DNA of 64,000 bases, from contig NZ_JACJRV010000002.1 in the NCBI RefSeq assembly GCF_014697475.1, positions 185,515 to 249,514 on the forward strand, read 5' to 3'. The DNA is from Nostoc sp. FACHB-152. GTDB lineage: Bacteria; Cyanobacteriota; Cyanobacteriia; Cyanobacteriales; Nostocaceae. Made by a program: the position numbers and the translations under genes. Shown one piece after another: positions 1 to 64,000 of the stretch. A model generated the notes under the pieces. The model was not told the DNA's origin, ran no database searches, and saw only the letters and a program-made list of their open reading frames with translations. Position 1 is the first letter of the stretch. Each line of letters opens with the position of its first letter.

Positions 1-1007
1 TTGCTAAATTTATTAATTATGCAAATACAGCTAGTACTAGCAGAGGGTTTAACGGCACTTTGCCATATTGTTCTCCTGAACAGTTAGAAGGAGGAGAAAT
101 TGATAGCCGTTCGGATATTTATAGTTTGGGTGTCATGATGTTTGAGATGCTGACAGGTGCTAAACCTTGGCAGCCAGAAACTGATTTATTTGGTGCTTGG
201 TATAAAGCACATCACTTTGAAGCACCCCGAACGATCGCTACTGTCAGCCCTCAACTCAAAATACCACAACAACTTAATAGTTTAATCATGGCTTGCTTGG
301 AAAAAAAACCAAGCGATCGCCCACAAAATGTAGCAGAAATTCTCCAAGTTTTAGGCTGTTTGGAAAAGTCGAGTTGTCAGAGCTTACCTAAACCTTTAGC
401 CTCAAAATACAATCCGCAATTTCCTGTGGGTGCTGAGTTATCTCCCCTCCTCAAAGCTAACTTTGCAAATCTTACATGGCCACAAAATAAACCTATTCAA
501 GAAATTGTCTTTCCCCATCTATTAAATACTCCGCAAGGCACTCTCGGAACACTATGGTTGATGCTACCTAAACAAGAAATTAAAAAACGAGTGTTGTGCC
601 AGCGTTACAACCAATTTATTTTCATCACATCCCCACACCCCATGTTGCTTTGGGTAACACTGCTCTACGATCAAGAAATCGGCCCAAAATGGCTACCCTG
701 CTATTTAGATATGCAAAATCCCCAAAACCAGCAGGTGGTTTATTCGTTGGCAGAACATGGACGCTACCCCTTAATTTGCTTTACTTTAGAAGCTCCTCAC
801 AGTTGTATCAATGTTCTCAGCAGTCACATAGTTAACACCCAACGACAAAGGTTAAAACTCTGGGTAGAACAAAGCAAAACTCTACCACCAGCTAATCAAG
901 CTTTATTAAGCAAGAATTTGTTAAAGCAGCAGTATAAACAAATGCAGTCTCGTATCCTACAGCACTTGGCAGCTAAACCACAGGTTTTTGCTACTAGCTC
1001 AACTTAA
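1..1007 (+). CDS. Ser/Thr protein kinase, C-terminal part (truncated by window edge)
   Basis: The frame is open from base 3. It reads through a kinase activation segment (GTLPYCSPEQ, equivalent to the APE region) and then SDIYSLGVMMFEMLTG, the typical subdomain IX of Hanks-type kinases. The catalytic loop and DFG lie upstream of the window. The TTG at position 60 is internal, not a start. After the kinase fold (ending near residue 110 of the visible part) comes a domain of about 200 residues with no obvious membrane segment. Comparable C-terminal extensions occur in cyanobacterial Ser/Thr kinases, but I cannot name its ligand. Kinase identity is secure; target and partner are unknown. Confidence 0.9.
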   Translation, partial: AKFINYANTASTSRGFNGTLPYCSPEQLEGGEIDSRSDIYSLGVMMFEMLTGAKPWQPETDLFGAWYKAHHFEAPRTIATVSPQLKIPQQLNSLIMACLEKKPSDRPQNVAEILQVLGCLEKSSCQSLPKPLASKYNPQFPVGAELSPLLKANFANLTWPQNKPIQEIVFPHLLNTPQGTLGTLWLMLPKQEIKKRVLCQRYNQFIFITSPHPMLLWVTLLYDQEIGPKWLPCYLDMQNPQNQQVVYSLAEHGRYPLICFTLEAPHSCINVLSSHIVNTQRQRLKLWVEQSKTLPPANQALLSKNLLKQQYKQMQSRILQHLAAKPQVFATSST

Positions 1008-1158
1008 AAAATTACCTTCGCAACCACTTGCATAATTTTGTTTAAATGCTAATATTGTTAATCGTCGAGTAAAAGCCGCAGCTACCAAAGCTCAAGCAAA
1101 GAAAAAAACACTTGACAAACCTAAAGAAACGCGCGATAGTAATAAAGTTGCGAATTAA

Positions 1159-1232
1159 GGGACTGTAGTTCAATTGGTTAGAGCACCGCCCTGTCACGGC
1201 GGAAGTTGCGGGTTCGAGCCCCGTCAGTCCCG
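1159..1232 (+). tRNA. tRNA-Asp (anticodon GUC)
   Basis: A 74-nt cloverleaf. The acceptor stem GGGACTG pairs with CAGTCCC, with G as discriminator base. The anticodon stem CCGCC/GGCGG encloses CTGTCAC, giving anticodon GTC (Asp). The T arm reads GCGGGTTCGAGCCCCGT. CCA is not encoded. It stands alone between the kinase and gltX. Confidence 0.96.
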
Positions 1233-1464
1233 TTAAAAAAATGAATAATTAATGCTGGCTTCTGATGAAGCAAGTAATCATAACCAGTACCCACATTTTT
1301 ATTTTAAGTATTTTAAGCAATTGCTCAAAACTCAGCGTTGAGAGAGAAGCTCAAGACCGAGTTATCGAAATACACTCCTGGGGTGTGGCTTGCCACAGAC
1401 ATTTGAACTGAGGTGACTCAGCAATTGTTATATTGATCATGCTTTGTGAAAGAGAGAATTAACT

Positions 1465-2904
1465 GTGACTGTTAGAGTCCGTATTGCTCCAAGTCCAACT
1501 GGAAATTTACATATTGGTACAGCTAGAACTGCTGTATTTAACTGGCTATTTGCCCACCACCACGGGGGTAAGTTTATTCTACGCATTGAAGACACAGACC
1601 TAGAGCGATCGCGCCCTGAATACACAGACAATATTCTAGCTGGGTTGTGCTGGCTGGGTCTGAACTGGGATGAAGGCCCGTTTTACCAATCCCAACGATT
1701 AGACCTTTACAAAACAGCAGTGCAGAAGCTCTTAGATCAAGGTTTAGCTTATCGCTGCTACACCACCCCGGAAGAATTAGAGGCGTTGCGAGAAGCTCAA
1801 AAAGCTAGAAACGAAGCCCCTCGTTACGACAACCGCCACCGTAACCTAACCCCAGAACAAGAAGCGGCTTTCAAAGCAGAAGGGCGTAACTTTGTCATTC
1901 GATTCAAAATCGACGATGACCGCGAAATTGTCTGGAATGATCTAGTACGGGAAAAAATGGTTTGGCGGGGTAGTGACCTTGGCGGTGATATGGTAATTGC
2001 CCGTGCCTCAGAAGACGGGGTAGGTCAACCCCTATACAACTTTGTGGTTGTGGTCGATGACATCGATATGCAAATCACCCATATTATCCGGGGAGAAGAC
2101 CACATAGCTAACACCGCCAAACAAATTCTTTTATATGAAGCCTTAGGGGCAACAATCCCTGAGTTTGCCCACTCGCCCCTAATTCTAAATATGGATGGGC
2201 GCAAGCTATCTAAGCGAGATGGGGTGACTTCTATTTCGGACTTTCAAAAAATGGGCTTTACGCCAGAAGCTTTAGTAAATTACATGACTCTGTTGGGTTG
2301 GTCGTCACCAGAGTCCACCCAAGAAATATTTACTCTAGAAGAAGCTGCCAAGGTATTTAGCTTTGAGCGAGTCAATAAAGCAGGTGCTAAGTTTGACTGG
2401 GCAAAACTTGATTGGTTAAACAGTCAATACATCCACCATATGCCAGTGGATAAACTGACAGATTTACTCATCCCTTTTTGGCAAGAAGCTGGATATCAAC
2501 TAGACGGAGCGAAGGATCGTCCTTGGTTAGAGCAGTTAACTGCTGTGATTGGCCCTAGCCTGACTCGTCTGGTAGAAGCTGTAGAAATGAGTAAAATATT
2601 TTTCAGCGAAACTGTAGAATTTAGCGACGAGGGCAGTAAACAACTGCAACAAGAAGGTTCTAGTGCTGTGTTGAGTGCGGTAATTGCTGCCTTAGAAAGT
2701 CAACCCGGATTAACAGAAGCCACCGCCCAGGAAATTATTAAACAGGTGGTAAAACAACAGAATGTGAAGAAAGGGTTAGTAATGCGATCGCTCCGCGCCG
2801 CCTTAACTGGAGATGTCCACGGCCCCGATCTCATCCAATCCTGGTTACTGTTAAATCAGATTGGTTTAGACAAGCCAAGGTTGAATCAAGCGATTAATTC
2901 GTAA
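1465..2904 (+). CDS. gltX: Glutamyl-tRNA synthetase
   Basis: A class I aminoacyl-tRNA synthetase that charges tRNA(Glu) and, in cyanobacteria (non-discriminating enzyme), usually also tRNA(Gln). At 479 residues it has normal bacterial length. The HIGH-type motif is HIGT at residues 16-19 and the KMSKS-type motif is KLSKR at 247-251. The start is GTG at 1465, because the conserved N-terminus [14 protein letters not shown] begins just behind it and a purine-rich AAAGAGAGAA precedes it. In cyanobacteria the product also feeds tetrapyrrole synthesis through Glu-tRNA. The last few codons and the stop lie within a tandem AATTCGT repeat, so the C-terminal tail may have been altered by repeat spread. 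Confidence 0.97.
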
Positions 2905-2935
2905 TTTCTAATTCGTAATTCGTAATTCGTAATTG
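2893..2935 (+). repeat. Tandem heptamer repeat (TAATTCG)
   Basis: Consecutive copies of TAATTCG run from the last codons of gltX into the spacer. This is the short tandemly repeated repeat type known from heterocystous cyanobacteria. It overlaps the gltX stop codon. Confidence 0.85.
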
Positions 2936-2966
2936 AGTCTTGACGAATTACGAATTTATTTTTTTG
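2924..2966 (+). terminator. Probable terminator of gltX, built from repeat units
   Basis: AATTCGTAATT at 2924-2934 is a perfect inverted match to AATTACGAATT at 2946-2956, with an 11-nt loop, and is followed by a run of T to about 2965. The left arm is part of the tandem heptamer array. The stem is AT-rich, so its strength is uncertain. Confidence 0.6.
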
Positions 2967-3104
2967 AGATGAAGCAATTACAAGCTACGAGAAATCTTAG
3001 CTATCTCATACCAAATTTAAAATAATAGTCAAATCCTCTCTGCTTGGGAACTTACTAGGTAAAATTCGTGTCTTTCAATCCACTGATAAACCTATGTAAT
3101 TACG

Positions 3105-3599
3105 ATGTCTAAAACATATTTAAATAGAGGGATTAGACTATCTTTGGTGGTAGTGGCTTTTTGTGTCACATTAGTAACAAATACCATAACTAATGCTCAA
3201 GAAGCACCAGCAATATTTGGAGATGTAACTCTCAACCACCCATTTTCTCCAGATCCGATGAATGTTAGGGGTATGAGTGGCGGTTCCATCTCTGGAAGCG
3301 AAGTTGCCGGCAGGACAGCAACAGCCACAGGCCCATGTACTGGATTTGTGGATGAAGCACCAGACCATACCTTAGAACTCACGACCAAATTTGATTACCT
3401 GAAGCTACAAGTGCAGAGTCCTGAGGATGTAACAATGATTGTCAAAGGCCCTGGCGGTACTTGGTGCAATGATGATCTCGATGGTAAAAATCCGGGTATA
3501 ACTGGTGAGTGGCTACCAGGAAATTATCAAGTTTGGGTAGGTTCTTACGATCAAGGTCAGTATTTCCCCTACACATTAAAAATTACAGAAGTCAAGTAA
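3105..3599 (+). CDS. Secreted protein with PPC-like beta domain
   Basis: 164 residues. The N-terminus (residues 1-31, MSKTYLNRGIRLSLVVVAFC then VTLVTNTITNAQ) is a signal peptide with probable cleavage after NAQA, so it should act in the periplasm or outside the cell. The C-terminal half (DYLKLQVQSPEDVTMIVKGP followed by GGTWCNDD and GNYQVWVGSY) has the beta-sandwich pattern of pre-peptidase C-terminal (PPC) domains, which bind to or stabilise secreted proteins. Two Cys in the mature part may pair. There is no catalytic motif. It is transcribed alone after the gltX terminator. The function beyond secretion is unknown. Confidence 0.75.
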   Translation: MSKTYLNRGIRLSLVVVAFCVTLVTNTITNAQEAPAIFGDVTLNHPFSPDPMNVRGMSGGSISGSEVAGRTATATGPCTGFVDEAPDHTLELTTKFDYLKLQVQSPEDVTMIVKGPGGTWCNDDLDGKNPGITGEWLPGNYQVWVGSYDQGQYFPYTLKITEVK

Positions 3600-4208
3600 T
3601 TTTGGCAGGCTGCATCTAACAAAGGTGCTGTTCTCAGGAGTGTTTTGGTGTTCAATGACTAAGTGGAAATAGGTGTTGAGCCAGATCTCAGAGAATTGGT
3701 ATAAGTTGAGAAAAGGCATAGCATTGAGGCGCGAGGTGCAGTAGTAGCATTTGATTAAAAATGATTAACTCAGGACTTTTGGAAGCAAAAAGCTTGGCTT
3801 TAGGCGGGTTCAGCTTCTTTCTATGCTTTTGGGATTGCTTTTATCGTGCAATGTTGTATTAAAATTAAGTTAAATTTAATTAAGATTCTTGTCAGCGTCG
3901 CACAATTATCATAAGGCTGTTGAAGCTTTATGGTTTTTATGGCGATGCACGATTAGACATCAGATTAAACAAAATGGATTAATAAACATCCGTTGCAAAC
4001 TTAATCTGGGTAACAAGGTGAGGCAGTGCGTTGCGGTGAACCACTTGCGGTGGAAGGGTTTCCCGTCCCCGAAGGGGGTTCCCCCGGTTGAAGCAACTGC
4101 CGTGAGGTAAGTAGATTGGGGTTAACTCATCAACGACTGCCAAACCACTTGGTGATTACACCATCGGTTCCTAGAGATAATTAATTGTATTGGCAGAGGC
4201 AAATTAAG
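3600..4208. other. Long spacer upstream of ftsH, no gene
   Basis: About 600 bases of AT-rich DNA without a convincing gene. A 73-codon open frame at 3889-4110 lacks a good start and mostly translates a GC-rich repeat (4022-4106). The last 100 bases should hold the ftsH promoter, but I see no clear consensus. Confidence 0.6.
4022..4106. repeat. GC-rich MITE-like palindromic element
   Basis: It begins GGCAGTGCGTTGC and ends GCAACTGCC, which are imperfect terminal inverted repeats. The interior holds GGGTTTCCCG and a strong inner hairpin (CCCCGAAGGGGG). The same GGGTTTCCCG core and similar ends occur in the element nested at 63482-63522, so they are likely one dispersed family. Confidence 0.6.
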
Positions 4209-6095
4209 ATGAAATTCTCCTGGAGAGTACTAGTACTCTGGACATTGCCTGCTTTGGTAATTGGCTTTTTCTTCTGGCAAGGAGCATTTGCTAATGTTCC
4301 TGCGGATATGGGTAAGAATGCCGCTAATACACGCATGACATACGGCCGCTTTCTCGAATACTTGGATAGCGATCGCGTCACTAGTGTAGATCTGTTTGAA
4401 GGCGGCAGAACAGCAATTGTCGAAGCTGTCGATCCTGATATCGAGAATCGGATTCAGAGGTGGCGGGTAGACCTGCCAATTAGCGCACCTGAGTTAATTA
4501 GCAAACTCAAAGAAAAACAAATTAGTTTTGATGCTCACCCCATGCGGAATGATGGCGCAATCTGGGGATTGTTGGGTAATCTTATTTTCCCAATTTTATT
4601 GATTACCGGATTGTTCTTTTTGTTCCGTCGCTCCAGCAATCTCCCTGGTGGCCCTGGTCAAGCAATGAGCTTTGGTAAATCCAGAGCGCGTTTTCAAATG
4701 GAAGCCAAAACTGGCGTAAAATTTGATGACGTGGCTGGTATTGAAGAAGCTAAAGAAGAACTACAAGAAGTCGTCACCTTCTTGAAACAGCCAGAAAGAT
4801 TTACTGCTGTAGGCGCACGCATTCCCAAAGGTGTGTTGTTGGTTGGGCCTCCAGGTACAGGTAAAACATTACTCGCAAAAGCGATCGCTGGGGAAGCTGG
4901 CGTACCTTTCTTCAGTATTTCTGGTTCGGAATTCGTAGAAATGTTCGTGGGTGTGGGTGCTTCTCGCGTCCGTGACCTATTTAAGAAAGCCAAAGATAAC
5001 GCTCCCTGTATCATCTTCATCGATGAAATCGACGCAGTTGGTAGACAACGGGGTGCAGGTATCGGTGGCGGTAACGATGAACGGGAACAAACCCTCAACC
5101 AGTTGCTCACCGAAATGGATGGTTTTGAAGGTAACACAGGCATTATCATTATTGCTGCTACCAACCGTCCCGATGTATTAGATTCAGCCTTGTTACGTCC
5201 CGGACGCTTTGACAGACAAGTAACTGTCGATGCACCCGACATCAAAGGACGCTTGGAAATTTTAAGCGTTCATGCACGGAACAAGAAATTAGACCCCAGC
5301 GTATCACTAGAAGCGATCGCTCGTCGTACTCCTGGTTTTACTGGTGCTGACTTAGCTAACTTACTCAACGAAGCGGCAATTCTTACCGCTAGAAGACGTA
5401 AGGACGCAATCACCCTCCGCGAAATCGACGATGCAGTTGACCGCGTAGTAGCTGGTATGGAAGGTACTCCCTTGGTAGACAGCAAGAGCAAACGCTTAAT
5501 TGCTTACCACGAAGTTGGACACGCTTTGGTTGGTACTTTGCTTAAAGACCACGACCCCGTACAAAAAGTTACTCTAATTCCACGGGGGCAAGCACAAGGT
5601 TTAACTTGGTTTACTCCCAACGAAGAACAAGGATTAATTTCTCGCGGTCAACTAAAAGCCAGAATTACTGGTGCTTTGGGTGGTCGTGCAGCCGAAGAAG
5701 TAGTGTTTGGTGCTGCGGAAGTAACAACTGGTGCAGGTGGAGACTTGCAGCAATTGTCTGGAATGGCACGGCAAATGGTAACAAGGTTTGGGATGTCTGA
5801 TTTAGGGCCTCTGTCCTTAGAAAGCCAACAGGGAGAAGTCTTCTTAGGGCGTGATTGGACAACCCGATCTGAATATTCCGAAGCGATCGCATCTCGGATA
5901 GATGCTCAAGTAAGAGCGATCGTAGAAGAATGTTACGATAATGCTAAGAAGCTCATCCGTGAAAATCGCACCGTCACAGATCGCATAGTCGATTTACTCA
6001 TCGAAAAAGAAACTATTGACGGCGAAGAATTCCGCCAAATTGTTGCTGAGTATACTGATGTGCCTGATAAAGCTCAGTATGTACCACAACTGTAA
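4209..6095 (+). CDS. ftsH: ATP-dependent zinc metalloprotease FtsH
   Basis: A membrane-bound AAA+ protease that extracts and degrades membrane proteins; in cyanobacteria the FtsH2/FtsH3 type removes photodamaged D1 of photosystem II. 628 residues from ATG 4209 (an upstream TTG at 4185 is unlikely). Order: TM helix at about 8-27, thylakoid-lumen/periplasmic domain, second TM at about 112-130, AAA+ domain with Walker A GPPGTGKT (213-220), Walker B IIFIDEID and the ATNRPDVLD region, then the peptidase domain with zinc motif HEVGH (434-438; the usual form is HEAGH). The pore motif FVG is present. Sequence character is closest to Synechocystis Slr0228 (FtsH2) by memory. Single gene with its own terminator. 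Confidence 0.96.
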
Positions 6096-6146
6096 TCATT
6101 AACTCTTTTCTGGTTTGTGACCTAGAAATAAGCAACTAAACAACAA

Positions 6147-6179
6147 AGGGGGATAGTACTTACTATCTCTCTTTTTTTA
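6147..6179 (+). terminator. Rho-independent terminator of ftsH
   Basis: GATAGTA (6152-6158) pairs with TACTATC (6161-6167). G-U pairs extend the stem outward, and CTCTCTTTTTTTA follows. It lies 50 bases after the ftsH stop. Confidence 0.8.
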
Positions 6180-6356
6180 TTTAAATAGTCAAAATTAAAG
6201 AGTTAATGATTAGACTTCCGGCAAAAGTCCCTCTTGTAAGTTGGGTTTTCTTGACTGCACTCAAACGAAAAACGCTGTATGTATGCAAGAAGTCTATTGT
6301 AGAAATTAACGATAAAGTTAATTTATGTAATTTAATGGCAAGTTATCCTTGAGAAG

Positions 6357-6650
6357 TTAACTTTCTAAAACTACTGACTCAAGGTTTGCAAAGCTTGCAG
6401 CTTGAGAAACTATGGTAACTTCTCTCTGTGCATTTTTGTTGATAATGTAAGTCACACCTCTATACATTAATTTATAAGTTGTTGATAATACAGGAACTTC
6501 AGCCGACTTATTATTTGGATCAACATGATAAGTAATCCCCCTGTATCTTAAGTTATAAGGTTTTCCTGAAGGGTGAACTGGCTGAAATGGTTGTTTTGCT
6601 TTTTGGCTGGGTTGGTATTCATAAGTCTGTCCCCGATAGTAAAGTTTCAT
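6357..6650 (-). CDS. DUF4278 domain protein
   Basis: 97 residues made of three copies of a short beta motif: LYYRGQTYEY (N-terminus), LRYRGITYHV and LMYRGVTYII. This MKLxYRGxxYEY pattern defines DUF4278, a family found almost only in cyanobacteria and without known function. No signal peptide or membrane segment, so it is probably cytoplasmic. It is transcribed alone towards ftsH; the two genes converge. Its start ATG at 6650 begins the first repeat directly, which supports the call. Confidence 0.85.
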   Translation of the reverse strand: MKLYYRGQTYEYQPSQKAKQPFQPVHPSGKPYNLRYRGITYHVDPNNKSAEVPVLSTTYKLMYRGVTYIINKNAQREVTIVSQAASFANLESVVLES

Positions 6651-7021
6651 ATTGCCTCTAAAATACTTGTTAATAGATTCAACAGGGGCTAATTATAGAC
6701 TTACGCAAACCCGGAATAAATTTACAATTTTTAACATATATTCCCATACAGTTCAGTTAAGACTCAAACTCTTTGTTAAAGTCATTTTTTAACATAGACC
6801 ACGTAGCGTCTCCGTCAGGAGAAAAGTACTACAAAGGGTCCAAAGAGGAGGCAGGGCAGCGCGTTCGGTTGCCAGACTTGTACAGCTAAAGCGGAACTCG
6901 CAGGGTAGCGACTACCGTCGCCAAGAGAAGAAAAAATTACTAACTGAACCGGATTGACTTATATTCCTATTTAGGCAGAGTGCGATCGCACATACTTTCA
7001 TCAGTCTCACGTTACCAGGAA
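6651..7021. other. Spacer with composite GC-rich repeat
   Basis: 371 bases with no gene. From about 6797 to 6935 there is GC-rich repeat DNA (including GTAGCGTCTCCGTCAGGAG and CTCGCAGGGTAGCGACTACC) of the kind scattered through Nostoc-type genomes. The flanks are AT-rich, and one end contains GACTTACGCA, which recurs next to the composite repeat at 63404. Confidence 0.55.
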
Positions 7022-9967
7022 TTAACTTGAAGAAAAGTGCAAATTAGATGCGATTAATTTATCTACGGATGTGCTATCAAGTGGCTGAGAAAAAATGTAT
7101 CCTTGGGCGAGTTGGCATTGTTGGTTTTGAAGATGTCTTAATTGCTCTTTTGTTTCTAAACCTTCAGCAATCACATCGATTTTCAGACTCTGTGCTAGGG
7201 AAATAATCGCCTGAACAATTTCTAAGTTTTCGCCGTTAGCACCAATCTTGCTGATAAATGAACGGTCAATCTTCAATGCGCTAGAGGGAAAACGGTGCAG
7301 GTAACTCAATGATGAATAACCGATGCCAAAATCATCTATATGTAACTGAATATCCATTTGTCTTAATTGCAAAAGCATAGCAGTGGCTGATTCAGAATTT
7401 TCCATCAGTACAGTTTCCGTAATCTCTAACTTTAAACTGCTGCCTTCTAGACCAGTCTCTTGGAGAATTTGATGAATTTGCTCAATCAAATGCGGGTGGG
7501 AAAACTGTTTACTAGAGATATTGACACTGATGGTTAAGGGTAGGTGAGTCGGATGTCTTAATTGCCAAGTCCGCATCTGATGACAAGCTTCACGTAACAC
7601 CCAATAACCAATCGGTACAATCATCCCCGTTTCTTCCGCTAACGGAATAAACCTTTCTGGTGAAACAAATCCTAGTTCAGGATGTTGCCAACGCAATAGT
7701 GCTTCAAAGCCAGTAATGTGATAAGTTTCTAACGAGACAATTGGTTGATAGTAAACCTGAAATTCCTGGCGTTCAATTGCCCGTCGCAGATCCATTTCTA
7801 GCTGTAATAGCTGGGCAGCTTGAGTATACATACTCTCATCAAAGATGGCGTAGCGTGCTTTTCCTGATGCTTTAGCACGATACATGGCAATGTCAGCGTC
7901 ACGGATGAGTTGTTCTGGATGGTTATAAGTGCTGGTGCTTAAAGCGATACCAATACTGACAGTAGTGTAAACTTCTTTGCCACCAAGATTAAAAGTTTTT
8001 GTTAAAGCAGTATTGATTCTAGTAGCTACAAGTATGACATCATTTAAGTCTTTGATATCCTCTAACAGGATCGTGAACTCATCTCCACCTAAACGCGCAA
8101 CTATATCTCCGACACGCAAACACCTTTCTAATCGCCGCCCCACGGCTATGAGTAATTGATCCCCAATCAAATGACCAAGGCTATCATTAATCACTTTAAA
8201 GCGATCCACATCTAAGAACAAAACAGCGAATTTGTAGCCAGAATTAAGTTTTGTTAACTCTAGTGATCGCTCTAACCTTTCTACAAATAAAGCCCGGTTG
8301 GGTAGCCCCGTAAGTGAGTCGTGAGAAACATCATGAATTAATTGGGCTTCGGCTTGTTTTTGCTGGGTAATATTTAACACCGTACCAATAAAGCGAAGCG
8401 GTCTGCCGTTAGCATCATAGTAGACTTGGCCTTTTGCCCTGACCCAGCGTTCAACTTGATCTTGGAGACCGATTGTGCGATACTCAGTGTCATAAAAGCC
8501 ACCCGATGCTGGGTTAAATGTATATTGAACAATTCCTTGAAGGCGATCGCGGTCATCGGGATGTAAACCTGCAAAAAATATCTCTGAGGAAATGTAGGCA
8601 TCGGGCGGTAGCCCAAACATGGCTTTGCAGGCAGTATCCCATTTCAATTCTCCGGTTACCAGATTCCAATCCCAGGTTCCTAATTGGGCAGAGGTAATCG
8701 CCATCTGCAAACGGTCTTCATTATCCCGCAGGGCTTTCTCAGACTGTTTGCGATCGCTAATATCCTTGAACAAGATGGCAACTTTGCGTCTCTCTGGCTC
8801 CTCAATGGGAAAGGCATAAACATCAAACCAGCGATTCATTGCGTCAGAGCCATTTTCAAAGCGCACAGGTTCGCCCGTGAGAGCAACTCTGCCATAAGTC
8901 TCATACCAAAATTCTTCTAGATAGGGAATAAGTTGGCGTGCTGTGTTACCCTCTGCTTGCAGGAGTCCGGTTTGCCGCTCAAATGCCGGGTTAGTTTCTA
9001 GAAAACGATAATCTATCGGCTTATTGTTCTCATCAAACAGCATTTCAATCACGCAAAAGCCATCTTCCATCGTTTCAAACAGCGTGCGATAGCGTTCTTC
9101 AGATCGACGCAGGGTTTCCTCTGCCTTTTTGCGCTCCGTAATCTCTTCGCAAACGGTATTGATGCCAATCACTCGCTCGCCATCTTTTAACGGCAAAAAG
9201 CTTTCTAACCAGATACGTTCTACTCCTGGTTGTGCGGGAGTTTCCCCTCGAATTTCGATGTTTAGTACTGGTTCTCCTGTTTCAAAGATAGGGCGCAGCA
9301 GATCTTCGGCAATATCCGCGATGTTAGGCAACAACTCTCGAATCGTCCGTCCAATATGTTCCTCTACAGACAATCCATTGATTTGAGCCAGTCGTTCGTT
9401 AATCCGCACAAAGCGCAGATCGGTATCAAGAACGTTCAACCCAATGGGTGCAGACTGGTAGATGCTTTCAATTTCTATCAGTTGCTGTTGCAGCTCTGCC
9501 TGGCTTTCCTGTAACTGGGCAGTCCTTTCGGCAACGCGCTGTTCTAATTCTTCGTTGGCACGTTTTAGAGCGGCTTGGGTTTGTTTTTGTTCTGTGATGT
9601 CACGAGCAACGCAATACATCACGCCTCTGTCAAGCTGCGGTGATGCTGTCCATGCCAGCCATCGGTAGTAACCATCCTTTGTTCGGTAACGATTTTCAAA
9701 ATTGAGCGTGGGTGCGCCTGCCTTTACCTTTTCCAGTTCTGCCAGCGAGATGGAGTGGTCGTCTGGATGTACGAAGTCTAAAAACGGACTGGCTAATAAT
9801 TCTGCTTGCGAGTATCCGAGGATTTGGGTAAACATCGGGTTGATCCGCTTAAAGTAGCCATCCAGACCAACGACTGAAAGTAGATCTAGCGATCGCTCAA
9901 AGAAAAAGGCTTCTTCTGATAAAACCAATTTATTCACGATGGAGGCAACAGAATCTTCAAAGGTCAT
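7022..9967 (-). CDS. Four-PAS GGDEF-EAL cyclic-di-GMP signalling protein
   Basis: 981 residues with no membrane segment. Order: PAS/PAC at about 20-130, coiled coil 131-165, further PAS/PAC units at about 165-280, 290-410 and 415-540, GGDEF at about 550-715, and EAL at about 735-975. The diguanylate cyclase motif GGDEF is intact at 627-631. The inhibitory I-site RVGD sits exactly five residues before it. The phosphodiesterase motif EALLRW begins at 755 and the later DDFGIGYSSL and IAEGLET motifs are intact. It may therefore make and degrade c-di-GMP under PAS control; which activity dominates cannot be told. PAS ligands (haem, flavin or other) are not evident. Divergent from the secreted protein at 10047. 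Confidence 0.95.
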   Translation of the reverse strand: MTFEDSVASIVNKLVLSEEAFFFERSLDLLSVVGLDGYFKRINPMFTQILGYSQAELLASPFLDFVHPDDHSISLAELEKVKAGAPTLNFENRYRTKDGYYRWLAWTASPQLDRGVMYCVARDITEQKQTQAALKRANEELEQRVAERTAQLQESQAELQQQLIEIESIYQSAPIGLNVLDTDLRFVRINERLAQINGLSVEEHIGRTIRELLPNIADIAEDLLRPIFETGEPVLNIEIRGETPAQPGVERIWLESFLPLKDGERVIGINTVCEEITERKKAEETLRRSEERYRTLFETMEDGFCVIEMLFDENNKPIDYRFLETNPAFERQTGLLQAEGNTARQLIPYLEEFWYETYGRVALTGEPVRFENGSDAMNRWFDVYAFPIEEPERRKVAILFKDISDRKQSEKALRDNEDRLQMAITSAQLGTWDWNLVTGELKWDTACKAMFGLPPDAYISSEIFFAGLHPDDRDRLQGIVQYTFNPASGGFYDTEYRTIGLQDQVERWVRAKGQVYYDANGRPLRFIGTVLNITQQKQAEAQLIHDVSHDSLTGLPNRALFVERLERSLELTKLNSGYKFAVLFLDVDRFKVINDSLGHLIGDQLLIAVGRRLERCLRVGDIVARLGGDEFTILLEDIKDLNDVILVATRINTALTKTFNLGGKEVYTTVSIGIALSTSTYNHPEQLIRDADIAMYRAKASGKARYAIFDESMYTQAAQLLQLEMDLRRAIERQEFQVYYQPIVSLETYHITGFEALLRWQHPELGFVSPERFIPLAEETGMIVPIGYWVLREACHQMRTWQLRHPTHLPLTISVNISSKQFSHPHLIEQIHQILQETGLEGSSLKLEITETVLMENSESATAMLLQLRQMDIQLHIDDFGIGYSSLSYLHRFPSSALKIDRSFISKIGANGENLEIVQAIISLAQSLKIDVIAEGLETKEQLRHLQNQQCQLAQGYIFSQPLDSTSVDKLIASNLHFSSS

Positions 9968-10046
9968 AACAGAGTTTTATTCATAAGAATGCCGAAAATA
10001 GAAGTAAGGGTAGTGTAGATAAACATCTACCAATTTTTTGCAGACA

Positions 10047-10589
10047 ATGAATAGCACAGTAAAATTTTTGACCTTGGCTACTGTCACCCTTGCCCTATTA
10101 TCTCTGGCTGAACTAGTGTTAGCACAACAGGCAAAACTGACACACCAATCCAAAGTATTTATTAATGGTATTGGCCCTGTGCGAGTCGGGATGAGCGTTA
10201 CCCAAGCAGCCAAAGCAGCAGGGACTAAATTAGTTGGCGATCGCCCAAATAAAATCTGCTACTATGTCAGGCCTCAAGAAGAAAAGCATATAGGTTTGAT
10301 GATCAGTGGCGGTCGTGTTGCCAGAGTAGACGTATATAAAGATAGTCAAATTACCACTGTTAAAGGTGCGAAAATCGGTGATCCTGAAGCGCGAATCAAA
10401 TCACTTTATCCAGGACAAATTCAAGTCTCACTCCATAAATATGTTCCTGGAGGACATTACCTAACTTTTGTACCTAAAGACCCTAGCGATCAGAATTATC
10501 GGGTAATATTTGAGACGGATGGCAAGCGTGTAACTGGGTTTCGTTCAGGCCAATTACCGGAAGTTGAATATGTTGAAGGATGTTCATAA
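10047..10589 (+). CDS. Secreted protein of unknown function
   Basis: 180 residues from ATG 10047; a TTG nine bases earlier is less likely. Residues 1-28 form a signal peptide (hydrophobic FLTLATVTLALLSLAELVLA, then QQA). The mature part starts with INGIGPVRVGMSVTQAAKAAG, a short glycine/helix pattern reminiscent of BamE/SmpA-type or related periplasmic repeats, and ends with EVEYVEGCS. Two Cys (in KICYYV and EGCS) may form a disulphide. No enzyme motif. It resembles conserved cyanobacterial periplasmic proteins I cannot name. A strong hairpin follows it. Confidence 0.7.
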   Translation: MNSTVKFLTLATVTLALLSLAELVLAQQAKLTHQSKVFINGIGPVRVGMSVTQAAKAAGTKLVGDRPNKICYYVRPQEEKHIGLMISGGRVARVDVYKDSQITTVKGAKIGDPEARIKSLYPGQIQVSLHKYVPGGHYLTFVPKDPSDQNYRVIFETDGKRVTGFRSGQLPEVEYVEGCS

Positions 10590-10625
10590 TCAAGATTTAT
10601 CGTTGATCAAAACTCACGCTGGTTA

Positions 10626-10658
10626 AGATCCCTGACTTCTTTAAGAAGTCAGGGATCT
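10626..10658. terminator. Perfect 16-bp hairpin between convergent genes (dispersed family A, copy 1)
   Basis: AGATCCCTGACTTCTT (10626-10641) and AAGAAGTCAGGGATCT (10643-10658) are perfect inverted repeats one base apart. It lies between the ends of the secreted-protein gene (+) and the pepP gene (-), so it can terminate both. The same core recurs at 27393, 35478, 38967 and 52118. Confidence 0.75.
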
Positions 10659-10679
10659 GATCATGCACTACTGAAAAAG

Positions 10680-11996
10680 TTAATAAATTCTCTCTACTTC
10701 ATCTACCTCTTTGGGAACCCCAGCCGTTAGCACTTCGTGTCCTGTAGGTGTAACCAACACATCATCTTCAATCCGAATCCCAATACCAATCCAACGCGGG
10801 TCTGTTGGTGGTTGGTCTTCGGCTAGTTTCGTATCTGGGACAATATAAATTCCCGGTTCCACTGTCAACACTTGACCGGGTTGCAAAATCTGCGGTTTAT
10901 CATCACCGTGTTGATACACACCTACATCATGAACATCCAAGCCTAACCAATGGCTGGTGCGATGCATATAGTATGGTTTGTATTTTTCTTCTTCAATGAG
11001 TTTATCAACTTCGCCTTTAAGAATGCCAAGGTCAACTAAACCTGTGGTAAGGACGCGCACGGCGGTATCGTGAACTGATTTGAAAGTATTACCTGGTTGG
11101 ACTTGAGCGATCGCTTGTTTTTGCGCTTCTAATACAATTTCATATAATGCCTTTTGTTCTGGGGTAAACTTGCCACCGACAGGAAATGTGCGGGTGATGT
11201 CAGAGTTGTAATAGCCATAAGCACAACCAGCATCAATTAATAGCAAGTCTCCATCTTGCATTTGACGTTGATTTTCGATGTAGTGGAGAACGCAAGCATT
11301 CACACCAGAAGCCACGATAGAAGGATAAGCTGGCCCCATTCCACCCCGCAGACGAAAGATGCGTTCAATCTCGGCTTGGATTTCGTACTCATAACGTCCG
11401 GGTTTGGCGATCGCCATTGCTTGATTATGTGCTTCAATAGCGATCGCAGCTGCTTGGCGCATCAGTTCTAATTCGGCTTCTGTTTTCACCAGCCTCATAC
11501 TGTGAAGCACTGTACAGGTATCTTCGATAGCAATTGGCCCTGTACCCCGCTTGGGATAAGTCCGCAGTAGACTTTGGTAATGATGGAGAATTTTTTCATT
11601 AAAACCGCGATCGCGGCCTAAGTGATAATAAATGCGATCGGCTTTTTCTAAATATTGCGGCAACTTTTCGTCTAGTTCGTTGATGGGATAAGCTTCATCC
11701 GCACCATAAATCTCTTTGGCTGCATCTACCCCACAACGATAACCAGACCAAACTTCCTTCTCCCGATCCTTTGGCTGAACAAATAAAACAAATCGATGTT
11801 CTGGATGATGAGGTGTTAATACTGCAACCGCTTCGGCTTCATTGAATCCAGTCAAATAAAAAAAATCGCTATCTTGACGATAAGCATATTCGACATCGTT
11901 GTGCATTACTGCCATTGGCGCACTCCGAAAAATTGCAGTGCCATTACCAATTTTTGCCATTAACTGTTCGCGGCGCTGCCGATATTCTAATTGCAT
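10680..11996 (-). CDS. pepP: Xaa-Pro aminopeptidase (aminopeptidase P)
   Basis: 438 residues, cytoplasmic, M24B family; removes the N-terminal residue from peptides with proline in second position. The N-terminal half (YRQRREQLMAKIGNGTAIFR to about 170) is the non-catalytic domain with the DSDFFYLTGF signature. The C-terminal pita-bread domain carries the metal ligands in LLLIDAGCAYGYYNSDITRTF (two Asp), SHWLGLDVHDVG (His), LTVEPGIYI (Glu) and IRIEDDVLV (Glu), which bind two Mn ions in the family. Length and order are standard. Single gene, converging on the hairpin at 10626. Confidence 0.94.
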   Translation of the reverse strand: MQLEYRQRREQLMAKIGNGTAIFRSAPMAVMHNDVEYAYRQDSDFFYLTGFNEAEAVAVLTPHHPEHRFVLFVQPKDREKEVWSGYRCGVDAAKEIYGADEAYPINELDEKLPQYLEKADRIYYHLGRDRGFNEKILHHYQSLLRTYPKRGTGPIAIEDTCTVLHSMRLVKTEAELELMRQAAAIAIEAHNQAMAIAKPGRYEYEIQAEIERIFRLRGGMGPAYPSIVASGVNACVLHYIENQRQMQDGDLLLIDAGCAYGYYNSDITRTFPVGGKFTPEQKALYEIVLEAQKQAIAQVQPGNTFKSVHDTAVRVLTTGLVDLGILKGEVDKLIEEEKYKPYYMHRTSHWLGLDVHDVGVYQHGDDKPQILQPGQVLTVEPGIYIVPDTKLAEDQPPTDPRWIGIGIRIEDDVLVTPTGHEVLTAGVPKEVDEVERIY

Positions 11997-12572
11997 ATTG
12001 GTTCAATTTGTGAACTTATTGTATTATTTTACACATTTAACAACTATAGGCTAAACAGATAAAGCCTCTGTGTAGTTGCTTGTTTAAGTTATTTTAACTA
12101 AATATTTATCGCTCTTCTAGTCATTAATTATCTCAGAGTGCAGATGTTACTGATTTGAGGATTGATCTAAATTAGATCCCCCATTGACTGCCTCAAAGAT
12201 GCAGTATAAAGCATCAATTTTTTGTATATTTATAGAAAAAATGTTTTGAAATCAGCATTTTGTTATGAATATTTTGTATTTATTGAGCAGCTATATTTTT
12301 TATTACTGCTAACTAAATAACAAATGTTTTTTATATATAAAAAACATGACATAGACAAAATATGCTGACAAATTTAGATATTGATTATCAAGGGCTTGCA
12401 AAAAATCAAGAAATCATTTAAAGCAAATTTTCTATGTAAATAAAGACAAATATTCATTTTTAGAAAATGTTTACAACAGAACAATAAAAGATGAATAACT
12501 GTTATTTAATTACAGAAATCAAAGTGGTCAGCAGGTTAAAACTTTGAGAACAACCAGTGATAAAAACACACT
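11997..12572. other. AT-rich spacer with perfect 24-nt palindrome
   Basis: 576 bases with no gene. Very AT-rich. At 12324-12347 ATGTTTTTTATA is followed directly by its exact reverse complement. This spacer must contain the promoters of pepP (-) and the FG-GAP gene (+); I see no clear consensus boxes. Confidence 0.6.
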
Positions 12573-13826
12573 ATGCCTGCAAATCAAAATTCCTCAGCAT
12601 TTGTTAGAGATAATAACAACCTTTTTTCTGCATCAATTGCTAAATCAAATGCATTGTTAAGCAACAATGTTTTTAGCAGTACTGATTTAAAACCTAGTGC
12701 TTCAAGCTCATCTGCACTAGCAGGCAATAGTTCTCCAACAATCCCACAAATTCAAATTCCAACAGGCAGCAGTAATCCTAATCCCAATCCTTACTTAAAA
12801 AGTGCAGCGATCGCACCTGATTTTAACGGTGATGGCAAAGTTGACAAACTGTGGGTTAATGCTCAAACAGGTGAAGTGATCATTCGCTTAATGGATGGCG
12901 CTCAAGTCCTATCCCAAGGTTCTATGGGTAAATTGGACATCAACTCTTGGACTTACAAAATTGCCGATTTTAATAATGATGGCAAAACTGACTTTTTATT
13001 GCGTAATTTCAAAACAGGCGAAAATAGAATTGCATTAATTGATGGCACTAAAGTTGCTAGTACAGCAGCTTTAGAGAAAGTTGATCCTAATTGGAATCCT
13101 TTGATTGGTGATTTCAATGGCGATCGCAAAACTGATATCTTCTGGAATAATGCCCAAACTGGTCAAAATGCCATTTGGTCAATGGATGGCACTAAAGTTG
13201 TCAGTGCCAATGTTCTAGAGACAACAGCAGTAGGCTTAACTCCTACCGTTGTTGATTTCGACGGCAATGGTAAGAGCGATATTTTCTGGCGCAACCCTAG
13301 CACCGGTGCTAATACTGCTTGGTTCATGGATGGCGCGAAAGTTAGTAAATTTAATCTCCAATCTCAAGCTGCTGGCTGGAACGCAGTTCTTGGGGATTTC
13401 AACGGCGACTTAAAGACTGATATTCTGTGGAGAAATACTTCCACAGGTGAAAACAAAGTTTGGACTGTAAACGGTATCCTAGTCTCTGAAGGCGCAGTCA
13501 AAAAACTTGATTCATCTTGGAAAGCTAACATTGGTGACTTCAACGGTGACGGCAAAACAGATGTCTTCTGGCACAACGAGAAGACTGGTGCTAACACCGC
13601 TTGGTTGATGAATGGTACAGCAATTAGTTCTGAAGCCTTCCTCCCCAGCAATAGTGCAGCCTTAACACCATCGTTTGGCGACTTCAATGGTGATGGCAAA
13701 ACTGATGCCTACTGGCGCGATCAAACAACAGGTACAGATAAAATTTGGACAATGGATGGCACCAAAGCAACAGAGACTACTGTAGCTGAAAAAGACAGAC
13801 AGGGTGCTGGTTGGTATACAGCCTAA
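12573..13826 (+). CDS. FG-GAP/VCBS repeat protein
   Basis: 417 residues. After a Ser/Asn-rich leader of about 75 residues (no hydrophobic signal peptide) come about seven copies of a 45-47-residue unit. Each has DFNGDGKTDxxWxN, TG(A/E)N and W.MDG.K. D-x-N-x-D-G-x-x-D is a calcium-binding loop, and such repeats build beta-propeller surfaces like those of integrin alpha and VCBS proteins. It is probably an extracellular or surface adhesion/structural protein. Without an N-terminal signal, export would need a type I or other leaderless route, which is inference. The long AT-rich upstream region and a strong terminator make it a single transcription unit. Confidence 0.88.
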   Translation: MPANQNSSAFVRDNNNLFSASIAKSNALLSNNVFSSTDLKPSASSSSALAGNSSPTIPQIQIPTGSSNPNPNPYLKSAAIAPDFNGDGKVDKLWVNAQTGEVIIRLMDGAQVLSQGSMGKLDINSWTYKIADFNNDGKTDFLLRNFKTGENRIALIDGTKVASTAALEKVDPNWNPLIGDFNGDRKTDIFWNNAQTGQNAIWSMDGTKVVSANVLETTAVGLTPTVVDFDGNGKSDIFWRNPSTGANTAWFMDGAKVSKFNLQSQAAGWNAVLGDFNGDLKTDILWRNTSTGENKVWTVNGILVSEGAVKKLDSSWKANIGDFNGDGKTDVFWHNEKTGANTAWLMNGTAISSEAFLPSNSAALTPSFGDFNGDGKTDAYWRDQTTGTDKIWTMDGTKATETTVAEKDRQGAGWYTA

Positions 13827-13877
13827 TAATTTAATAGTAGAAGGCAATAGTTTTTGCAATTTATTATCCTTCTGCTA

Positions 13878-13911
13878 AGGCAGTTGCTCTAGGTATCTGG
13901 AGCAACTGCCT
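13878..13911 (+). terminator. Strong terminator of the FG-GAP gene
   Basis: AGGCAGTTGCTC (13878-13889) pairs perfectly with GAGCAACTGCCT (13900-13911) across a 10-nt loop, followed by ATTTTATT. The arm GGCAGTTGC equals the terminal repeat of the MITE-like element at 4022-4106 (read on the other strand), so it may be recruited from that family. Confidence 0.8.
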
Positions 13912-13933
13912 ATTTTATTGATAATAGGAGGTA

Positions 13934-14044
13934 ATATCGTGTCCGGTTAAAGACTTATCATTAAGACCGCAGGGGAGGGGGGGAGAAGGTTTGCTGTTTC
14001 TGCACAGATGCATTTAATCACAACTGATCAGCCGGACATGATAT
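13934..14044. repeat. MITE-like element with 13-bp terminal inverted repeats
   Basis: ATATCGTGTCCGG at 13934-13946 and CCGGACATGATAT at 14032-14044 are inverted repeats with one mismatch, bounding 111 bases with no coding capacity. The interior includes a G-rich stretch. The gap 13827-14166 holds this element and the FG-GAP terminator and nothing else I can see. Confidence 0.55.
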
Positions 14045-14166
14045 AAAGCATTACTGTTATTGAGATTTACACACTCAGAATTCTTGGCTGTATCACAGCA
14101 TTGTTTATCTACATCAAGTAGACTCATCTAGCCTCTAGCTCCTAGTCTCTAACCTCTTTACCCTTT

Positions 14167-14382
14167 TTAACCTACTATTTGCCACCAACCAAAAGCAGGG
14201 CCAATAAAACGGATAGTTACCCAAGCAACAACCATACCGCCAATTCCAATCCAGGCTCCACGAGTAGTCCAAGTCACAAACAATTCGGATTGCCTTTTTG
14301 TAATCGGAATCCAAGTTAAAATACGCTCTTCTTGACCGTATTTTTCTCCCAGTGTTTCTTTACGACGTTTTGCTTCACCCAT
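14167..14382 (-). CDS. DUF2839 small membrane protein
   Basis: 71 residues. The N-terminus MGEAKRRKETLGEKYGQEER is the hallmark of DUF2839, a small cyanobacterial family. It is followed by ITKRQSELFVTWTTRGAWIG and one or two hydrophobic segments (IGIGGMVVAWVTI, FIGPAFGWW). Probably an integral membrane protein with a basic cytoplasmic N-terminus. Function unknown. It lies downstream of the DinG-like helicase gene on the same strand, with a 192-base gap containing a HIP1 site. Confidence 0.85.
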   Translation of the reverse strand: MGEAKRRKETLGEKYGQEERILTWIPITKRQSELFVTWTTRGAWIGIGGMVVAWVTIRFIGPAFGWWQIVG

Positions 14383-14574
14383 AATTACTAATTCAAAAAT
14401 TCAAATTGCGTTTATGTTTATCATGCCAAAGATGCGATCGCATCTTTAAGGCAATTTATGAGGTTCAAAATGTGCGAACAAGCTGATGATAGCGTTTGTA
14501 CAGAGGTGATCGCACTTATGTTGAAAAAATGTAAATGTTAGAGGCAATAGGCAATAGTTGACTCTGGACTCTTC

Positions 14575-16131
14575 TTAAGCAGAATTTTCTTTGTCAGGGT
14601 TGGCAAATAGGCTGGGATCTAGGTAGTTAATGCGTGCTAGGGGACTTAGAGCCGCTAGAATTTGTGAGCCATAGCTACGGTTGACGACTCGGCTATCGAG
14701 TAAAGCTACCACACCTTGATTTTCTCTGACAGGAGCGATCGCTCGTTGCAGTTCATTTAAAGCCGATGGTAATAAATATAAACGAAACCAGTCTTGGTGC
14801 GATCGCTTGTAATGTGCTACCCTCCCAGCCACTAGCGGATTTTCTAAAGATGGCAAGGGTAATGTAGCAATAATTAATAGATGGGGCGCGGGTAAAACAT
14901 TTTGATGTTCTCGCCAATATTCCCAACCACTAATTAAAATCCCATTTTCATCTAAACAGGTTTTTTCTACCTGCACCCGTGAACCAAACTCTGATGCCAA
15001 AATTGCGCCTACTTGAGCCTTAAGTGGCACATCCCCCACTAAAACCACAGTTAATCCTGGGGCTGTTGCACTCAGACATAGCAAAGTGCGAACTTTGTGA
15101 ACAAAGGCTGCTTGAAATTCTGGTGTGTTAGGTAAAGGTAACTGATGGGGTACATACAGTTGAATAGCTTCGGCTTGGCTATCGGAGGAAAATTTCAAGC
15201 AAGTTACATCATCTAATCCCAGGCGTTGCCGAAACACAGGAGCTTCTGTTTCTGGTTCTAAGGCACTACCGATTAAAACTACTGGCTGTCGTTGCCAAAT
15301 CGGTGAGAGAATTTCGCCCAGTTCAATCGGGGCATAATTTAACGAAAATAAGCCTTGCCGGCGGGCAATAGTCGTCCAAAAAAGATGGGGTGGGCAATCG
15401 ACAAAAGAATTTTCATTACTGCATTGAAATTGCTCCCAGAAATTTTGCCAAACTTCAGGAATCTTATGTAGCTCTAATTCCGAAAAAAGACCATTAATAA
15501 TTTCTGCTTCTGGTTGGGAGATGAGATAGCACTCATAAGGGTTCGCTGGGTGCTTAAATACTTCTTTTGTTAGCTGTGTTCTAGCAGTCCCAATTGCTTG
15601 GGCTTGATTGGGACAAGCAAGCATGAGTTCATCCCAGTCTTGAGGTTGCACAGTTTGGACTAGCTGATCACGTATCCAATCTTCTAAATCATCTACTCCG
15701 TCAATAATTGTAGGAATACCTGGGGGAAAAGCTTCAGAAGATGTTAACTGCCCTTTTAACCAAGCTTCTGGGGAAGTGAGGAGTAGTCCTTGGAACTCCG
15801 AATTAGGCCAAGCGTCACCTGTCCTGATTGGTTTTTGAACTTGTAACCACTGTTGTAAGCGGGGAATTTCTACTTGCAACAGACGTTGTTGCACTGTTTC
15901 TGGAGCCACAATAATTACAGGGCCTTGCCACATCAATGCTGATGCGACAAAACTAGTGCGATATCGTCCTTGATAACCACAAGCAGCCCCGACTTGAATT
16001 AAAGCACTACGTCCTAAACGCAAGGCGCGTGCCACCAACCGTGCCATCGTCAAATGATGGGGCCAGGAAGGGAACCCCGCCTGCGATCGCAGGAAGTTAT
16101 GTAGTGACAAATGAACTTCTGCCTCAATCAC
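14575..16131 (-). CDS. DinG-like helicase homologue lacking ATPase motifs
   Basis: 518 residues from GTG 16131 (MIEAEVHLSLHNFLRSQAGF then PSWPHHLTMARLVARALR). The layout follows XPD/DinG-type superfamily 2 helicases: an N-terminal region with IIVAPETVQQRLL (motif Ia-like) and a C-terminal part with VVLIGSALEPETEAP (motif III-like) and LIIATLPLPSLENPLV. The Walker A position reads QVGAACGYQGRYRTS, with no GKT/GKS, and the DEAH position reads IIDGVDDLEDW. It may thus be a catalytically inactive paralogue, perhaps a nucleic-acid-binding or regulatory protein. Cyanobacterial genomes carry similar proteins annotated as ATP-dependent DNA helicases; that label is from memory. Divergent from the M48 protease. 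Confidence 0.65.
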   Translation of the reverse strand: MIEAEVHLSLHNFLRSQAGFPSWPHHLTMARLVARALRLGRSALIQVGAACGYQGRYRTSFVASALMWQGPVIIVAPETVQQRLLQVEIPRLQQWLQVQKPIRTGDAWPNSEFQGLLLTSPEAWLKGQLTSSEAFPPGIPTIIDGVDDLEDWIRDQLVQTVQPQDWDELMLACPNQAQAIGTARTQLTKEVFKHPANPYECYLISQPEAEIINGLFSELELHKIPEVWQNFWEQFQCSNENSFVDCPPHLFWTTIARRQGLFSLNYAPIELGEILSPIWQRQPVVLIGSALEPETEAPVFRQRLGLDDVTCLKFSSDSQAEAIQLYVPHQLPLPNTPEFQAAFVHKVRTLLCLSATAPGLTVVLVGDVPLKAQVGAILASEFGSRVQVEKTCLDENGILISGWEYWREHQNVLPAPHLLIIATLPLPSLENPLVAGRVAHYKRSHQDWFRLYLLPSALNELQRAIAPVRENQGVVALLDSRVVNRSYGSQILAALSPLARINYLDPSLFANPDKENSA

Positions 16132-16241
16132 ACGCTTCCAATCCCATACAAAATGATGTGTTTATTTCCATTAGCCCCATTTCTATTATTCAGTTATCAG
16201 TGAACAGTTATCAGTTACCAGTTATTAAACTGATAACTTAG

Positions 16242-16274
16242 ACTGTTCACTGTTCACTGTTCACTGTTCACTGA
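16242..16274. repeat. Tandem heptamer repeat (CTGTTCA)
   Basis: Four consecutive CTGTTCA units end 9 bases before the M48 protease ATG, preceded by degenerate CAGTTATCAGT units from 16190. The array occupies the space where the ribosome-binding site should be. Confidence 0.85.
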
Positions 16275-16282
16275 ATTAAATT

Positions 16283-17245
16283 ATGCCAACTTACACAGGA
16301 ATTTCCAGTGAAGCCTTCAGGCATCCACTGGATCGCCAAGCTGAACAAGCTTTACGCAATTTACCGGGATTCGATTTAATTGCCCGTAAGTTTGTGGAAT
16401 TTGTCTACGAACGCCCGCAGTTAGTTTATCTAATGGGTAACGCCATCCAAGTAGGGCCGAGGCAATATTCCACTATTTATCAGATATTTCGGGAATGTGT
16501 GCGAGATTTGGACATTTATCCAGAACCAGCACTGTTTGTTTCACAAGACCCGCAAGCAAATAGTTATGCTCTAGGGCGAGAGAACCCTTTTATTGTCATA
16601 AATACAGGCATACTAGACTTACTAGATGAAGCCGAAATTAGGGCGGTGCTAGCCCATGAACTGGGGCATATTAAATGTGGTCATACTATTTTAATTCAAA
16701 TGGCGATGTGGGCGATGAGTGCTGCTTCTGCTTTGGGTGAATTAACCTTTGGCATCGGGAATTTCGTTTCACAAGCCTTGATCTACGCCTTTTTTGAATG
16801 GCGGCGGAAGGCTGAATTGACAGCAGATCGTGCCGCATTGTTAGTAGTTGATGACTTAAATACTGTAATGTCTTCAATGATGAAGGTGTCTGGCGGTAGT
16901 CACAAATATGCCCACGAATGTAGTTTACAGGAGTTTATTCAGCAGTCAGAAAGTTATCACGCATTAGACCAAGATGGGCTGAATCAAATATATAAGTTTT
17001 TGATGTACAACGGCGCACAGGGCATCATGTTGACCCATCCCTTTGCTGTAGAACGCATACGTTATTTAAGGGATTGGTCAGTATCCGAAGAATATCAGCA
17101 AATTCGCCGAGGTCACTATCCGCGATCGCCAGCCGAAGGTGCAGTAAATGTGGCATCCGAAACCTCCGCAACTGAAGCAGAAAATTTACGTCGGCAAATT
17201 GAAGAATTACAACAGGAAATTAATAGAATGAAAAATTCTCAGTAG
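16283..17245 (+). CDS. M48 family zinc metallopeptidase
   Basis: 320 residues. The zinc motif is HELGH at 125-129 (in VLAHELGHIKCGH), with the third ligand Glu in AELTADRAALL, as in HtpX/Ste24-like M48 peptidases. Two weakly hydrophobic segments between them (MAMWAMSAASALGELTFGIG, FVSQALIYAFFEW) could dip into the membrane. The C-terminal 35 residues are a coiled coil (AENLRRQIEELQQEINRMKN), suggesting oligomerisation. Likely role: quality control of membrane or misfolded proteins; substrate unknown. The upstream tandem repeat reaches almost to the start codon. Confidence 0.9.
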   Translation: MPTYTGISSEAFRHPLDRQAEQALRNLPGFDLIARKFVEFVYERPQLVYLMGNAIQVGPRQYSTIYQIFRECVRDLDIYPEPALFVSQDPQANSYALGRENPFIVINTGILDLLDEAEIRAVLAHELGHIKCGHTILIQMAMWAMSAASALGELTFGIGNFVSQALIYAFFEWRRKAELTADRAALLVVDDLNTVMSSMMKVSGGSHKYAHECSLQEFIQQSESYHALDQDGLNQIYKFLMYNGAQGIMLTHPFAVERIRYLRDWSVSEEYQQIRRGHYPRSPAEGAVNVASETSATEAENLRRQIEELQQEINRMKNSQ

Positions 17246-17246
17246 A

Positions 17247-17280
17247 GTGCAGGATGGGCGTTATAATGCCCATCCTGCAC
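17247..17280 (+). terminator. Terminator hairpin after the M48 gene
   Basis: GTGCAGGATGGGC (17247-17259) pairs perfectly with GCCCATCCTGCAC (17268-17280), followed by TGGGTTATTTTTATTT. The remaining spacer to 17621 is AT-rich with no gene visible. Confidence 0.8.
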
Positions 17281-17621
17281 TGGGTTATTTTTATTTACAC
17301 TTATTGATTAAGTTTAGTAAAATATAAGACTTTTTTATAAAATAGAGCTTTAAATAAGAATTTTTTAAACATAGGCTTTTGACCTACTTATTTAAGCAAA
17401 ATTTCTGTAGCCTGATTTATATTTTGAGATTCCCTAATCACCGATAATACTTTTAGGACAGCTTGGCAGAAATCAATATTCCAGAAAATTTGCCTTCTGT
17501 ATCCTGCTGTTTGCCTTTTGCACATTGGCAGCAATATTATCTAAACTACCATCAAGATTCAAAATTTTAACTTGAATCTTGCTTAACTTCAGCATGAAAT
17601 TTCCTGTAGGCATTCCTCAAA

Positions 17622-18044
17622 ATGGTAATTAATTTTCCCAAATGGCTGTCTGTGTTAGCTAATATTCTGGCCCTTGTCATCTTCATGCCGGGAATTGCCT
17701 TAGCTACACCTTTTCAGGCTAACTCTAGTATGATTTTGACTCAAGCTAGCTTTGTTCCCAGCTACTTAATTTCTGATTCTGAAGCTGATTTTACTCCGCA
17801 AGAACGCCAACAACTTCAGGCTTTGCGTCAACGTCGCAACAAAGAAATTACTAAAATTTTAAGTTCAGCACAACGTGACAAGCTCAAAGAAAAGTTACAG
17901 GCTGGAAATAATATTTATCAAGCTTTAGAAAGTTTAGATTTACATCCAGATCAAGAAAGTATGATTAAAGCTGTTATGCAATTGACAAACTTGAAAATGA
18001 AGGGAATTTTATCTCGGCATTCTCTACAAATAGGACAAAAATAG
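17622..18044 (+). CDS. Small exported protein, Spy/CpxP-like character
   Basis: 140 residues. A signal peptide of about 28 residues (LSVLANILALVIFMPGIALA, then TPF) directs it to the periplasm. The mature part contains FTPQERQQLQALRQRRNKEI and KILSSAQRDKLKEKLQAGN, an LTxxQ-like helix followed by charged helices, which resembles the Spy/CpxP periplasmic chaperone fold. The match is by pattern only. No Cys and no enzyme motif. Single gene. Confidence 0.6.
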   Translation: MVINFPKWLSVLANILALVIFMPGIALATPFQANSSMILTQASFVPSYLISDSEADFTPQERQQLQALRQRRNKEITKILSSAQRDKLKEKLQAGNNIYQALESLDLHPDQESMIKAVMQLTNLKMKGILSRHSLQIGQK

Positions 18045-18117
18045 CTGATGTAATTGCACAGTAAAGTGATGAGATTTGTAAGTTTACATCTGTGTCAGCA
18101 AAAAGCGATCGCTCAAC

Positions 18118-18675
18118 TTATGGAAACAGTTGACTAACTTGAACTGCAATTTCTGGAAAGGCAACCAAGTTTATTGATACATCTTCATCTAAAATTAACT
18201 GTTGATTGTAATCTGCAAAATTAGGTTCCCGGAAAACATCAACCTGACGCTGATTTACATCTAAGATCCAGTATTCTATAATTCCTGCCTGAGCATAAAG
18301 AGGAGCTTTTTGTTGGTGATCGCTTTCTAGTGTTGTATCCGCCACTTCAATCAATAAAAACACTTCATCAGGCGCAGGATGATGATCAACGTACTTTCGT
18401 GAATTGATGCGGACAACGGCAATATCTGGTTCAGGTTCCGAGTATTGACTTAACTGAATGGGGTCTTGTACACGCACTAAAGCGACTTCCGCCAACAGCC
18501 GCTTCAGGTAGTCAGATGCACACAGAGTTGTAGCGGCGTGGGGGGGATTTTTCGCACTCATGGGTATGACTTGCCCCTCAATCAGTTCCACTCTTTCATC
18601 GGCTGTAATTATACCTGTTGCCAACATCCGATGATATTCATCTACATTCCATAGGCGTACATTGGTTTGTGTCAT
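18118..18675 (-). CDS. Uma2 family (DUF820) restriction-endonuclease-fold protein
   Basis: 185 residues from ATG 18675 (MTQTNVRLWNVDEYHRM), chosen because AAGGA precedes it; a TTG at 18720 would add 15 unlikely residues. It shows the Uma2 pattern: VELIEGQVIPM, EPEPDIAVVRIN, FLLIEVADTTLESD and YWILDVNQRQVDVFR, giving the D...E-x-(V/A) core of the PD-(D/E)XK nuclease fold. Cyanobacteria carry dozens of Uma2 genes; their biological role is unknown. It is divergent from lysS, with the spacer holding both promoters and a HIP1 site. Confidence 0.9.
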   Translation of the reverse strand: MTQTNVRLWNVDEYHRMLATGIITADERVELIEGQVIPMSAKNPPHAATTLCASDYLKRLLAEVALVRVQDPIQLSQYSEPEPDIAVVRINSRKYVDHHPAPDEVFLLIEVADTTLESDHQQKAPLYAQAGIIEYWILDVNQRQVDVFREPNFADYNQQLILDEDVSINLVAFPEIAVQVSQLFP

Positions 18676-18784
18676 AATGGGATTCCTTAAGCGATCGCAT
18701 CTCAAATTTCCCAAGCGCAAAAATCTCTTACTGTCTACTTTTGCAGCATCTATAATTAATCTTGCCCTATTCTAGTTCGTTACC

Positions 18785-20470
18785 ATGTCGGAAGAAGATC
18801 TCCGTGCCGCAAGGCTGGAAAAAGTAGACCAGATCAAGCAGTTAGGGGCTAATCCCTATGCCTATCGTTGGGAATCTAGCCATCACGCAGCACAGTTGCA
18901 AGATAAATTTGCTGATTTAGCCAACGGTGAAGAAGTTGATTTAGACGTTGCGATCGCCGGACGGATTATGGCGCGGCGTGTTTTTGGTAAATTAGCATTC
19001 TTCACCTTGCAAGACGAAACTGGTAATATACAGCTTTATCTAGAGAAAAGTCGGATTCAAGAAAGCATGGCAGAGATTGATGCTGATGCTTTCAACCACC
19101 TCAAGCAACTTACAGATGTAGGCGATATTCTAGGCGTTAAAGGTACTATTAAACGGACTGAAAAGGGCGAGTTATCAGTCTACGTCAAACAATACACCAT
19201 CCTCACAAAATCCTTACTGCCCCTACCCGACAAGTGGCATGGATTGACAGATATTGCTAAACGCTACCGTCAGCGTTACGTTGACTTGATTGTTAACCCC
19301 GAAGTCCGGCAAACTTTTCGCCGTCGCGCCCAAATTACCGCAGGTATTCGCCGCTATTTAGAACAGCGAGATTTTCTCGAAATTGAAACGCCAGTTTTGC
19401 AAAGTGAAGCCGGGGGTGCAGATGCACGTCCCTTCATCACTTACCACAACACCCTAGAAATGGAATTGTATCTGCGAATTGCTACAGAACTCCATCTCAA
19501 GCGGTTGATTGTCGGTGGTTTTGAAAAAGTGTTTGAATTAGGGCGAATTTTCCGTAATGAGGGAATTTCTACCCGCCACAACCCCGAATTTACCACAATC
19601 GAACTTTACCAAGCCTACGCCGACTACAACGATATGATGGCGTTGACGGAAGGAATTATTACCACCGTCGCCCAAGAAGTTCTCGGCACATTGCAAATCA
19701 CCTACCAAGGCGAAACTGTAGATTTAACACCACCTTGGCGACGGGTGACAATGCAAGATGTAGTTAAAGAAGCTACAGGCTTAGATTTCAATTCCTTCCA
19801 AAGTTTGGAAGACGCAAAAGCCGCAGCTAAAAATGCTGGGATTCCTGGAGTAGATGAAGCCCAATCAATTGGTAAGGTACTAAATTTAGCCTTTGAAGAA
19901 AAGGTAGAAACTAACTTAATTCAGCCTACCTTTGTCATTGACTATCCGGTAGAAATTTCGCCATTAGCAAAACCGCACCGTTCTCAACCCGGTTTAGTAG
20001 AACGATTTGAGTTATTTATTGTGGGACGGGAAACTGCTAACAGTTTCTCAGAATTGACAGACCCTATCGACCAACGAGAACGTCTCGAAGCCCAAGCAGC
20101 AAGAAAAGCAGCTGGTGATTTAGAAGCCCAAGGCGTAGACGAAGATTTCCTGACAGCGTTGGAATATGGAATGCCACCCACAGGCGGTTTAGGTATTGGA
20201 ATTGATCGGTTAGTAATGTTATTAACTGATTCTGCCAGTATTCGGGATGTGATTGCTTTCCCCTTACTCAAGCCGGAAGGCAGCTTTATTAAGGAATTTC
20301 GCTATGATGCAAAAACTCAAACACTGACCATTGAATTTAACAGTGGAGGTGTGTACGAATATTATAAAGTACCACCTGAAGTCAAAGTCGGTCTAGAGAA
20401 CGCACCGTCTGATGGTCAATACTTCAACAAGTTCATTAAAGGGAAATTTAAGTATGAACAATTGAGTTAA
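18785..20470 (+). CDS. lysS: Lysyl-tRNA synthetase with C-terminal KTSC domain
   Basis: A class II synthetase that attaches lysine to tRNA(Lys). 561 residues, longer than the usual ~500. The anticodon-binding OB fold is at about 55-160 ([20 protein letters not shown]). Class II motif 2 is [20 protein letters not shown] and motif 3 is [14 protein letters not shown]. Residues 499-561 (from [20 protein letters not shown] to [10 protein letters not shown]) form a KTSC domain with the central YEYY. KTSC is named for its occurrence at lysyl-tRNA synthetase C-termini; RNA binding has been suggested for it. ATG 18785 is the only good start. Confidence 0.96.
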
Positions 20471-20491
20471 GGCAGTAAACCCTTAAATTGT

Positions 20492-20524
20492 ATGGTGCGT
20501 TATAGTAACGCTTAACGTACCATA
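20492..20524. terminator. Hairpin after lysS (GTGCGTT family)
   Basis: ATGGTGCGTTA and TAACGTACCAT form an imperfect stem enclosing TAGTAACGCT. It lies between the convergent lysS and the small coiled-coil gene and belongs to the same GGTGCGTT...AACGCACC family seen at 20885, 23618, 31294 and 53387. Confidence 0.5.
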
Positions 20525-20649
20525 TTGATTGGTACGTTACGGCTATTCCTCATTCTCAGAAACGCCTAAATCTTTGCATAGCAGTAACACAACACCACTG
20601 GCTACAACGCAGGGAACCCACACAAAGCACTGACTCCCCTACTGAATAT

Positions 20650-20838
20650 TTACCCGTTTTGTCTTTTTAACTCTTGTATTAACAATTGGCAGCGTTTACT
20701 AGCTTCTTTAGCTTGCCTCATTAAACTTTTACTTTGTTCGCGGTTGGTTTTACTAATTTCTACCGCTTGTTGACTAAAATGTACTGCTTGTTTACCTAGT
20801 TCTTGAATGCGAGTTTTTAATTGTTCAACGGTTTTCAT
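20650..20838 (-). CDS. Small coiled-coil protein
   Basis: 62 residues, almost entirely helical heptads (MKTVEQLKTRIQELGKQAVH ... EQSKSLMRQAKEASKRCQLL). No signal peptide or membrane segment. Basic and Gln-rich. Function unknown. It is probably real, because the frame is AT-typical, has an ATG with nearby purines, and fits the space between two hairpins; but at this size the call is moderate. Confidence 0.5.
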   Translation of the reverse strand: MKTVEQLKTRIQELGKQAVHFSQQAVEISKTNREQSKSLMRQAKEASKRCQLLIQELKRQNG

Positions 20839-20884
20839 TCACTCTCCAATTCAGAAATCAAAAGAACTGATGCCTAATAAATAA

Positions 20885-20917
20885 GGTGCGTTGGGCAAAG
20901 CCACAACGCACCCTACT
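20885..20917. repeat. GTGCGTTG hairpin (family B)
   Basis: GGTGCGTTG (20885-20893) pairs with CAACGCACC (20904-20912), followed by CTACT. It sits just after the VOC-protein gene (-) and before the small coiled-coil gene, so it may act as terminator on the minus strand. Confidence 0.6.
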
Positions 20918-20931
20918 TGTAATAACTAATA

Positions 20932-21528
20932 TTAATTAGCTACTTCAGCCAATTCAATGACGCGCCCTTCGTAGTCTTTAACTAAAAAATTTAGTGGCTT
21001 TTGATTGCGAATTTTGAATTTTAAACCACGGGTTTCTACCCGCATCAAAATCATTTCTAAGCAGTCGCGATCGAAACAAACGTGACGCTGCTGGTTTTTG
21101 TTACCTAGACTTGCCCCTGTAATAACGTGTAATTGGGTATTTTTCTTTAATTGATACCACAGCCCTTCGCTGGCATTATTCATTGTTTTGCTAGACCAAC
21201 TGGGACTTGCGGACATATATAAAGGGTCAATCCCCGCCGCGCCAATGGTTTGTTCATAGTTGTAGTAGTAGTGCAAAGGCACTTCGGCGGCTGGCAAATC
21301 TAACAGCCCTTCGTACAACTGTCGCGCAATTTCTAAATCTGACACCATGACGGTGTGGACTTTGGGTGCGCTAGTGAGAAACATCCACATTGCACCAGCA
21401 TATGCTGCTAGCAGCATCACCATGATGCCTTGAGTAGAGAATAAGCTATCCAAGGGCAGGGATGGTAAAAATGAGCCTAGAGTCAACGGAGCAAGCGAAA
21501 ACTGCATTACATTAGCTGCTATAACCAT
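20932..21528 (-). CDS. Membrane-anchored VOC/glyoxalase-like protein
   Basis: 198 residues from ATG 21528 (a TTG two codons earlier is less likely). An N-terminal hydrophobic region (about 33-52: GIMVMLLAAYAGAMWMFLTS) anchors it. The rest has the vicinal-oxygen-chelate pattern: KVHTVMVSDLEIARQLYEGL, HVCFDRDCLEMILMRVETRG and LNFLVKDYEGRVIELAEV. The final Glu and the paired His are plausible metal ligands, but the N-terminal half of the VOC fold has a long YYYNYEQTIGAAGIDP insertion. Similar cyanobacterial proteins are annotated glyoxalase-like; substrate unknown. Confidence 0.7.
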   Translation of the reverse strand: MVIAANVMQFSLAPLTLGSFLPSLPLDSLFSTQGIMVMLLAAYAGAMWMFLTSAPKVHTVMVSDLEIARQLYEGLLDLPAAEVPLHYYYNYEQTIGAAGIDPLYMSASPSWSSKTMNNASEGLWYQLKKNTQLHVITGASLGNKNQQRHVCFDRDCLEMILMRVETRGLKFKIRNQKPLNFLVKDYEGRVIELAEVAN

Positions 21529-21724
21529 GAACAAATGAAAGATTGTATAAGGGAGCCGCTTTTATTTTTATCGATAAAGACTAAAATTAAGTCCTCGTTT
21601 CTAGTGTACCAATACTAAAGTAGTCTGAGCTTCGGTAGCAACCAGACTTACATTAAGACTTTACGGGTTTGACTGTGGGGCTGTTGTTATAAACATTATC
21701 TTAACAACTATCAGTTGAAGGCTT

Positions 21725-22363
21725 ATGCAAATTCCTCATTTTCCAGAAACTAATCATCCGCTTGTGAAGTCGCTGTTTCATCACAGTGACCAAGAACTGC
21801 TGAGTTTATTTCAGCGATATCCTGAGACTGGCAAGTATTTTACGGCGATTTTTTGCCGTTATAGCCCGATAGTCTACACCTTAATTCAACATTCGGCGCG
21901 ATCGCCTGTACAGGCAGATTATCTGTTTGCCATGACTTGGCGACATATTTATTACGAACTCGGCGGTCTTGACTTAGAAAACCCGCCGCCAGGCCATGAA
22001 GGCTTAACTTTACAAAATTGGCTGATTAACATCACAGCTTTTTGTATTAACGAGATTGAATTACCACCAACCGAAGCTATTCATTATTCTTTGCAAGCTA
22101 CTTCTCCACCTTTATGGTGCTACGTAGAAAAGGCGTTAGACCAATTACCGCCAATATTAAGATTGATGGTGTTGATGGCGCAAACTTTTCATTGGAGTGA
22201 AACGAGAATTGCTGCGTATCTGCAAGCAGAAGGCGAAAGAATTGCCCCTGCCGAAGTAGCCAATTTTCTTCAGGAAGGCTATCGTATGCTAGAGGACAAA
22301 TTACCTGCTGACATCCGCGCTATATACTTGGGCGAAGATTTAGTTTCATCATCTACTACGTAA
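21725..22363 (+). CDS. Sigma-70-like (ECF-type) protein
   Basis: 212 residues without membrane segments. The N-terminal half (SDQELLSLFQRYPETGKYFT ... ADYLFAMTWRHIYYEL) resembles sigma region 2 of ECF factors. The C-terminal half (ALDQLPPILRLMVLMAQTFH WSETRIAAYL) has the 'L(P)xxxRxxxxL' and helix-turn-helix order of region 4, with a modified recognition helix (ERIAPAEVANFLQEGYRMLE). The -10 and -35 binding residues are poorly conserved, so it may be a diverged regulator rather than an active sigma. A TPR gene follows 90 bases downstream in the same direction. Confidence 0.6.
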   Translation: MQIPHFPETNHPLVKSLFHHSDQELLSLFQRYPETGKYFTAIFCRYSPIVYTLIQHSARSPVQADYLFAMTWRHIYYELGGLDLENPPPGHEGLTLQNWLINITAFCINEIELPPTEAIHYSLQATSPPLWCYVEKALDQLPPILRLMVLMAQTFHWSETRIAAYLQAEGERIAPAEVANFLQEGYRMLEDKLPADIRAIYLGEDLVSSSTT

Positions 22364-22453
22364 TATTGCAGATGTTAATGGTAATTATGCCGCAACAAAT
22401 AAAACTTTTACAGAAACTTTATACTCTAAACCGAAATTTAACGGGTAAGTTTT

Positions 22454-23593
22454 ATGCAGCAACGGCATTTATTCCCAAAACATCCTGTTTTGGATTCCGC
22501 TACCAAGTTTGACTCCAGAAGCTATGGATTTTGGCTTCTTAAGGGTGTCGCTACCTGGCGACGAGTGGATTCATTTCAATTTTTTAGTTTTTCTTTTTTA
22601 CTGTTTACTTTTTTATTGAGTCCGATCGCAGCGAAGGCTAGCGATATTACACAACAACTTCATCGTCCGTTAAGCAGTTCCAGTTGGCAACAATCGAGAG
22701 ATAAAGCTGATAGTTTGCTACGGATTGGTGAACAACAATATAAGTCAGGACGCGCTGATAAAACTATTGATTCTTGCTTGCAAGCTTTAGAAATTTATCA
22801 CTCAATTAGCGACTATAGAGCTACAGGTTTAACTTATGATTTACTAGCCAAGGCTTATATTCAACAAGAACGTTATAAAGAAGGAGAAGATGCTTTACGT
22901 AAAAGATTAGCGATCGCGCGTGATACCAAAGATTTTCAAGCGCAAATTTTCGGACTAAATAATATAGCTGCACTTCTCCTGCAAGAGGGTGAAACTGTAG
23001 CTGCTGGTAGCACAATTCAAGAAGCATTAAAAATTGCTCAAGATGTAAAAAGCATCGAAGGTCAAGGACTTTCGTTGAGTAATTTAGGTTTAGTAACTGC
23101 CAGATTGGGTGATTACAATAAAGCGATTAAAATTTATGAAACCGCTTTAACTTATCGCCGTCAAAAAGGTGATGCTATTGGTGAAGCTAACACTCTCAAT
23201 AATTTAGGTGATGCCTATCTTGCTGCTGGAAATTATCAAGATACCATTGGTACTTATGGGGCGGCAATGCGGATGGCGAAAATGAATGGCGATCGCACCA
23301 ATCAATTACGCGCCATTGATGGTTTAGTCAAAGCGCACAGTTCCGTAGGACGCAATGAACGCGCTTTTGAATTACTGCAACAGCGTTTAATTTTGGCGCA
23401 AGAATTACAAAATCTACCAGAACAATTGAAATCTTTTGAATCTTATGCCCAGTTATACGAGAACTTAGGTAATTATTCTACTGCGCGTAATTTTTACGAA
23501 AGAGCAATTGCGATCGCGCAGACATTGGAATATACACAGCAAGAACTAGTCTTGAAAGATAGATTAACTAAATTGCATAAAAAGCGAAATTAA
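22454..23593 (+). CDS. Exported TPR-repeat protein
   Basis: 379 residues from ATG 22454, or 342 from GTG 22565. Five or six tetratricopeptide repeats cover about 75-375 (e.g. GLSLSNLGLVTARLGDYNKA, ANTLNNLGDAYLAAGNYQDT, YAQLYENLGNYSTARNFYER). A hydrophobic segment FFSFSFLLFTFLLSPIAAKA, then SD, is a signal peptide, but with the ATG start it begins at residue 42, too far in. With GTG 22565 it gives a standard 25-residue signal. The intervening DNA (GTCGC...GCGAC hairpin, 22547-22562) looks repeat-derived, which also favours the GTG. TPRs mediate protein-protein contacts; the partner is unknown. Confidence 0.8.
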   Translation: MQQRHLFPKHPVLDSATKFDSRSYGFWLLKGVATWRRVDSFQFFSFSFLLFTFLLSPIAAKASDITQQLHRPLSSSSWQQSRDKADSLLRIGEQQYKSGRADKTIDSCLQALEIYHSISDYRATGLTYDLLAKAYIQQERYKEGEDALRKRLAIARDTKDFQAQIFGLNNIAALLLQEGETVAAGSTIQEALKIAQDVKSIEGQGLSLSNLGLVTARLGDYNKAIKIYETALTYRRQKGDAIGEANTLNNLGDAYLAAGNYQDTIGTYGAAMRMAKMNGDRTNQLRAIDGLVKAHSSVGRNERAFELLQQRLILAQELQNLPEQLKSFESYAQLYENLGNYSTARNFYERAIAIAQTLEYTQQELVLKDRLTKLHKKRN

Positions 23594-23617
23594 TATTATT
23601 CTGATTGGGTTTGGTAG

Positions 23618-23641
23618 GGTGCGTTATGCGGATAACGCACC
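23618..23641. terminator. Bidirectional hairpin between TPR and helicase genes (family B)
   Basis: GGTGCGTTAT (23618-23627) and ATAACGCACC (23632-23641) form a perfect 10-bp stem with loop GCGG, located between two convergent gene ends. TTTCTACT follows. Confidence 0.65.
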
Positions 23642-23649
23642 GCTTTCTA

Positions 23650-26600
23650 CTAAACCAAAGCCTCACTACAAATAATTATAGGAATTGCCTGCGATAACCT
23701 CGGCAAATCATGTTCTAGCAACTCTTTCATATTATGTTGATTATAAATATGTACGAGTTGCTTAAACAATTCTTCACCTGTGAAAGCATCTCGCCGCAGT
23801 TTATTTAACTCTCTATTAATAGCTTGATTCACCGAAGCACGAAAAGCTTTTTCTAAAATATTGATTTGGCTTTTTAAATTTTCGTCAGCAGTTGATTTAA
23901 AAAACATCCTCAATTCTCGCAGAATATATCTCTGTCCTTGAGTTAAACCTTGACTAAACTCTCTTTCGGCTTGACGATGTTTCACTTCTTCTGCAAATAG
24001 ACGTTTGACTTGCATCACAGCAGCGTTATGGTCTTTGGGAAGCATCAAAGTAGGGGTAGTATCATCAGCTTTAATTGCACCTAATATCCGAGGGATATCT
24101 CTAGAAACTATTTCACCTTGATTATCTAATAAAAATAGTTGCTGATAGCCTTTAATATCAGGTCGATTAGGATCAGAAGCTTCACAGAAAATATATGTAC
24201 CCTTGTTCATCGAAAATTTAGCCGTGCGAATACCATGCGGTAAATTGGCGATGCGTTCAAATTCTCCAGGGTCTTCTTTTTGTAACTTTCTCAAAAGTTC
24301 TTCGGCTTCATTCAAATCTAAGAAATTATCTTCATCTTCGTTATCAAATAGACTCAACTGTTTACCATTTTGTTCGTAAATGGCATACATTGCTTCTTCA
24401 TTCAGTTGTTCTGTTTTGTCAAGAATAGCAGCATCTTCGCCAATAGTGTCGTGAATTTCTTGGATTCGGTTTTTCAGCTTTTGTTTTAATCCTAAATTAC
24501 GTTCAATTCCGAGTTCTGGTAAAAAATTATAGCCATAAATTACATCTTTTTCACTACCAATGCGGTCAATACGCCCAAAACGCTGAATTAACTTAACTGG
24601 GTTCCAATGCAAATCATAATTAATGATTAAATCACCATCTTGCAAGTTTAAACCTTCTGCTAATACATCAGTAGCAATCAATGTATTCAGTTCTGATTCT
24701 CCGGGTTTAAATTTATATTCTTTGTTTGCATTAGGCGCAAATCTGCCTACTACCCTTGCTTTATTTTTGCTGCTACCGCTATAAATTACATCAATATCTT
24801 TATGTTGACCATCTGGGTTTAAATTATCGAATAAATATTTGGCGGTGTCAGCATATTGAGTAAATATCAATCGTTTTTTATCTCGAAGATTGGGTTTAGA
24901 TAACCATTGAATTAAAGTCTGTAGTTTAGTATCTTTATCAGGGGTGATGGGTTCGACTAAAACCAAAATTTTTTCCAGCAGTTTTATATCATGTTCAATA
25001 TGCTGTTGTAATTTCTCCGCGTCAAAATCAGATAAATCATATTTATTAGATACTTGTTTTAATGCGTCCATCAAATCTTGTTCTTCTGCTTGGTTATAAT
25101 CTTCCGACAGCAGAGTTTGGGCTTCTTCTCCAGCAGGTACAAATCCTCGAGATAATGCTTTTAAAAACCTTTCATGCACTATCAGTAATTTTTTAATAGT
25201 TTGTCTAAAAGCGTAAACACTCGACTCAAAGCGTTTGAATAATAATACTCGCATTAAACCCCGCAAGTTAGAACCTGCACGTTGTAAAGTGTTATAAGGT
25301 TCTTGCTTTTGTTTATCTTTTAAAACATAGTTCCAGAGTCCATAACGCGCATAGCTAAGTTGATTTTGCGCCCCCTTACCTTGTAGGGAAGGGGGTTTGG
25401 GGGTTAGGTTCTTACGCGGTTTACCCATGTATTGGCGTAAATCTTGATAAAGTCCTTGGTATGTATCTTCAATGCTGTATTCAATAGTTTCTAGTTCGCG
25501 TTTCGGGAAAAAGCGATGTTGACCACCAACGATGACATAAGCACGTCGGGTTCCGTCTAGGTATTCTCTAAAATTAGACGGGTCAACTTTTTGATGAGTT
25601 TTAGAATCAAAACCGTAAAAACGTAAGATATGATTGCGGGTACGACGAATTAGAATATGAGAAAGTAATTCTGGTAATTTTTTAACTCCTTTATCTACTA
25701 ATTGAAAGTATTCTTTTAAATTAGGTGGGTCTATTGGTAAATCGGTTTTATCATCTTGGTGAAATAATTTTAACTGGTAGTAAATGTCCCAAGCACTTTT
25801 ATTGCGCGGAGTAGCTGTTAATAAGCAACAACGTTTACCAGCAGCTAAAAAAGCTTCGACTACTTTGTATCTTTGAGTTGTGTGATTTCTTAAGTTATGG
25901 CTTTCGTCTATTAGCACGAAATTTCTATCTTTAAATCGAAAGTCATCTAATAAAACTTTGACTCCGGTTTCATCATCTTCTTTCAACATTCCCATTGAAA
26001 GAACACGAGCGTTTAGGTGGTAAACTTCATTATATCTATCCCACATTTCTATTAGTGGTGCAGGGCAAATAATTAAAGGACGGGCGCGTTCTTCTTGTTC
26101 AAACCTTTTAACTATTGCAGCACCAATAAAACTTTTACCTAACCCTACGACATCGCTAACAAAAGCACCGCCATAATCTCTGATATTTTGGACGGCATTA
26201 TTAACGGCTACTTTTTGAAATTCAGCTAGTTGTTTACTAATTTCGTCATCTATAATTAAATTTTTAGGTGCGGTATCTTCTAACCTGTCTTTGACTAAAG
26301 TATATAGAGTTTTATAATAAACATCATAAGGACGAACAGGTAAACCTGCCCAAGATTGCTTCATTTCTCTCATTAAGGCTTCGTTAAAATCTTCCGCTTC
26401 ATCCCAGAGTTCATTAAACCATTGGGTTAATTCTGTATGGTTATCGTTACCATGAATCATGACATTTAATTCTGTATTATGAGTAATTCCAGAGAGTGTA
26501 AGATTAGATGAACCGACAATGGCAATTCCTTTTTCGGTACGTTCTAAAGGTCTACCTTTATTATCAAAAACAGTACCGTAGTCAAAAATATAAGCTTTAG

Positions 26601-27036
26601 CGTGTAAATTCCCTTTAGTATAAACGCGAACTTGAAGCCGTTTTTCTTCTATCATTTGTACTAAACTTTTGACTAGTGTTTCGGCTTCATCAGTTTGATC
26701 CATTAGTTCTATGCTGGAACGAATATTCTCTGCTGTTTTATCTGTTATTTGTTTTTCTTGACTACGCTTAGGATATTTTTGCGCTTCTATTTTATCGGTA
26801 ATTAATTCTAATCTGCGATAGCCTTGGGCAATTTGTTCAATAGTTTCGCGGTTGCTAGTGTTGCCAATTAATAAGCGTAATTCTTTAATATTAGCAAGGC
26901 GTTCTGCAATGGCTGTAAAGCCGGAAATGAAGAAATAACCTACTGCGAAATGTGCTGCTTCTGATGAGTCGAGAATGCGTTTTATTTGGTCTACTAGCTT
27001 GTGGTTGCGATTGTCTATAATGTCATGTATAGGCAT
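23650..27036 (-). CDS. PLD-nuclease/SF2 helicase fusion (defence-type)
   Basis: 1128 residues. N-terminal phospholipase-D-like domain (about 1-220) with H145-x-K147 in LHAKAYIFD and GSSNLTLSG at 175-183. Then an SNF2-like superfamily 2 helicase: GLGKS motif I at 298-302, DESH motif II at 377-380, LTATPRN motif III at 407-412, and motif VI QRFGRIDRIG from 818. The C-terminal ~250 residues are helical. Such nuclease-translocases belong to phage defence and restriction systems (e.g. DrmC and DrmD are separate PLD and helicase proteins of DISARM). Residues 543-555 (NLTPKPPSLQGKG) are encoded by a dispersed repeat inserted in frame. The Eco57I methyltransferase gene lies upstream on the same strand. 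Confidence 0.9.
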   Translation of the reverse strand: MPIHDIIDNRNHKLVDQIKRILDSSEAAHFAVGYFFISGFTAIAERLANIKELRLLIGNTSNRETIEQIAQGYRRLELITDKIEAQKYPKRSQEKQITDKTAENIRSSIELMDQTDEAETLVKSLVQMIEEKRLQVRVYTKGNLHAKAYIFDYGTVFDNKGRPLERTEKGIAIVGSSNLTLSGITHNTELNVMIHGNDNHTELTQWFNELWDEAEDFNEALMREMKQSWAGLPVRPYDVYYKTLYTLVKDRLEDTAPKNLIIDDEISKQLAEFQKVAVNNAVQNIRDYGGAFVSDVVGLGKSFIGAAIVKRFEQEERARPLIICPAPLIEMWDRYNEVYHLNARVLSMGMLKEDDETGVKVLLDDFRFKDRNFVLIDESHNLRNHTTQRYKVVEAFLAAGKRCCLLTATPRNKSAWDIYYQLKLFHQDDKTDLPIDPPNLKEYFQLVDKGVKKLPELLSHILIRRTRNHILRFYGFDSKTHQKVDPSNFREYLDGTRRAYVIVGGQHRFFPKRELETIEYSIEDTYQGLYQDLRQYMGKPRKNLTPKPPSLQGKGAQNQLSYARYGLWNYVLKDKQKQEPYNTLQRAGSNLRGLMRVLLFKRFESSVYAFRQTIKKLLIVHERFLKALSRGFVPAGEEAQTLLSEDYNQAEEQDLMDALKQVSNKYDLSDFDAEKLQQHIEHDIKLLEKILVLVEPITPDKDTKLQTLIQWLSKPNLRDKKRLIFTQYADTAKYLFDNLNPDGQHKDIDVIYSGSSKNKARVVGRFAPNANKEYKFKPGESELNTLIATDVLAEGLNLQDGDLIINYDLHWNPVKLIQRFGRIDRIGSEKDVIYGYNFLPELGIERNLGLKQKLKNRIQEIHDTIGEDAAILDKTEQLNEEAMYAIYEQNGKQLSLFDNEDEDNFLDLNEAEELLRKLQKEDPGEFERIANLPHGIRTAKFSMNKGTYIFCEASDPNRPDIKGYQQLFLLDNQGEIVSRDIPRILGAIKADDTTPTLMLPKDHNAAVMQVKRLFAEEVKHRQAEREFSQGLTQGQRYILRELRMFFKSTADENLKSQINILEKAFRASVNQAINRELNKLRRDAFTGEELFKQLVHIYNQHNMKELLEHDLPRLSQAIPIIICSEALV
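25367..25412. repeat. CCCCTTCCC-type dispersed repeat inside the helicase gene
   Basis: The stretch CCCCCTTACCTTGTAGGGAAG followed by GGGGTTTGGGGGTTAGG is the C-rich palindromic repeat common in cyanobacterial spacers (GGTTGGGGGTT...GGGAGGGG type). Here it is inside a coding region and keeps the reading frame, encoding NLTPKPPSLQGKG. Confidence 0.75.
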
Positions 27037-27065
27037 AATCTTGATATGGTAGTTTGAATAAAAAT

Positions 27066-27197
27066 ATGAGTTATTCGGAAGAGCTTGAGAAGTTGATAGA
27101 ATCTAACACTACAGCAATTCAAGCTTTAACTAATTTAGCCAAGAGGATTTTTATAAAAGTAGCTAGTGATGTATCAAATATTTTTAGATCCCCCTAA
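27066..27197 (+). CDS. Small open frame ending inside a repeat (possibly truncated gene)
   Basis: 43 codons beginning MSYSEELEKLIESNTTAIQA and continuing LTNLAKRIFIKVASDVSNIF, then RSP and a stop that is part of the GATCCCCCTAA repeat at 27187. The first 40 codons look like a helical protein of the type seen at the start of many small cyanobacterial proteins. The gene starts 30 bases from, and divergent to, the helicase gene. It was probably longer before the repeat inserted. Identity unknown. Confidence 0.4.
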   Translation: MSYSEELEKLIESNTTAIQALTNLAKRIFIKVASDVSNIFRSP

Positions 27198-27263
27198 ATC
27201 CCCCTTAAAAAGGAGGACTTTGAGCAATGATTCCCCCCTTTTTAAGGGGGGCTAGGGGGGATC
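27187..27263. repeat. GATCCCCC...GGGGGATC MITE-like element
   Basis: Ends GATCCCCCTAAATCCCCCTT and (reversed) GATCCCCCCTAGCCCCCCTT, each continuing into AAAAAGG. It is 77 bases long with a short AT-rich centre and no coding capacity. A second, interrupted copy is at 63424-63539. Confidence 0.8.
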
Positions 27264-27392
27264 AAGATCCAGTTTGATACTTTTCAAACAATCTCTAATG
27301 CAATTTAGATATTGAAATACTTAGAATCTCGTAATCAATAAGTTATGTAAGTGGAATTCTACTTTTTTTAGCCAAATTTACTACTGATGTAT

Positions 27393-27425
27393 ATATCCCC
27401 GACTTCTTCAAGAAGTCGGGGATAT
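27393..27425. repeat. Dispersed hairpin family A, copy 2
   Basis: ATATCCCCGACTTCTT (27393-27408) and AAGAAGTCGGGGATAT (27410-27425) form a perfect 16-bp stem. It lies 37 bases beyond the truncated PIN gene and could terminate that operon. Confidence 0.75.
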
Positions 27426-27461
27426 GATTTTAGTTTCAAGATGTTAAAACTTCACTAAGAA

Positions 27462-27575
27462 TTACAACAGATAAATTAGAGACGTTGCGAAAGCCTTTAT
27501 CATTTCAACGCTATAAATAACTGGTGATGTATCGACATATACTAAACTTGAATCTGGAATATTTAATCTTCCCAT
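27462..27575 (-). pseudogene. Truncated PIN-domain toxin
   Basis: ATG 27575 opens MGRLNIPDSSLVYVDTSPVI then YSVE. This is the N-terminus of VapC-like PIN toxins, with the first active-site Asp in VYVDTSPVIYSVE. It then runs into MIKAFATSLIYLL and a stop after 37 codons, so about 100 residues including the other acidic residues are missing. The start overlaps the end of the antitoxin gene by 13 bases, as normal for such pairs. The ribonuclease must be inactive. Confidence 0.75.
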
Positions 27576-27802
27576 GATTCACGTTCCTCTTTTAGATACT
27601 TGTCTACTTCTTCAGCAGTTTTGAAAAGTTGTCTCCCAGGTAACTCGTTAAGAATATCTACTGCTGAACGCTTTTTAGTTGCTGCTTTCTCTGGCAAAAT
27701 CACGAATACGTCTACGCTATCGCCTATTTGTGCTTCGGGGACTTCAATTTCTATTTTGTTTCCTGGTAAAACTTTGGTGGTGATACGTAAAGCTGATTGC
27801 AT
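27563..27802 (-). CDS. Antitoxin of a PIN toxin-antitoxin pair
   Basis: 79 residues from ATG 27802 (MQSALRITTKVLPGNKIEIE), preceded by GAGGAAAAAA as ribosome-binding site; the open frame continues upstream into the methyltransferase stop but that part is not needed. The N-terminal half has the LPGNKIEIEVPEAQIGDSVD pattern of a small beta-barrel antitoxin paired with PIN toxins in cyanobacteria. The C-terminal half (SAVDILNELPGRQLFKTAEE ... ERESWED) should wrap the toxin. The toxin downstream is truncated, so this is an orphan antitoxin. Same strand as the methyltransferase, 58 bases after its stop. Confidence 0.75.
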   Translation of the reverse strand: MQSALRITTKVLPGNKIEIEVPEAQIGDSVDVFVILPEKAATKKRSAVDILNELPGRQLFKTAEEVDKYLKEERESWED

Positions 27803-27860
27803 AGTTTTTTCCTCAATTTTTCTTAATACTGTAGGTGAGATTGTTGTTTTCTCTATTGTC

Positions 27861-29741
27861 CTACAGTCCATAGAGGGCGGCGACGCGTTGATCTATTTCT
27901 TTCTCATATACTTCACAGTTAACGCCTTTTGCGTCTAGGCATTTTTGCACTAGTTTGGATATTGCTTCGCGTTCAGAAGTTGATGCGTTGGGGATAGGTA
28001 CTTTATTCATGTAAATACTGCGTAATTCGATGCTTTTACCTAATAGTTCAGAACAGTGGCTTTTAAGGTAATCCCATATCAATGAAGAATTTAGTATTCC
28101 TAAGAGGTAAAGTTCTGGGATAGGAATAATAAAAGATTTATCATTAATAAATACTCCTTTTGTATCTAGGGCAAATCGCGGTTCTTTAGCGATAACAGGA
28201 TAGATAATTTTAGGCTTACTAAAAGCATCTACATATTCTGCTCCATAACGTGCCATACACCACCAGTTATATCGACCGTCTCGACATTCAGGGCGTGCTT
28301 TTAGTTCTTGTTCCCATTTAAGAAGATGATTTTTTACAGCAGGATAATTATCTATTTTTAAATCCCAAGGAGAATAAATGAACCATTTATCTTTATAATT
28401 TATCTGCCACTTACGAACATCATCGCCAATAGCTAACGGTTTAATGATTTCTGCACTTTTAGGGTCTTGATTAATAAGTTCTGCCCGTTTTGCCCCATCA
28501 ATAATAAATGCTTTATTAAAACCAGTTTTTACACCGTAATAAATATTTCCGTTGACATACTCGCCCAATTGGATACCTGCTGCTTCCATCTTTCGTAAAC
28601 GATTGACAGAGGTTGTATCAGTTAAAGTCCAATTTTCACCTTTTAAAGCATTATAAGGTAATATATGTCCGCTATCTTGAATAATTTGTTTTACATCAGG
28701 GTAAGGAGATTTCAAAGATTTTACTTGTGTAAAAGTGGGTAAAACATCATTTGATTGTTGATTCTGAGCAATAAAAATCATCACTAAGACAGCAGCACTT
28801 TGGAATACTGGTAAATCTCCAAAATCAGTAATACTGTGAACTTGGCAATTATCAGCAATATGCTTTTTCAACTTATCCCCATATTTTGCGCGAAACCACT
28901 TATTAGATGAAATAAACGCTAACATCCCACTTGGTTTTAAAAGCTGCAAAGCACGGGCATAAAAGAAACAATATAAATCAGATGTACCTGTATAAACAGA
29001 TGGATAAACTTTTTGTAATGTTGGCTTTAAATCTTTAATCAATTCTTGTCTAACATAAGGCGGATTTGCAACCTGAATATCAAACCCACCATCTGCAAAC
29101 ACCTCTGCAAATTCTACCGCCCAATCAAAACCTGTTGGTGCTTGAGTGCTTCCATTAGTTATTAGCCGAATTTGTGTTTTTAATTCATTGATTTCTGCTT
29201 CTAATGTTCGCTTTTTACCTCCTTCATGGGTTCGCATATATTCCGCTTTCTTTTGACTGTATTGATTAACTAATTCAGTCCTAATCATTCCAGTCGTCGC
29301 AGGGCTAGGTGCAGTTAAACTATCACCAATCTCAATTTTATATTTCAGGTTTGGCAGTGGGTTTGGTTTTGCACCTTGATATTCAACAGCTAGTGATAAC
29401 CATAATCTCAACCGGGCAATATTAACTGCAAATACATCTTTATCTATTCCATATAAGTTATTTTCGATAATTTCTAACTTGCGCCGATAAACAGTATTTG
29501 AATCTAATCCTTTTATGGCAAACAAACACTGGCGTAAATCTAGTAATTCGTGCAGCATACCTAATAAATAGGCTCCACTTCCGGCAGCTAAATCACAACA
29601 TCTGACTTTGCGTAAACTTTCTAATATTGCCTCTGGGTTAACTAAATTATCTGGATTATGTTCATCAACAAATAAATCTATACTATCGCTTGATTCTGTT
29701 GTAACTTGAGTTTTTAAATATCCTTTTAATGCCTCCCGCAC
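27861..29741 (-). CDS. Eco57I-type adenine DNA methyltransferase, C-terminal part (split by frameshift)
   Basis: 626 codons as read from a GTG at 29741. The SAM-binding motif I is DLAAGSGAYL (50-59) and the catalytic motif IV is NPPY (226-229, in IQVANPPYVRQELI), typical of gamma-class N6-adenine methyltransferases of the Eco57I/PglX kind. A probable target-recognition domain follows (YYGVKTGFNKAFIID; LKARPECRDGRYNWWCMARY). The frame continues that of the upstream open frame (29726-30871): one base is missing in the codons after SFM, where homologues should read SFMCREALKGYL. The GTG inside the overlap could still restart translation, giving two polypeptides. Likely a pseudogene or a split enzyme. 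Confidence 0.85.
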   Translation of the reverse strand: MREALKGYLKTQVTTESSDSIDLFVDEHNPDNLVNPEAILESLRKVRCCDLAAGSGAYLLGMLHELLDLRQCLFAIKGLDSNTVYRRKLEIIENNLYGIDKDVFAVNIARLRLWLSLAVEYQGAKPNPLPNLKYKIEIGDSLTAPSPATTGMIRTELVNQYSQKKAEYMRTHEGGKKRTLEAEINELKTQIRLITNGSTQAPTGFDWAVEFAEVFADGGFDIQVANPPYVRQELIKDLKPTLQKVYPSVYTGTSDLYCFFYARALQLLKPSGMLAFISSNKWFRAKYGDKLKKHIADNCQVHSITDFGDLPVFQSAAVLVMIFIAQNQQSNDVLPTFTQVKSLKSPYPDVKQIIQDSGHILPYNALKGENWTLTDTTSVNRLRKMEAAGIQLGEYVNGNIYYGVKTGFNKAFIIDGAKRAELINQDPKSAEIIKPLAIGDDVRKWQINYKDKWFIYSPWDLKIDNYPAVKNHLLKWEQELKARPECRDGRYNWWCMARYGAEYVDAFSKPKIIYPVIAKEPRFALDTKGVFINDKSFIIPIPELYLLGILNSSLIWDYLKSHCSELLGKSIELRSIYMNKVPIPNASTSEREAISKLVQKCLDAKGVNCEVYEKEIDQRVAALYGL

Positions 29742-30871
29742 ATAAAAGAAACTATTGGTTTAGGTGTATAATAACTTCCAGATTCATGTCTACCTGTAAC
29801 AAGTTCCTCGAAAACTTTGCCTAACATTTCGGGATCTACAGCCACTTCAACGTCAAGCGGTGTACTTTCGGTAACGGTGAAAGCAAAGCGTTGAAATAAT
29901 TCATGCAAAATACTATCTATACACTCATCAGGAATAATTATTTGCGGATTTTTATCATCTTTGTCTTGTTCAAAAAGTCCGCCATTTAAATACGGAACAC
30001 TACCAATTAAGTCTTTGAGAAAACCACCGTTATTAATTCCGGTAATGTCATATTCTGGGCTGTTATTTAGTCCGGAAAAGAATAGGTGTGAAAGTCTATC
30101 TCGATAAAAATTGTATTTAGATTCAGCTTGATTAACTTTATAGTCTTCCCATAAAGCTTTTAAGTAATCATTTCTTTGCTGAAATTGCAACCAGCCTTTT
30201 TTCTCAATAAAAACAATAAACATCAAACGGTTAAATAACTTTTGCGTAAATAACCGCTTATGTTCATCACCACCAATTCCTTGAATTAATGCTTCAACTT
30301 TCTCAAAGGTACGCCGATATTCTCTGAAAAACTCCTGCGTTACAGCTTCTACGTCAAAAGCTTCATCATGGCGTGTTTGAATATCTAAGGGTGATGCGTT
30401 GGGTATTTGTTCTAAATCTAATAAACTAATTCTTTCTGTGGCTGTGCGTAGTTGTTCCCCTTGTCCAACTGTTATCCGGCGAAAGAGTTTACGCTTTTGT
30501 ATTGAGTTATCGTATTTAACGTTTAAAAAATGCCAGTGCGATTGTGATTGGTTAGAAAATATGAATAATGTATAAGGATGTTCTTTGAGAAGTTGATTAA
30601 CAATTCTTCTTTCAGCTTCTCTGGATAAGTTTTCTGATTTTAGTTTTGTATAAATTACATGAAAAGCATTGTTAGCCCCTCCAACCGCTAATAATAAAGG
30701 GTCGCCTTCAATCTCATCTTTAACGATATCCGTGAATTTGCGGCGAGAAAGTTCTTGATTTATTCGTTCGTAATTTAGTTGACTCCAGAATAATTTTTTT
30801 AATGAATCAAGGTTGTTTAAATTCTTGAGGGAATTTTGTACTGATTGTTGTAGTGTAGATGTGGCAATCAT
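29726..30871 (-). CDS. Eco57I-type methyltransferase, N-terminal part
   Basis: 381 residues from ATG 30871. The N-terminal domain (FWSQLNYERINQELSRRKFT ... HWHFLNVKYD) and a helical region (DEHKRLFTQKLFNRLMFIVF IEKKGW) precede methyltransferase motif X, GSYYTPKPIV (365-374). It then ends in CGRH after a frameshift relative to the catalytic part. No PD-(D/E)XK nuclease motif is evident at the N-terminus, so restriction would depend on the PLD-helicase partner. Combined length with the next frame is about 1000 residues, the normal size of this enzyme class. Confidence 0.85.
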   Translation of the reverse strand: MIATSTLQQSVQNSLKNLNNLDSLKKLFWSQLNYERINQELSRRKFTDIVKDEIEGDPLLLAVGGANNAFHVIYTKLKSENLSREAERRIVNQLLKEHPYTLFIFSNQSQSHWHFLNVKYDNSIQKRKLFRRITVGQGEQLRTATERISLLDLEQIPNASPLDIQTRHDEAFDVEAVTQEFFREYRRTFEKVEALIQGIGGDEHKRLFTQKLFNRLMFIVFIEKKGWLQFQQRNDYLKALWEDYKVNQAESKYNFYRDRLSHLFFSGLNNSPEYDITGINNGGFLKDLIGSVPYLNGGLFEQDKDDKNPQIIIPDECIDSILHELFQRFAFTVTESTPLDVEVAVDPEMLGKVFEELVTGRHESGSYYTPKPIVSFMCGRH

Positions 30872-31404
30872 GTGTATGTTTGTATTTGTTGTGTGGCTTT
30901 ATAAGCGCAACATAAATGACCGCCAAGCTGATAACTTGCAGTAATTGAATAAAATTATTTGTATGACAAGTTGGTGCTAGTTAGATAAAAATCTACTGCG
31001 CTTATATTGATGAATACATACCAAATTATTTACCCTAATTAGTCAATTGGGTAATAAGTATTTGATTAATTTATAGCCGAGGTTAGTACCTTAAATTAAA
31101 AAGATAGGGGAAACAAAAATAATAAATATATGCAATCAATTTATGATTGCTATACACACCTTTTAAAGGATAAATATATTTTCTTGAGCAACTTCATCTC
31201 AATTTAATTTACATATGTAATATACGCCTACCGCGATTATACAGAGACTGAAAAAGTTCAGTAATTATATGTAGATTTATATGTAAGCAAGTAGGGTGCG
31301 TTATGGATTTTAGTTTTAACACCCTGTAAATAGAATGGTGCGTTGCGCTGCGCGACAACACACCCTACAAGCTGTTTTAATTGCTGGGCGATCGCACTCC
31401 CAAA
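30872..31404. other. AT-rich spacer upstream of the methyltransferase gene
   Basis: 533 bases, gene-free. Very AT-rich from 30900 to 31280, which should include the promoter of the defence operon. From 31291 to 31370 there are two half copies of the GGTGCGTT...CACCCTAC repeat family, the second with an inner TTGCGCTGCGCGACAA hairpin. Confidence 0.6.
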
Positions 31405-32271
31405 TCACCTTAAAATTTGCTCAATCATCCGATTTGCTTGGGAACCATAGCCACCACCAAATAAGTTTAAGTGGTTCAAAATGTGATACAAGTTATACAA
31501 TATTTTGCGATTTTCATAGCCGAAATCTAAGGGAAAAGTTTCGTTATAACCTTGATAAAAAGCTGCTGGAAAACCACTAAAAAGTTCAGTCATGGCAATA
31601 TCAACTTCTCTGTCGCCATAATAAGTTGCTGGGTCAAAAATTACTGGTTCTCCTAACACAGTACACCCAGCATTTCCGCCCCATAAATCGCCGTGTACTA
31701 AGGATGGTTGTACTTCGTGTTGGGCTAATAATTCAGGAATTGCTGCTAGTAATTCATCTTGTTTCGGAAAGTTACCGCCCCGCCTTCTAGCTAACTGAAA
31801 TTGATAACCAAGGCGATGTTTGCAATAAAATTCCACCCAGTCTGCTGTCCAAGTGTTGATTTGGGGCGTAGAACCAATAGTGTTATTCATCTCCCAGCCG
31901 AAACCATTTTGGCTGGTTGCTTTGTGCATGGCGGCTAGCTTGCGTCCCATTTCTACCCAAGATTTGGTGTTACCGCTACCCATTTCTAGCCATTCCAAGA
32001 CGATATAGCCAGAATCACCAGTTGTTCCCCAACAAATCGGCTTTGGTACACGAATACTATTTGTGGCAAACATTTGCTTTAATCCCAACATCTCAGCTTC
32101 AAACATGGCGACTTGCGATGCTTGGTTGAGTTTGACAAAGTATGTTGTTTCACCGTTAGAAACGGCGTAGCCTTGGTTAATACATCCGCCACTCACAGAA
32201 CGCCGTTGTTGAGTTTGGAATTTTTCGCCAGTTACCCGACTAATATGGGCATCAATTTCAGTCCAATTCAT
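31405..32271 (-). CDS. Fructosamine kinase family protein
   Basis: 288 residues, cytoplasmic. Members phosphorylate ketosamines (fructosamine-3-kinase or ribulosamine kinase type), starting deglycation of proteins. The kinase-like fold shows a P-loop-like SGGCINQGYAV at 27-37, VPKPICWG, IVLEWLEM (hinge) and the catalytic loop LVHGDLWGGN (191-200, with Asp195), followed by IFDPATYYGDREVDIAMTEL. Length is standard. Same strand as the M16 protease gene upstream, separated by 59 bases of tandem-repeat DNA. Confidence 0.93.
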   Translation of the reverse strand: MNWTEIDAHISRVTGEKFQTQQRRSVSGGCINQGYAVSNGETTYFVKLNQASQVAMFEAEMLGLKQMFATNSIRVPKPICWGTTGDSGYIVLEWLEMGSGNTKSWVEMGRKLAAMHKATSQNGFGWEMNNTIGSTPQINTWTADWVEFYCKHRLGYQFQLARRRGGNFPKQDELLAAIPELLAQHEVQPSLVHGDLWGGNAGCTVLGEPVIFDPATYYGDREVDIAMTELFSGFPAAFYQGYNETFPLDFGYENRKILYNLYHILNHLNLFGGGYGSQANRMIEQILR

Positions 32272-32281
32272 GAGATTTTGT

Positions 32282-32328
32282 CAATAGTCAATGGTCAATG
32301 GTCATTTGTCATTTGACCATTGACTAAA
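32282..32328. repeat. TCAATGG heptamer repeats forming a hairpin
   Basis: GTCAATGGTCAATGGTCA followed by TTTGTCATTTGACCATTGAC: tandem heptamers on one side pair with an inverted copy on the other. It separates the M16 and fructosamine-kinase genes on the minus strand. Confidence 0.75.
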
Positions 32329-32330
32329 AT

Positions 32331-33614
32331 TTACACTGGTTTCATGACAACTACACCATACGCGGCTGGGCAGAGATACTGATTGGCGGCGAGGAGTAAG
32401 TCGTTGGCTTCTTGTTGTTGAATGTGGGCTGGGTAGTTGAAGGCTGGTTCTAAATCTCCGACTAATGATTGATAGAAACCATATAAGCCGGCGCGATCGC
32501 TTGGGGTTTCGTTACCAAAAATAAATCTGTTGGCGACGCGTTTACGGACACGATCAATTTCTTTGTCTGTGACTAATTCTGTTTGTAATCTGCGGATATG
32601 TTGAGCGATCGCTTCTTCAACGGCGGCTATGTTTTCGACTGCACATTTAGCAGAGATATAAAATGTACCTTGGAGTAAGTTACTCATATTGCTAACTGCG
32701 ATCGAAGAAACTAATCCGCGTTCTTCTCGCAAATCTCTCACCAACCTTGATGTCCTACCATGTCCTAAAATTCCAGCTAATACATCTAATGCATAAGTCT
32801 GATTTAGCTGGGCTAATCCTGGAACCCGCCATACCATGACTATTCGTGCTTGCTGAAGGCTTTCATCTACAAATTCTCGACGTACAATTTCTGTAAATGC
32901 AGGTTCGGGATTGATAGTTGACGCTTGACTATATATAGCTGGTGGTTGACGGTTATGTACCTGTGTAAACCCCTCAGCAATAGTTTCGATTAATTGTTCT
33001 ACAGGTAAATTACCCACCGCCACAGCAGTAATCGACTGGGGTTGATACCAACTAGTATGAAAATCTCGCATCTGCTGGGGTTGCAGCCCAGATATTACCG
33101 ATTCTGGCCCCAACACTGGACGGCGATAGGGTAGTACATCAAAAGCCATTTCCATAGCGCGGCGAAAAGTCCGACGGTGGGGATTATCTTCGGAACGTCT
33201 GATTTCTTCTAAAACTACAGCACGTTCACGTTCAAAGGCATCATCAGGAATACTAGGATTAAATACGACATCTATTTGTAATGGTGCTAATTCGGCAAAG
33301 TCTTGCGGAGCCGTAGTTATATAGTAATTAGTGTAATCTTGGCTGGTAGCAGCATTAGTAACAGCACCTCTCTCTTCAATTCGACGTTCAAACTCACCAC
33401 TGGCGAGTCGCTCAGTTCCTTTAAAAATCATATGCTCTAAAAAGTGAGCCATACCGTTGATGGCATCAGATTCTACAGTTGAGCCAACCCTAATCCACAG
33501 GCTGAGGTTGACAACTTCAATTGGCATTTGCTCTGCAATGATTGTCAAGCCATTGGGCAGTTGATGTAGTGTTGGGGAATTGAGACGCGGAGTTTTTAAC
33601 AGGGTTGAAGTCAT
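32331..33614 (-). CDS. M16 (pitrilysin-type) zinc peptidase
   Basis: 427 residues. The inverted zinc motif HFLEH is at 57-61 (AHFLEHMIFKG), and a second Glu ligand lies in the region VVLEEIRRSED about 75 residues later. Residues 230-420 form the second, inactive half typical of mitochondrial-processing-peptidase-like proteins. No signal peptide is visible, so a cytoplasmic location is likely. Cyanobacteria often carry two M16 proteins as partners, but only one is present here. Substrate unknown; probably peptide turnover. Confidence 0.93.
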   Translation of the reverse strand: MTSTLLKTPRLNSPTLHQLPNGLTIIAEQMPIEVVNLSLWIRVGSTVESDAINGMAHFLEHMIFKGTERLASGEFERRIEERGAVTNAATSQDYTNYYITTAPQDFAELAPLQIDVVFNPSIPDDAFERERAVVLEEIRRSEDNPHRRTFRRAMEMAFDVLPYRRPVLGPESVISGLQPQQMRDFHTSWYQPQSITAVAVGNLPVEQLIETIAEGFTQVHNRQPPAIYSQASTINPEPAFTEIVRREFVDESLQQARIVMVWRVPGLAQLNQTYALDVLAGILGHGRTSRLVRDLREERGLVSSIAVSNMSNLLQGTFYISAKCAVENIAAVEEAIAQHIRRLQTELVTDKEIDRVRKRVANRFIFGNETPSDRAGLYGFYQSLVGDLEPAFNYPAHIQQQEANDLLLAANQYLCPAAYGVVVMKPV

Positions 33615-33753
33615 GGGTCGTGGTGAGTGAACAGAGTTCTTACTCCTTTATCTTATCTGTCACTTAAATCCATCACCCAAATCATACCTATAATCTGATT
33701 GGTTGTGATTATCACCACTGCCAAGAGTTACCAAGTTTGCAGTGATCATCAAG

Positions 33754-33799
33754 AAAAGGAAAAGATTTTCACAGTGATGCTGTTGAACCTTTTCCTTTT
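33754..33799 (-). terminator. Probable terminator of the RTX-like gene
   Basis: AAAAGGAAAAG (33754-33764) pairs with CTTTTCCTTTT (33789-33799). It lies 130 bases downstream of the RTX-like gene stop on the minus strand. The spacer 33615-33925 otherwise shows no gene. Confidence 0.5.
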
Positions 33800-33925
33800 A
33801 ATTATTCACCTGATTGATAAATATAGGACTAGTATTTGATTTTTGAAAAAAATCAGTCCATTATTACCTGTCTTCTTTTGGGTTGCCTATTGCCTATTGC
33901 TTAAACCTGATTCCTATAAAAGCTT

Positions 33926-35155
33926 TTATACAAAATTGAAATCAGTAGCAATGTTCACATTGGTTGTATCACGAATTAAAGCAATCAAGTCACCTTGATA
34001 GAAGACTCGTGTATCAAGAGCAGAAGTACCTTCATAGTTGCCATAACCAAGGGTGTATTGGCTAGCAGTACCTTTAGCTTCAATATAATCAATAGATGAC
34101 CAGTCTGTAATTGAAGCGTAGCCTGCGCCTAGATAAGAAACACCCCAGGAACCGCCGAGTATGAAGCTATCAGCCCCACTACCACCAGATAAGGTGTCAT
34201 ATTCTGTGCTGCTGGTTGCAGTATTATAACCATTGATGCGATCGCTACCACCATCACCATAAATAGTATCATTGCCTCCACCACCACCGAGGTAGTTAGA
34301 GGAACTCGTACCATAGATAGTATTATTGAGTCCGTTACCATATCCACTGTAGGCAGTGCCTAACAAGCTCAGGCTTTCGACATTTGCTGTCAGAGTATAA
34401 GTAGAAGCATAAGAGTAAACAGTATCTGTACCCTGGTTGGCAAACTCAGTAACTACGTCAGAACTGTTATCAACAACATAGTAGTCATTACCACCGTAAC
34501 CATACATAGTATCCACCCCAGCCCCACCGTTGAGATAGTTAGCAGAATTCGTACCATAGATGGTGTTATTGAGTCCGTTGCCATATCCACTGTAGGCAGT
34601 ACCGAACAAGCTCAGGTTTTCGACATTTGCTGTCAAAGTGTAAGTAGAAGCATAAGAATAAACAGTATCCGTACCCTGGTTAGCAAACTCTGTAACTACA
34701 TCAGAACTAGTATCAACAACATAGTAGTCATTGCCACCGTAACCATACATAGTATCCACCCCAGCCCCACCATTGAGATAGTTAGCGGAATTCGTACCAT
34801 AGATGGTGTTATTGAGTCCGTTGCCATATCCACTGTAGGCAGTACCGAACAAGCTTAGGTTTTCGACATTTGCTGTCAAAGTGTAACTATAAATAGAAGA
34901 GTAAACAGTATCAGTACCCTGATTTGCAGACTCAGTTACTACGTCACCACTGCTATTGACATAGTATCGGTCATTTCCACTGCCACCATACATTTTGTCT
35001 TCTCCGGTGTTGGCAGTGGAATAACTACCTAGAACATCATTGCCTGCTAGTCCATAGATAGTATCGCTAGCAGCAGTACCTTCTAGGCTAGGGTAAAGTA
35101 CTCCATTTTGAGTTGTGTTGTTGTCATTGAAATTAGTCCCAAAAATAGTCGCCAT
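33926..35155 (-). CDS. RTX-like calcium-binding repeat protein
   Basis: 409 residues. Glycine-rich nonapeptides (GGxGxDxx: MYGGSGNDRYYV, LNGGAGVDTMYGYGGNDYYV, LGGGGGNDTIYGDGGSDRIN) alternate with a conserved block TANVENLSLFGTAYSGYGNG. An 81-residue (243-base) unit occurs three times, two copies nearly identical. Such proteins fold on calcium outside the cell and are exported by type I secretion using an uncleaved C-terminal signal; the absence of an N-terminal signal fits. No enzymatic domain, so possibly a structural or surface-layer protein. Repeat number may vary by recombination. Confidence 0.88.
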   Translation of the reverse strand: MATIFGTNFNDNNTTQNGVLYPSLEGTAASDTIYGLAGNDVLGSYSTANTGEDKMYGGSGNDRYYVNSSGDVVTESANQGTDTVYSSIYSYTLTANVENLSLFGTAYSGYGNGLNNTIYGTNSANYLNGGAGVDTMYGYGGNDYYVVDTSSDVVTEFANQGTDTVYSYASTYTLTANVENLSLFGTAYSGYGNGLNNTIYGTNSANYLNGGAGVDTMYGYGGNDYYVVDNSSDVVTEFANQGTDTVYSYASTYTLTANVESLSLLGTAYSGYGNGLNNTIYGTSSSNYLGGGGGNDTIYGDGGSDRINGYNTATSSTEYDTLSGGSGADSFILGGSWGVSYLGAGYASITDWSSIDYIEAKGTASQYTLGYGNYEGTSALDTRVFYQGDLIALIRDTTNVNIATDFNFV

Positions 35156-35619
35156 ACCAGTTTTTTCCTGTAAAAAGTCAAGTTGTTTTATGCAGATTTA
35201 AAATTATTTAAATCTGTTATTTACCTTTGCCGGATTTTGATATAAATGTGAAATTCTCAGTAGCGGTACTACTATTTTTTGGCAAAATAGCTACGCTACA
35301 TTTTTACGGTAAGATTGGAACCTCGTATTTCTACTTAGGTATACTTATTGATCAATCTCGCTAGATAGAATTTCTGTAAAATTGGAATTTTGTTACAAAG
35401 CTTAAAACTTGCTGACTCCGCAATCTCAACAATCAATCTGGGTGCGTCAGTCTTGCTAATGGTATAAGACAACAAAAATGCCCGACTTCTTTGACAAGTC
35501 GGGCATCTAAAGCCCAGCAATTTTTACACAATAAAATTGGTATATAAAAATACTAATACTTTAAGTCGATTTCAAGACTAACCTAGAAAGCCAAGCAACA
35601 TTAATCACAGTCTTTGCAG
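35156..35619. other. Spacer between RTX-like gene and unknown gene
   Basis: 464 bases with the RTX-like promoter region and a family-A hairpin (copy 3). A 61-codon frame at 35335-35520 translates the hairpin (CPTCQRSRAFLL) and is not credible as a gene. Confidence 0.55.
35478..35506. repeat. Dispersed hairpin family A, copy 3
   Basis: ATGCCCGACTT (35478-35488) pairs with AAGTCGGGCAT (35496-35506). The outer part differs from the other copies (GCCCGAC instead of CCCCGAC), and the change is matched on both arms. Confidence 0.7.
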
Positions 35620-35847
35620 CTAGACAGTTTCGCACCATTCCATTTCTATAGCTGCCGTATAAGCATAATTATCAGGAAAGTATGTAACTTTTGTAATTCT
35701 AAAGTTCTGATTTCGCCAAATAATGTACTCTCCTAAGCTTGGGACTCTGGGTAATTTAATTGTTTTAGCTTCTGTATCCTGCAATCCCTTGTCGGATTCG
35801 ATTAGGTTTTGAGGGATGCCATGAGCAATCACGCGAATTTGAACCAT
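35620..35847 (-). CDS. Small protein of unknown function
   Basis: 75 residues from ATG 35847 (MVQIRVIAHGIPQNLIESDK); an upstream ATG at 35946 would give 108 residues, but the extension reads like spacer. The body (LPRVPSLGEYIIWRNQNFRI TKVTYFPDNYAYTAAIEMEW) looks like a small beta-barrel: a short SLGEYI strand, W, then alternating hydrophobics. No signal peptide. Similar short proteins occur in cyanobacteria, but I do not recognise a named family. Confidence 0.55.
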   Translation of the reverse strand: MVQIRVIAHGIPQNLIESDKGLQDTEAKTIKLPRVPSLGEYIIWRNQNFRITKVTYFPDNYAYTAAIEMEWCETV

Positions 35848-36145
35848 TAACCATATGTCACGGCAAAAATGAACAAAAGTCAGGATATTTGTAGACTTTT
35901 GCCGTGGTATGAGTAAAACATCCAAAATTTTACTATCTTTTAACATACTGATATCTCTCCCAATTTACATAAGAAAATTTATGCATTTGGATAGATGATA
36001 TCTAGAATCTTTTAAATTTCCTATGTGTTTTTGACAACGGTAGAAGGCTTTGATTAGAGACGAGTCAATGGTTAAAGCCTAATTAATGTTTCTCGGTAAT
36101 CTAAAATTATGAATAGAAATATTAAGAAATATAAAGTAGATATCA

Positions 36146-37684
36146 ATGTCCAGTGCTGTTATTGACAAAAGTAAATCTCGTGTTGTGGTGATTGGTGCAG
36201 GTATTGGAGGACTGACGGCTGCGGCATTATTAGCGCATCGTGGCTACAGCGTTTTAGTCCTTGACCAAGCCATTGTACCGGGAGGCTGTGCTTCTACATT
36301 TAAGCGTCAAGGGTTCACTTTTGATGTCGGTGCAACTCAAGTAGCCGGGTTGGAAGCAGGTGGAATTCACCACCGCATCTTTTCGGAACTAGAAATTGAT
36401 TTACCAGCAGCTACTCCTTGCGACCCTGCTTGTGCAGTTTATCTCCCAGGGGAAACCACGCCTATTAATGTTTGGCGCGACCCAGATAAATGGCGGGAGG
36501 AACGACAACGGCAGTTTCCAGGAAGTGAACCTTTCTGGCAGTTATTAGCGACTTTATTTGATGCTAGTTGGGAATTCCAAGGGCGTGACCCAGTTTTACC
36601 GCCGCGTAACTTGTGGGACTTGTGGCAGCTAGTTCAAGCAGTACGTCCCAATACTTTTATGACTGCGCCTTTCACGTTGTTGACGGTGGGTGATGCCTTA
36701 AGGTTATGCGGAGTGGGTAATGACCAGCGTTTGAGAACGTTTTTAGATTTGCAATTGAAGTTATATTCTCAGGTGAGTGCGGAAGAGACAGCGTTACTAT
36801 ATGCAGCAACGGCATTGAGTGTGTCGCAATTACCCCAGGGATTGTATCATCTGCAAGGTAGTATGCAGGTGTTAAGCGATCGCCTAGTCGCAGCATTAGA
36901 AAGAGATGGTGGGCGGTTATTAATGCGTCATACCGTCGAACAAATCAAAGTTGAAAACGGCAAAGCCACCGCTATTGTCATCAGAAACCAGAAAACAGGC
37001 GAAGTCTGGACAGAAACAGCCGACCATGTAGTAGCTAACGTGACAGTCCAAAACCTAGTGCAACTATTGGGCGACAAAGTTCCATCAGGTTACAAACAGC
37101 GCGTAGAAAAACTACCACCAGCATCAGGGGCATTTGTTGTGTACTTGGGTGTAGATGCCAGTGCCATTCCTGTAGATTGTCCGCCCCACCTGCAATTTAT
37201 GTATGATGCCAACGGCCCCATAGGCGAGAATAATTCCCTGTTTGTTTCCGTCAGCCATCCTGGTGACGGCCGCGCACCCCAAGGTAAAGCGACAATTATT
37301 GCTTCTTCCTTCGTTGATTATCAACAATGGTGGCAGACTCCAGATTATCAAGGGCTGAAACAACAATATACCCAAGAAGCGATCGCTCGTCTCAACCAAT
37401 ATTTTTATCTCAAACCCGAAACCATCATTTATCAAGAAGCCGCCACACCCCGCACCTTTGCCCATTACACAGGGCGCGATCGCGGTATAGTTGGGGGCAT
37501 CGGTCAAAGAATACCCACTTTTGGCCCCTTTGGTTTCGCCAACCGCACACCGATTAATTCCCTGTGGTTAGTTGGCGACTCCACCCATCCCGGCGAAGGT
37601 ACAGCTGGAGTGAGTTATTCCGCATTGACAGTAGTTAGACAAATTCAGGCAGAAAGAAACAAGGCAATAGGTAATAGGCAATAG
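36146..37684 (+). CDS. crtD: CrtD-like carotenoid C-3',4' desaturase (FAD-dependent)
   Basis: 512 residues. N-terminal FAD-binding GAGIGGLTAAALLAHRGYSV (17-36), then VPGGCASTFKRQGFTFDVGA as in phytoene-desaturase-type enzymes, and the C-terminal LWLVGDSTHPGEGTAGVSYS that closes the FAD site. In cyanobacteria this branch (CrtD, Slr1293 type) introduces the 3',4' double bond of myxol during myxoxanthophyll synthesis; related CrtO/CrtISO proteins differ in detail, so the exact reaction is inferred. The last ten residues (KAIGNRQ) come from a GGCAATAG tandem repeat. Membrane-associated in the family. Single gene. Confidence 0.75.
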   Translation: MSSAVIDKSKSRVVVIGAGIGGLTAAALLAHRGYSVLVLDQAIVPGGCASTFKRQGFTFDVGATQVAGLEAGGIHHRIFSELEIDLPAATPCDPACAVYLPGETTPINVWRDPDKWREERQRQFPGSEPFWQLLATLFDASWEFQGRDPVLPPRNLWDLWQLVQAVRPNTFMTAPFTLLTVGDALRLCGVGNDQRLRTFLDLQLKLYSQVSAEETALLYAATALSVSQLPQGLYHLQGSMQVLSDRLVAALERDGGRLLMRHTVEQIKVENGKATAIVIRNQKTGEVWTETADHVVANVTVQNLVQLLGDKVPSGYKQRVEKLPPASGAFVVYLGVDASAIPVDCPPHLQFMYDANGPIGENNSLFVSVSHPGDGRAPQGKATIIASSFVDYQQWWQTPDYQGLKQQYTQEAIARLNQYFYLKPETIIYQEAATPRTFAHYTGRDRGIVGGIGQRIPTFGPFGFANRTPINSLWLVGDSTHPGEGTAGVSYSALTVVRQIQAERNKAIGNRQ

Positions 37685-37843
37685 GGAAGAGGATTTGACT
37701 TGTTTGTTTCATTCATTGCGGTGGTGTGCCGCCAGTGCAGATGCGCCTAAGAAACACAGGCCTCTAGCCCCATCTTCCAGCCAACGTATTTGAAACAACA
37801 GATAAACACTGATAAATTAGCAGTGTCTATCTGTGTTTAACTA

Positions 37844-38212
37844 ATGAATTACGACACAGCCCGTAAATTGCTGATATCTCAAACAATCACAACTGAAGAC
37901 AACCCTGATGCTTTATTGATGCGGATGAAGCAGGGAAAACCACCTGTTCCTGGCCAGATTACCTCAATTTTGTTGGCATTAAAAGTTTTGTTTGAAGCCC
38001 TCAAAGATGTACCCAGCCTAGACCGAGAATTAATTTATGCGCTTTATCAGTTAGGTGTAAAGACGCAACATTTATATGTAGCTGGACGCAAAGCTGGGGT
38101 AGATTGGCCGCCGCTACTTAAAGAAGATTTAATTAGAATTTCTCTGGCTACGGAAAGTATTTTTTCTGGTGTATGGCAAACCCCGCCATCTGGAGGCTTG
38201 GGCGGGGGATAA
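37844..38212 (+). CDS. Conserved cyanobacterial protein, unknown function
   Basis: 122 residues, helical and cytoplasmic. It contains DNPDALLMRMKQGKPPVPGQ, ITSILLALKVLFEALKDV and LDRELIYALYQLGVKTQHLY. Close relatives in Nostoc-type genomes are sometimes labelled dethiobiotin synthetase, but no P-loop or biotin-pathway motif is present and I do not accept that name. The terminal SGGLGGG is translated from a G-rich repeat, so the original end may have been a little different. Confidence 0.6.
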   Translation: MNYDTARKLLISQTITTEDNPDALLMRMKQGKPPVPGQITSILLALKVLFEALKDVPSLDRELIYALYQLGVKTQHLYVAGRKAGVDWPPLLKEDLIRISLATESIFSGVWQTPPSGGLGGG

Positions 38213-38215
38213 AGT

Positions 38216-38827
38216 TCAACGAGTTTGCAATTCTGTGAGTAATTTATTTACATCAGTTTTGAGTAAAACTGTCATTTGTCCAGTAAAAGCTTTACCGTTT
38301 CGAGGTTTAGCTATTTCTATCCAATAAGCATAGCGATCGCCCACACGTAATTGTCCCTGTAAAGCTTCTTTAATCGGAGTTTTCGCAAAACGAGCCGAGT
38401 TGACTTCACCTTGGCTAGGGTAGTCATAGGCCACTTGAGCTTGATTAAAATCTTGATAGATATCGTAGCCGTAAATCACCCGCAAAGATTCTTGCAAGCG
38501 TTGAAAGCTCATGCCGTTAATAGCATCATACATAGCCAAGCGTTCATAACGAATCCGGCTGCGGTCTTTGGAAAACTCCACCTTACCCGGAGGTAACACC
38601 GAAGCTTGAAAAGTAAAGCGTTGGGCGGCTGTATCACTCTTCTGAACATACAATTTTTCGCCACTTCCAGGACGCAATGTAGGATGGGCGTTCATCCAAG
38701 TAGTAACTTCTTCCGTACTTTGCCCTGGTAAAGCATTGGCTGGATAATCAAAACCTATTCCCACGCCCAGCCAGGGAACTAGAGAACAAGACAAAATTAA
38801 AGCATTAACCAAAGATTTTTTTAGCAT
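38216..38827 (-). CDS. Secreted protein of unknown function
   Basis: 203 residues. Signal peptide about 1-33 (LVNALILSCSLVPWLGVGIG, then FDYPANA). The mature protein begins LPGQSTEEVTTWMNAHPTLR and has aromatic-rich strands (RYERLAMYDAINGMSFQRLQ; YGYDIYQDFNQAQVAYDYPS). No catalytic residues stand out. Probably periplasmic. Converges with the preceding gene with only 3 bases between stops, so there is no room for a separate terminator. Found in related cyanobacteria by impression only. Confidence 0.7.
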   Translation of the reverse strand: MLKKSLVNALILSCSLVPWLGVGIGFDYPANALPGQSTEEVTTWMNAHPTLRPGSGEKLYVQKSDTAAQRFTFQASVLPPGKVEFSKDRSRIRYERLAMYDAINGMSFQRLQESLRVIYGYDIYQDFNQAQVAYDYPSQGEVNSARFAKTPIKEALQGQLRVGDRYAYWIEIAKPRNGKAFTGQMTVLLKTDVNKLLTELQTR

Positions 38828-38966
38828 TTTTATATTCGGGACTCACACGGAAATTGCCCAGTTATGGGTTAAATATAGTTTTCCCGTTTTATTGTGAGAT
38901 TATTTCAATTTTGTTACGAATGGGTATTTCACCTTATAGAAACAAGCAATTTCGCATCTCTACTTC

Positions 38967-38999
38967 AGATCCCCGACTTCTTAAACAAGTCGAGGATCT
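38967..38999. repeat. Dispersed hairpin family A, copy 4
   Basis: AGATCCCCGACTT (38967-38979) and AAGTCGAGGATCT (38987-38999) pair with one mismatch. It lies between divergent genes, so it is not a terminator here. Confidence 0.7.
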
Positions 39000-39116
39000 A
39001 GCTATTTGCTGAAATAACTTTTGTATCAATTTAGTTTCAATTTTGGAAACAACCTGAACAATAACTAGAGAAACAGGCTAGCTTAGTGTATAATTTACTG
39101 CCGCACACTAATAGCT

Positions 39117-40067
39117 ATGGTAAAAGAATTAGCAATTCGCACCTGTGGATTAATTAAGCAATTTGAGCGGCATATAGCCGTTAATGATGTTGATTTAGAA
39201 ATTCAGGCGGGTGAAGTATACGGACTAATTGGCCCAAATGGCGCGGGTAAAACAACTCTCATCCGAATGTTGGCGACAGCTGAGGAACCAACAACGGGTG
39301 AGATTTATATTAATGGCGATCGCATGGTACGTGGCAAGAGTAATGCAACTATCAAGCGTTATCTTGGTTACTTACCCGATGACTATCCTCTGTATGAAGA
39401 TTTGACAGTTTGGGATTACTTAGACTATTTTGCGCGTCTGTATCGTTTGCGAGAACCACGCCGCACTCAACGTCTGCATGAAGTTTTAGAACTTATCCAA
39501 CTGGGTAATAAACGCAACAGTCTGATTTCTACCCTGTCGCGGGGGATGAAGCAGCGATTGAGTTTAGCACGCACCATCATCCATGAGCCAATTTTACTAT
39601 TACTAGACGAACCTGTATCTGGACTTGACCCCATCGCCAGGATGCAGTTCCGCGAAATTATCAAAGCGTTGCAAGAAGCTGGGATGACAATCTTAATTTC
39701 TTCCCACGTTCTTAGCGACTTAGCAGAATTATGCACTTCTATTGGCATTATGGAACTGGGTTTTTTGGTAGAAAGTGCCTCACTCCAACAACTGTACCAA
39801 CGCCTCGCACGTCAGCAAATTGTGTTGTCAACATTGGGGAAAGTAGACGCAGTTATTAGCGAATTGCGAAATCATCCTTTAGTGGAAGAATGGGAAATTC
39901 TTCCTAGTAAAAATAGCATCCGAATCAACTTTTCTGGAAACCAAGAAGCTTGTGCGGAATTTTTGCGATCACTTATTCAAGCTGGCATTCCCGTGAGCGA
40001 TTTCCATTGCACTCAAGAAGATTTAGAAACTATTTTCCTCAAGATGGGTCATAAACAAGCATCCTGA
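39117..40067 (+). CDS. ABC transporter ATP-binding protein
   Basis: 316 residues. Walker A GPNGAGKTT (39-47), signature LSRGMKQRLSLAR (variant of LSGGQ), Walker B ILLLLDEPVSGLD and the H-loop ISSHVLSDL: a full ATPase of the ABC-2/drug-exporter type (CcmA/NatA-like). It has a C-terminal extension of about 90 residues. The two permease genes follow at once (34 and 94 bases) on the same strand, so it probably powers both as one exporter. Substrate unknown. Confidence 0.92.
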   Translation: MVKELAIRTCGLIKQFERHIAVNDVDLEIQAGEVYGLIGPNGAGKTTLIRMLATAEEPTTGEIYINGDRMVRGKSNATIKRYLGYLPDDYPLYEDLTVWDYLDYFARLYRLREPRRTQRLHEVLELIQLGNKRNSLISTLSRGMKQRLSLARTIIHEPILLLLDEPVSGLDPIARMQFREIIKALQEAGMTILISSHVLSDLAELCTSIGIMELGFLVESASLQQLYQRLARQQIVLSTLGKVDAVISELRNHPLVEEWEILPSKNSIRINFSGNQEACAEFLRSLIQAGIPVSDFHCTQEDLETIFLKMGHKQAS

Positions 40068-40101
40068 AACATTATCTGCATACATTTAGAGAATTTCATC
40101 T

Positions 40102-42012
40102 ATGTACCTTAATCTATTAGACAGAATAGGCAACTGGAATCCACAATTTTTTCGAGAAATTAAAGGTCGCCTTAAAGGTTTTAACGTCTTATTATCCTTA
40201 GCCATTTCTTTTGTTATTCAATTAATCCTTTTTCTTTATCATATTGGACAATATCCTAATGATAAATATCCTATGAGTGGGAATTATTGTAATTTGAGTA
40301 AAGGTTATGAACAACAACTAAGTTCAGTTTCCCAACTCATCGAACAAGTTCAGCAAAAAATTAATTTTTATAGCGGTAACAAAAAATATGATATAGCAAT
40401 AACTCAACAATTCAAAACAGAACTAGTATCTCTACAAGCACAAAAAGAGCAGTTAAATGATACATTGTATAAACAATCTTGCCCCATTGAGCAATTAAAC
40501 ATCCAAATATGGTGGCAAGACCACTGGCAATACATTTTTCTGACGCTATGTGTAGTCTTTATCTATACTCTTTTAGTAGCAGGCACTTATTTATTAGTAA
40601 ATAATTTAGGACAAGAAGAACGCGGTGGTACTCTAAATTTTATCCGTCTCAGTCCTCAATCAGAAGCCAGTATTTTGATTGGCAAAATGCTAGGAGTACC
40701 AATTGTTATTTATCTGATGATTGTTGCTGCTATTCCTTTACATCTATGGTCAGGATTTTCGGCAAAAATTGCTTTAAGTTCCATTTTTAGCTTTTATATA
40801 GTTCTGGCTGCTAGTTGTTTCTTTTTCTATAGTGCAACACTATTATTTGGCTTGCTGAACCCTTTGTTTAGTGGGTTTCAACCTTGGTTAGCTAGTGGTG
40901 TAGTTATGGTCTTTTTGATGATAACCATGCAGATGTCATCGTATAATCAAGACCTCCACAATACAGCAACTTGGTTAAGGCTGTTAAGCCCTTTTGATAT
41001 GACCAAGTATTTGTTCCCAAGTTTAATGCAAGCAGGTAGCCCATCTACAGTACAAGATGTACAGTTTTTCTATCTACCAATAGCTAAAAATTCAAACACT
41101 TTTTTGGGAATTCATTTATTGAACTATGGTGTTGGGTCATATTGGATTTGGCAAGCATTAAAGCGACGCTTTCGTAGTTCTAATGCGACACTAATTAGCA
41201 AAACTCAGAGTTATTTACTAGTAACTTGCGCTCAGATAGTTTTTTGGGGATTTACTCTGCAATATACGAAAAACTATTGCCCATATAACCCTACATATCA
41301 ACCCAAGAACTGCTATTACGATTTAAATTACCAGATAAGTCAAAATTTTAGCTTTTTAGTATTCTTCAACTTAGTTCTACTATTGGGCTTACTGGTTATT
41401 TTGTCTCCCCATCGTCAACAAATACAAGATTGGGCAAGATATCGTCATCAAGAAGCTGCTAGTCATAATAATGTTAAAAATAACTCTTGGTGGCGAGATT
41501 TAATTTGGAGTGATCATAGTCCTGTAATAATAGCGATCGCAATTAACCTTATGATGGTTACCATTCCGTACTTAATTTGGATTGTTATGGCTCCAGCTTT
41601 AAATATTAACCATAACAACAGCATAGATTGGGTAAACAGTATTGGCAGAATGAAAGCTCTTTTAGGAGTGCTTTTATTTATGTGTATGATGATGATTTAT
41701 ACGACCATAGCTCAGAGAATGCTATTACTAAAAACACCTAAGCGTGCATTATGGGCAATTGGAACTATCGGTTTAGTGATGTTTACTCCACCGATAATTT
41801 TAGGAATGTTAGAAATCACGCCCCAAACTAATTCTTTCTTATGGCTATTTTCTACATTCCCTTGGTTAGGAATAGAAAACTCAGCAACAACAACAGTTTT
41901 TATGGCATTTTTGGCTGAGTTAACTGTTTTAGGATTGTTAAATTTACATTTGACCAATCAGGTTAAATTAGCAGGAGAGTCAGCTACAAAAGCATTATTA
42001 GCGGGGCGATAA
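40102..42012 (+). CDS. ABC-2 type permease, large
   Basis: 636 residues with many membrane helices (about 12) and a hydrophilic loop at about 60-135 rich in Gln. The block LNFIRLSPQSEASILIGKML GVPIVIYL is shared with the next gene. It begins NPQFFREIKGRLKGFNVLLS, the same as the paralogue's NPQLFRELKGRLKTRNILLA. Both permeases end with LKxAGESATKxLLA. Tandem duplication is evident. Together with the upstream ATPase this makes a putative exporter; family members act on lipids, antibiotics or peptides, but none is indicated. Confidence 0.85.
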   Translation: MYLNLLDRIGNWNPQFFREIKGRLKGFNVLLSLAISFVIQLILFLYHIGQYPNDKYPMSGNYCNLSKGYEQQLSSVSQLIEQVQQKINFYSGNKKYDIAITQQFKTELVSLQAQKEQLNDTLYKQSCPIEQLNIQIWWQDHWQYIFLTLCVVFIYTLLVAGTYLLVNNLGQEERGGTLNFIRLSPQSEASILIGKMLGVPIVIYLMIVAAIPLHLWSGFSAKIALSSIFSFYIVLAASCFFFYSATLLFGLLNPLFSGFQPWLASGVVMVFLMITMQMSSYNQDLHNTATWLRLLSPFDMTKYLFPSLMQAGSPSTVQDVQFFYLPIAKNSNTFLGIHLLNYGVGSYWIWQALKRRFRSSNATLISKTQSYLLVTCAQIVFWGFTLQYTKNYCPYNPTYQPKNCYYDLNYQISQNFSFLVFFNLVLLLGLLVILSPHRQQIQDWARYRHQEAASHNNVKNNSWWRDLIWSDHSPVIIAIAINLMMVTIPYLIWIVMAPALNINHNNSIDWVNSIGRMKALLGVLLFMCMMMIYTTIAQRMLLLKTPKRALWAIGTIGLVMFTPPIILGMLEITPQTNSFLWLFSTFPWLGIENSATTTVFMAFLAELTVLGLLNLHLTNQVKLAGESATKALLAGR

Positions 42013-42106
42013 GTCAGCAGCTAGTAATTAGAGGTTAGACATCACTCATAAATATCTAGCCTCTTAAAGCATAAATCATCACTAATCATTGAGAGTAATA
42101 GTGTCC

Positions 42107-43807
42107 ATGCAAAATTTTATCAACCAATTAGGTAACTTGAATCCACAGCTATTTAGAGAACTGAAAGGTCGCCTTAAAACCCGAAACATTTTGTTAGCAA
42201 CCACTATATCTTTGCTGGGTCAATTTATCTTATTTATGTCTTTCCTAACCCAGATACCTGCAAGTTCGCGTGTGTTGAACATATCTGCCCATAGATATTG
42301 TACAGGTGCAGCAGAATATGGTTCATCCCAATGCCTCAGAGATGGATTAGATAATATCATTATTAACTGGCAATTGTGGTCGTTTGATGCCTTTAATTGG
42401 CTGAGTATTATCGCTGGCTTTGGATTATTAGTAGCAGGAACATATTTCCTCATTCATGATTTAGCTACTGAACAAAGGCGAGATACGCTTAATTTTATCC
42501 GCCTTAGTCCCCAATCACCACAAAGTATTTTATGGGGAAAAATGCTTGGGGTTCCTATTCTATTTTATGTTGCGGTACTAGTAGCAATTCCGTTACATTT
42601 ATGCTTAGGTTTAAATGCTCAACTCCCATTAATTCAAATTTTGGGTTTTTATGCAGCAATACTTGGTGCTAGTTTTTTATATTTCAGTGCTGCATTGCTA
42701 TTTGGTTTAGTTGGTTCTTGGCTAGGAAGTTTTCAAGCTTGGTTAGGTAGTGGCACATTATTAGGTTATCTCATATTTACTAAACAAGCGATCGCACCTA
42801 ATTTTTCTACTGATACTCCAGTTACTATACTTGGGCTACTTAACCCATACTTTTTGATTCCCAATGCTGAAATTGAGCGTCAATTTATCAGCGATATCCC
42901 GCAATTCACTGGCTTTAGTTGGTTTCTGTTCCCATTAGGAGATAATTTCGCTCTGACTGTTTGCTTTGCTTTATTGCTTTATTTTGCTGGTGCATATTTT
43001 ATTTGGGAATCTTTGCAGCGTTGTTTTCAAGGTTCTACCACTACAATCTTAAGTAAAAAGCAGAGTTATTTACTGACGGCTTGCTTTACTCTCATCACTT
43101 TAGGCTGTGCTAATTGGCAAAAATTAGTTTTTACTAACGAAACTGGCAATTATTTGCTGCAAGAAAATATAGCACTTCTAATGGTTTTAGACTTTGGGCT
43201 ATTTTTATATTTAATTGCAGCCGTCAGCCCTAGCCGTCAAACACTACAAGAATGGGCGCGTTATCGACACATTTCTTATATCCAAGGAACTAAACGTAGT
43301 AGTTTAATCTATGATTTAATTTGGGGGGATAAAAGTCCGGGAATTTTAGCGATCGCCATTAATGCAGCAATCGCAATTACAGGTTTATCATTCTTGGTTT
43401 TAATTTCTCAAGCCAGCAACGATAATAAACTAAATGGCTTAATTGCATTGTCTTTTGCTGGTAGTTTAGCCGTAATTTATGCAGCTTTAACGCAATTAAT
43501 TTTGTTCATGAAAAATGAGCAACGGCTATTATGGGCAAGTGGAGTACTAATTGCTGTCATTGTATTACCACCAATCATATTAGCTCTGTTTTTCTCTAAT
43601 CCTAGTAATCACCCTATTGTCTGGCTATTCTCTGTCTTAGCCCCCATATTAGCTTTATCTCCCTCAGGAGACTATAAAATATCATTTGCACCTTTTCTGG
43701 CAATTTTAGGACATTTTACTATCACGGCTTTGTTGGTATCTCAACTAAGTCGAAAATTGAAAAAAGCAGGAGAGTCTGCAACTAAAGTATTGCTAGCGGT
43801 AAATTGA
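42107..43807 (+). CDS. ABC-2 type permease, large (paralogue)
   Basis: 566 residues from ATG 42107 (MQNFINQLGNLNPQLFRELK); a GTG at 42101 or TTG at 42089 is possible but less likely. Roughly 12 membrane helices, without the long Gln-rich loop of the partner. Shares the start, the LNFIRLSPQSPQSILWGKML block and the C-terminal motif with the upstream permease, so the two likely form a heterodimer with the ATPase. Followed by a strong UUCG-loop terminator, which ends the operon. Confidence 0.85.
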   Translation: MQNFINQLGNLNPQLFRELKGRLKTRNILLATTISLLGQFILFMSFLTQIPASSRVLNISAHRYCTGAAEYGSSQCLRDGLDNIIINWQLWSFDAFNWLSIIAGFGLLVAGTYFLIHDLATEQRRDTLNFIRLSPQSPQSILWGKMLGVPILFYVAVLVAIPLHLCLGLNAQLPLIQILGFYAAILGASFLYFSAALLFGLVGSWLGSFQAWLGSGTLLGYLIFTKQAIAPNFSTDTPVTILGLLNPYFLIPNAEIERQFISDIPQFTGFSWFLFPLGDNFALTVCFALLLYFAGAYFIWESLQRCFQGSTTTILSKKQSYLLTACFTLITLGCANWQKLVFTNETGNYLLQENIALLMVLDFGLFLYLIAAVSPSRQTLQEWARYRHISYIQGTKRSSLIYDLIWGDKSPGILAIAINAAIAITGLSFLVLISQASNDNKLNGLIALSFAGSLAVIYAALTQLILFMKNEQRLLWASGVLIAVIVLPPIILALFFSNPSNHPIVWLFSVLAPILALSPSGDYKISFAPFLAILGHFTITALLVSQLSRKLKKAGESATKVLLAVN

Positions 43808-43856
43808 GAAATAGCTAGTACAGAAACTCAATTTACCTAAGTGAACTTTATGAAAT

Positions 43857-43882
43857 AACCCGCTTCGGCGGGTTTTGCTTTT
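43857..43882 (+). terminator. UUCG-tetraloop terminator
   Basis: AACCCGC (43857-43863), loop TTCG, GCGGGTT (43868-43874), then TTGCTTTTTT. A textbook rho-independent terminator ending the ABC exporter operon. Confidence 0.92.
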
Positions 43883-43962
43883 TTAGAGGGAATTCTAATT
43901 GCTAAGGCTGAGTCTACCAAAATCAGCAATAATAACTTAAAGTCAGCTACCAACAGTCAACC

Positions 43963-44721
43963 ATGCCGCAAAATCGCCAAATTGCTGTTGAATTCCGCGA
44001 TGTCAGCTTTAGCCGTAACCATCGCAATTTAGTATCTAATCTCAATTTCTCTATCTATCAAGGAGAAGCTTTAGTATTACTTGGACGTAGTGGTAGTGGC
44101 AAAACCACGACAATGAAGTTAATTAATCGTCTATTTACGCCAACAAAAGGTGAGGTAATATTTGATGGCATTTCTACAAATCAATGGGATGAAATTAAAC
44201 TGCGGCGCAAGATTGGATATGTAATTCAAGAAACTGGTTTATTTCCTCATTTCACTGTAGAACGCAATATTGGTTTAGTCCCTAGTTTAGAAGGATGGAA
44301 ACCAAAACAAATAAAAATGCGAGTTAGTGAATTGTTGCAATTGGTAGGTTTAGATCCCGTACAGTTTGCTGGGCGTTATCCTCATGAACTTTCGGGAGGG
44401 CAAAGGCAAAGGATAGGCGTAGCAAGGGCTTTAGCCGCAGATCCCCCAGTTTTATTGATGGATGAACCCTTTGGCGCACTTGATCCCATTACCCGCTTAG
44501 AATTGCAACAGGAGTTTCGACGGTTACAGCAAGAACTAGGTAAGACTGTGGTTTTTGTCACCCACGATATTCAAGAGGCTTTTGTTTTAGCATCAAGGAT
44601 AGGTTTAATGTCTGACGGAGAACTGCTAGTATTAGGGACAAAGGAGGAATTTCTGCGATCGCAACATCCAGAAAGCCTAGCTTTTATTCAATGTCTGCGT
44701 TCTCTGCAAGACAATTTATGA
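43963..44721 (+). CDS. Osmoprotectant-type ABC transporter, ATP-binding subunit
   Basis: 252 residues. Walker A GRSGSGKTT (41-49), Q-loop IQETGLFPHFTVERN, signature LSGGQRQRIGVARAL, Walker B VLLMDEPFGALDP, H-loop FVTHDIQEAF. This is the OpuCA/ProV-like branch for glycine betaine, choline or related quaternary amines. The C-terminal CBS pair of many OpuCA proteins is absent (252 residues), so ionic-strength sensing through CBS cannot apply. It is coupled to the permease by a 4-base ATGA overlap. Substrate inferred from the binding protein downstream. Confidence 0.9.
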   Translation: MPQNRQIAVEFRDVSFSRNHRNLVSNLNFSIYQGEALVLLGRSGSGKTTTMKLINRLFTPTKGEVIFDGISTNQWDEIKLRRKIGYVIQETGLFPHFTVERNIGLVPSLEGWKPKQIKMRVSELLQLVGLDPVQFAGRYPHELSGGQRQRIGVARALAADPPVLLMDEPFGALDPITRLELQQEFRRLQQELGKTVVFVTHDIQEAFVLASRIGLMSDGELLVLGTKEEFLRSQHPESLAFIQCLRSLQDNL

Positions 44722-45350
44722 AAGACTTTTTCCTTATCAAGTATGCCCCAGAAATTTTTCAGCACACGCTAGAACATCTATTTTTGGTAGGCATTGCTAT
44801 CACAATTGCAACACTTATCGGCATTCCTTTAGGGATTTTAATCACGCGTCAAACTCGCCTACGCCAACCAATTCTCGGTATTGCCAATGTATTGCAAACT
44901 ATTCCAAGTTTGGCACTATTTGGTTTACTAATTCCTGTACGTGTAATTGGTGGTATTGGTGTTGTGCCAGCAATTGTAGCTTTGACTTTATATTCTTTTC
45001 TGCCGATAATTCGTAACACTTACACAGGAATTACAAGTGTAGATCCAGCGATTATTGAAGCTGGCAGGGGTATGGGTATGACTGATCAACAATTGTTGTT
45101 ACAAGTCGAACTGCCTTTAGCTATAGGTGTAATTTTAGCTGGGGTAAGAGTCGCCACAGTCATCGCTATTGGAATTGCCACTATTGCTGCCGCCATTGGT
45201 GCTGGTGGTTTAGGCGTGTTTATTTTTCGCGGAATTGCAGTGGTGAATAATGATTTAATTTTAGCTGGGGCAGTGCCAGCCGCTATTATTGCATTATTTG
45301 CAGATTGGCTAATTGGTTTGTTTGAAAAAAAATTGAAAATCAAAGTTTAA
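44718..45350 (+). CDS. Osmoprotectant-type ABC transporter, permease subunit
   Basis: 210 residues from ATG 44718 (MKDFFLIKYAPEIFQHTLEH), which overlaps the ATPase stop as ATGA; an ATG at 44691 is a possible longer start. Five or six membrane helices with the binding-protein-dependent loop around GRGMGMTDQQLLLQVELPLA (EAA motif) as in OpuCB/YehW. It should form the channel dimer in the cytoplasmic membrane. The binding-protein gene starts 4 bases after its stop. Confidence 0.9.
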   Translation: MKDFFLIKYAPEIFQHTLEHLFLVGIAITIATLIGIPLGILITRQTRLRQPILGIANVLQTIPSLALFGLLIPVRVIGGIGVVPAIVALTLYSFLPIIRNTYTGITSVDPAIIEAGRGMGMTDQQLLLQVELPLAIGVILAGVRVATVIAIGIATIAAAIGAGGLGVFIFRGIAVVNNDLILAGAVPAAIIALFADWLIGLFEKKLKIKV

Positions 45351-45353
45351 AAA

Positions 45354-46268
45354 ATGAAAAGATTTTTGATGTTTTTCATTTTAACTTTTGCTTTATTAGT
45401 AGCGATCGCCGCTTGTAACCCCAACGCTAACAATACTACTGGCGATATTGTTGTTGCTTCTAAAGATTTTACAGAACAAGATATTTTAGGCGAACTCTTA
45501 GCCCAACAAATAGAAGAAACAACCAATCTCAAGGTTGCGCGTCGTCCTCGTTTAGGCGGTTCTTTTGTTTGTCATAATGCGATTCTGGCTGGCAAAATCG
45601 ATGCTTATATCGAGTATACAGGCACAGCTTTTACTGGTATTCTCAAACAGAAATCTCTGAATGATCCAAAAGAAGTTTATAAGAAATTAAAACAAGCCTA
45701 TGCCCAACAATTTAAGCTGGAAGTAATGCCTAGTTTGGGTTTTGAAAATACTTTCGCAATGGTAATTCGCGGCGAAGACGCGAAGAAATACAATGTTCAA
45801 ACTTTATCTCAGGCTGCACAATATACACCCGCATGGCGCGGCGGTTTTGGCTACGAATTTTTAGAACGAGATGATGGTTTTCCGGGGTTAGCGAAAACTT
45901 ACGATTTACGTTTTTCTAAACCACCGCAAATTATGGACTTGGGTTTAATATATCGGGCGTTAGTACAAAAGCAAGTCGATATGGTAGCAGGAAATTCTAC
46001 TGATGGACAGATTGCTCGTTTAGGTTTAGCTGTGTTAAAGGATGATAAAAAATATTTTCCACCTTACGAAGCAACGCCAATTGTAAGGCAAGAAGTGTTA
46101 AATAAATACCCGGAGTTGGGACAGGCGATCGCTCAACTTTCTGGTAAAATTTCCGCAGATGAAATGCGGCAATTAAATTATTTAGTTGAAGGCGAATTAA
46201 GAGATATTAAAGAAGTTGTGCGTGAGTTTCGTAAATCTAAGAGTTTAGCCTCACGCAAAGACGCATAG
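45354..46268 (+). CDS. Osmoprotectant-type ABC transporter, substrate-binding lipoprotein
   Basis: 304 residues. Lipobox VAIAAC at about residue 21 after a hydrophobic run (MFFILTFALLVAI), so it is anchored in the membrane on the periplasmic side. The rest is of the OsmF/OpuCC family (COG1732): VVASKDFTEQDILGELLAQQ, GGSFVCHNAILAGKIDAYIE YTGTAF, and DGQIARLGLAVLKDD. These bind glycine betaine, choline or similar compounds. The last residues (SLASRKDA) overlap a dispersed repeat with the sequence CGCAAAGACGCATAGACGCG. Forms one operon with the two genes before it. Confidence 0.9.
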   Translation: MKRFLMFFILTFALLVAIAACNPNANNTTGDIVVASKDFTEQDILGELLAQQIEETTNLKVARRPRLGGSFVCHNAILAGKIDAYIEYTGTAFTGILKQKSLNDPKEVYKKLKQAYAQQFKLEVMPSLGFENTFAMVIRGEDAKKYNVQTLSQAAQYTPAWRGGFGYEFLERDDGFPGLAKTYDLRFSKPPQIMDLGLIYRALVQKQVDMVAGNSTDGQIARLGLAVLKDDKKYFPPYEATPIVRQEVLNKYPELGQAIAQLSGKISADEMRQLNYLVEGELRDIKEVVREFRKSKSLASRKDA

Positions 46269-46303
46269 ACGCGAAGCGGCTTCCCGCAGGGTAGGCGCAA
46301 AGT
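46255..46303. repeat. Dispersed repeat (CGCAAAGACGCATAGACGCG family)
   Basis: CACGCAAAGACGCATAGACG continues with CGAAGCGGCTTCCCGCAGGG TAGGCGCAAAG. GAAGCGGCTTC is an inner palindrome. It supplies the final codons of the binding protein and part of the spacer before the phytochelatin-synthase-like gene. Confidence 0.7.
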
Positions 46304-46320
46304 TTTTAAATGGAGAAGTT

Positions 46321-47061
46321 ATGAATATTAAGTTACATAAAACTTTTAAAACAACTGTTAAGGCTGCAATTATTTGGTTTTGTGTTTCAAGCGGAACGGT
46401 TATTTCTCAAACACTACCTGTCTCATCTAACTTGATTACCTTTAATTCCGATGAAGGAGAAAAGCTATTAATTCAAAGTCGCGCTAGAGAAGATTTTTTT
46501 CCTTTGAGTATGCAGTTTGTCACTCAAAATAATCAAGCATTCTGTGGCGTTGCAAGTAGTGTAATGGTGCTGAATGGTTTGGGAGTTCTCGCACCAGAAT
46601 CACCACAGTATTCTCCCTATAGAGTGTTTACTCAAGAAAACTTTTTTAGCAACGAAAAAACTAAAAAAGTTATCACGCCTGAAGTTGTTGCTCGTCAAGG
46701 TTTGACTTTAGATCAATTAGGAGGATTAATTGCTAGTTATGATGTCCAAGCCAAGGTTTACCACGCGGCTGATACTAATTTAGAACAGTTTCGTAAGCTA
46801 GTATCAGAAAATTTGAAGCAACCTAATAATTTTGTAATAATTAACTATTTACGTAAAGAAATTGGTCAAGAAAAAGGTGGGCATATTTCACCTATTGCCG
46901 CTTACAATGAGCAGACAGATAGATTTTTGATTATGGATGTTTCTCGTTATAAATATCCGCCAGTGTGGGTGAAAGCCGCAGATTTATGGAAGGCTATTAA
47001 TACTAAAGATATAGTTTCAGGTAAGACACGCGGCTTTGTTGTAGTGAGTAAAGTTAATTAA
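46321..47061 (+). CDS. Phytochelatin-synthase-like glutathione peptidase, exported
   Basis: 246 residues of the bacterial phytochelatin synthase family (papain-like fold, catalytic domain only). The triad is Cys75 (AFCGVASSV), His188 (GGHISP) and Asp206 (IMDVSRYKYPP), matching the Cys70-His183-Asp201 of the studied Nostoc protein with an offset of five. Family members remove glycine from glutathione and make only traces of phytochelatin. The N-terminus (AAIIWFCVSSGTVISQ) looks like a signal peptide, suggesting action in the periplasm. Lies 52 bases after the osmoprotectant operon, so it may be cotranscribed. Confidence 0.93.
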   Translation: MNIKLHKTFKTTVKAAIIWFCVSSGTVISQTLPVSSNLITFNSDEGEKLLIQSRAREDFFPLSMQFVTQNNQAFCGVASSVMVLNGLGVLAPESPQYSPYRVFTQENFFSNEKTKKVITPEVVARQGLTLDQLGGLIASYDVQAKVYHAADTNLEQFRKLVSENLKQPNNFVIINYLRKEIGQEKGGHISPIAAYNEQTDRFLIMDVSRYKYPPVWVKAADLWKAINTKDIVSGKTRGFVVVSKVN

Positions 47062-47206
47062 AGGTATCAATTTTTATTTATTATTTACTCGATACGTACT
47101 TAATTTTACATTTAATTGCTATAAATATAGTGTAGTAAATATGTTTTTGTTGGGTTTCTTTAAATAACCATTTATTATTAGAAAGGAAATATTTAACCTT
47201 TTGTTA

Positions 47207-47443
47207 CTAAATCCACGGAGCATTCTCAATCAAAGCATTTAACATCTGCTGGAAGTTTTGGCGGAACATTACAGCTAACAAACCGCAGAATATTGTAGTT
47301 GCTGCCATCACCCACCAAAAGTGAGCGATGTGCCATAGGCCGCCGAACAGGGCAAAGATGATTAGTCCAGCAGTAGCCCCCCCGGCAAACAGTAGAGTTG
47401 TTTCTTTAGCGATTTGTTTGAAGACGCGTGGTTTTGATTCCAT
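47207..47443 (-). CDS. Small membrane protein
   Basis: 78 residues from ATG 47443 (MESKPRVFKQIAKETTLLFA). Two membrane helices: GGATAGLIIFALFGGLWHIA and WWVMAATTIFCGLLAVMF. No known family comes to mind; small cyanobacterial inner-membrane proteins of this shape are common. It faces the phytochelatin-synthase-like gene (convergent), and its upstream side abuts the divergent ggt gene. Confidence 0.6.
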   Translation of the reverse strand: MESKPRVFKQIAKETTLLFAGGATAGLIIFALFGGLWHIAHFWWVMAATTIFCGLLAVMFRQNFQQMLNALIENAPWI

Positions 47444-47598
47444 AAAATTATCTTCTGCTGGTTTAAGCACTCGTTGCTCTATTGTAACGAGATGATGTTA
47501 TTGACATGAATTTATAAAGTATTGATCTATGAAAATTTAAATAATTAACTGCGAGATCAAGCGATAGGCTAAGACATAGCAAACCAAACAGTATACAA

Positions 47599-49398
47599 AT
47601 GTCTATCTTTACGAAACCCAAACAGGTTGTATTTACTGTCTTTTCCCTTAGCGTTCTCTGTTACAGCCAAGTTGCATCAGCGACTACCACCTTACCTCTA
47701 CGCAGCAAAAAGGGGATGGTAGTATCTGCTAATCCTCTGGCTAGTGAGGCGGGACTGGCGATGTTACGCAAAGGTGGGAACGCGGTTGATGCAGCAGTCG
47801 CCACAACTTTTGCAATATCTGTAGTTGAGCCTTTTTCAGCCGGAATTGGTGGCGGTGGATTTCTGCTACTGCATTCTGAGAAAACTGGCGAGATGAAAGC
47901 TTTGGATTTCCGGGAACGCGCACCAATTAAAGCAACAAGAAATATGTATTTGGATGCACAAGGAAAGGTGCGTCCGAATGCAAGTGTGAATGGTTATTTG
48001 GCGGTGGCGACACCAGGAACGGTGGCGGGGATGTATGAGGTGCATCGCCGTTATGGTAAGTTGGCGTGGAAGGAAGTTGTCAAACCTGCGATCGCTCTGG
48101 CTAAAAATGGTTTTATTTTAAGTAAACAGCTAACTTGGCGCTCAATTCAAGTTTACGAAAACCGTAAGCCAGTAATCCTCCAGAATTCAGCCGCTAGTGC
48201 CATATTTACCCGAAATGGCGAATTTTATCAGCCTGGAGAAAGATTAGTGCAACGCGATTTGGCACGCACTTTAGAAAGCATTGCTGACAATCACCAAAAT
48301 TTTTATACTGGAAAAATTGCTCGTGCGATCGCTTCTGATATGGCACAAAAAGGTGGTCTAATTACTTTAGATGACCTCAAGGCATACAAACCAATTTGGC
48401 GAAATCCTCTCTGCGGTAGTTTTCGCAAGGCTAAAATCTGTTCAATGCCACCACCATCATCAGGTGGCGTTCATCTATTGCAGATTTTAAATATTATCGG
48501 TGACACTGATTTAAAATCTTGGGGATGGCATTATCCAAACGCTTTACATTTAATGACGGAAGCGATGAAGATTGCCTACGCAGATCGCTCACAGTATTTA
48601 GGCGATCCTGATTTTGTTAAAGTACCTGTACAAGCCCTCATCAGTCCAGCTTACGCCAAAAAACGCCGTCAAGAAATTAATTTAGATGTGGCGAAACCGG
48701 CATCACAAATCAAGCCAATAGATCCAGAAACGCTCAAAGGTTTCGGTCAGGTGGGGAATCAAATCGTCCCCCTACCTAACAAAATATTACAACTGCAAGC
48801 TACTCGCTACGAATCTCTAGAAACAAGCCATCTTTGCGTTGTGGATGAACAACGCAACGCTGTCAGCCTGACTTTTACAGTTAATCTTGGTTTTGGTTCT
48901 GGGGTAGTGACACCAGGAACAGGAATTTTACTCAATAACGAGATGGATGATTTTGCCTCTGCGCCAGGAGTACCTAACAACTTTGGCTTAGTTGGCAATG
49001 AAGCGAATGCGATCGCACCCCGCAAAACTCCTTTGTCGAGCATGACTCCGACAATTATTACAGAAAATAATCACCTCCGAATGGCAGTGGGGGCCCCTGG
49101 TGGCAGCACAATTATCACGCAGGTTTTGCAAGTGATTCTCAATGTGCTGGAATACAACATGGACGTTGGTGCAGCTGTCTCCGTTCCACGCATACATAAT
49201 CAGTGGCTTCCTGATGAGTTGCGTGTCGAACCTTGGGGTTTGGATGCTTTAACTCTGCAAGACTTACGCCGCCGTGGACATAACATCAAGGAAGAAAAAG
49301 CTCCTTGGGGTAATGCTAACGCGATCGCAGTTACAGCAGATGGCAGCTTAGAAGCAGCGGCCGATCCTCGCGGTGAAGGTTCGCCTAGAGGCTGGTAG
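47599..49398 (+). CDS. ggt: Gamma-glutamyltranspeptidase
   Basis: 599 residues, Ntn-hydrolase. Signal peptide about 1-28 (VVFTVFSLSVLCYSQVASAT), so periplasmic. It autocleaves before a Thr to form two subunits; the nucleophile is Thr409 in ETSHLCVVDEQRNAVSLTFT. Other family blocks are GGNAVDAAVATTFAISVVEP, GIGGGGFLLLH and the GSTIITQVLQ region (GAPGGSTI). Breaks gamma-glutamyl bonds of glutathione and relatives. Two genes away from the phytochelatin-synthase-like protein, suggesting joint degradation of extracellular glutathione. Confidence 0.95.
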   Translation: MSIFTKPKQVVFTVFSLSVLCYSQVASATTTLPLRSKKGMVVSANPLASEAGLAMLRKGGNAVDAAVATTFAISVVEPFSAGIGGGGFLLLHSEKTGEMKALDFRERAPIKATRNMYLDAQGKVRPNASVNGYLAVATPGTVAGMYEVHRRYGKLAWKEVVKPAIALAKNGFILSKQLTWRSIQVYENRKPVILQNSAASAIFTRNGEFYQPGERLVQRDLARTLESIADNHQNFYTGKIARAIASDMAQKGGLITLDDLKAYKPIWRNPLCGSFRKAKICSMPPPSSGGVHLLQILNIIGDTDLKSWGWHYPNALHLMTEAMKIAYADRSQYLGDPDFVKVPVQALISPAYAKKRRQEINLDVAKPASQIKPIDPETLKGFGQVGNQIVPLPNKILQLQATRYESLETSHLCVVDEQRNAVSLTFTVNLGFGSGVVTPGTGILLNNEMDDFASAPGVPNNFGLVGNEANAIAPRKTPLSSMTPTIITENNHLRMAVGAPGGSTIITQVLQVILNVLEYNMDVGAAVSVPRIHNQWLPDELRVEPWGLDALTLQDLRRRGHNIKEEKAPWGNANAIAVTADGSLEAAADPRGEGSPRGW

Positions 49399-49579
49399 AC
49401 AGTTATAGCAGGATATAGGGAACAGGTGACAGGTGACAGGGTTAAAAGCCTTTCATTATCTAAATTTTCTCATCTGTCAATGTTCTAACTACCTGAGCTA
49501 TTGCTAGATCACCTAATGATGCAGTACTGCCGTTGTTGGATGTTTCAAAATTCTTGAAGACTCAATTTTCTAATTGCAA

Positions 49580-49846
49580 CTATTGGTTCTGCACCATTGA
49601 TTCTGAGTATTCAACTTGAGTGCCAAACTCATTAGCTCTGGCACTAGGAACTAATGTCCAACCAGCCTTCAGCAGTTTTTGATAAGTTGCCCACCCCTTA
49701 GAACCACCAGGAATTTGATAATCTCGTACTGCAAATTGAGGATAAGCTGTGTAGGGTCGCCAACCTTTACTGGCCTCAACTTGCAAATATAAAATCTTCT
49801 CACTGTTGTCGCCAGACTTAGATAACCAGCACATTTGTCGATGCAT
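49580..49846 (-). CDS. Small protein of unknown function
   Basis: 88 residues from ATG 49846 (MHRQMCWLSKSGDNSEKILY). It is followed by YLQVEASKGWRPYTAYPQFA and GSKGWATYQKLLKAGWTLVP. Tryptophan-rich (GW repeats) and without signal or membrane segment. The coding pattern looks genuine because of the regular alternation of hydrophobic and polar residues, but I recognise no family. Confidence 0.55.
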   Translation of the reverse strand: MHRQMCWLSKSGDNSEKILYLQVEASKGWRPYTAYPQFAVRDYQIPGGSKGWATYQKLLKAGWTLVPSARANEFGTQVEYSESMVQNQ

Positions 49847-50480
49847 GGTAAACTCCTTATTGTTTAGCTAAATGCATAATTACAGACTTTTGTCAAGTCT
49901 TACATCACCCTTATGGGATAATTTTTGATTTCCTTAGTATGTGTCCATATACCTACAAATTGGTTTAGTAAAATTACGTAAGTCAATTGATAGATTCTCC
50001 AGCCCAACTTTTTAATGTGCAGCACAACAAGATTACTCCATCATCAACCAAGAATACTTTCTAAAATTTCTATTTGCTGCGATTTTTTGGCTAAAAAGCT
50101 GTTGATAACTCAATATCTTTCACTCCGTGACTTTTAATGATTCATAATCGCTGAGAGGCGCGATAATATAACGCCTCTCAGGGATAGTTCACTGGCTATG
50201 AGGGCAATGTTTTTCTCATGGTATCTGCGGTTATTGCGAATGTATGTAGCAAGAGTTACGTTTTTGGCTTATGTCTGAATAACGAATGATTTGTTTTGCT
50301 AGTTACACTAGTAAAATTTTCTTATCTCCTTATACTTAATCTGCTCAAAACATTTTTTTGAGTGCAAGCATCAAATGCTGATGACTGTTGATATTCACAG
50401 CGATGAGACTTAAAAGTTATAGTCGTAGTTAGATACGTTAGGAAATTTTGACACAGTGAATGCTAGCAATAGCAATAGTT
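49847..50480. other. Gene-free spacer with a strong hairpin
   Basis: 634 bases, no convincing gene on either strand. At 50151-50181 CTGAGAGGCG and CGCCTCTCAG form a perfect 10-bp stem with an 11-nt AT-rich loop and no T-run. A small RNA or a repeat is possible, but nothing decides it. Confidence 0.5.
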
Positions 50481-51071
50481 TTACCTTATGCCTCCTGCTT
50501 CACCAATAATCGTGCGAATTTCCTTGACGATTTCTGCGTAGTCAAAATCTGACAAAACTGGTGTTGCACCTTGGATGTTAATTGGCTGTGCTAAATCAAT
50601 CCATGACTTGCAACCACCATATTGCGAAAGATAACTTATTTCTTGCACTTTAGGTAGTTTATAAGTTCGTAGCAGCAGAACATACAAAGGCTGACGAGGT
50701 TTCCATTTCAGGCGATCGCTAATAAAATATTCATTCCAGATATGAAAGGGGAGTAAAGCATTAACAGTAGACTCCTCACTAATTGGCAAAATATCTGTAA
50801 TTTCAGCCCAACTACCGATGCGAACCGTTTCTGGATGCCAACCAGAAGTTACTGGACAGACGAGATTGGCATATTCAGATTTTAGCAGGAACGGCTGTTG
50901 ATGTTCATAGGTAGGGTAAAGTAAAACCTGTTCATGAGCAACTTGGAAACGTCCGTTTTTCTCATGAATACCGCCTTTACGCAGTAACATGATTGTCTTG
51001 CCACTTTCTAAGGCATTTATCGCCACAGACCATTCTTTGAGAGCAGATATCGTAGTCAAATCCATCAGCAT
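50481..51071 (-). CDS. DUF1802 family protein
   Basis: 196 residues, cytoplasmic. The N-terminal ALKEWSVAINALESGKTIML and LRKGGIHEKNGRFQ with HEQVLLYPTYEHQ are the defining blocks of DUF1802. A GGCKSWIDLAQPI motif follows. No experimentally known function. Two start codons are close (51071 and 51065). It is divergent from the aldo/keto reductase with about 80 bases between them. Confidence 0.88.
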   Translation of the reverse strand: MLMDLTTISALKEWSVAINALESGKTIMLLRKGGIHEKNGRFQVAHEQVLLYPTYEHQQPFLLKSEYANLVCPVTSGWHPETVRIGSWAEITDILPISEESTVNALLPFHIWNEYFISDRLKWKPRQPLYVLLLRTYKLPKVQEISYLSQYGGCKSWIDLAQPINIQGATPVLSDFDYAEIVKEIRTIIGEAGGIR

Positions 51072-51150
51072 CTACTGTAACTCTGATTTAATTTCTAGCT
51101 AAGACCGTTAAAGTATGAAACTATCCGGGGAAATGAATTAGGGAAGCATC

Positions 51151-52110
51151 ATGGAAAAGCGAAAATTAGGTAAATCGGAAGTAGAAATCACACCCATTAT
51201 TGTGGGAACTTGGCAAGCTGGGAAAAAGATGTGGGTGGGAATTGAAGACGCTGATTCGATTAAAGCCATCCGCACCGCATTTGAAGCCGGAATCACCACT
51301 GTAGATACAGCCGAAGTTTATGGTGAAGGTCACTCTGAACGCATTGTAGCCGAAGCTTTAGCAGATGTGCGCGACCAAGTACAGTATGCCACAAAAGTTT
51401 TTGCCAACCATCTTAAGTATGATCAGGTGATTGAAGCTTGCGATCGCTCTTTAAAAAACCTCAAAACCGATTATATTGACCTTTATCAAATTCATTGGCC
51501 TTCCGGTACTTATAATAGTGAAGTTGTGCCAATAGAAGAAACGATCAGTGCTTTAAATCATCTCAAACAGCAAGGAAAAATTAGAGCCATAGGTGTTTCT
51601 AACTTTTCAGGCGCGCAATTGGCAGAAGCATCAAAATATGGACGCATTGATAGCTTGCAACCTCCATATAGTTTATTTTGGCGGCAAGTTGAACAAGATG
51701 CTAGACCCTATTGTATCGAAAATCAAATTTCTATCTTGGCTTATTCACCCTTAGCCCAAGGATTGTTAACCGGAAAATTTAAACGTGGACAAACATTTCC
51801 GCGAGAAGATAACCGCTCTGCAAATAAACTATTTCAAGGCGAAAACTTTGAACGCGCTCAACAAGCTTTAGATAAACTGCGTCCGATAGCAGAACGCCAT
51901 AATTGTACATTGGCGCAGTTAGCATTGGCTTGGTTAATTGCCCAACCCCAAGCAAATGCGATCGCTGGTGCGCGTTATGCTGAACAAGCAAAAGATAATG
52001 CTGAAGCTGCTAACGTTAAACTCTCAGCCGATGAAATTGCTGAAATCGATGCGATCGGGCGAATTGTCACCGATCATTTAGATCAAAACCCAGTCATGTG
52101 GAGTTGGTAA
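51151..52110 (+). CDS. Aldo/keto reductase
   Basis: 319 residues, TIM-barrel NADPH-dependent oxidoreductase. The catalytic tetrad is Asp52, Tyr57, Lys82 and His115 (VDTAEVYGEGHSE, YATKVF, YQIHWP). The cofactor side shows GVSNFSGAQL and the C-terminal LIAQPQANAIAGARYAEQAK. Closest in character to the YhdN/general-stress AKR group. Substrate cannot be told. The next gene is 500 bases away, so it is transcribed alone; a family-A hairpin starts 8 bases after the stop. Confidence 0.93.
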   Translation: MEKRKLGKSEVEITPIIVGTWQAGKKMWVGIEDADSIKAIRTAFEAGITTVDTAEVYGEGHSERIVAEALADVRDQVQYATKVFANHLKYDQVIEACDRSLKNLKTDYIDLYQIHWPSGTYNSEVVPIEETISALNHLKQQGKIRAIGVSNFSGAQLAEASKYGRIDSLQPPYSLFWRQVEQDARPYCIENQISILAYSPLAQGLLTGKFKRGQTFPREDNRSANKLFQGENFERAQQALDKLRPIAERHNCTLAQLALAWLIAQPQANAIAGARYAEQAKDNAEAANVKLSADEIAEIDAIGRIVTDHLDQNPVMWSW

Positions 52111-52117
52111 GCTGATT

Positions 52118-52150
52118 AGATCCCCGACTTGTTTAAGAAGTCGGGGATCT
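52118..52150. terminator. Dispersed hairpin family A, copy 5
   Basis: AGATCCCCGACTT (52118-52130) and AAGTCGGGGATCT (52138-52150) pair perfectly; the inner GTTTAAG part has one mismatch. It starts 8 bases after the aldo/keto reductase stop, so it is the likely terminator there, although without a long T-run. Confidence 0.65.
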
Positions 52151-52507
52151 ATGCCTTGATGCAAATAACTAATGACAAAGATTGCAGAAGTAAACAAAAT
52201 GTCAACTTTAGTAAACTAGGGCTGACTCCTCAATAAGTGAGTGCTAAATTAAATATCAAGACATCAAACAAGATATAACCAAATTTAAAGGGCAACTGAC
52301 TATGATGTCTCCCGTCATCAGCCCAAGCAAATGTTCAGCATACTATGGTTAAAAGTGGTAAAAGCCAACAGATTTAAAAGGCAAAACCAAATCCCAAAGC
52401 GGAAAAACGAAGATTGCTGAGTTTGCTAGTTGTTAAGTCCACCTTAGTTGTTTACTCTCTCAATTAATTAGTTAGTTTAAAAAATTTGAAACCTGTGAAT
52501 TCCCAAA

Positions 52508-52533
52508 AACCTGGTTCCCCCGAACCAGGTTTT
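52508..52533 (+). terminator. Strong terminator without an obvious gene in front
   Basis: AACCTGGTTC (52508-52517), loop CCCC, GAACCAGGTT (52522-52531), then TTATGG. Perfect stem. The upstream 370 bases hold no open frame of note. Confidence 0.75.
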
Positions 52534-52611
52534 ATGGTTTTTAGAGATATCTTGGCAATTTTTCAGTAGCGCATAAAATAGTAAAACTACATAGCCTGCT
52601 GGAACATTTTG

Positions 52612-53337
52612 ATGAGCAATTATAGATTTTTACAGACAATTACTTCAGCAATTATTATCGCTACACTTGCATTATCTTGTGACACTACTGTAACTAGAAA
52701 GACAGAAGAATCTAGAGCAAAAGCAACTGCACAACAAAAGTCTCAGCCAAAAATTGCCTATGGGGAATTGATCATTAAAGAACAATCAGATTATTTGATG
52801 ATTCCCGTAAATGCCATTGAGCAAAATAAAGAGAAAGAAAGCGGATTTAGTATAGCATCGCGTTCTTACGAGAAAGATAACGGCATATTATATAACATAG
52901 TGTTTTATCGTAAACAAGATGGTGAAACTCATCTTCTTCTCAATAAAAAAGCAATTATCGACTCCTTTGATTTTTTAGAATCAAAGATAGCAGGTAAGCC
53001 GTCTATAAAATTTTGGCTATATAAAATTATTGACCAAGATACAAATCAAGATAAAACCCTAAACACGGATGATGCAATTATTGGCTATATTTCTGATTTA
53101 TCTGGTAAAAATTTTCAACAAATTACGCCTAATAAGTCTAAAGTTATCAATTGGGTAGTGCTTCCTAGTCAAAATGCAATTTTTATCAAAATTCTTAAAG
53201 ATTCTAACAATGATAATAAATTTACATCTGAAGACCAAACAAATTTTGTGAGGGTAAGCCTTGAGAAGCCAAGTGTTGGTAGTGAAATTATTAGTGAAAA
53301 CCTAGAAAAAGAGATTAAATCATACGTACAGCAATAG
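52612..53337 (+). CDS. Lipoprotein with EF-hand-like loops
   Basis: 241 residues from ATG 52612. Lipobox LALSC near residue 23 after IITSAIIIATLALSC-type hydrophobic DNA; so it should be membrane-anchored and face the periplasm. Two D-x-D/N-x-D-like loops: DQDTNQDKTLNTDD and DSNNDNKFTSEDQ, which could bind calcium. The rest (YGELIIKEQSDYLMIPVNAI ... NGILYNIVFYRKQDG) is beta-rich. No enzyme motif. Lys-rich and AT-rich. Function unknown. Confidence 0.7.
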   Translation: MSNYRFLQTITSAIIIATLALSCDTTVTRKTEESRAKATAQQKSQPKIAYGELIIKEQSDYLMIPVNAIEQNKEKESGFSIASRSYEKDNGILYNIVFYRKQDGETHLLLNKKAIIDSFDFLESKIAGKPSIKFWLYKIIDQDTNQDKTLNTDDAIIGYISDLSGKNFQQITPNKSKVINWVVLPSQNAIFIKILKDSNNDNKFTSEDQTNFVRVSLEKPSVGSEIISENLEKEIKSYVQQ

Positions 53338-53386
53338 TTAAAATTTAGTGTTATGTCGTAGGCTAATGCACATTGATAAAAAGATA

Positions 53387-53415
53387 GTGCGTTGTCGTGA
53401 AGCGCAACGCACCCT
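53387..53415. terminator. GTGCGTTG hairpin between convergent genes (family B)
   Basis: GTGCGTTG (53387-53394) and CAACGCAC (53405-53412) pair around TCGTGAAGCG, and CCTACT follows. Located between two convergent genes, so it can serve both. Confidence 0.65.
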
Positions 53416-53447
53416 ACTCCTTAAACTAACCTCTAATCTCTAGCCTC

Positions 53448-54383
53448 TCATCTCATAGACAAAACCCAATCACGAAAAAGTTTATTTACCTGATCGGGTA
53501 TTTCATCGTGGGGACAATGACCGGCTGTGAGAAAATATTCGGTAACATCAGGATAATATTGGCGAAACTTTTGAGAACGTTCTCTAGCATTCATCCAAGG
53601 ATCGGCTTCGCCCCATAAAATTAATAAAGGACAAGTTAATTGCTTTAACAGCACATCAACTTTTTCGCCTTGAGGACTGCTAAATACAGAAACAAATACA
53701 TCAAATGCGCCTTCATCGTAAGCAGGCCGAGAAATTTCATCTATCAGTTGTTCTGTAATTACAGTTTTGTCTAGATAAACTTTTTCTAAAGTCTGGCGAA
53801 TTACCCAACGTTGGCGCACATATTGAAATAGCAAAAACTGAGATAAGGGTTGTTGAAAAATCCATTTCACACTATCACCCAATAGTTTTTGTATAGGTGA
53901 AGGTTGTTTAGGCGGTTGGATTTGTGATTGTAAAGCTTCTGGTTCCGATGTGGGTGGGTTGTCGTTAAAGGGGCCAGCACTATTGAGTAACACCACCCCA
54001 GCCGCACTATCAGGATGTTTAGCTGCAACACACAAGCTAGCATAGCCGCCAAGAGAATTTCCGGCTAACACGGCTTTTTGACCAATGACTTCACTGATAA
54101 AATCATGGAGTTGGTCGCACCATAAATCACCACTGTATTGCAATTTCGGTTTATGCGATCGCCCAAATCCCAACAAGTCGATCGCATAAACTTCAAAATC
54201 TTGATACAATCCACTGATATTCTTCCGCCAGTGGTCTGTAGAAGCACCAAACCCATGCACCAACAGCAATGGCGGACGTTGCGGTTTTGGTTCTCCCGCA
54301 CGCACATAGTAAACTTTATGCCCACGCCACTGCCAGTATTGCCCAGGAATTGGATTTGTAGAGGGGGCTGTACTTACTTGCAT
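53448..54383 (-). CDS. Alpha/beta hydrolase
   Basis: 311 residues. The oxyanion-hole motif is LLLVHGFGASTDHW and the nucleophile is Ser110 (LAGNSLGGYAS). The acid is likely Asp in LILWGEADPWMNA and the His lies in TAGHCPHDEIPDQV. All are in the order expected for the fold. A cap domain lies between about 150 and 215. No signal peptide. Related cyanobacterial proteins are generic hydrolases; in plants and cyanobacteria some members act on chlorophyll or carotenoid derivatives, but no substrate is shown. Single gene. Confidence 0.92.
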   Translation of the reverse strand: MQVSTAPSTNPIPGQYWQWRGHKVYYVRAGEPKPQRPPLLLVHGFGASTDHWRKNISGLYQDFEVYAIDLLGFGRSHKPKLQYSGDLWCDQLHDFISEVIGQKAVLAGNSLGGYASLCVAAKHPDSAAGVVLLNSAGPFNDNPPTSEPEALQSQIQPPKQPSPIQKLLGDSVKWIFQQPLSQFLLFQYVRQRWVIRQTLEKVYLDKTVITEQLIDEISRPAYDEGAFDVFVSVFSSPQGEKVDVLLKQLTCPLLILWGEADPWMNARERSQKFRQYYPDVTEYFLTAGHCPHDEIPDQVNKLFRDWVLSMR

Positions 54384-54438
54384 GATTTAAACAAATGTTA
54401 AGTATCTTTAATAATTGTAGAGCAGGAGAACTATGAAT

Positions 54439-54466
54439 TATGAAGTATGAAGTATGAAGTATGAAA
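54439..54466. repeat. Tandem heptamer repeat (TATGAAG)
   Basis: Three or four TATGAAG units upstream of the Uma2 gene, followed by TGACTATTGACTATTGACTC just before its start. Short tandem repeat typical of the genome. Confidence 0.75.
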
Positions 54467-54519
54467 TTCTACCTTTTGACAAATGACTATTGACTATTGA
54501 CTCTTCGAGGGATAAAGCC

Positions 54520-55179
54520 ATGACTCAAGCTTTACGTAAAATCACAACATTTCAAGAATTTGTCGATTGGAAACCTGAGAATGGACGTTACGAACTACAT
54601 GATGGAGTAATTATTGAAATCCCACAGCCATTAGGAGGACATGAAGAAGTTACCGGGTTTTTGTCTAGAAAACTAACTGTAGAATTTGACAGATTAAATC
54701 TTCCTTTCTTTATTCCTAATCAAGCATTGGTTAAACCATCTGAAGATGAATCTGGTTATTTACCAGATGTGCTGATATTGAATCAAACTAATTTGATAAA
54801 TGAACCACTATGGCAGAAATCATCAACTGTAATTCAAGCTGCATCAATTCCTCTAGTTATTGAAGTAGTTAGTACTAATTGGCGAGATGATTATTTTACA
54901 AAATTAGGTCAATATGAGGAGATTGGTATTCCTGAATATTGGATTGTTGATTATCTTGCGCTTGGCGGTCGTAAATTTATTGGTAATCCTAAACAACCAA
55001 CTATCTCAGTTAACTTTTTAGTTGATGGCGAGTACCAAGTTAACCAATTTAAAAGTAATGAACGCATTATCTCGCCAACCTTCCCAGAATTAAACTTGAC
55101 GGCTGAACAAGTTTTTCAATCTGGCAACCAAGACAGGGGGAACAGAGGAGCAGGGGAGCAGGGGAGCAGGGGAGAATAA
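54520..55179 (+). CDS. Uma2 family (DUF820) protein
   Basis: 219 residues from ATG 54520 (MTQALRKITTFQEFVDWKPE). Uma2 blocks: NGRYELHDGVIIEIPQPLGG, DESGYLPDVLIL, IPLVIEVVSTNWRDDY and EIGIPEYWIVDYLALGG, giving a PD-(D/E)XK-type core (Asp in LPDVL, Glu-Val in IEVVS). The function in the cell is unknown. The last 18 residues (QDRGNRGAGEQGSRGE) are translated from a GGGGAGCAG tandem repeat, so the native C-terminus is probably around SGN. The gene stands on repeat-rich DNA on both sides. Confidence 0.88.
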   Translation: MTQALRKITTFQEFVDWKPENGRYELHDGVIIEIPQPLGGHEEVTGFLSRKLTVEFDRLNLPFFIPNQALVKPSEDESGYLPDVLILNQTNLINEPLWQKSSTVIQAASIPLVIEVVSTNWRDDYFTKLGQYEEIGIPEYWIVDYLALGGRKFIGNPKQPTISVNFLVDGEYQVNQFKSNERIISPTFPELNLTAEQVFQSGNQDRGNRGAGEQGSRGE

Positions 55180-55262
55180 CTTTTGACTATAGACTATTAA
55201 CTCATAACAAATGACAATTGACTAATGACTAATGACCAATGACCATTGACTAATGACCATAA
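55136..55262. repeat. Tandem repeats running from Uma2 stop into aroE start
   Basis: GGGGAGCAG units (55146-55175) are followed by TGACTAA/TGACCAA heptamers (55190-55255). The heptamer array includes the aroE start codon itself (TAATGAC). Confidence 0.8.
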
Positions 55263-56125
55263 CAGGCACAACTAAACTTTTAGGGGTAATTGGGCATCCG
55301 GTAGAACATTCGCTGTCACCGATTATGCACAATGCAGCACTTACGCAGTTAGGCTTAGATTATGTATATCTTCCTTTTCCCATAGACCCAGAGAATTTGG
55401 CAGTTGCGATCGCAGGTTTTGCGGCAATTGGGGTAAAAGGTTTTAGTGTGACAATCCCGCATAAACAAGCAATTATGCCGCTACTTGCAGAAATCACTCC
55501 ATTAGCTCAAGCTATAGGTGCAGTTAATACTGTCACCCGCCAAAATAATCAATGGGTAGGGACAAATACAGATATTGCAGGATTTATTTCACCTTTGCAA
55601 ACCACCTATCACCAAGACTGGAGTCAAAAGGTGGCGGTAATTTTAGGTAATGGTGGTGCAGCGAGGGCGGTGGTTGCAGGTTGTCATCAACTGGGTTTTG
55701 CGGAAATTCATGTTGTCGGACGCAACCAACAGCGATTAACAGAGTTTCGTGATAGTTGGGGTAGTTCACCACTAGCGGATAATTTACAAGTTCATACCTG
55801 GGACGCATTAGCAAAACTTATTCCCCATGCTAATCTATTGGTGAATACAACTCCGATTGGGATGTATCCCAAGGTAGATGACTCACCTTTAAATGCAGCA
55901 GAAATAGAGAATCTGCCTGAAGGTGCGATCGCCTACGATTTAATATATATTCCCCAACCTACAAAATTTTTGCAACAAGCTCAACAACAAGGTGCGATTG
56001 CGATTGATGGGTTAGAAATGCTTGTTCAGCAAGGTGCAGCCGCGTTGAAAATTTGGTTACAAAAAGAAACTGTACCTGTAGATGTGATGCGCGAAGCACT
56101 AAGCCAGCATTTAGGCTTAGTTTGA
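55253..56125 (+). CDS. aroE: Shikimate dehydrogenase
   Basis: 290 residues. NADP-dependent reduction of 3-dehydroshikimate to shikimate in aromatic amino acid synthesis. N-terminal substrate domain: GHPVEHSLSPIMHNAAL (shikimate-binding serines) and VTIPHK with catalytic Lys71; Asp107 in GTNTDIAG is the partner. NADP domain: GNGGAARAVVAGC (dinucleotide loop) and VGRNQQR for the phosphate. ATG 55253 lies within a TAATGAC heptamer repeat, so the usual Shine-Dalgarno sequence is missing; an alternative GTG/ATG further in would cut the conserved N-terminus. Its last 9 bases overlap the stop of the opposite-strand sensor gene. Confidence 0.95.
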   Translation: MTITGTTKLLGVIGHPVEHSLSPIMHNAALTQLGLDYVYLPFPIDPENLAVAIAGFAAIGVKGFSVTIPHKQAIMPLLAEITPLAQAIGAVNTVTRQNNQWVGTNTDIAGFISPLQTTYHQDWSQKVAVILGNGGAARAVVAGCHQLGFAEIHVVGRNQQRLTEFRDSWGSSPLADNLQVHTWDALAKLIPHANLLVNTTPIGMYPKVDDSPLNAAEIENLPEGAIAYDLIYIPQPTKFLQQAQQQGAIAIDGLEMLVQQGAAALKIWLQKETVPVDVMREALSQHLGLV

Positions 56126-57796
56126 ATCTGGCGACAAAGTTAATGGTAACTCAACGGTAAATCTTGTCCAACCTTGACCGCTACTAACTGCGATCGCACC
56201 TTTGAGGTATTCTACTAACTTTTTTACCAAAGCCAAACCTAATCCTGTGCCGCTATATTGTACAGATTCCGCCACAGGAATCTGTTGATTAGCGTCAAAA
56301 ATCGAAGTTTTATCTTGACTTTCAGTTTCAGGTATCCGGTAAAAAGGGTCAAATATCCGTTGTTGTTCTTTTGCGGGAATTTCTACTCCAGAATTGCTAA
56401 CTGTGATTTGGATATAAGAAATTTCTGGTTCAGGTGATTCAGTTTTAGGGATAGAGAGATTAGTTAAGGAATTTAGACCAACAGTAATGGCTATCCTTTC
56501 TCCCGATGGAGTGAATTTACAGGCATTATTCAGCAACTCTGAGACAATCCTAGTTAAAATTTCCAAATCAGTTACTAAATTTGGTAAATCTTTGGCTACC
56601 TCAACGTTTAAAATCAGCCGTTGAGCTTGCACAATTTCTTGAAAGCCTTCTGTAATATGCAGTAACCAGTCTTGGAGACGAATAGAAGTTAATTCTATAG
56701 GATAGATATCTGCATCAAGGAAGCGCATATTTAATAAATCGTCTACCAAATTTAGCTCGCGTTCGCATTCGTAACGCAAAATATTAATGTAATGTGCTAC
56801 AGATTTTATTTCTGGAGGTTTGCCTGTTTTGTTTATGCGTCGTCTATCTAGAATACTTTCAAGCATCGTAATTGCCATTTTAATATTTGACAAGGGCGTT
56901 CGCATTTCGTGGGAAGCGGCTGCTAAAAAATCTTCTTTCAACTGATTCAGCCGTTGCATTTCTGCCATTTGAATTTCTAGTTGACGGGTGCGTTCCGCAG
57001 CTAGGTTGCGTTCTTCCTTCAATCTGCGTTGCGTATCATCTCGAAATACCATCACCGCACCTGTGATTGTGCCGTTGTTATCACGCAAAAGAGCGGCACT
57101 ATCAGCCACAGGAATAGTTTTTCCGTCTTTAGTCAGCAGTAAAATGCGATCGCCTAAATATACAGTTTGTTGTTGTTGCAAGGCTAAAGTAACCGGATGG
57201 ATTGGCGGAAGTTGAGTTTGCTCTTCGATGAGTGGCAAAACTTGGCTTACCTCCTGATTTTTGGCTTCATCTAATTGCCACCCTGTGAGTGCTTCTGCAA
57301 CTTGATTCATGTACTTTACCTGCAACTGGGAATCAACCACAATCACCCCATCTCCCATTCCCTTAAGAACAGTACTCAAAAATTGCTCACGTTCATAGCG
57401 ATTCAGTGCCGTTTGGATAGCAACATAAAGTTCTTGTTCTCTGACAGGTTTAAGAATATAACCAAAGGGAAATGTTAGGGTAGCTCGCTCTACAGTACTT
57501 TGATCAGAGTGTCCGGTGACGTAAATTACAGGAATTTGCAATTGCTCCCAGATTTGTTCTGCCGCGTCAATACCATCTATCTCACCCCGCAATCGGATAT
57601 CCATCAAAATCAAGTTCGGGTGCAGCTCGTTGGCTTTCTCAATCGCTGCTTCTCCAGAATCTGCAATATCAACAACTATATATCCTAAAGATTCTAAACT
57701 TTCTTGTAAGTTTATGGCAAGAATATACTCATCTTCAACAATAAGAACTTTAATCTTTTTATTGCTAATATTTGAAGAGTTGTTTATCATATTCAT
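56117..57796 (-). CDS. Receiver-PAS-histidine kinase hybrid
   Basis: 559 residues, cytoplasmic. Receiver domain 14-130 with acceptor Asp66 (LILMDIRL) and Lys117 (ILKPVRE); PAS at about 140-255; HisKA with His296 (AAASHEMRTPLSNIK); HATPase with NNACKFTP (N box) and GTGLGLALV (G2 box). It starts with an ATG that overlaps the upstream kinase stop as ATGA, so translation is coupled. The receiver sits before the kinase, so phosphate may come from the large sensor and be passed on from there. Output unknown, as no DNA-binding domain is present. Confidence 0.95.
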   Translation of the reverse strand: MNMINNSSNISNKKIKVLIVEDEYILAINLQESLESLGYIVVDIADSGEAAIEKANELHPNLILMDIRLRGEIDGIDAAEQIWEQLQIPVIYVTGHSDQSTVERATLTFPFGYILKPVREQELYVAIQTALNRYEREQFLSTVLKGMGDGVIVVDSQLQVKYMNQVAEALTGWQLDEAKNQEVSQVLPLIEEQTQLPPIHPVTLALQQQQTVYLGDRILLLTKDGKTIPVADSAALLRDNNGTITGAVMVFRDDTQRRLKEERNLAAERTRQLEIQMAEMQRLNQLKEDFLAAASHEMRTPLSNIKMAITMLESILDRRRINKTGKPPEIKSVAHYINILRYECERELNLVDDLLNMRFLDADIYPIELTSIRLQDWLLHITEGFQEIVQAQRLILNVEVAKDLPNLVTDLEILTRIVSELLNNACKFTPSGERIAITVGLNSLTNLSIPKTESPEPEISYIQITVSNSGVEIPAKEQQRIFDPFYRIPETESQDKTSIFDANQQIPVAESVQYSGTGLGLALVKKLVEYLKGAIAVSSGQGWTRFTVELPLTLSPDSN

Positions 57797-60700
57797 GCCC
57801 TGCTTTTTGTAACTTTGATTTTAAATTCTGTTCCCTGATGAGAGTTAATCTCAAGGGTTCCTCTTAACTGCTTAACCAATCCCTGAACAAGAGTTATACC
57901 CAGCGTCTTTATCTTTTTAGTATCAAAGTCAGCAGGTAAACCAATGCCGTTATCCCGAATTATCAATATTACATCGCACTTGTTTTGTTGACTTAAGCTG
58001 ACCTGAATTTCACCAGTCCGGTTATCAGGAAAAGCATATTTTAAAGCGTTAGAGACTAATTCATTGATAATTAATCCGCAAGGGATAGCAGTTTCAATGT
58101 CTAAACTGGTATTATCAACTTGAATATTTAGTTTAATAAAATTTGAACTAACATTGTAAGAATCAAATAAATGAGTTGTCAGGTCTGGAATATATTGTGC
58201 AAAATCAATATTTGCTAGATCAGCTGAGCGATAGAGTTTTTCATGAACTAAGGCTATAGAGGCAATGCGGTTTTGGCTGTCACGTAGAATTGCCGTTGCT
58301 TGTGGGTCTTGAGTGCGTCGGCACTGCATTTGTAATAAACTGCTGACAATGCCTAAATTATTTTTCACGCGATGGTGAATTTCTTTGAGTAACACCTCTT
58401 TTTCTTTGAGAGATGTTTTAATTTGTTCTTCAGCTAGCTTATGTTCGGTGATATCTTGTTGTACAGCCACTAAAACTGTACCGTATTCAGGATGCTCAAA
58501 AACAGATGCAGTCGCTTGGCACCAAAACCCAGTACCGTCTTTTTTGACATTATGGATTTCGTAAGTCGCCTCACTATGTTGCAGGATAGTATGCGTTATC
58601 CGTTGAGTAACTTCGTCTGGGGTAGTATTTTCATCTCTGTAGTTGACTATTGATACATGGCGACCGATTAATTCACCAGGTTCATAGCCAAACATCTGCT
58701 CAAATTTTGGGTTGGTATAGACAAAAATGCCATCCACTACCCGCACTAAGCAAATTCCTTCTGCCATGTTGCGGGTAATAACTGCTTGCAATTCCAACAT
58801 CTTTTGGGCGCGTTTTTGTGCAGTAATATTGAGGCTACTACCGACGATGCGGTAAATGTGGGAATTTTCGTCTTTGAGGGGAGTTAAGCTAGTAATCCAC
58901 CAAGTTTCTTGACCTTTAAAAGGTAGACACTCTTCATAAGTAATGGTTTTTCCAGCAGTTACACAATCCTGATAATGCTGTCTGACTACTTTTGCTACAG
59001 CAGGAGGAAAAACCTGTTCAGGAGTTGTGTCTTGCAATTCATCTATGTGTAAGCCTATTAATTCTTGGTGGGTATAATTCACACTCACACAATAAAAATC
59101 ATTATCTACAACATCGACAACAAAAATCGACTGTCCGACGCTATCGTAAATACTGCGTAAGAAATGTTCTTTTTCTTGAAGTGCTTGCTCGGCTCGTTTG
59201 CGTTCTTGTAGCGCAGCTTGCTGTTCGCTAATATCAATGACTATACCTAGCATTCTGATTGGCTGATCTGCTGGGTTGTAAATTGCTTGTCCTTTAGCTG
59301 CTAACCAATGAATTTCTCCATTAGGATAGATGACTCGGTATTCAGCCTCATAATTAGTATGGTTTTTTAAAGCCTGAGATATTGCCTGTTCAACTTGGCC
59401 TATATCTTCTGGATGAACACCATTACGCCATAATGGATAATTTGCTTTAGATATTTCTGGGTTTAAACCTAGTAAAAGAAAGTGGTTGTCGTTCCAAATA
59501 AGTTCATCTGTGGCAATATCCCAATCCCAAAGACCGATATGGTTAAATTCTAAGGTGAGGCGCAGTTGCTCTTCACTTTTGGCTAAGGCTGCTTCTATAC
59601 GTTGCTGTTCTGCTTCGGCACGCTTCCTAGCAGTAATATCTGTTACCCGTACTAATTGCATCACCCGTTCGCCAACGATAATCGGTTTTGCTGCGATATT
59701 TCCCCAAAAGAAATTACAGCGTTTGGTAACATATTCAATTTCTCGACTCCAGAAGCCTTGCTGGTTAATTTCCTCGATAATGGCTGTTCGCTCTTGAGGA
59801 GTAAACTTTTGTTTTTGTAAGCTGCTACCATCAATCCCTATCAGTTCTGCCTTACCAAAAGCCTCAAATAATTCTACTGCTCGCTGATTACAGTCTGTAG
59901 TTAGTAATGTTTCTGCATCAACTAAAAACAAGGCATCAGTAGATTCATTAAAGATGGTTTCTCTGAAATCTCGACTATGAGTGATTTCTAATTCGATTTG
60001 TTTACGCTCGGTTATATCTAAAATAGCCCCAAATAGCTTAATTATTCGCCCTTGAGTGTTATAAGCTACCTCGGCTTTAGACTCAACATAGCGCAATGAA
60101 CCATCAGGGCGGATAATGCGATACTCAACATTAAAGTGGGTTCCTTCAATAACTGCCCATAAAAACTGGGATTGCAAAGTTGGGCGATCTTCTGGATGAA
60201 CCATTAACAGGAATTCTGTTTGGGTTGGTGCTAATTGAACCGGACTGAGACCAAATATGCGAAAAGTTTCCGTTGACCAAATGTGCCTTTCATCACCTAG
60301 GTTCCATTCCCAACTGCCTACATGGGCGATCTTTTGAGCAGTAGCTAACAGTGCTTCGCTACGCCTCAGTTGTTCTTCGGCTTGAAAGCGATCGCGCAGT
60401 GCAGCTCGTTGTTGACTAATATCTCGACCTTCGGGAATTAACAAAACAACTTGGCCATTCTCGTCATGCAGTGGACGTAAGGAAAAATCAATCGTAGCTA
60501 CCCGATTATTAGCCCCCAGAACGTCCACTTCATAGCGGACAAAGTTTCCTTGTGCTGCCTGGGAAATTGCTTGTTTAAGTTCTGCTTGAGTTTGGGATGA
60601 AATCGTCCACCAGTGTGTCTCCCAAAAAGGTTTATTCATTACATCTTCAGGGGTCAGTCCAGCAAAAATCAGGGCGGTTTCGTTTGCTTCTAGCAGAATT

Positions 60701-63255
60701 CCCTCAACACTCAGCAGCCCGGTAAACTGGAATGTGTTGTTGAAAATTGCGCGAAATCTGCGCTCACTTTCTTGTAAAGCTTGTTCTGTTTGAATGCGAT
60801 CGCGCAGCGCAGTTTGCTGTTCGCTAATATCTTGGGCTGTACCAAAAAGACGAATCGCTTGGCCATCGGCGTTAAATTCTGCTTGCCCTACGCCTTCAAC
60901 ATAAATCATCCGGCCATCAGTCCGGGTAGCGCGCAGGACTAGTTTGTAAGGTTCACCAGTTGAGATGGTATGCGCTACAGCTTGTGCTAATTTTTGGCGG
61001 TCTTCAGGGTGATATAAATCTAAATTTTCTTCATAGCTTGGCTCTAGTAAGGATAAATCTCTACCAAACAAGTCAAACAGCCCTTTTGACCAAGTAATTT
61101 TCCCAGTAGCAAGATCATAGTCCCAATTACCAAGACGAGCGACTCGCTGTGATTCTTCTAACCGAGCTTCACTCTGGCGGAGCGTTTCTTCTGTGCGCTT
61201 GATGTCTGTTACATCTACTACCAGCCCATCCCAAGCCACGCGACCATCCTCTAAATGACGGGGTGAGGAACGAAAATGAAACCATTTGGGTTGACCACTA
61301 GGTGTGCAGATTCGCAGTTGAATATCAAATACCGATAAATCTCGCATAGACTGGTCAACTGCTGCTTGGAGGCGGGGGACATCCTCAGCGATAAACTGGC
61401 GATATAGCAAACTGGAATCTTTGAGTGCATCTTCGGCTTTAACTTCCATCAAATTCTCAATCCCAGCACTCAGATAATAAAAGCGATCGCTCCCATCTAG
61501 TTCGCGGATTACCTTATAAATTGCACCGTTAGGCAAGTTATCACCAATCCGCCGCAACAAGGCTTCCCGTTCTTGTAATGCCTGTTCTACCTGTTTACGG
61601 TCTGTAATATCTTTTGCTAGCACAAATCTGGCTGTCTTACCTAACCATGAGATAGGATGCGAGTTAATTTCGACATCAATCACCTTACCGTCTCGCGTTT
61701 GATGTTTTGCTTCGCACAGATAAACACAAGGGGATAAAATTATCGGATCTAACACAGTACGCAACAGTTCAGGAACCTCTTCCGGCGGGCTAATGTCAGC
61801 TAATGTCATAGAGAGAAATTCTGACTGAGAGTAGCCATATTTATGGGTTGCTGCATGATTTACTGCCAGAAACACCAAAGTGTCAGGATCAAAAATCCAC
61901 ATAGGATTAGGATTATTTTCAAACAGCAAACGGTATTGTGCCTCTGATTGTGCCAATGCTGTTTCTATACGTTTTCGCTCAGTAATGTCCCCTAGAGAAC
62001 CAATGAGGCGGACTGGATTACCTTCTTCATCCCAGATAGCTTTTGCCCGTGAGCGAAACCAACCATAACTGCCATCTTGGCGACGCAGCCGATATTCAGC
62101 ATGATAATCTGGAGCTTGTCTCGACAGATAAGCCTCTTGTTGTGCTATGACACTTTCTAAGTCTTCAGGATGAATGCGGATGCTCCATTCATCATCACTA
62201 TTGCTCAGTTCGTGGCGTTGATATCCTAACATCTCATACCAACGATCAGACCGGAAGGTTTGATTAGTCGATATATCCCAATCCCAAATGGCTTCATCTG
62301 TACCGGCGATCGCTAATTGCCAACGTTCTTCATTGCGCTGCAAGGTTTCTTCTGCTTGAATGCGATCGCGTAGCGCAGCTTGCTGTTCAGTGATATCAAC
62401 ACTAGTACCTGTAACAATCCAGCAGTTAGCTTGTGCATCATAGCGAGAGGCATAGGTAGCACCAATCCAACGCCAGGAGTTATCTTTGTGAGCAAATCGA
62501 TACTCGACTTTGATTGTGCGTCCAGCAAAAATATCGGTAAATAATGGCTTGATTACTGTTTCCATATCCTGTGGATGCACGCGCGACATCCACAAGTTTG
62601 TATCGGACATAATTTCTTTGGGTGTATAGCCAAAGAGAGTCTCACTGCCGACAGATTGATAAATATACTCTGCATGACGATTAGGGAACAGTCGAAAACT
62701 AACAATTGATGTAGCGATCGCACTGTTGAGAATATCATTTAACGTAGTTTCCCTTTCTAACAGCAATTTCGTCATTTCCTGACACAGAGAGACTTCTCGT
62801 TCTATCTCTGCGGTTTTAGCATCAATCGTTTGCTGGAGATTTTCAACCACAGTAGACAATTCAATGGCGTTGATGATCCCTAATGCATTAGGTGTGATCA
62901 CATCTAGCACTTGTCCTTGATTGTCGATTACAGGTAAGTGGCGAATGCAATGCTGGTGAAATAGTTGCCGAATAGACGAAAAATTCTCTGCCTCTTCTTG
63001 ACTGACTGTGATTACAGGTTGAGACATGAGTTGAGCAATTGCCATGTCCGCAAAAGATATATTATTAGCAAGCGATCGCACAACATCTCGTTCTGTGAAA
63101 ATGCCAACTAATTTCTCTTGCTGAAAAACCAGCGCATAGCTAGTTTGCGCTTGATTCATCAGCTGGATGACATCAAATACAGATGTATTATGGGAAACTT
63201 TTAGCAATAACTGTTGATAGTTTTCATCCAAGAGACACAGTTCAGCAATATCCAT
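57793..63255 (-). CDS. Giant CBS plus multi-PAS histidine kinase
   Basis: 1820 residues. Two CBS domains (about 8-135, FQQEKLVGIFTERDVVRSLA), which may bind adenine nucleotides. Then about 11 PAS/PAC units (starting around RETTLNDILNSAIAT near 190 and ending near 1600), separated by coiled-coil linkers of the RxxxEExLxxSE type. The kinase is of the HisKA_2 type: IHHRVKNNLGIVSSLLQMQ with phospho-His at 1627 or 1628, and HATPase INELVSNALKYAF, RDNGIGLP. No membrane segment. It overlaps by 4 bases (ATGA) the next gene, a receiver-histidine kinase. A multi-input soluble sensor; ligands unknown. Confidence 0.93.
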   Translation of the reverse strand: MDIAELCLLDENYQQLLLKVSHNTSVFDVIQLMNQAQTSYALVFQQEKLVGIFTERDVVRSLANNISFADMAIAQLMSQPVITVSQEEAENFSSIRQLFHQHCIRHLPVIDNQGQVLDVITPNALGIINAIELSTVVENLQQTIDAKTAEIEREVSLCQEMTKLLLERETTLNDILNSAIATSIVSFRLFPNRHAEYIYQSVGSETLFGYTPKEIMSDTNLWMSRVHPQDMETVIKPLFTDIFAGRTIKVEYRFAHKDNSWRWIGATYASRYDAQANCWIVTGTSVDITEQQAALRDRIQAEETLQRNEERWQLAIAGTDEAIWDWDISTNQTFRSDRWYEMLGYQRHELSNSDDEWSIRIHPEDLESVIAQQEAYLSRQAPDYHAEYRLRRQDGSYGWFRSRAKAIWDEEGNPVRLIGSLGDITERKRIETALAQSEAQYRLLFENNPNPMWIFDPDTLVFLAVNHAATHKYGYSQSEFLSMTLADISPPEEVPELLRTVLDPIILSPCVYLCEAKHQTRDGKVIDVEINSHPISWLGKTARFVLAKDITDRKQVEQALQEREALLRRIGDNLPNGAIYKVIRELDGSDRFYYLSAGIENLMEVKAEDALKDSSLLYRQFIAEDVPRLQAAVDQSMRDLSVFDIQLRICTPSGQPKWFHFRSSPRHLEDGRVAWDGLVVDVTDIKRTEETLRQSEARLEESQRVARLGNWDYDLATGKITWSKGLFDLFGRDLSLLEPSYEENLDLYHPEDRQKLAQAVAHTISTGEPYKLVLRATRTDGRMIYVEGVGQAEFNADGQAIRLFGTAQDISEQQTALRDRIQTEQALQESERRFRAIFNNTFQFTGLLSVEGILLEANETALIFAGLTPEDVMNKPFWETHWWTISSQTQAELKQAISQAAQGNFVRYEVDVLGANNRVATIDFSLRPLHDENGQVVLLIPEGRDISQQRAALRDRFQAEEQLRRSEALLATAQKIAHVGSWEWNLGDERHIWSTETFRIFGLSPVQLAPTQTEFLLMVHPEDRPTLQSQFLWAVIEGTHFNVEYRIIRPDGSLRYVESKAEVAYNTQGRIIKLFGAILDITERKQIELEITHSRDFRETIFNESTDALFLVDAETLLTTDCNQRAVELFEAFGKAELIGIDGSSLQKQKFTPQERTAIIEEINQQGFWSREIEYVTKRCNFFWGNIAAKPIIVGERVMQLVRVTDITARKRAEAEQQRIEAALAKSEEQLRLTLEFNHIGLWDWDIATDELIWNDNHFLLLGLNPEISKANYPLWRNGVHPEDIGQVEQAISQALKNHTNYEAEYRVIYPNGEIHWLAAKGQAIYNPADQPIRMLGIVIDISEQQAALQERKRAEQALQEKEHFLRSIYDSVGQSIFVVDVVDNDFYCVSVNYTHQELIGLHIDELQDTTPEQVFPPAVAKVVRQHYQDCVTAGKTITYEECLPFKGQETWWITSLTPLKDENSHIYRIVGSSLNITAQKRAQKMLELQAVITRNMAEGICLVRVVDGIFVYTNPKFEQMFGYEPGELIGRHVSIVNYRDENTTPDEVTQRITHTILQHSEATYEIHNVKKDGTGFWCQATASVFEHPEYGTVLVAVQQDITEHKLAEEQIKTSLKEKEVLLKEIHHRVKNNLGIVSSLLQMQCRRTQDPQATAILRDSQNRIASIALVHEKLYRSADLANIDFAQYIPDLTTHLFDSYNVSSNFIKLNIQVDNTSLDIETAIPCGLIINELVSNALKYAFPDNRTGEIQVSLSQQNKCDVILIIRDNGIGLPADFDTKKIKTLGITLVQGLVKQLRGTLEINSHQGTEFKIKVTKSRA

Positions 63256-63674
63256 CTCAATCAGTGGTTATTGGGCAACAGAAGTCAATCTTAAGGAAGA
63301 TTAGGCGTTTATGCCACTTATGTTAACTTGATGGGTTTTGTACTTGGATGTGAAAATTTGAAAACTTAACCCTCTGCGGGAGAGGGAATAGGCTAGGACT
63401 TACGCACTGAAGCCTGAAACCTAGATCCCCCCTACCTTTTCAAGGGGGGAATTTTTCTTCAAGTCCCCCTTTTTAAGGGCAGCCAGCGCCGTGGGCGGGT
63501 TTCCCGACTTGAGGCGACTGGCGTGGATTTAGGGGGATCAGAGGATTTGTGTGTACACGGTAGCTTTACAAGGGAAGGGTTAGGGTGGGGCGATCGCACC
63601 ACATCCTCAAAAAGAAAACAGATGGATAAAATTTACCCATCTGTAGCTAGTAAGCGGAGGTATAAACTTGTGTA
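63256..63674. other. Spacer with nested repeats
   Basis: 419 bases with no gene. The promoter of the giant kinase must be near 63260-63350. From 63404 on the DNA is repeat-derived. Confidence 0.6.
63424..63539. repeat. GATCCCCC element interrupted by another repeat
   Basis: Outer element: GATCCCCCCTACCTTTTCAA ... GATTTAGGGGGATC, the same family as 27187-27263. Inside it, at 63482-63522, lies a second element with ends GCCAGCGCC and GGCGACTGGC and the core GGGCGGGTTTCCCGACTTGA. The inner unit splits the outer one. Confidence 0.75.
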
Positions 63675-64000
63675 TTAATTAGCGTGTGCTAGTTGTGGAG
63701 ATTCAATCGCAGAAAATTTCACAGCTTTGACGAATTCTTGCAGCACATCTTTCAGCCGTTGTTCGAGTTCTTCATCTAGCTGGACGCTATCATCAGGTTG
63801 CTTTTGAATTTGTTTGTCTACTGCATACACGGTGGCGAGAATATGCCTTGCACCTAACTCCCCAAGGATGGGTTTCAGGGCATATTCAATAGCTAACAAA
63901 TGGGCAATTGTGCCACCAGTCGCCAGAGGTAACACAACTTTTCCGGTCAATGATTTTTGCGGGAGTAGGTCTAAAAATGCTTTAAGTACGCCTGTGTAAG
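63675..64000 (-). CDS. NADPH-dependent FMN reductase, SsuE type (partial)
   Basis: Only the C-terminal part is present; the frame stays open to the window edge. Read from the edge it gives YTGVLKAFLDLLPQKSLTGK then VVLPLATGGTIAHLLAIEYA, the typical flavodoxin-like SsuE sequence with the SYTG FMN/NADPH loop. LKPILGELGARHILATVYAV follows. It supplies reduced flavin to monooxygenases in sulphonate use. The TTG at 63950 is internal, not a start. The partner genes lie outside the window. Confidence 0.85.
   Translation of the reverse strand, partial: YTGVLKAFLDLLPQKSLTGKVVLPLATGGTIAHLLAIEYALKPILGELGARHILATVYAVDKQIQKQPDDSVQLDEELEQRLKDVLQEFVKAVKFSAIESPQLAHAN

What the first reader, a model, noticed from the sequence alone, without database searches (positions are those of the whole stretch)
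23650..30871. Compact PLD-helicase plus Eco57I methyltransferase locus
One operon-like region on the minus strand encodes a methyltransferase (motif X GSYYTPKPIV, motif I DLAAGSG, NPPY) and a single protein fusing a PLD nuclease (HAK, GSSN) to an SF2 helicase (GLGKS, DESH, QRFGRIDR). DISARM class 1 keeps methylase, SNF2 helicase and PLD as separate genes beside DrmA and DrmB, and none of the last two is seen here. This could be a reduced two-gene defence system. The seen part is the domains; a relation to DISARM or restriction is inference.
Basis: partly seen in the sequence, partly recalled or inferred. Interest (0 to 1): 0.75.

Follow-up and report, generated by a model that had tools for sequence, protein, structure and literature searches.

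The report
Split methylase and motor-nuclease restriction pair
The locus is a decayed copy of a widespread, apparently unnamed two-gene restriction-modification system in which one protein recognises and marks DNA and a second, a DNA motor fused to a nuclease, probably destroys unmarked DNA.

Summary
The helicase (23650-27036, minus) is one 1128-aa protein: HKD/PLD nuclease plus SNF2-type motor, with invariant catalytic motifs. The methyltransferase (27861-30871) lies in two overlapping frames here, while 13 of 17 close relatives have one ORF, so this copy is probably broken.

It is not a reduced DISARM: the same genome carries a separate five-gene DISARM operon. Helicase plus Eco57I/IIL-type methyltransferase is a conserved unit of its own. 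In 46 of 46 distant loci with at least 4 kb on both sides, the methyltransferase lies nearby on the same strand, in many bacterial phyla, archaea and viral contigs.

Most likely mechanism (inferred): ATP-dependent restriction-modification. The methyltransferase, whose N-terminal nuclease-like domain shows no conserved catalytic residues, recognises and marks DNA. The SauUSI-like HKD-motor cuts unmarked DNA. Main support: the methyltransferase specificity domain is hypervariable between orthologues while the helicase is evenly conserved.

Ten literature searches did not show this exact pair described. SauUSI, Type ISP, BREX-related Type-2, PbeABCD and ARMADA each differ. New variant of a known kind. 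In two viral-contig relatives the methyltransferase's N-terminal domain is fused to a sigma-70 factor.

The parts
23650..27036 (-). HKD (PLD)-SNF2 helicase effector, 1128 aa
26404..26784 (-). PLDc_2 nuclease domain match (residues 85-211; HAK 145-147, GSSN 175-178)
   Evidence: Pfam; invariant H145, K147, G175-N178 in A3
24556..26232 (-). SF2/SNF2 motor (residues 269-827; GLGKS, DESH, QRFGRIDR)
   Evidence: Pfam ResIII, SNF2-rel_dom and Helicase_C; invariant motif residues
29726..30871 (-). Methyltransferase, N-terminal piece (381 aa): nuclease-like N-terminal domain, helical region, motif X
27861..29741 (-). Methyltransferase, C-terminal piece (626 aa) in another frame: motif I, NPPY, TaqI_C specificity domain
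   Evidence: Eco57I 1.9e-43, TaqI_C 1.3e-12; contiguous in one ORF with the N-terminal piece in 13 of 17 relatives
27993..28439 (-). Target recognition domain (TaqI_C, residues 435-583 of the C-terminal piece)
   Evidence: Pfam; the hypervariable region of orthologues
27563..27871 (-). Antitoxin-like ORF, 102 aa, between the two genes
   Evidence: tblastn match in 14 of 17 orthologous loci; followed by a PIN-domain gene in 10 of 17; no Pfam match of its own
27462..27575 (-). 37-aa stub resembling the start of the PIN toxin of relatives
   Evidence: the relatives' PIN gene is 126-148 aa where full length; resemblance judged by eye
27187..27263 (-). Dispersed palindromic repeat upstream of the helicase
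   Evidence: inverted repeat I1; core pattern found 16 times in the genome with up to 2 mismatches, control pattern 0

Best explanation
This is a copy, probably a decaying one, of a two-gene ATP-dependent restriction-modification system. (1) The methyltransferase is built like a Type IIL enzyme (MmeI/DrdV kind): a restriction-fold-like N-terminal domain without recognisable catalytic residues, a helical region, an N6-adenine methyltransferase domain and a C-terminal target recognition domain. It finds the site and methylates host DNA. (2) The partner is a SauUSI-like HKD nuclease fused to an SNF2/SF2 double-strand DNA motor without a recognition domain of its own. It is probably recruited by the methyltransferase at unmethylated sites, translocates using ATP and cuts. 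In effect it is a Type ISP or Type I logic split over two polypeptides, with the nuclease swapped for an HKD one. Shown here: domains, motif conservation, gene linkage, TRD hypervariability, the local frame break. Inferred: complex formation, methylation, translocation, cleavage and anti-phage function. The window's own copy is probably inactive, because its methyltransferase is split over two frames.
For: Linkage: 46 of 46 loci with full flanks and 40 of 52 with short flanks carry the methyltransferase within 10.5 kb, 86 of 86 on the same strand, gap at most 150 bp (or overlapping) in 59 of 86. Background: 4 Eco57I matches in this 8.6-Mb genome, about a 1% chance of lying within 10.5 kb of a given gene (my arithmetic). 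Distance matrices of 91 pairs correlate, r = 0.83, none of 2000 permutations as high; 0.74 beyond 30% divergence. TRD: among 14 orthologous methyltransferases, 40-residue windows lying within 801-980 average 0.38-0.57 identity (minimum 0.09), those within 461-660 average 0.75-0.92; 13 orthologous helicases average 0.78-0.95 with no hypervariable block (TRD placed by Pfam). A nuclease with its own specificity would be expected to vary with its methyltransferase. N-terminal domain: no invariant D, E or K in residues 1-170 of 38 sequences. Effector: SauUSI, an ATP-dependent PLD-motor endonuclease shown to translocate and cut (PMC7913695, abstract and passages), is among the top structural matches. 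Five of 18 loci with a full-length helicase ORF, the window included, lack an intact single-ORF methyltransferase, so the helicase alone seems tolerated, as expected if it needs the methyltransferase to act.
Confidence: 0.7

Rival explanations
1. A reduced DISARM: DrmMI plus a DrmD/DrmC fusion that has lost DrmA and DrmB.
For: Same kinds of domains; DrmD profiles match the helicase at 3.2e-34 and DrmMI profiles the methyltransferase at 8.7e-35.
Against: Stronger matches to other profiles (HKD+Snf2 1e-85; REase_MTase_IIG 7.6e-86). A five-gene DISARM sits on another contig of the same genome. The DrmB-type domain PF09369 is on C132 and C18 only in this genome and on no relative's contig within 20 kb of the helicase. 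[quoted passage not shown]
Confidence: 0.04
2. Two independent systems side by side: a self-contained Type IIG/IIL enzyme and a modification-dependent (Type IV, SauUSI-like) HKD helicase.
For: PADLOC calls the methyltransferase REase_MTase_IIG; SauUSI works alone.
Against: 46 of 46 linkage and same strand; no catalytic residues conserved in the methyltransferase's N-terminal domain; no SRA or other reader domain matched in the helicase at E <= 0.01.
Confidence: 0.1
3. Self-mark-dependent defence of the Pbe or BREX kind: the partner needs the methyl mark on the host in order to act, or blocks replication without cutting.
For: PbeA is an HKD-SF2 protein whose system acts only with host phosphorothioation and without visible viral DNA cleavage (PMC6459918 passages). 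It would also explain why helicases without a methyltransferase are tolerated.
Against: PbeA's partners (ABC-ATPase, DndE-like protein) are not between or beside these genes in the window; HKD residues are invariant, which suggests that cleavage matters.
Confidence: 0.12
4. BREX-related Type-2 system (N6-methyltransferase, DUF499 ATPase, HKD-SNF2 helicase, DUF3780).
For: Same HKD-SNF2 effector layout (PMC12839542 passages and section 31).
Against: No DUF499 in this genome. In the 17 of 53 genomes with DUF499, none lies within 19 kb of the helicase on the same contig; one (G163) could not be placed. No DUF1156 matched in the methyltransferase, although the paper gives it as typical of these systems (section 29).
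Confidence: 0.04

Closest known systems
SauUSI (Type IV, PLD-ATPase-SRA; PMC7913695 abstract and passages)
   Same: N-terminal PLD/HKD nuclease fused to an SF2 motor; structural match over both parts
   Different: SauUSI carries its own SRA recognition domain, cuts methylated DNA and has no partner methyltransferase; here no SRA matched and a methyltransferase is linked
Type ISP enzymes (LlaGI, LlaBIII; PMC3874165 passage)
   Same: Nuclease, translocase, gamma-type methyltransferase and C-terminal TRD acting as one unit (here by inference)
   Different: ISP is one chain with an Mrr-like PD-QXK nuclease; here two genes and an HKD nuclease
Type IIL/IIG enzymes (MmeI, DrdV)
   Different: N-terminal domain without conserved catalytic residues; works with a separate motor-nuclease
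BREX-related (BR) Type-2 systems (PMC12839542) and the COG1743-DUF499-SNF2/nuclease operon (PMC7641849 passages)
   Same: HKD-SNF2 helicase in one operon with an N6-methyltransferase
   Different: They need DUF499 (and DUF3780) and a DUF1156-type methyltransferase; absent here
PbeABCD / CxC-ABC-ATPase systems (PMC6459918, PMC10853773 passages)
   Same: PbeA is HKD plus SF2; profile match 6.4e-17
   Different: ABC-ATPase and DndE partners, phosphorothioate mark in the studied case
DISARM class 1 and ARMADA (PMC12458937 passages)
   Same: SNF2-type helicase paired with an adenine methyltransferase
   Different: They have the YprA-family DrmA/ArmC helicase; PLD separate (DrmC) or absent
CglI / NgoAVII (PMC7913695 passage)
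   Same: PLD nuclease plus SF2 motor in an R-M system
   Different: PLD and B3 recognition domain on one subunit, motor on another; 5mC methyltransferase (the last recalled)

Membership tests
DISARM class 1 | DrmA and DrmB in the locus | tested here: not met
   Flanking genes are TPR, sigma-r4-like, LysRS, fructosamine kinase and M16; the DrmB-type domain is only on C132 and C18; the genome's own DISARM is on C132
DISARM class 1 | SNF2 helicase and Eco57I-like methyltransferase | tested here: met
Type IIL/IIG R-M enzyme | MTase with helical region and C-terminal TRD | tested here: met
   (in this copy split over two frames)
Type IIL/IIG R-M enzyme | Active N-terminal PD-(D/E)XK nuclease | tested here: not met
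   No invariant D/E/K in residues 1-170 across 38 sequences; a misaligned motif in so divergent a domain is not excluded
Type ISP | Single polypeptide with Mrr-like nuclease, motor, MTase and TRD | tested here: not met
   Two genes; HKD nuclease
Type ISP | ATP-driven translocation and cleavage between head-to-head sites | not testable with these tools
   biochemistry needed
SauUSI-type (Type IV) | PLD nuclease fused to SF2 motor | tested here: met
SauUSI-type (Type IV) | SRA target recognition domain | tested here: not met
   No SRA match at E <= 0.01 in Pfam
BREX-related Type-2 | DUF499 ATPase in the locus | tested here: not met
BREX-related Type-2 | HKD-SNF2 helicase | tested here: met
BREX-related Type-2 | DUF3780 protein | not tested
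   not searched
PbeABCD | PbeC ABC-ATPase and PbeD/DndE next to PbeA | tested here: not met
   No such gene among the annotated neighbours; no genome-wide search made
CglI/NgoAVII | PLD nuclease and motor on separate subunits, B3 domain | tested here: not met
   Fused; no B3 match at E <= 0.01

The most novel reading that the evidence does not exclude
A large, unnamed class of split restriction-modification system found in bacteria, archaea and viral contigs. A Type IIL-like enzyme whose own nuclease has died has outsourced cutting to a separate HKD-SNF2 motor, so that a single evolving TRD sets the specificity of both. In some branches the methyltransferase's dead-nuclease N-terminal domain is a portable docking module that has also been attached to a sigma-70 factor, linking recognition by the system to transcription.
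Probability: 0.45. Interest if true: 0.68.

Novelty: new variant of a known kind. Interest (0 to 1): 0.5.

Why it matters
It would show how a methylating restriction enzyme can lose its own nuclease and borrow a motor-nuclease. It also predicts that TRD swaps alone re-target the whole system. The prediction can be tested by methylome sequencing of strains with an intact pair.

Tried and rejected
DISARM remnant: rejected. BREX-related Type-2: rejected on DUF499. Clean empty site in a congener: rejected. In G125 (L199) the flanking genes are 769 bp apart (11313 to 12083), but blastn finds 50 nt at 90% to the helicase gene and 41 nt at 95% to the antitoxin start on either side of a Uma2 ORF, so it is a deletion scar. 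The other 9 of 10 congeners did not show the TPR gene in the stretch fetched.

The sigma/ATPase proteins of clade B (L057, L059, L061, L062): a narrower iterated profile matched their N-termini to the methyltransferase N-terminal domain (E 1e-25 to 1e-32), but a broader profile and a methyltransferase-only HMM did not; I do not count them as fusions of that domain. A search for more relatives of the L160 sigma fusion in viral contigs found only itself.

Papers: passages only for PMC12839542 (plus sections 29 and 31), PMC7641849, PMC2292703, PMC10853773, PMC12458937, PMC6459918, PMC12707154, PMC7913695, PMC3526280, PMC3874165; all others listing only.

Rows dropped: L156 (same contig as L034) before the count; window, L053 and L156, and loci without long ORFs of both genes; 501 or more relatives beyond the best 80. 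A second helicase copy in G076 with four internal stops was not fetched.

Full report
OBSERVATION. Pfam finds PLDc_2, SNF2-rel_dom and Helicase_C in the first, Eco57I, N6_Mtase and TaqI_C in the last. The first piece (P0003) has no Pfam match but matches PADLOC Type IIG profiles. Because motif X ends one ORF and motif I is in the other, the gene as assembled does not encode one protein. In relatives the two halves are contiguous in one frame: 13 of 17 loci with a full-length helicase; the other four have a methyltransferase that is split (L038), truncated (L040, L043) or missing (L044). Whether the window's break is biological or an assembly error cannot be settled here, but the neighbourhood looks decayed: the PIN toxin gene is a 37-aa stub, the Uma2 gene found in 8 of 17 orthologous loci is absent, a dispersed repeat sits upstream of the helicase, and a repeat-like stretch of about 45 bp is inserted in frame inside the helicase (residues about 543-561).

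RECURRENCE. In 145 genomes of the family, 39 have a helicase match at E <= 1e-60. Of 40 fetched loci, 31 hold at least part of the methyltransferase. The hits form a close group (76-90% identity) and more distant ones (33-37%). A scan of viral contigs gave 19 loci. Of these 99, one duplicate (L156) was dropped. Of the remaining 98, 46 have at least 4 kb on both sides and all 46 carry the methyltransferase; of 52 with shorter flanks 40 do; all 12 misses are cut by a contig end. One of the 12 (L122) shows the start of the methyltransferase's N-terminal domain at its contig end (E 1e-4). The 86 are all on the same strand, 66 downstream and 20 upstream of the helicase; 59 have a gap of 150 bp or less, or overlap. 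The profiles were iterated on the same ORF set, which affects how distant a methyltransferase is recognised but not where it lies; seven viral loci (L165, L166, L168-L171, L173) match only weakly (1e-8 to 1e-20) and may be another branch. This genome has 4 Eco57I matches in 8.6 Mb, so chance proximity is about 1%. Distance matrices of 91 helicase-methyltransferase pairs correlate at 0.83 (none of 2000 permutations; 0.74 beyond 30% divergence).

MECHANISM. In 14 orthologous methyltransferases the region of the TaqI_C specificity domain is hypervariable (window means down to 0.38, minimum 0.09), while the catalytic part and the 13 partner helicases are evenly conserved. This is the expected pattern if one TRD serves both modification and restriction, as in Type I, ISP and IIG systems, and is hard to reconcile with a helicase that reads the site itself. 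Full-length helicase ORFs persist in 5 of 18 loci, the window included, where the methyltransferase is broken or gone, consistent with a nuclease that is inert without its partner, though also with a nuclease that has lost activity. By analogy with SauUSI (PMC7913695 abstract and passages) I propose ATP-driven translocation and double-strand cleavage of unmethylated DNA. Complex formation, methylation and cleavage are inferred.

COMPARISON. The genome's own DISARM (DrmD, DrmMI, DrmA, DrmB, DrmC on C132) shows that the pair is a different thing. BREX-related Type-2 systems have the same effector layout but need DUF499; none is in this genome, and in the 16 genomes with DUF499 that could be placed it is never within 19 kb of the helicase on one contig. 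PbeA, ARMADA and the COG1743-DUF499 operon share parts. Ten literature searches in an open-access library showed no paper that describes this pair alone; subscription papers, REBASE and supplementary tables were not searched.

VARIATION AROUND THE PAIR. Close orthologues often hold an antitoxin-like gene (14 of 17), a PIN gene (10 of 17) and Uma2 (8 of 17) between the two genes. Elsewhere a DprA-like gene occurs in 15 of 98 loci, directly after the methyltransferase ORF (gap -40 to +5) in 9 of them (Pfam run on 4 of 15, two above the cut-off). An AAA_21 gene is in 8 loci and a DUF4276 gene in 5 (one of each run in Pfam, DUF4276 below its cut-off). Two viral contigs (L034, L160) carry a protein whose first 150 or so residues match the methyltransferase N-terminal domain (4e-12, 6e-35; HMM built without them) followed by sigma-70 regions 2 and 4; its nearest named NCBIfam defence relative is MzaA (3.3e-33 for L034).

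VERDICT. New variant of a known kind, with a well-supported linkage and an inferred mechanism; the copy in this window is probably non-functional.

Noticed in passing
L034:6737-8023 and L160:13145-14335: Proteins of 428 and 396 aa with the methyltransferase N-terminal domain fused to sigma-70 regions 2 and 4, inside the helicase-methyltransferase gene clusters of two viral contigs; in L034 the gene overlaps the helicase start, in L160 a DprA-like gene.
   Followed up: partly
L057:1631-8794, L059, L061, L062 upstream of the helicase; L179:3839-9487 downstream of it: Giant sigma-70 plus AAA-ATPase proteins (1882-2401 aa) beside HKD-SNF2 helicases of cyanobacterial relatives where no methyltransferase was found in the stretch; a search with the C-terminal part found it in 3 of 292 genomes of the phylum, one of them (G348) without sigma or helicase.
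   Followed up: partly
G000:C132, loci L180 and L181: A complete DISARM operon (DrmD, a 418-aa protein without PADLOC match, DrmMI, DrmA, DrmB, DrmC) elsewhere in the window's genome.
   Followed up: yes
L199:11313-12083 (congener G125): Deletion scar: same flanking genes as the window, with a Uma2 gene whose end runs into a helicase fragment, so the locus once stood there and was lost.
   Followed up: yes
L053 (G061:C36): One 1534-aa ORF that joins a near full-length methyltransferase to the C-terminal half of the helicase, apparently by deletion of the HKD and first motor parts.
   Followed up: no
window 25360-25410: A repeat-like C-rich stretch of about 45 bp is inserted in frame in the helicase gene; it is absent in the aligned relatives.
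   Followed up: no
downstream of the methyltransferase in L100, L105, L108, L109, L118, L134, L158, L161, L162: A recurrent DprA-like third gene that follows the methyltransferase with gaps of -40 to +5 bp.
   Followed up: partly
L056, L058, L060 downstream of the helicase: A 96-140 aa gene cluster; the L056 member is an EVE domain (3.9e-17), a reader of modified bases.
   Followed up: no
window 18785-20470: A class II lysyl-type tRNA synthetase ORF with a C-terminal KTSC domain.
   Followed up: no
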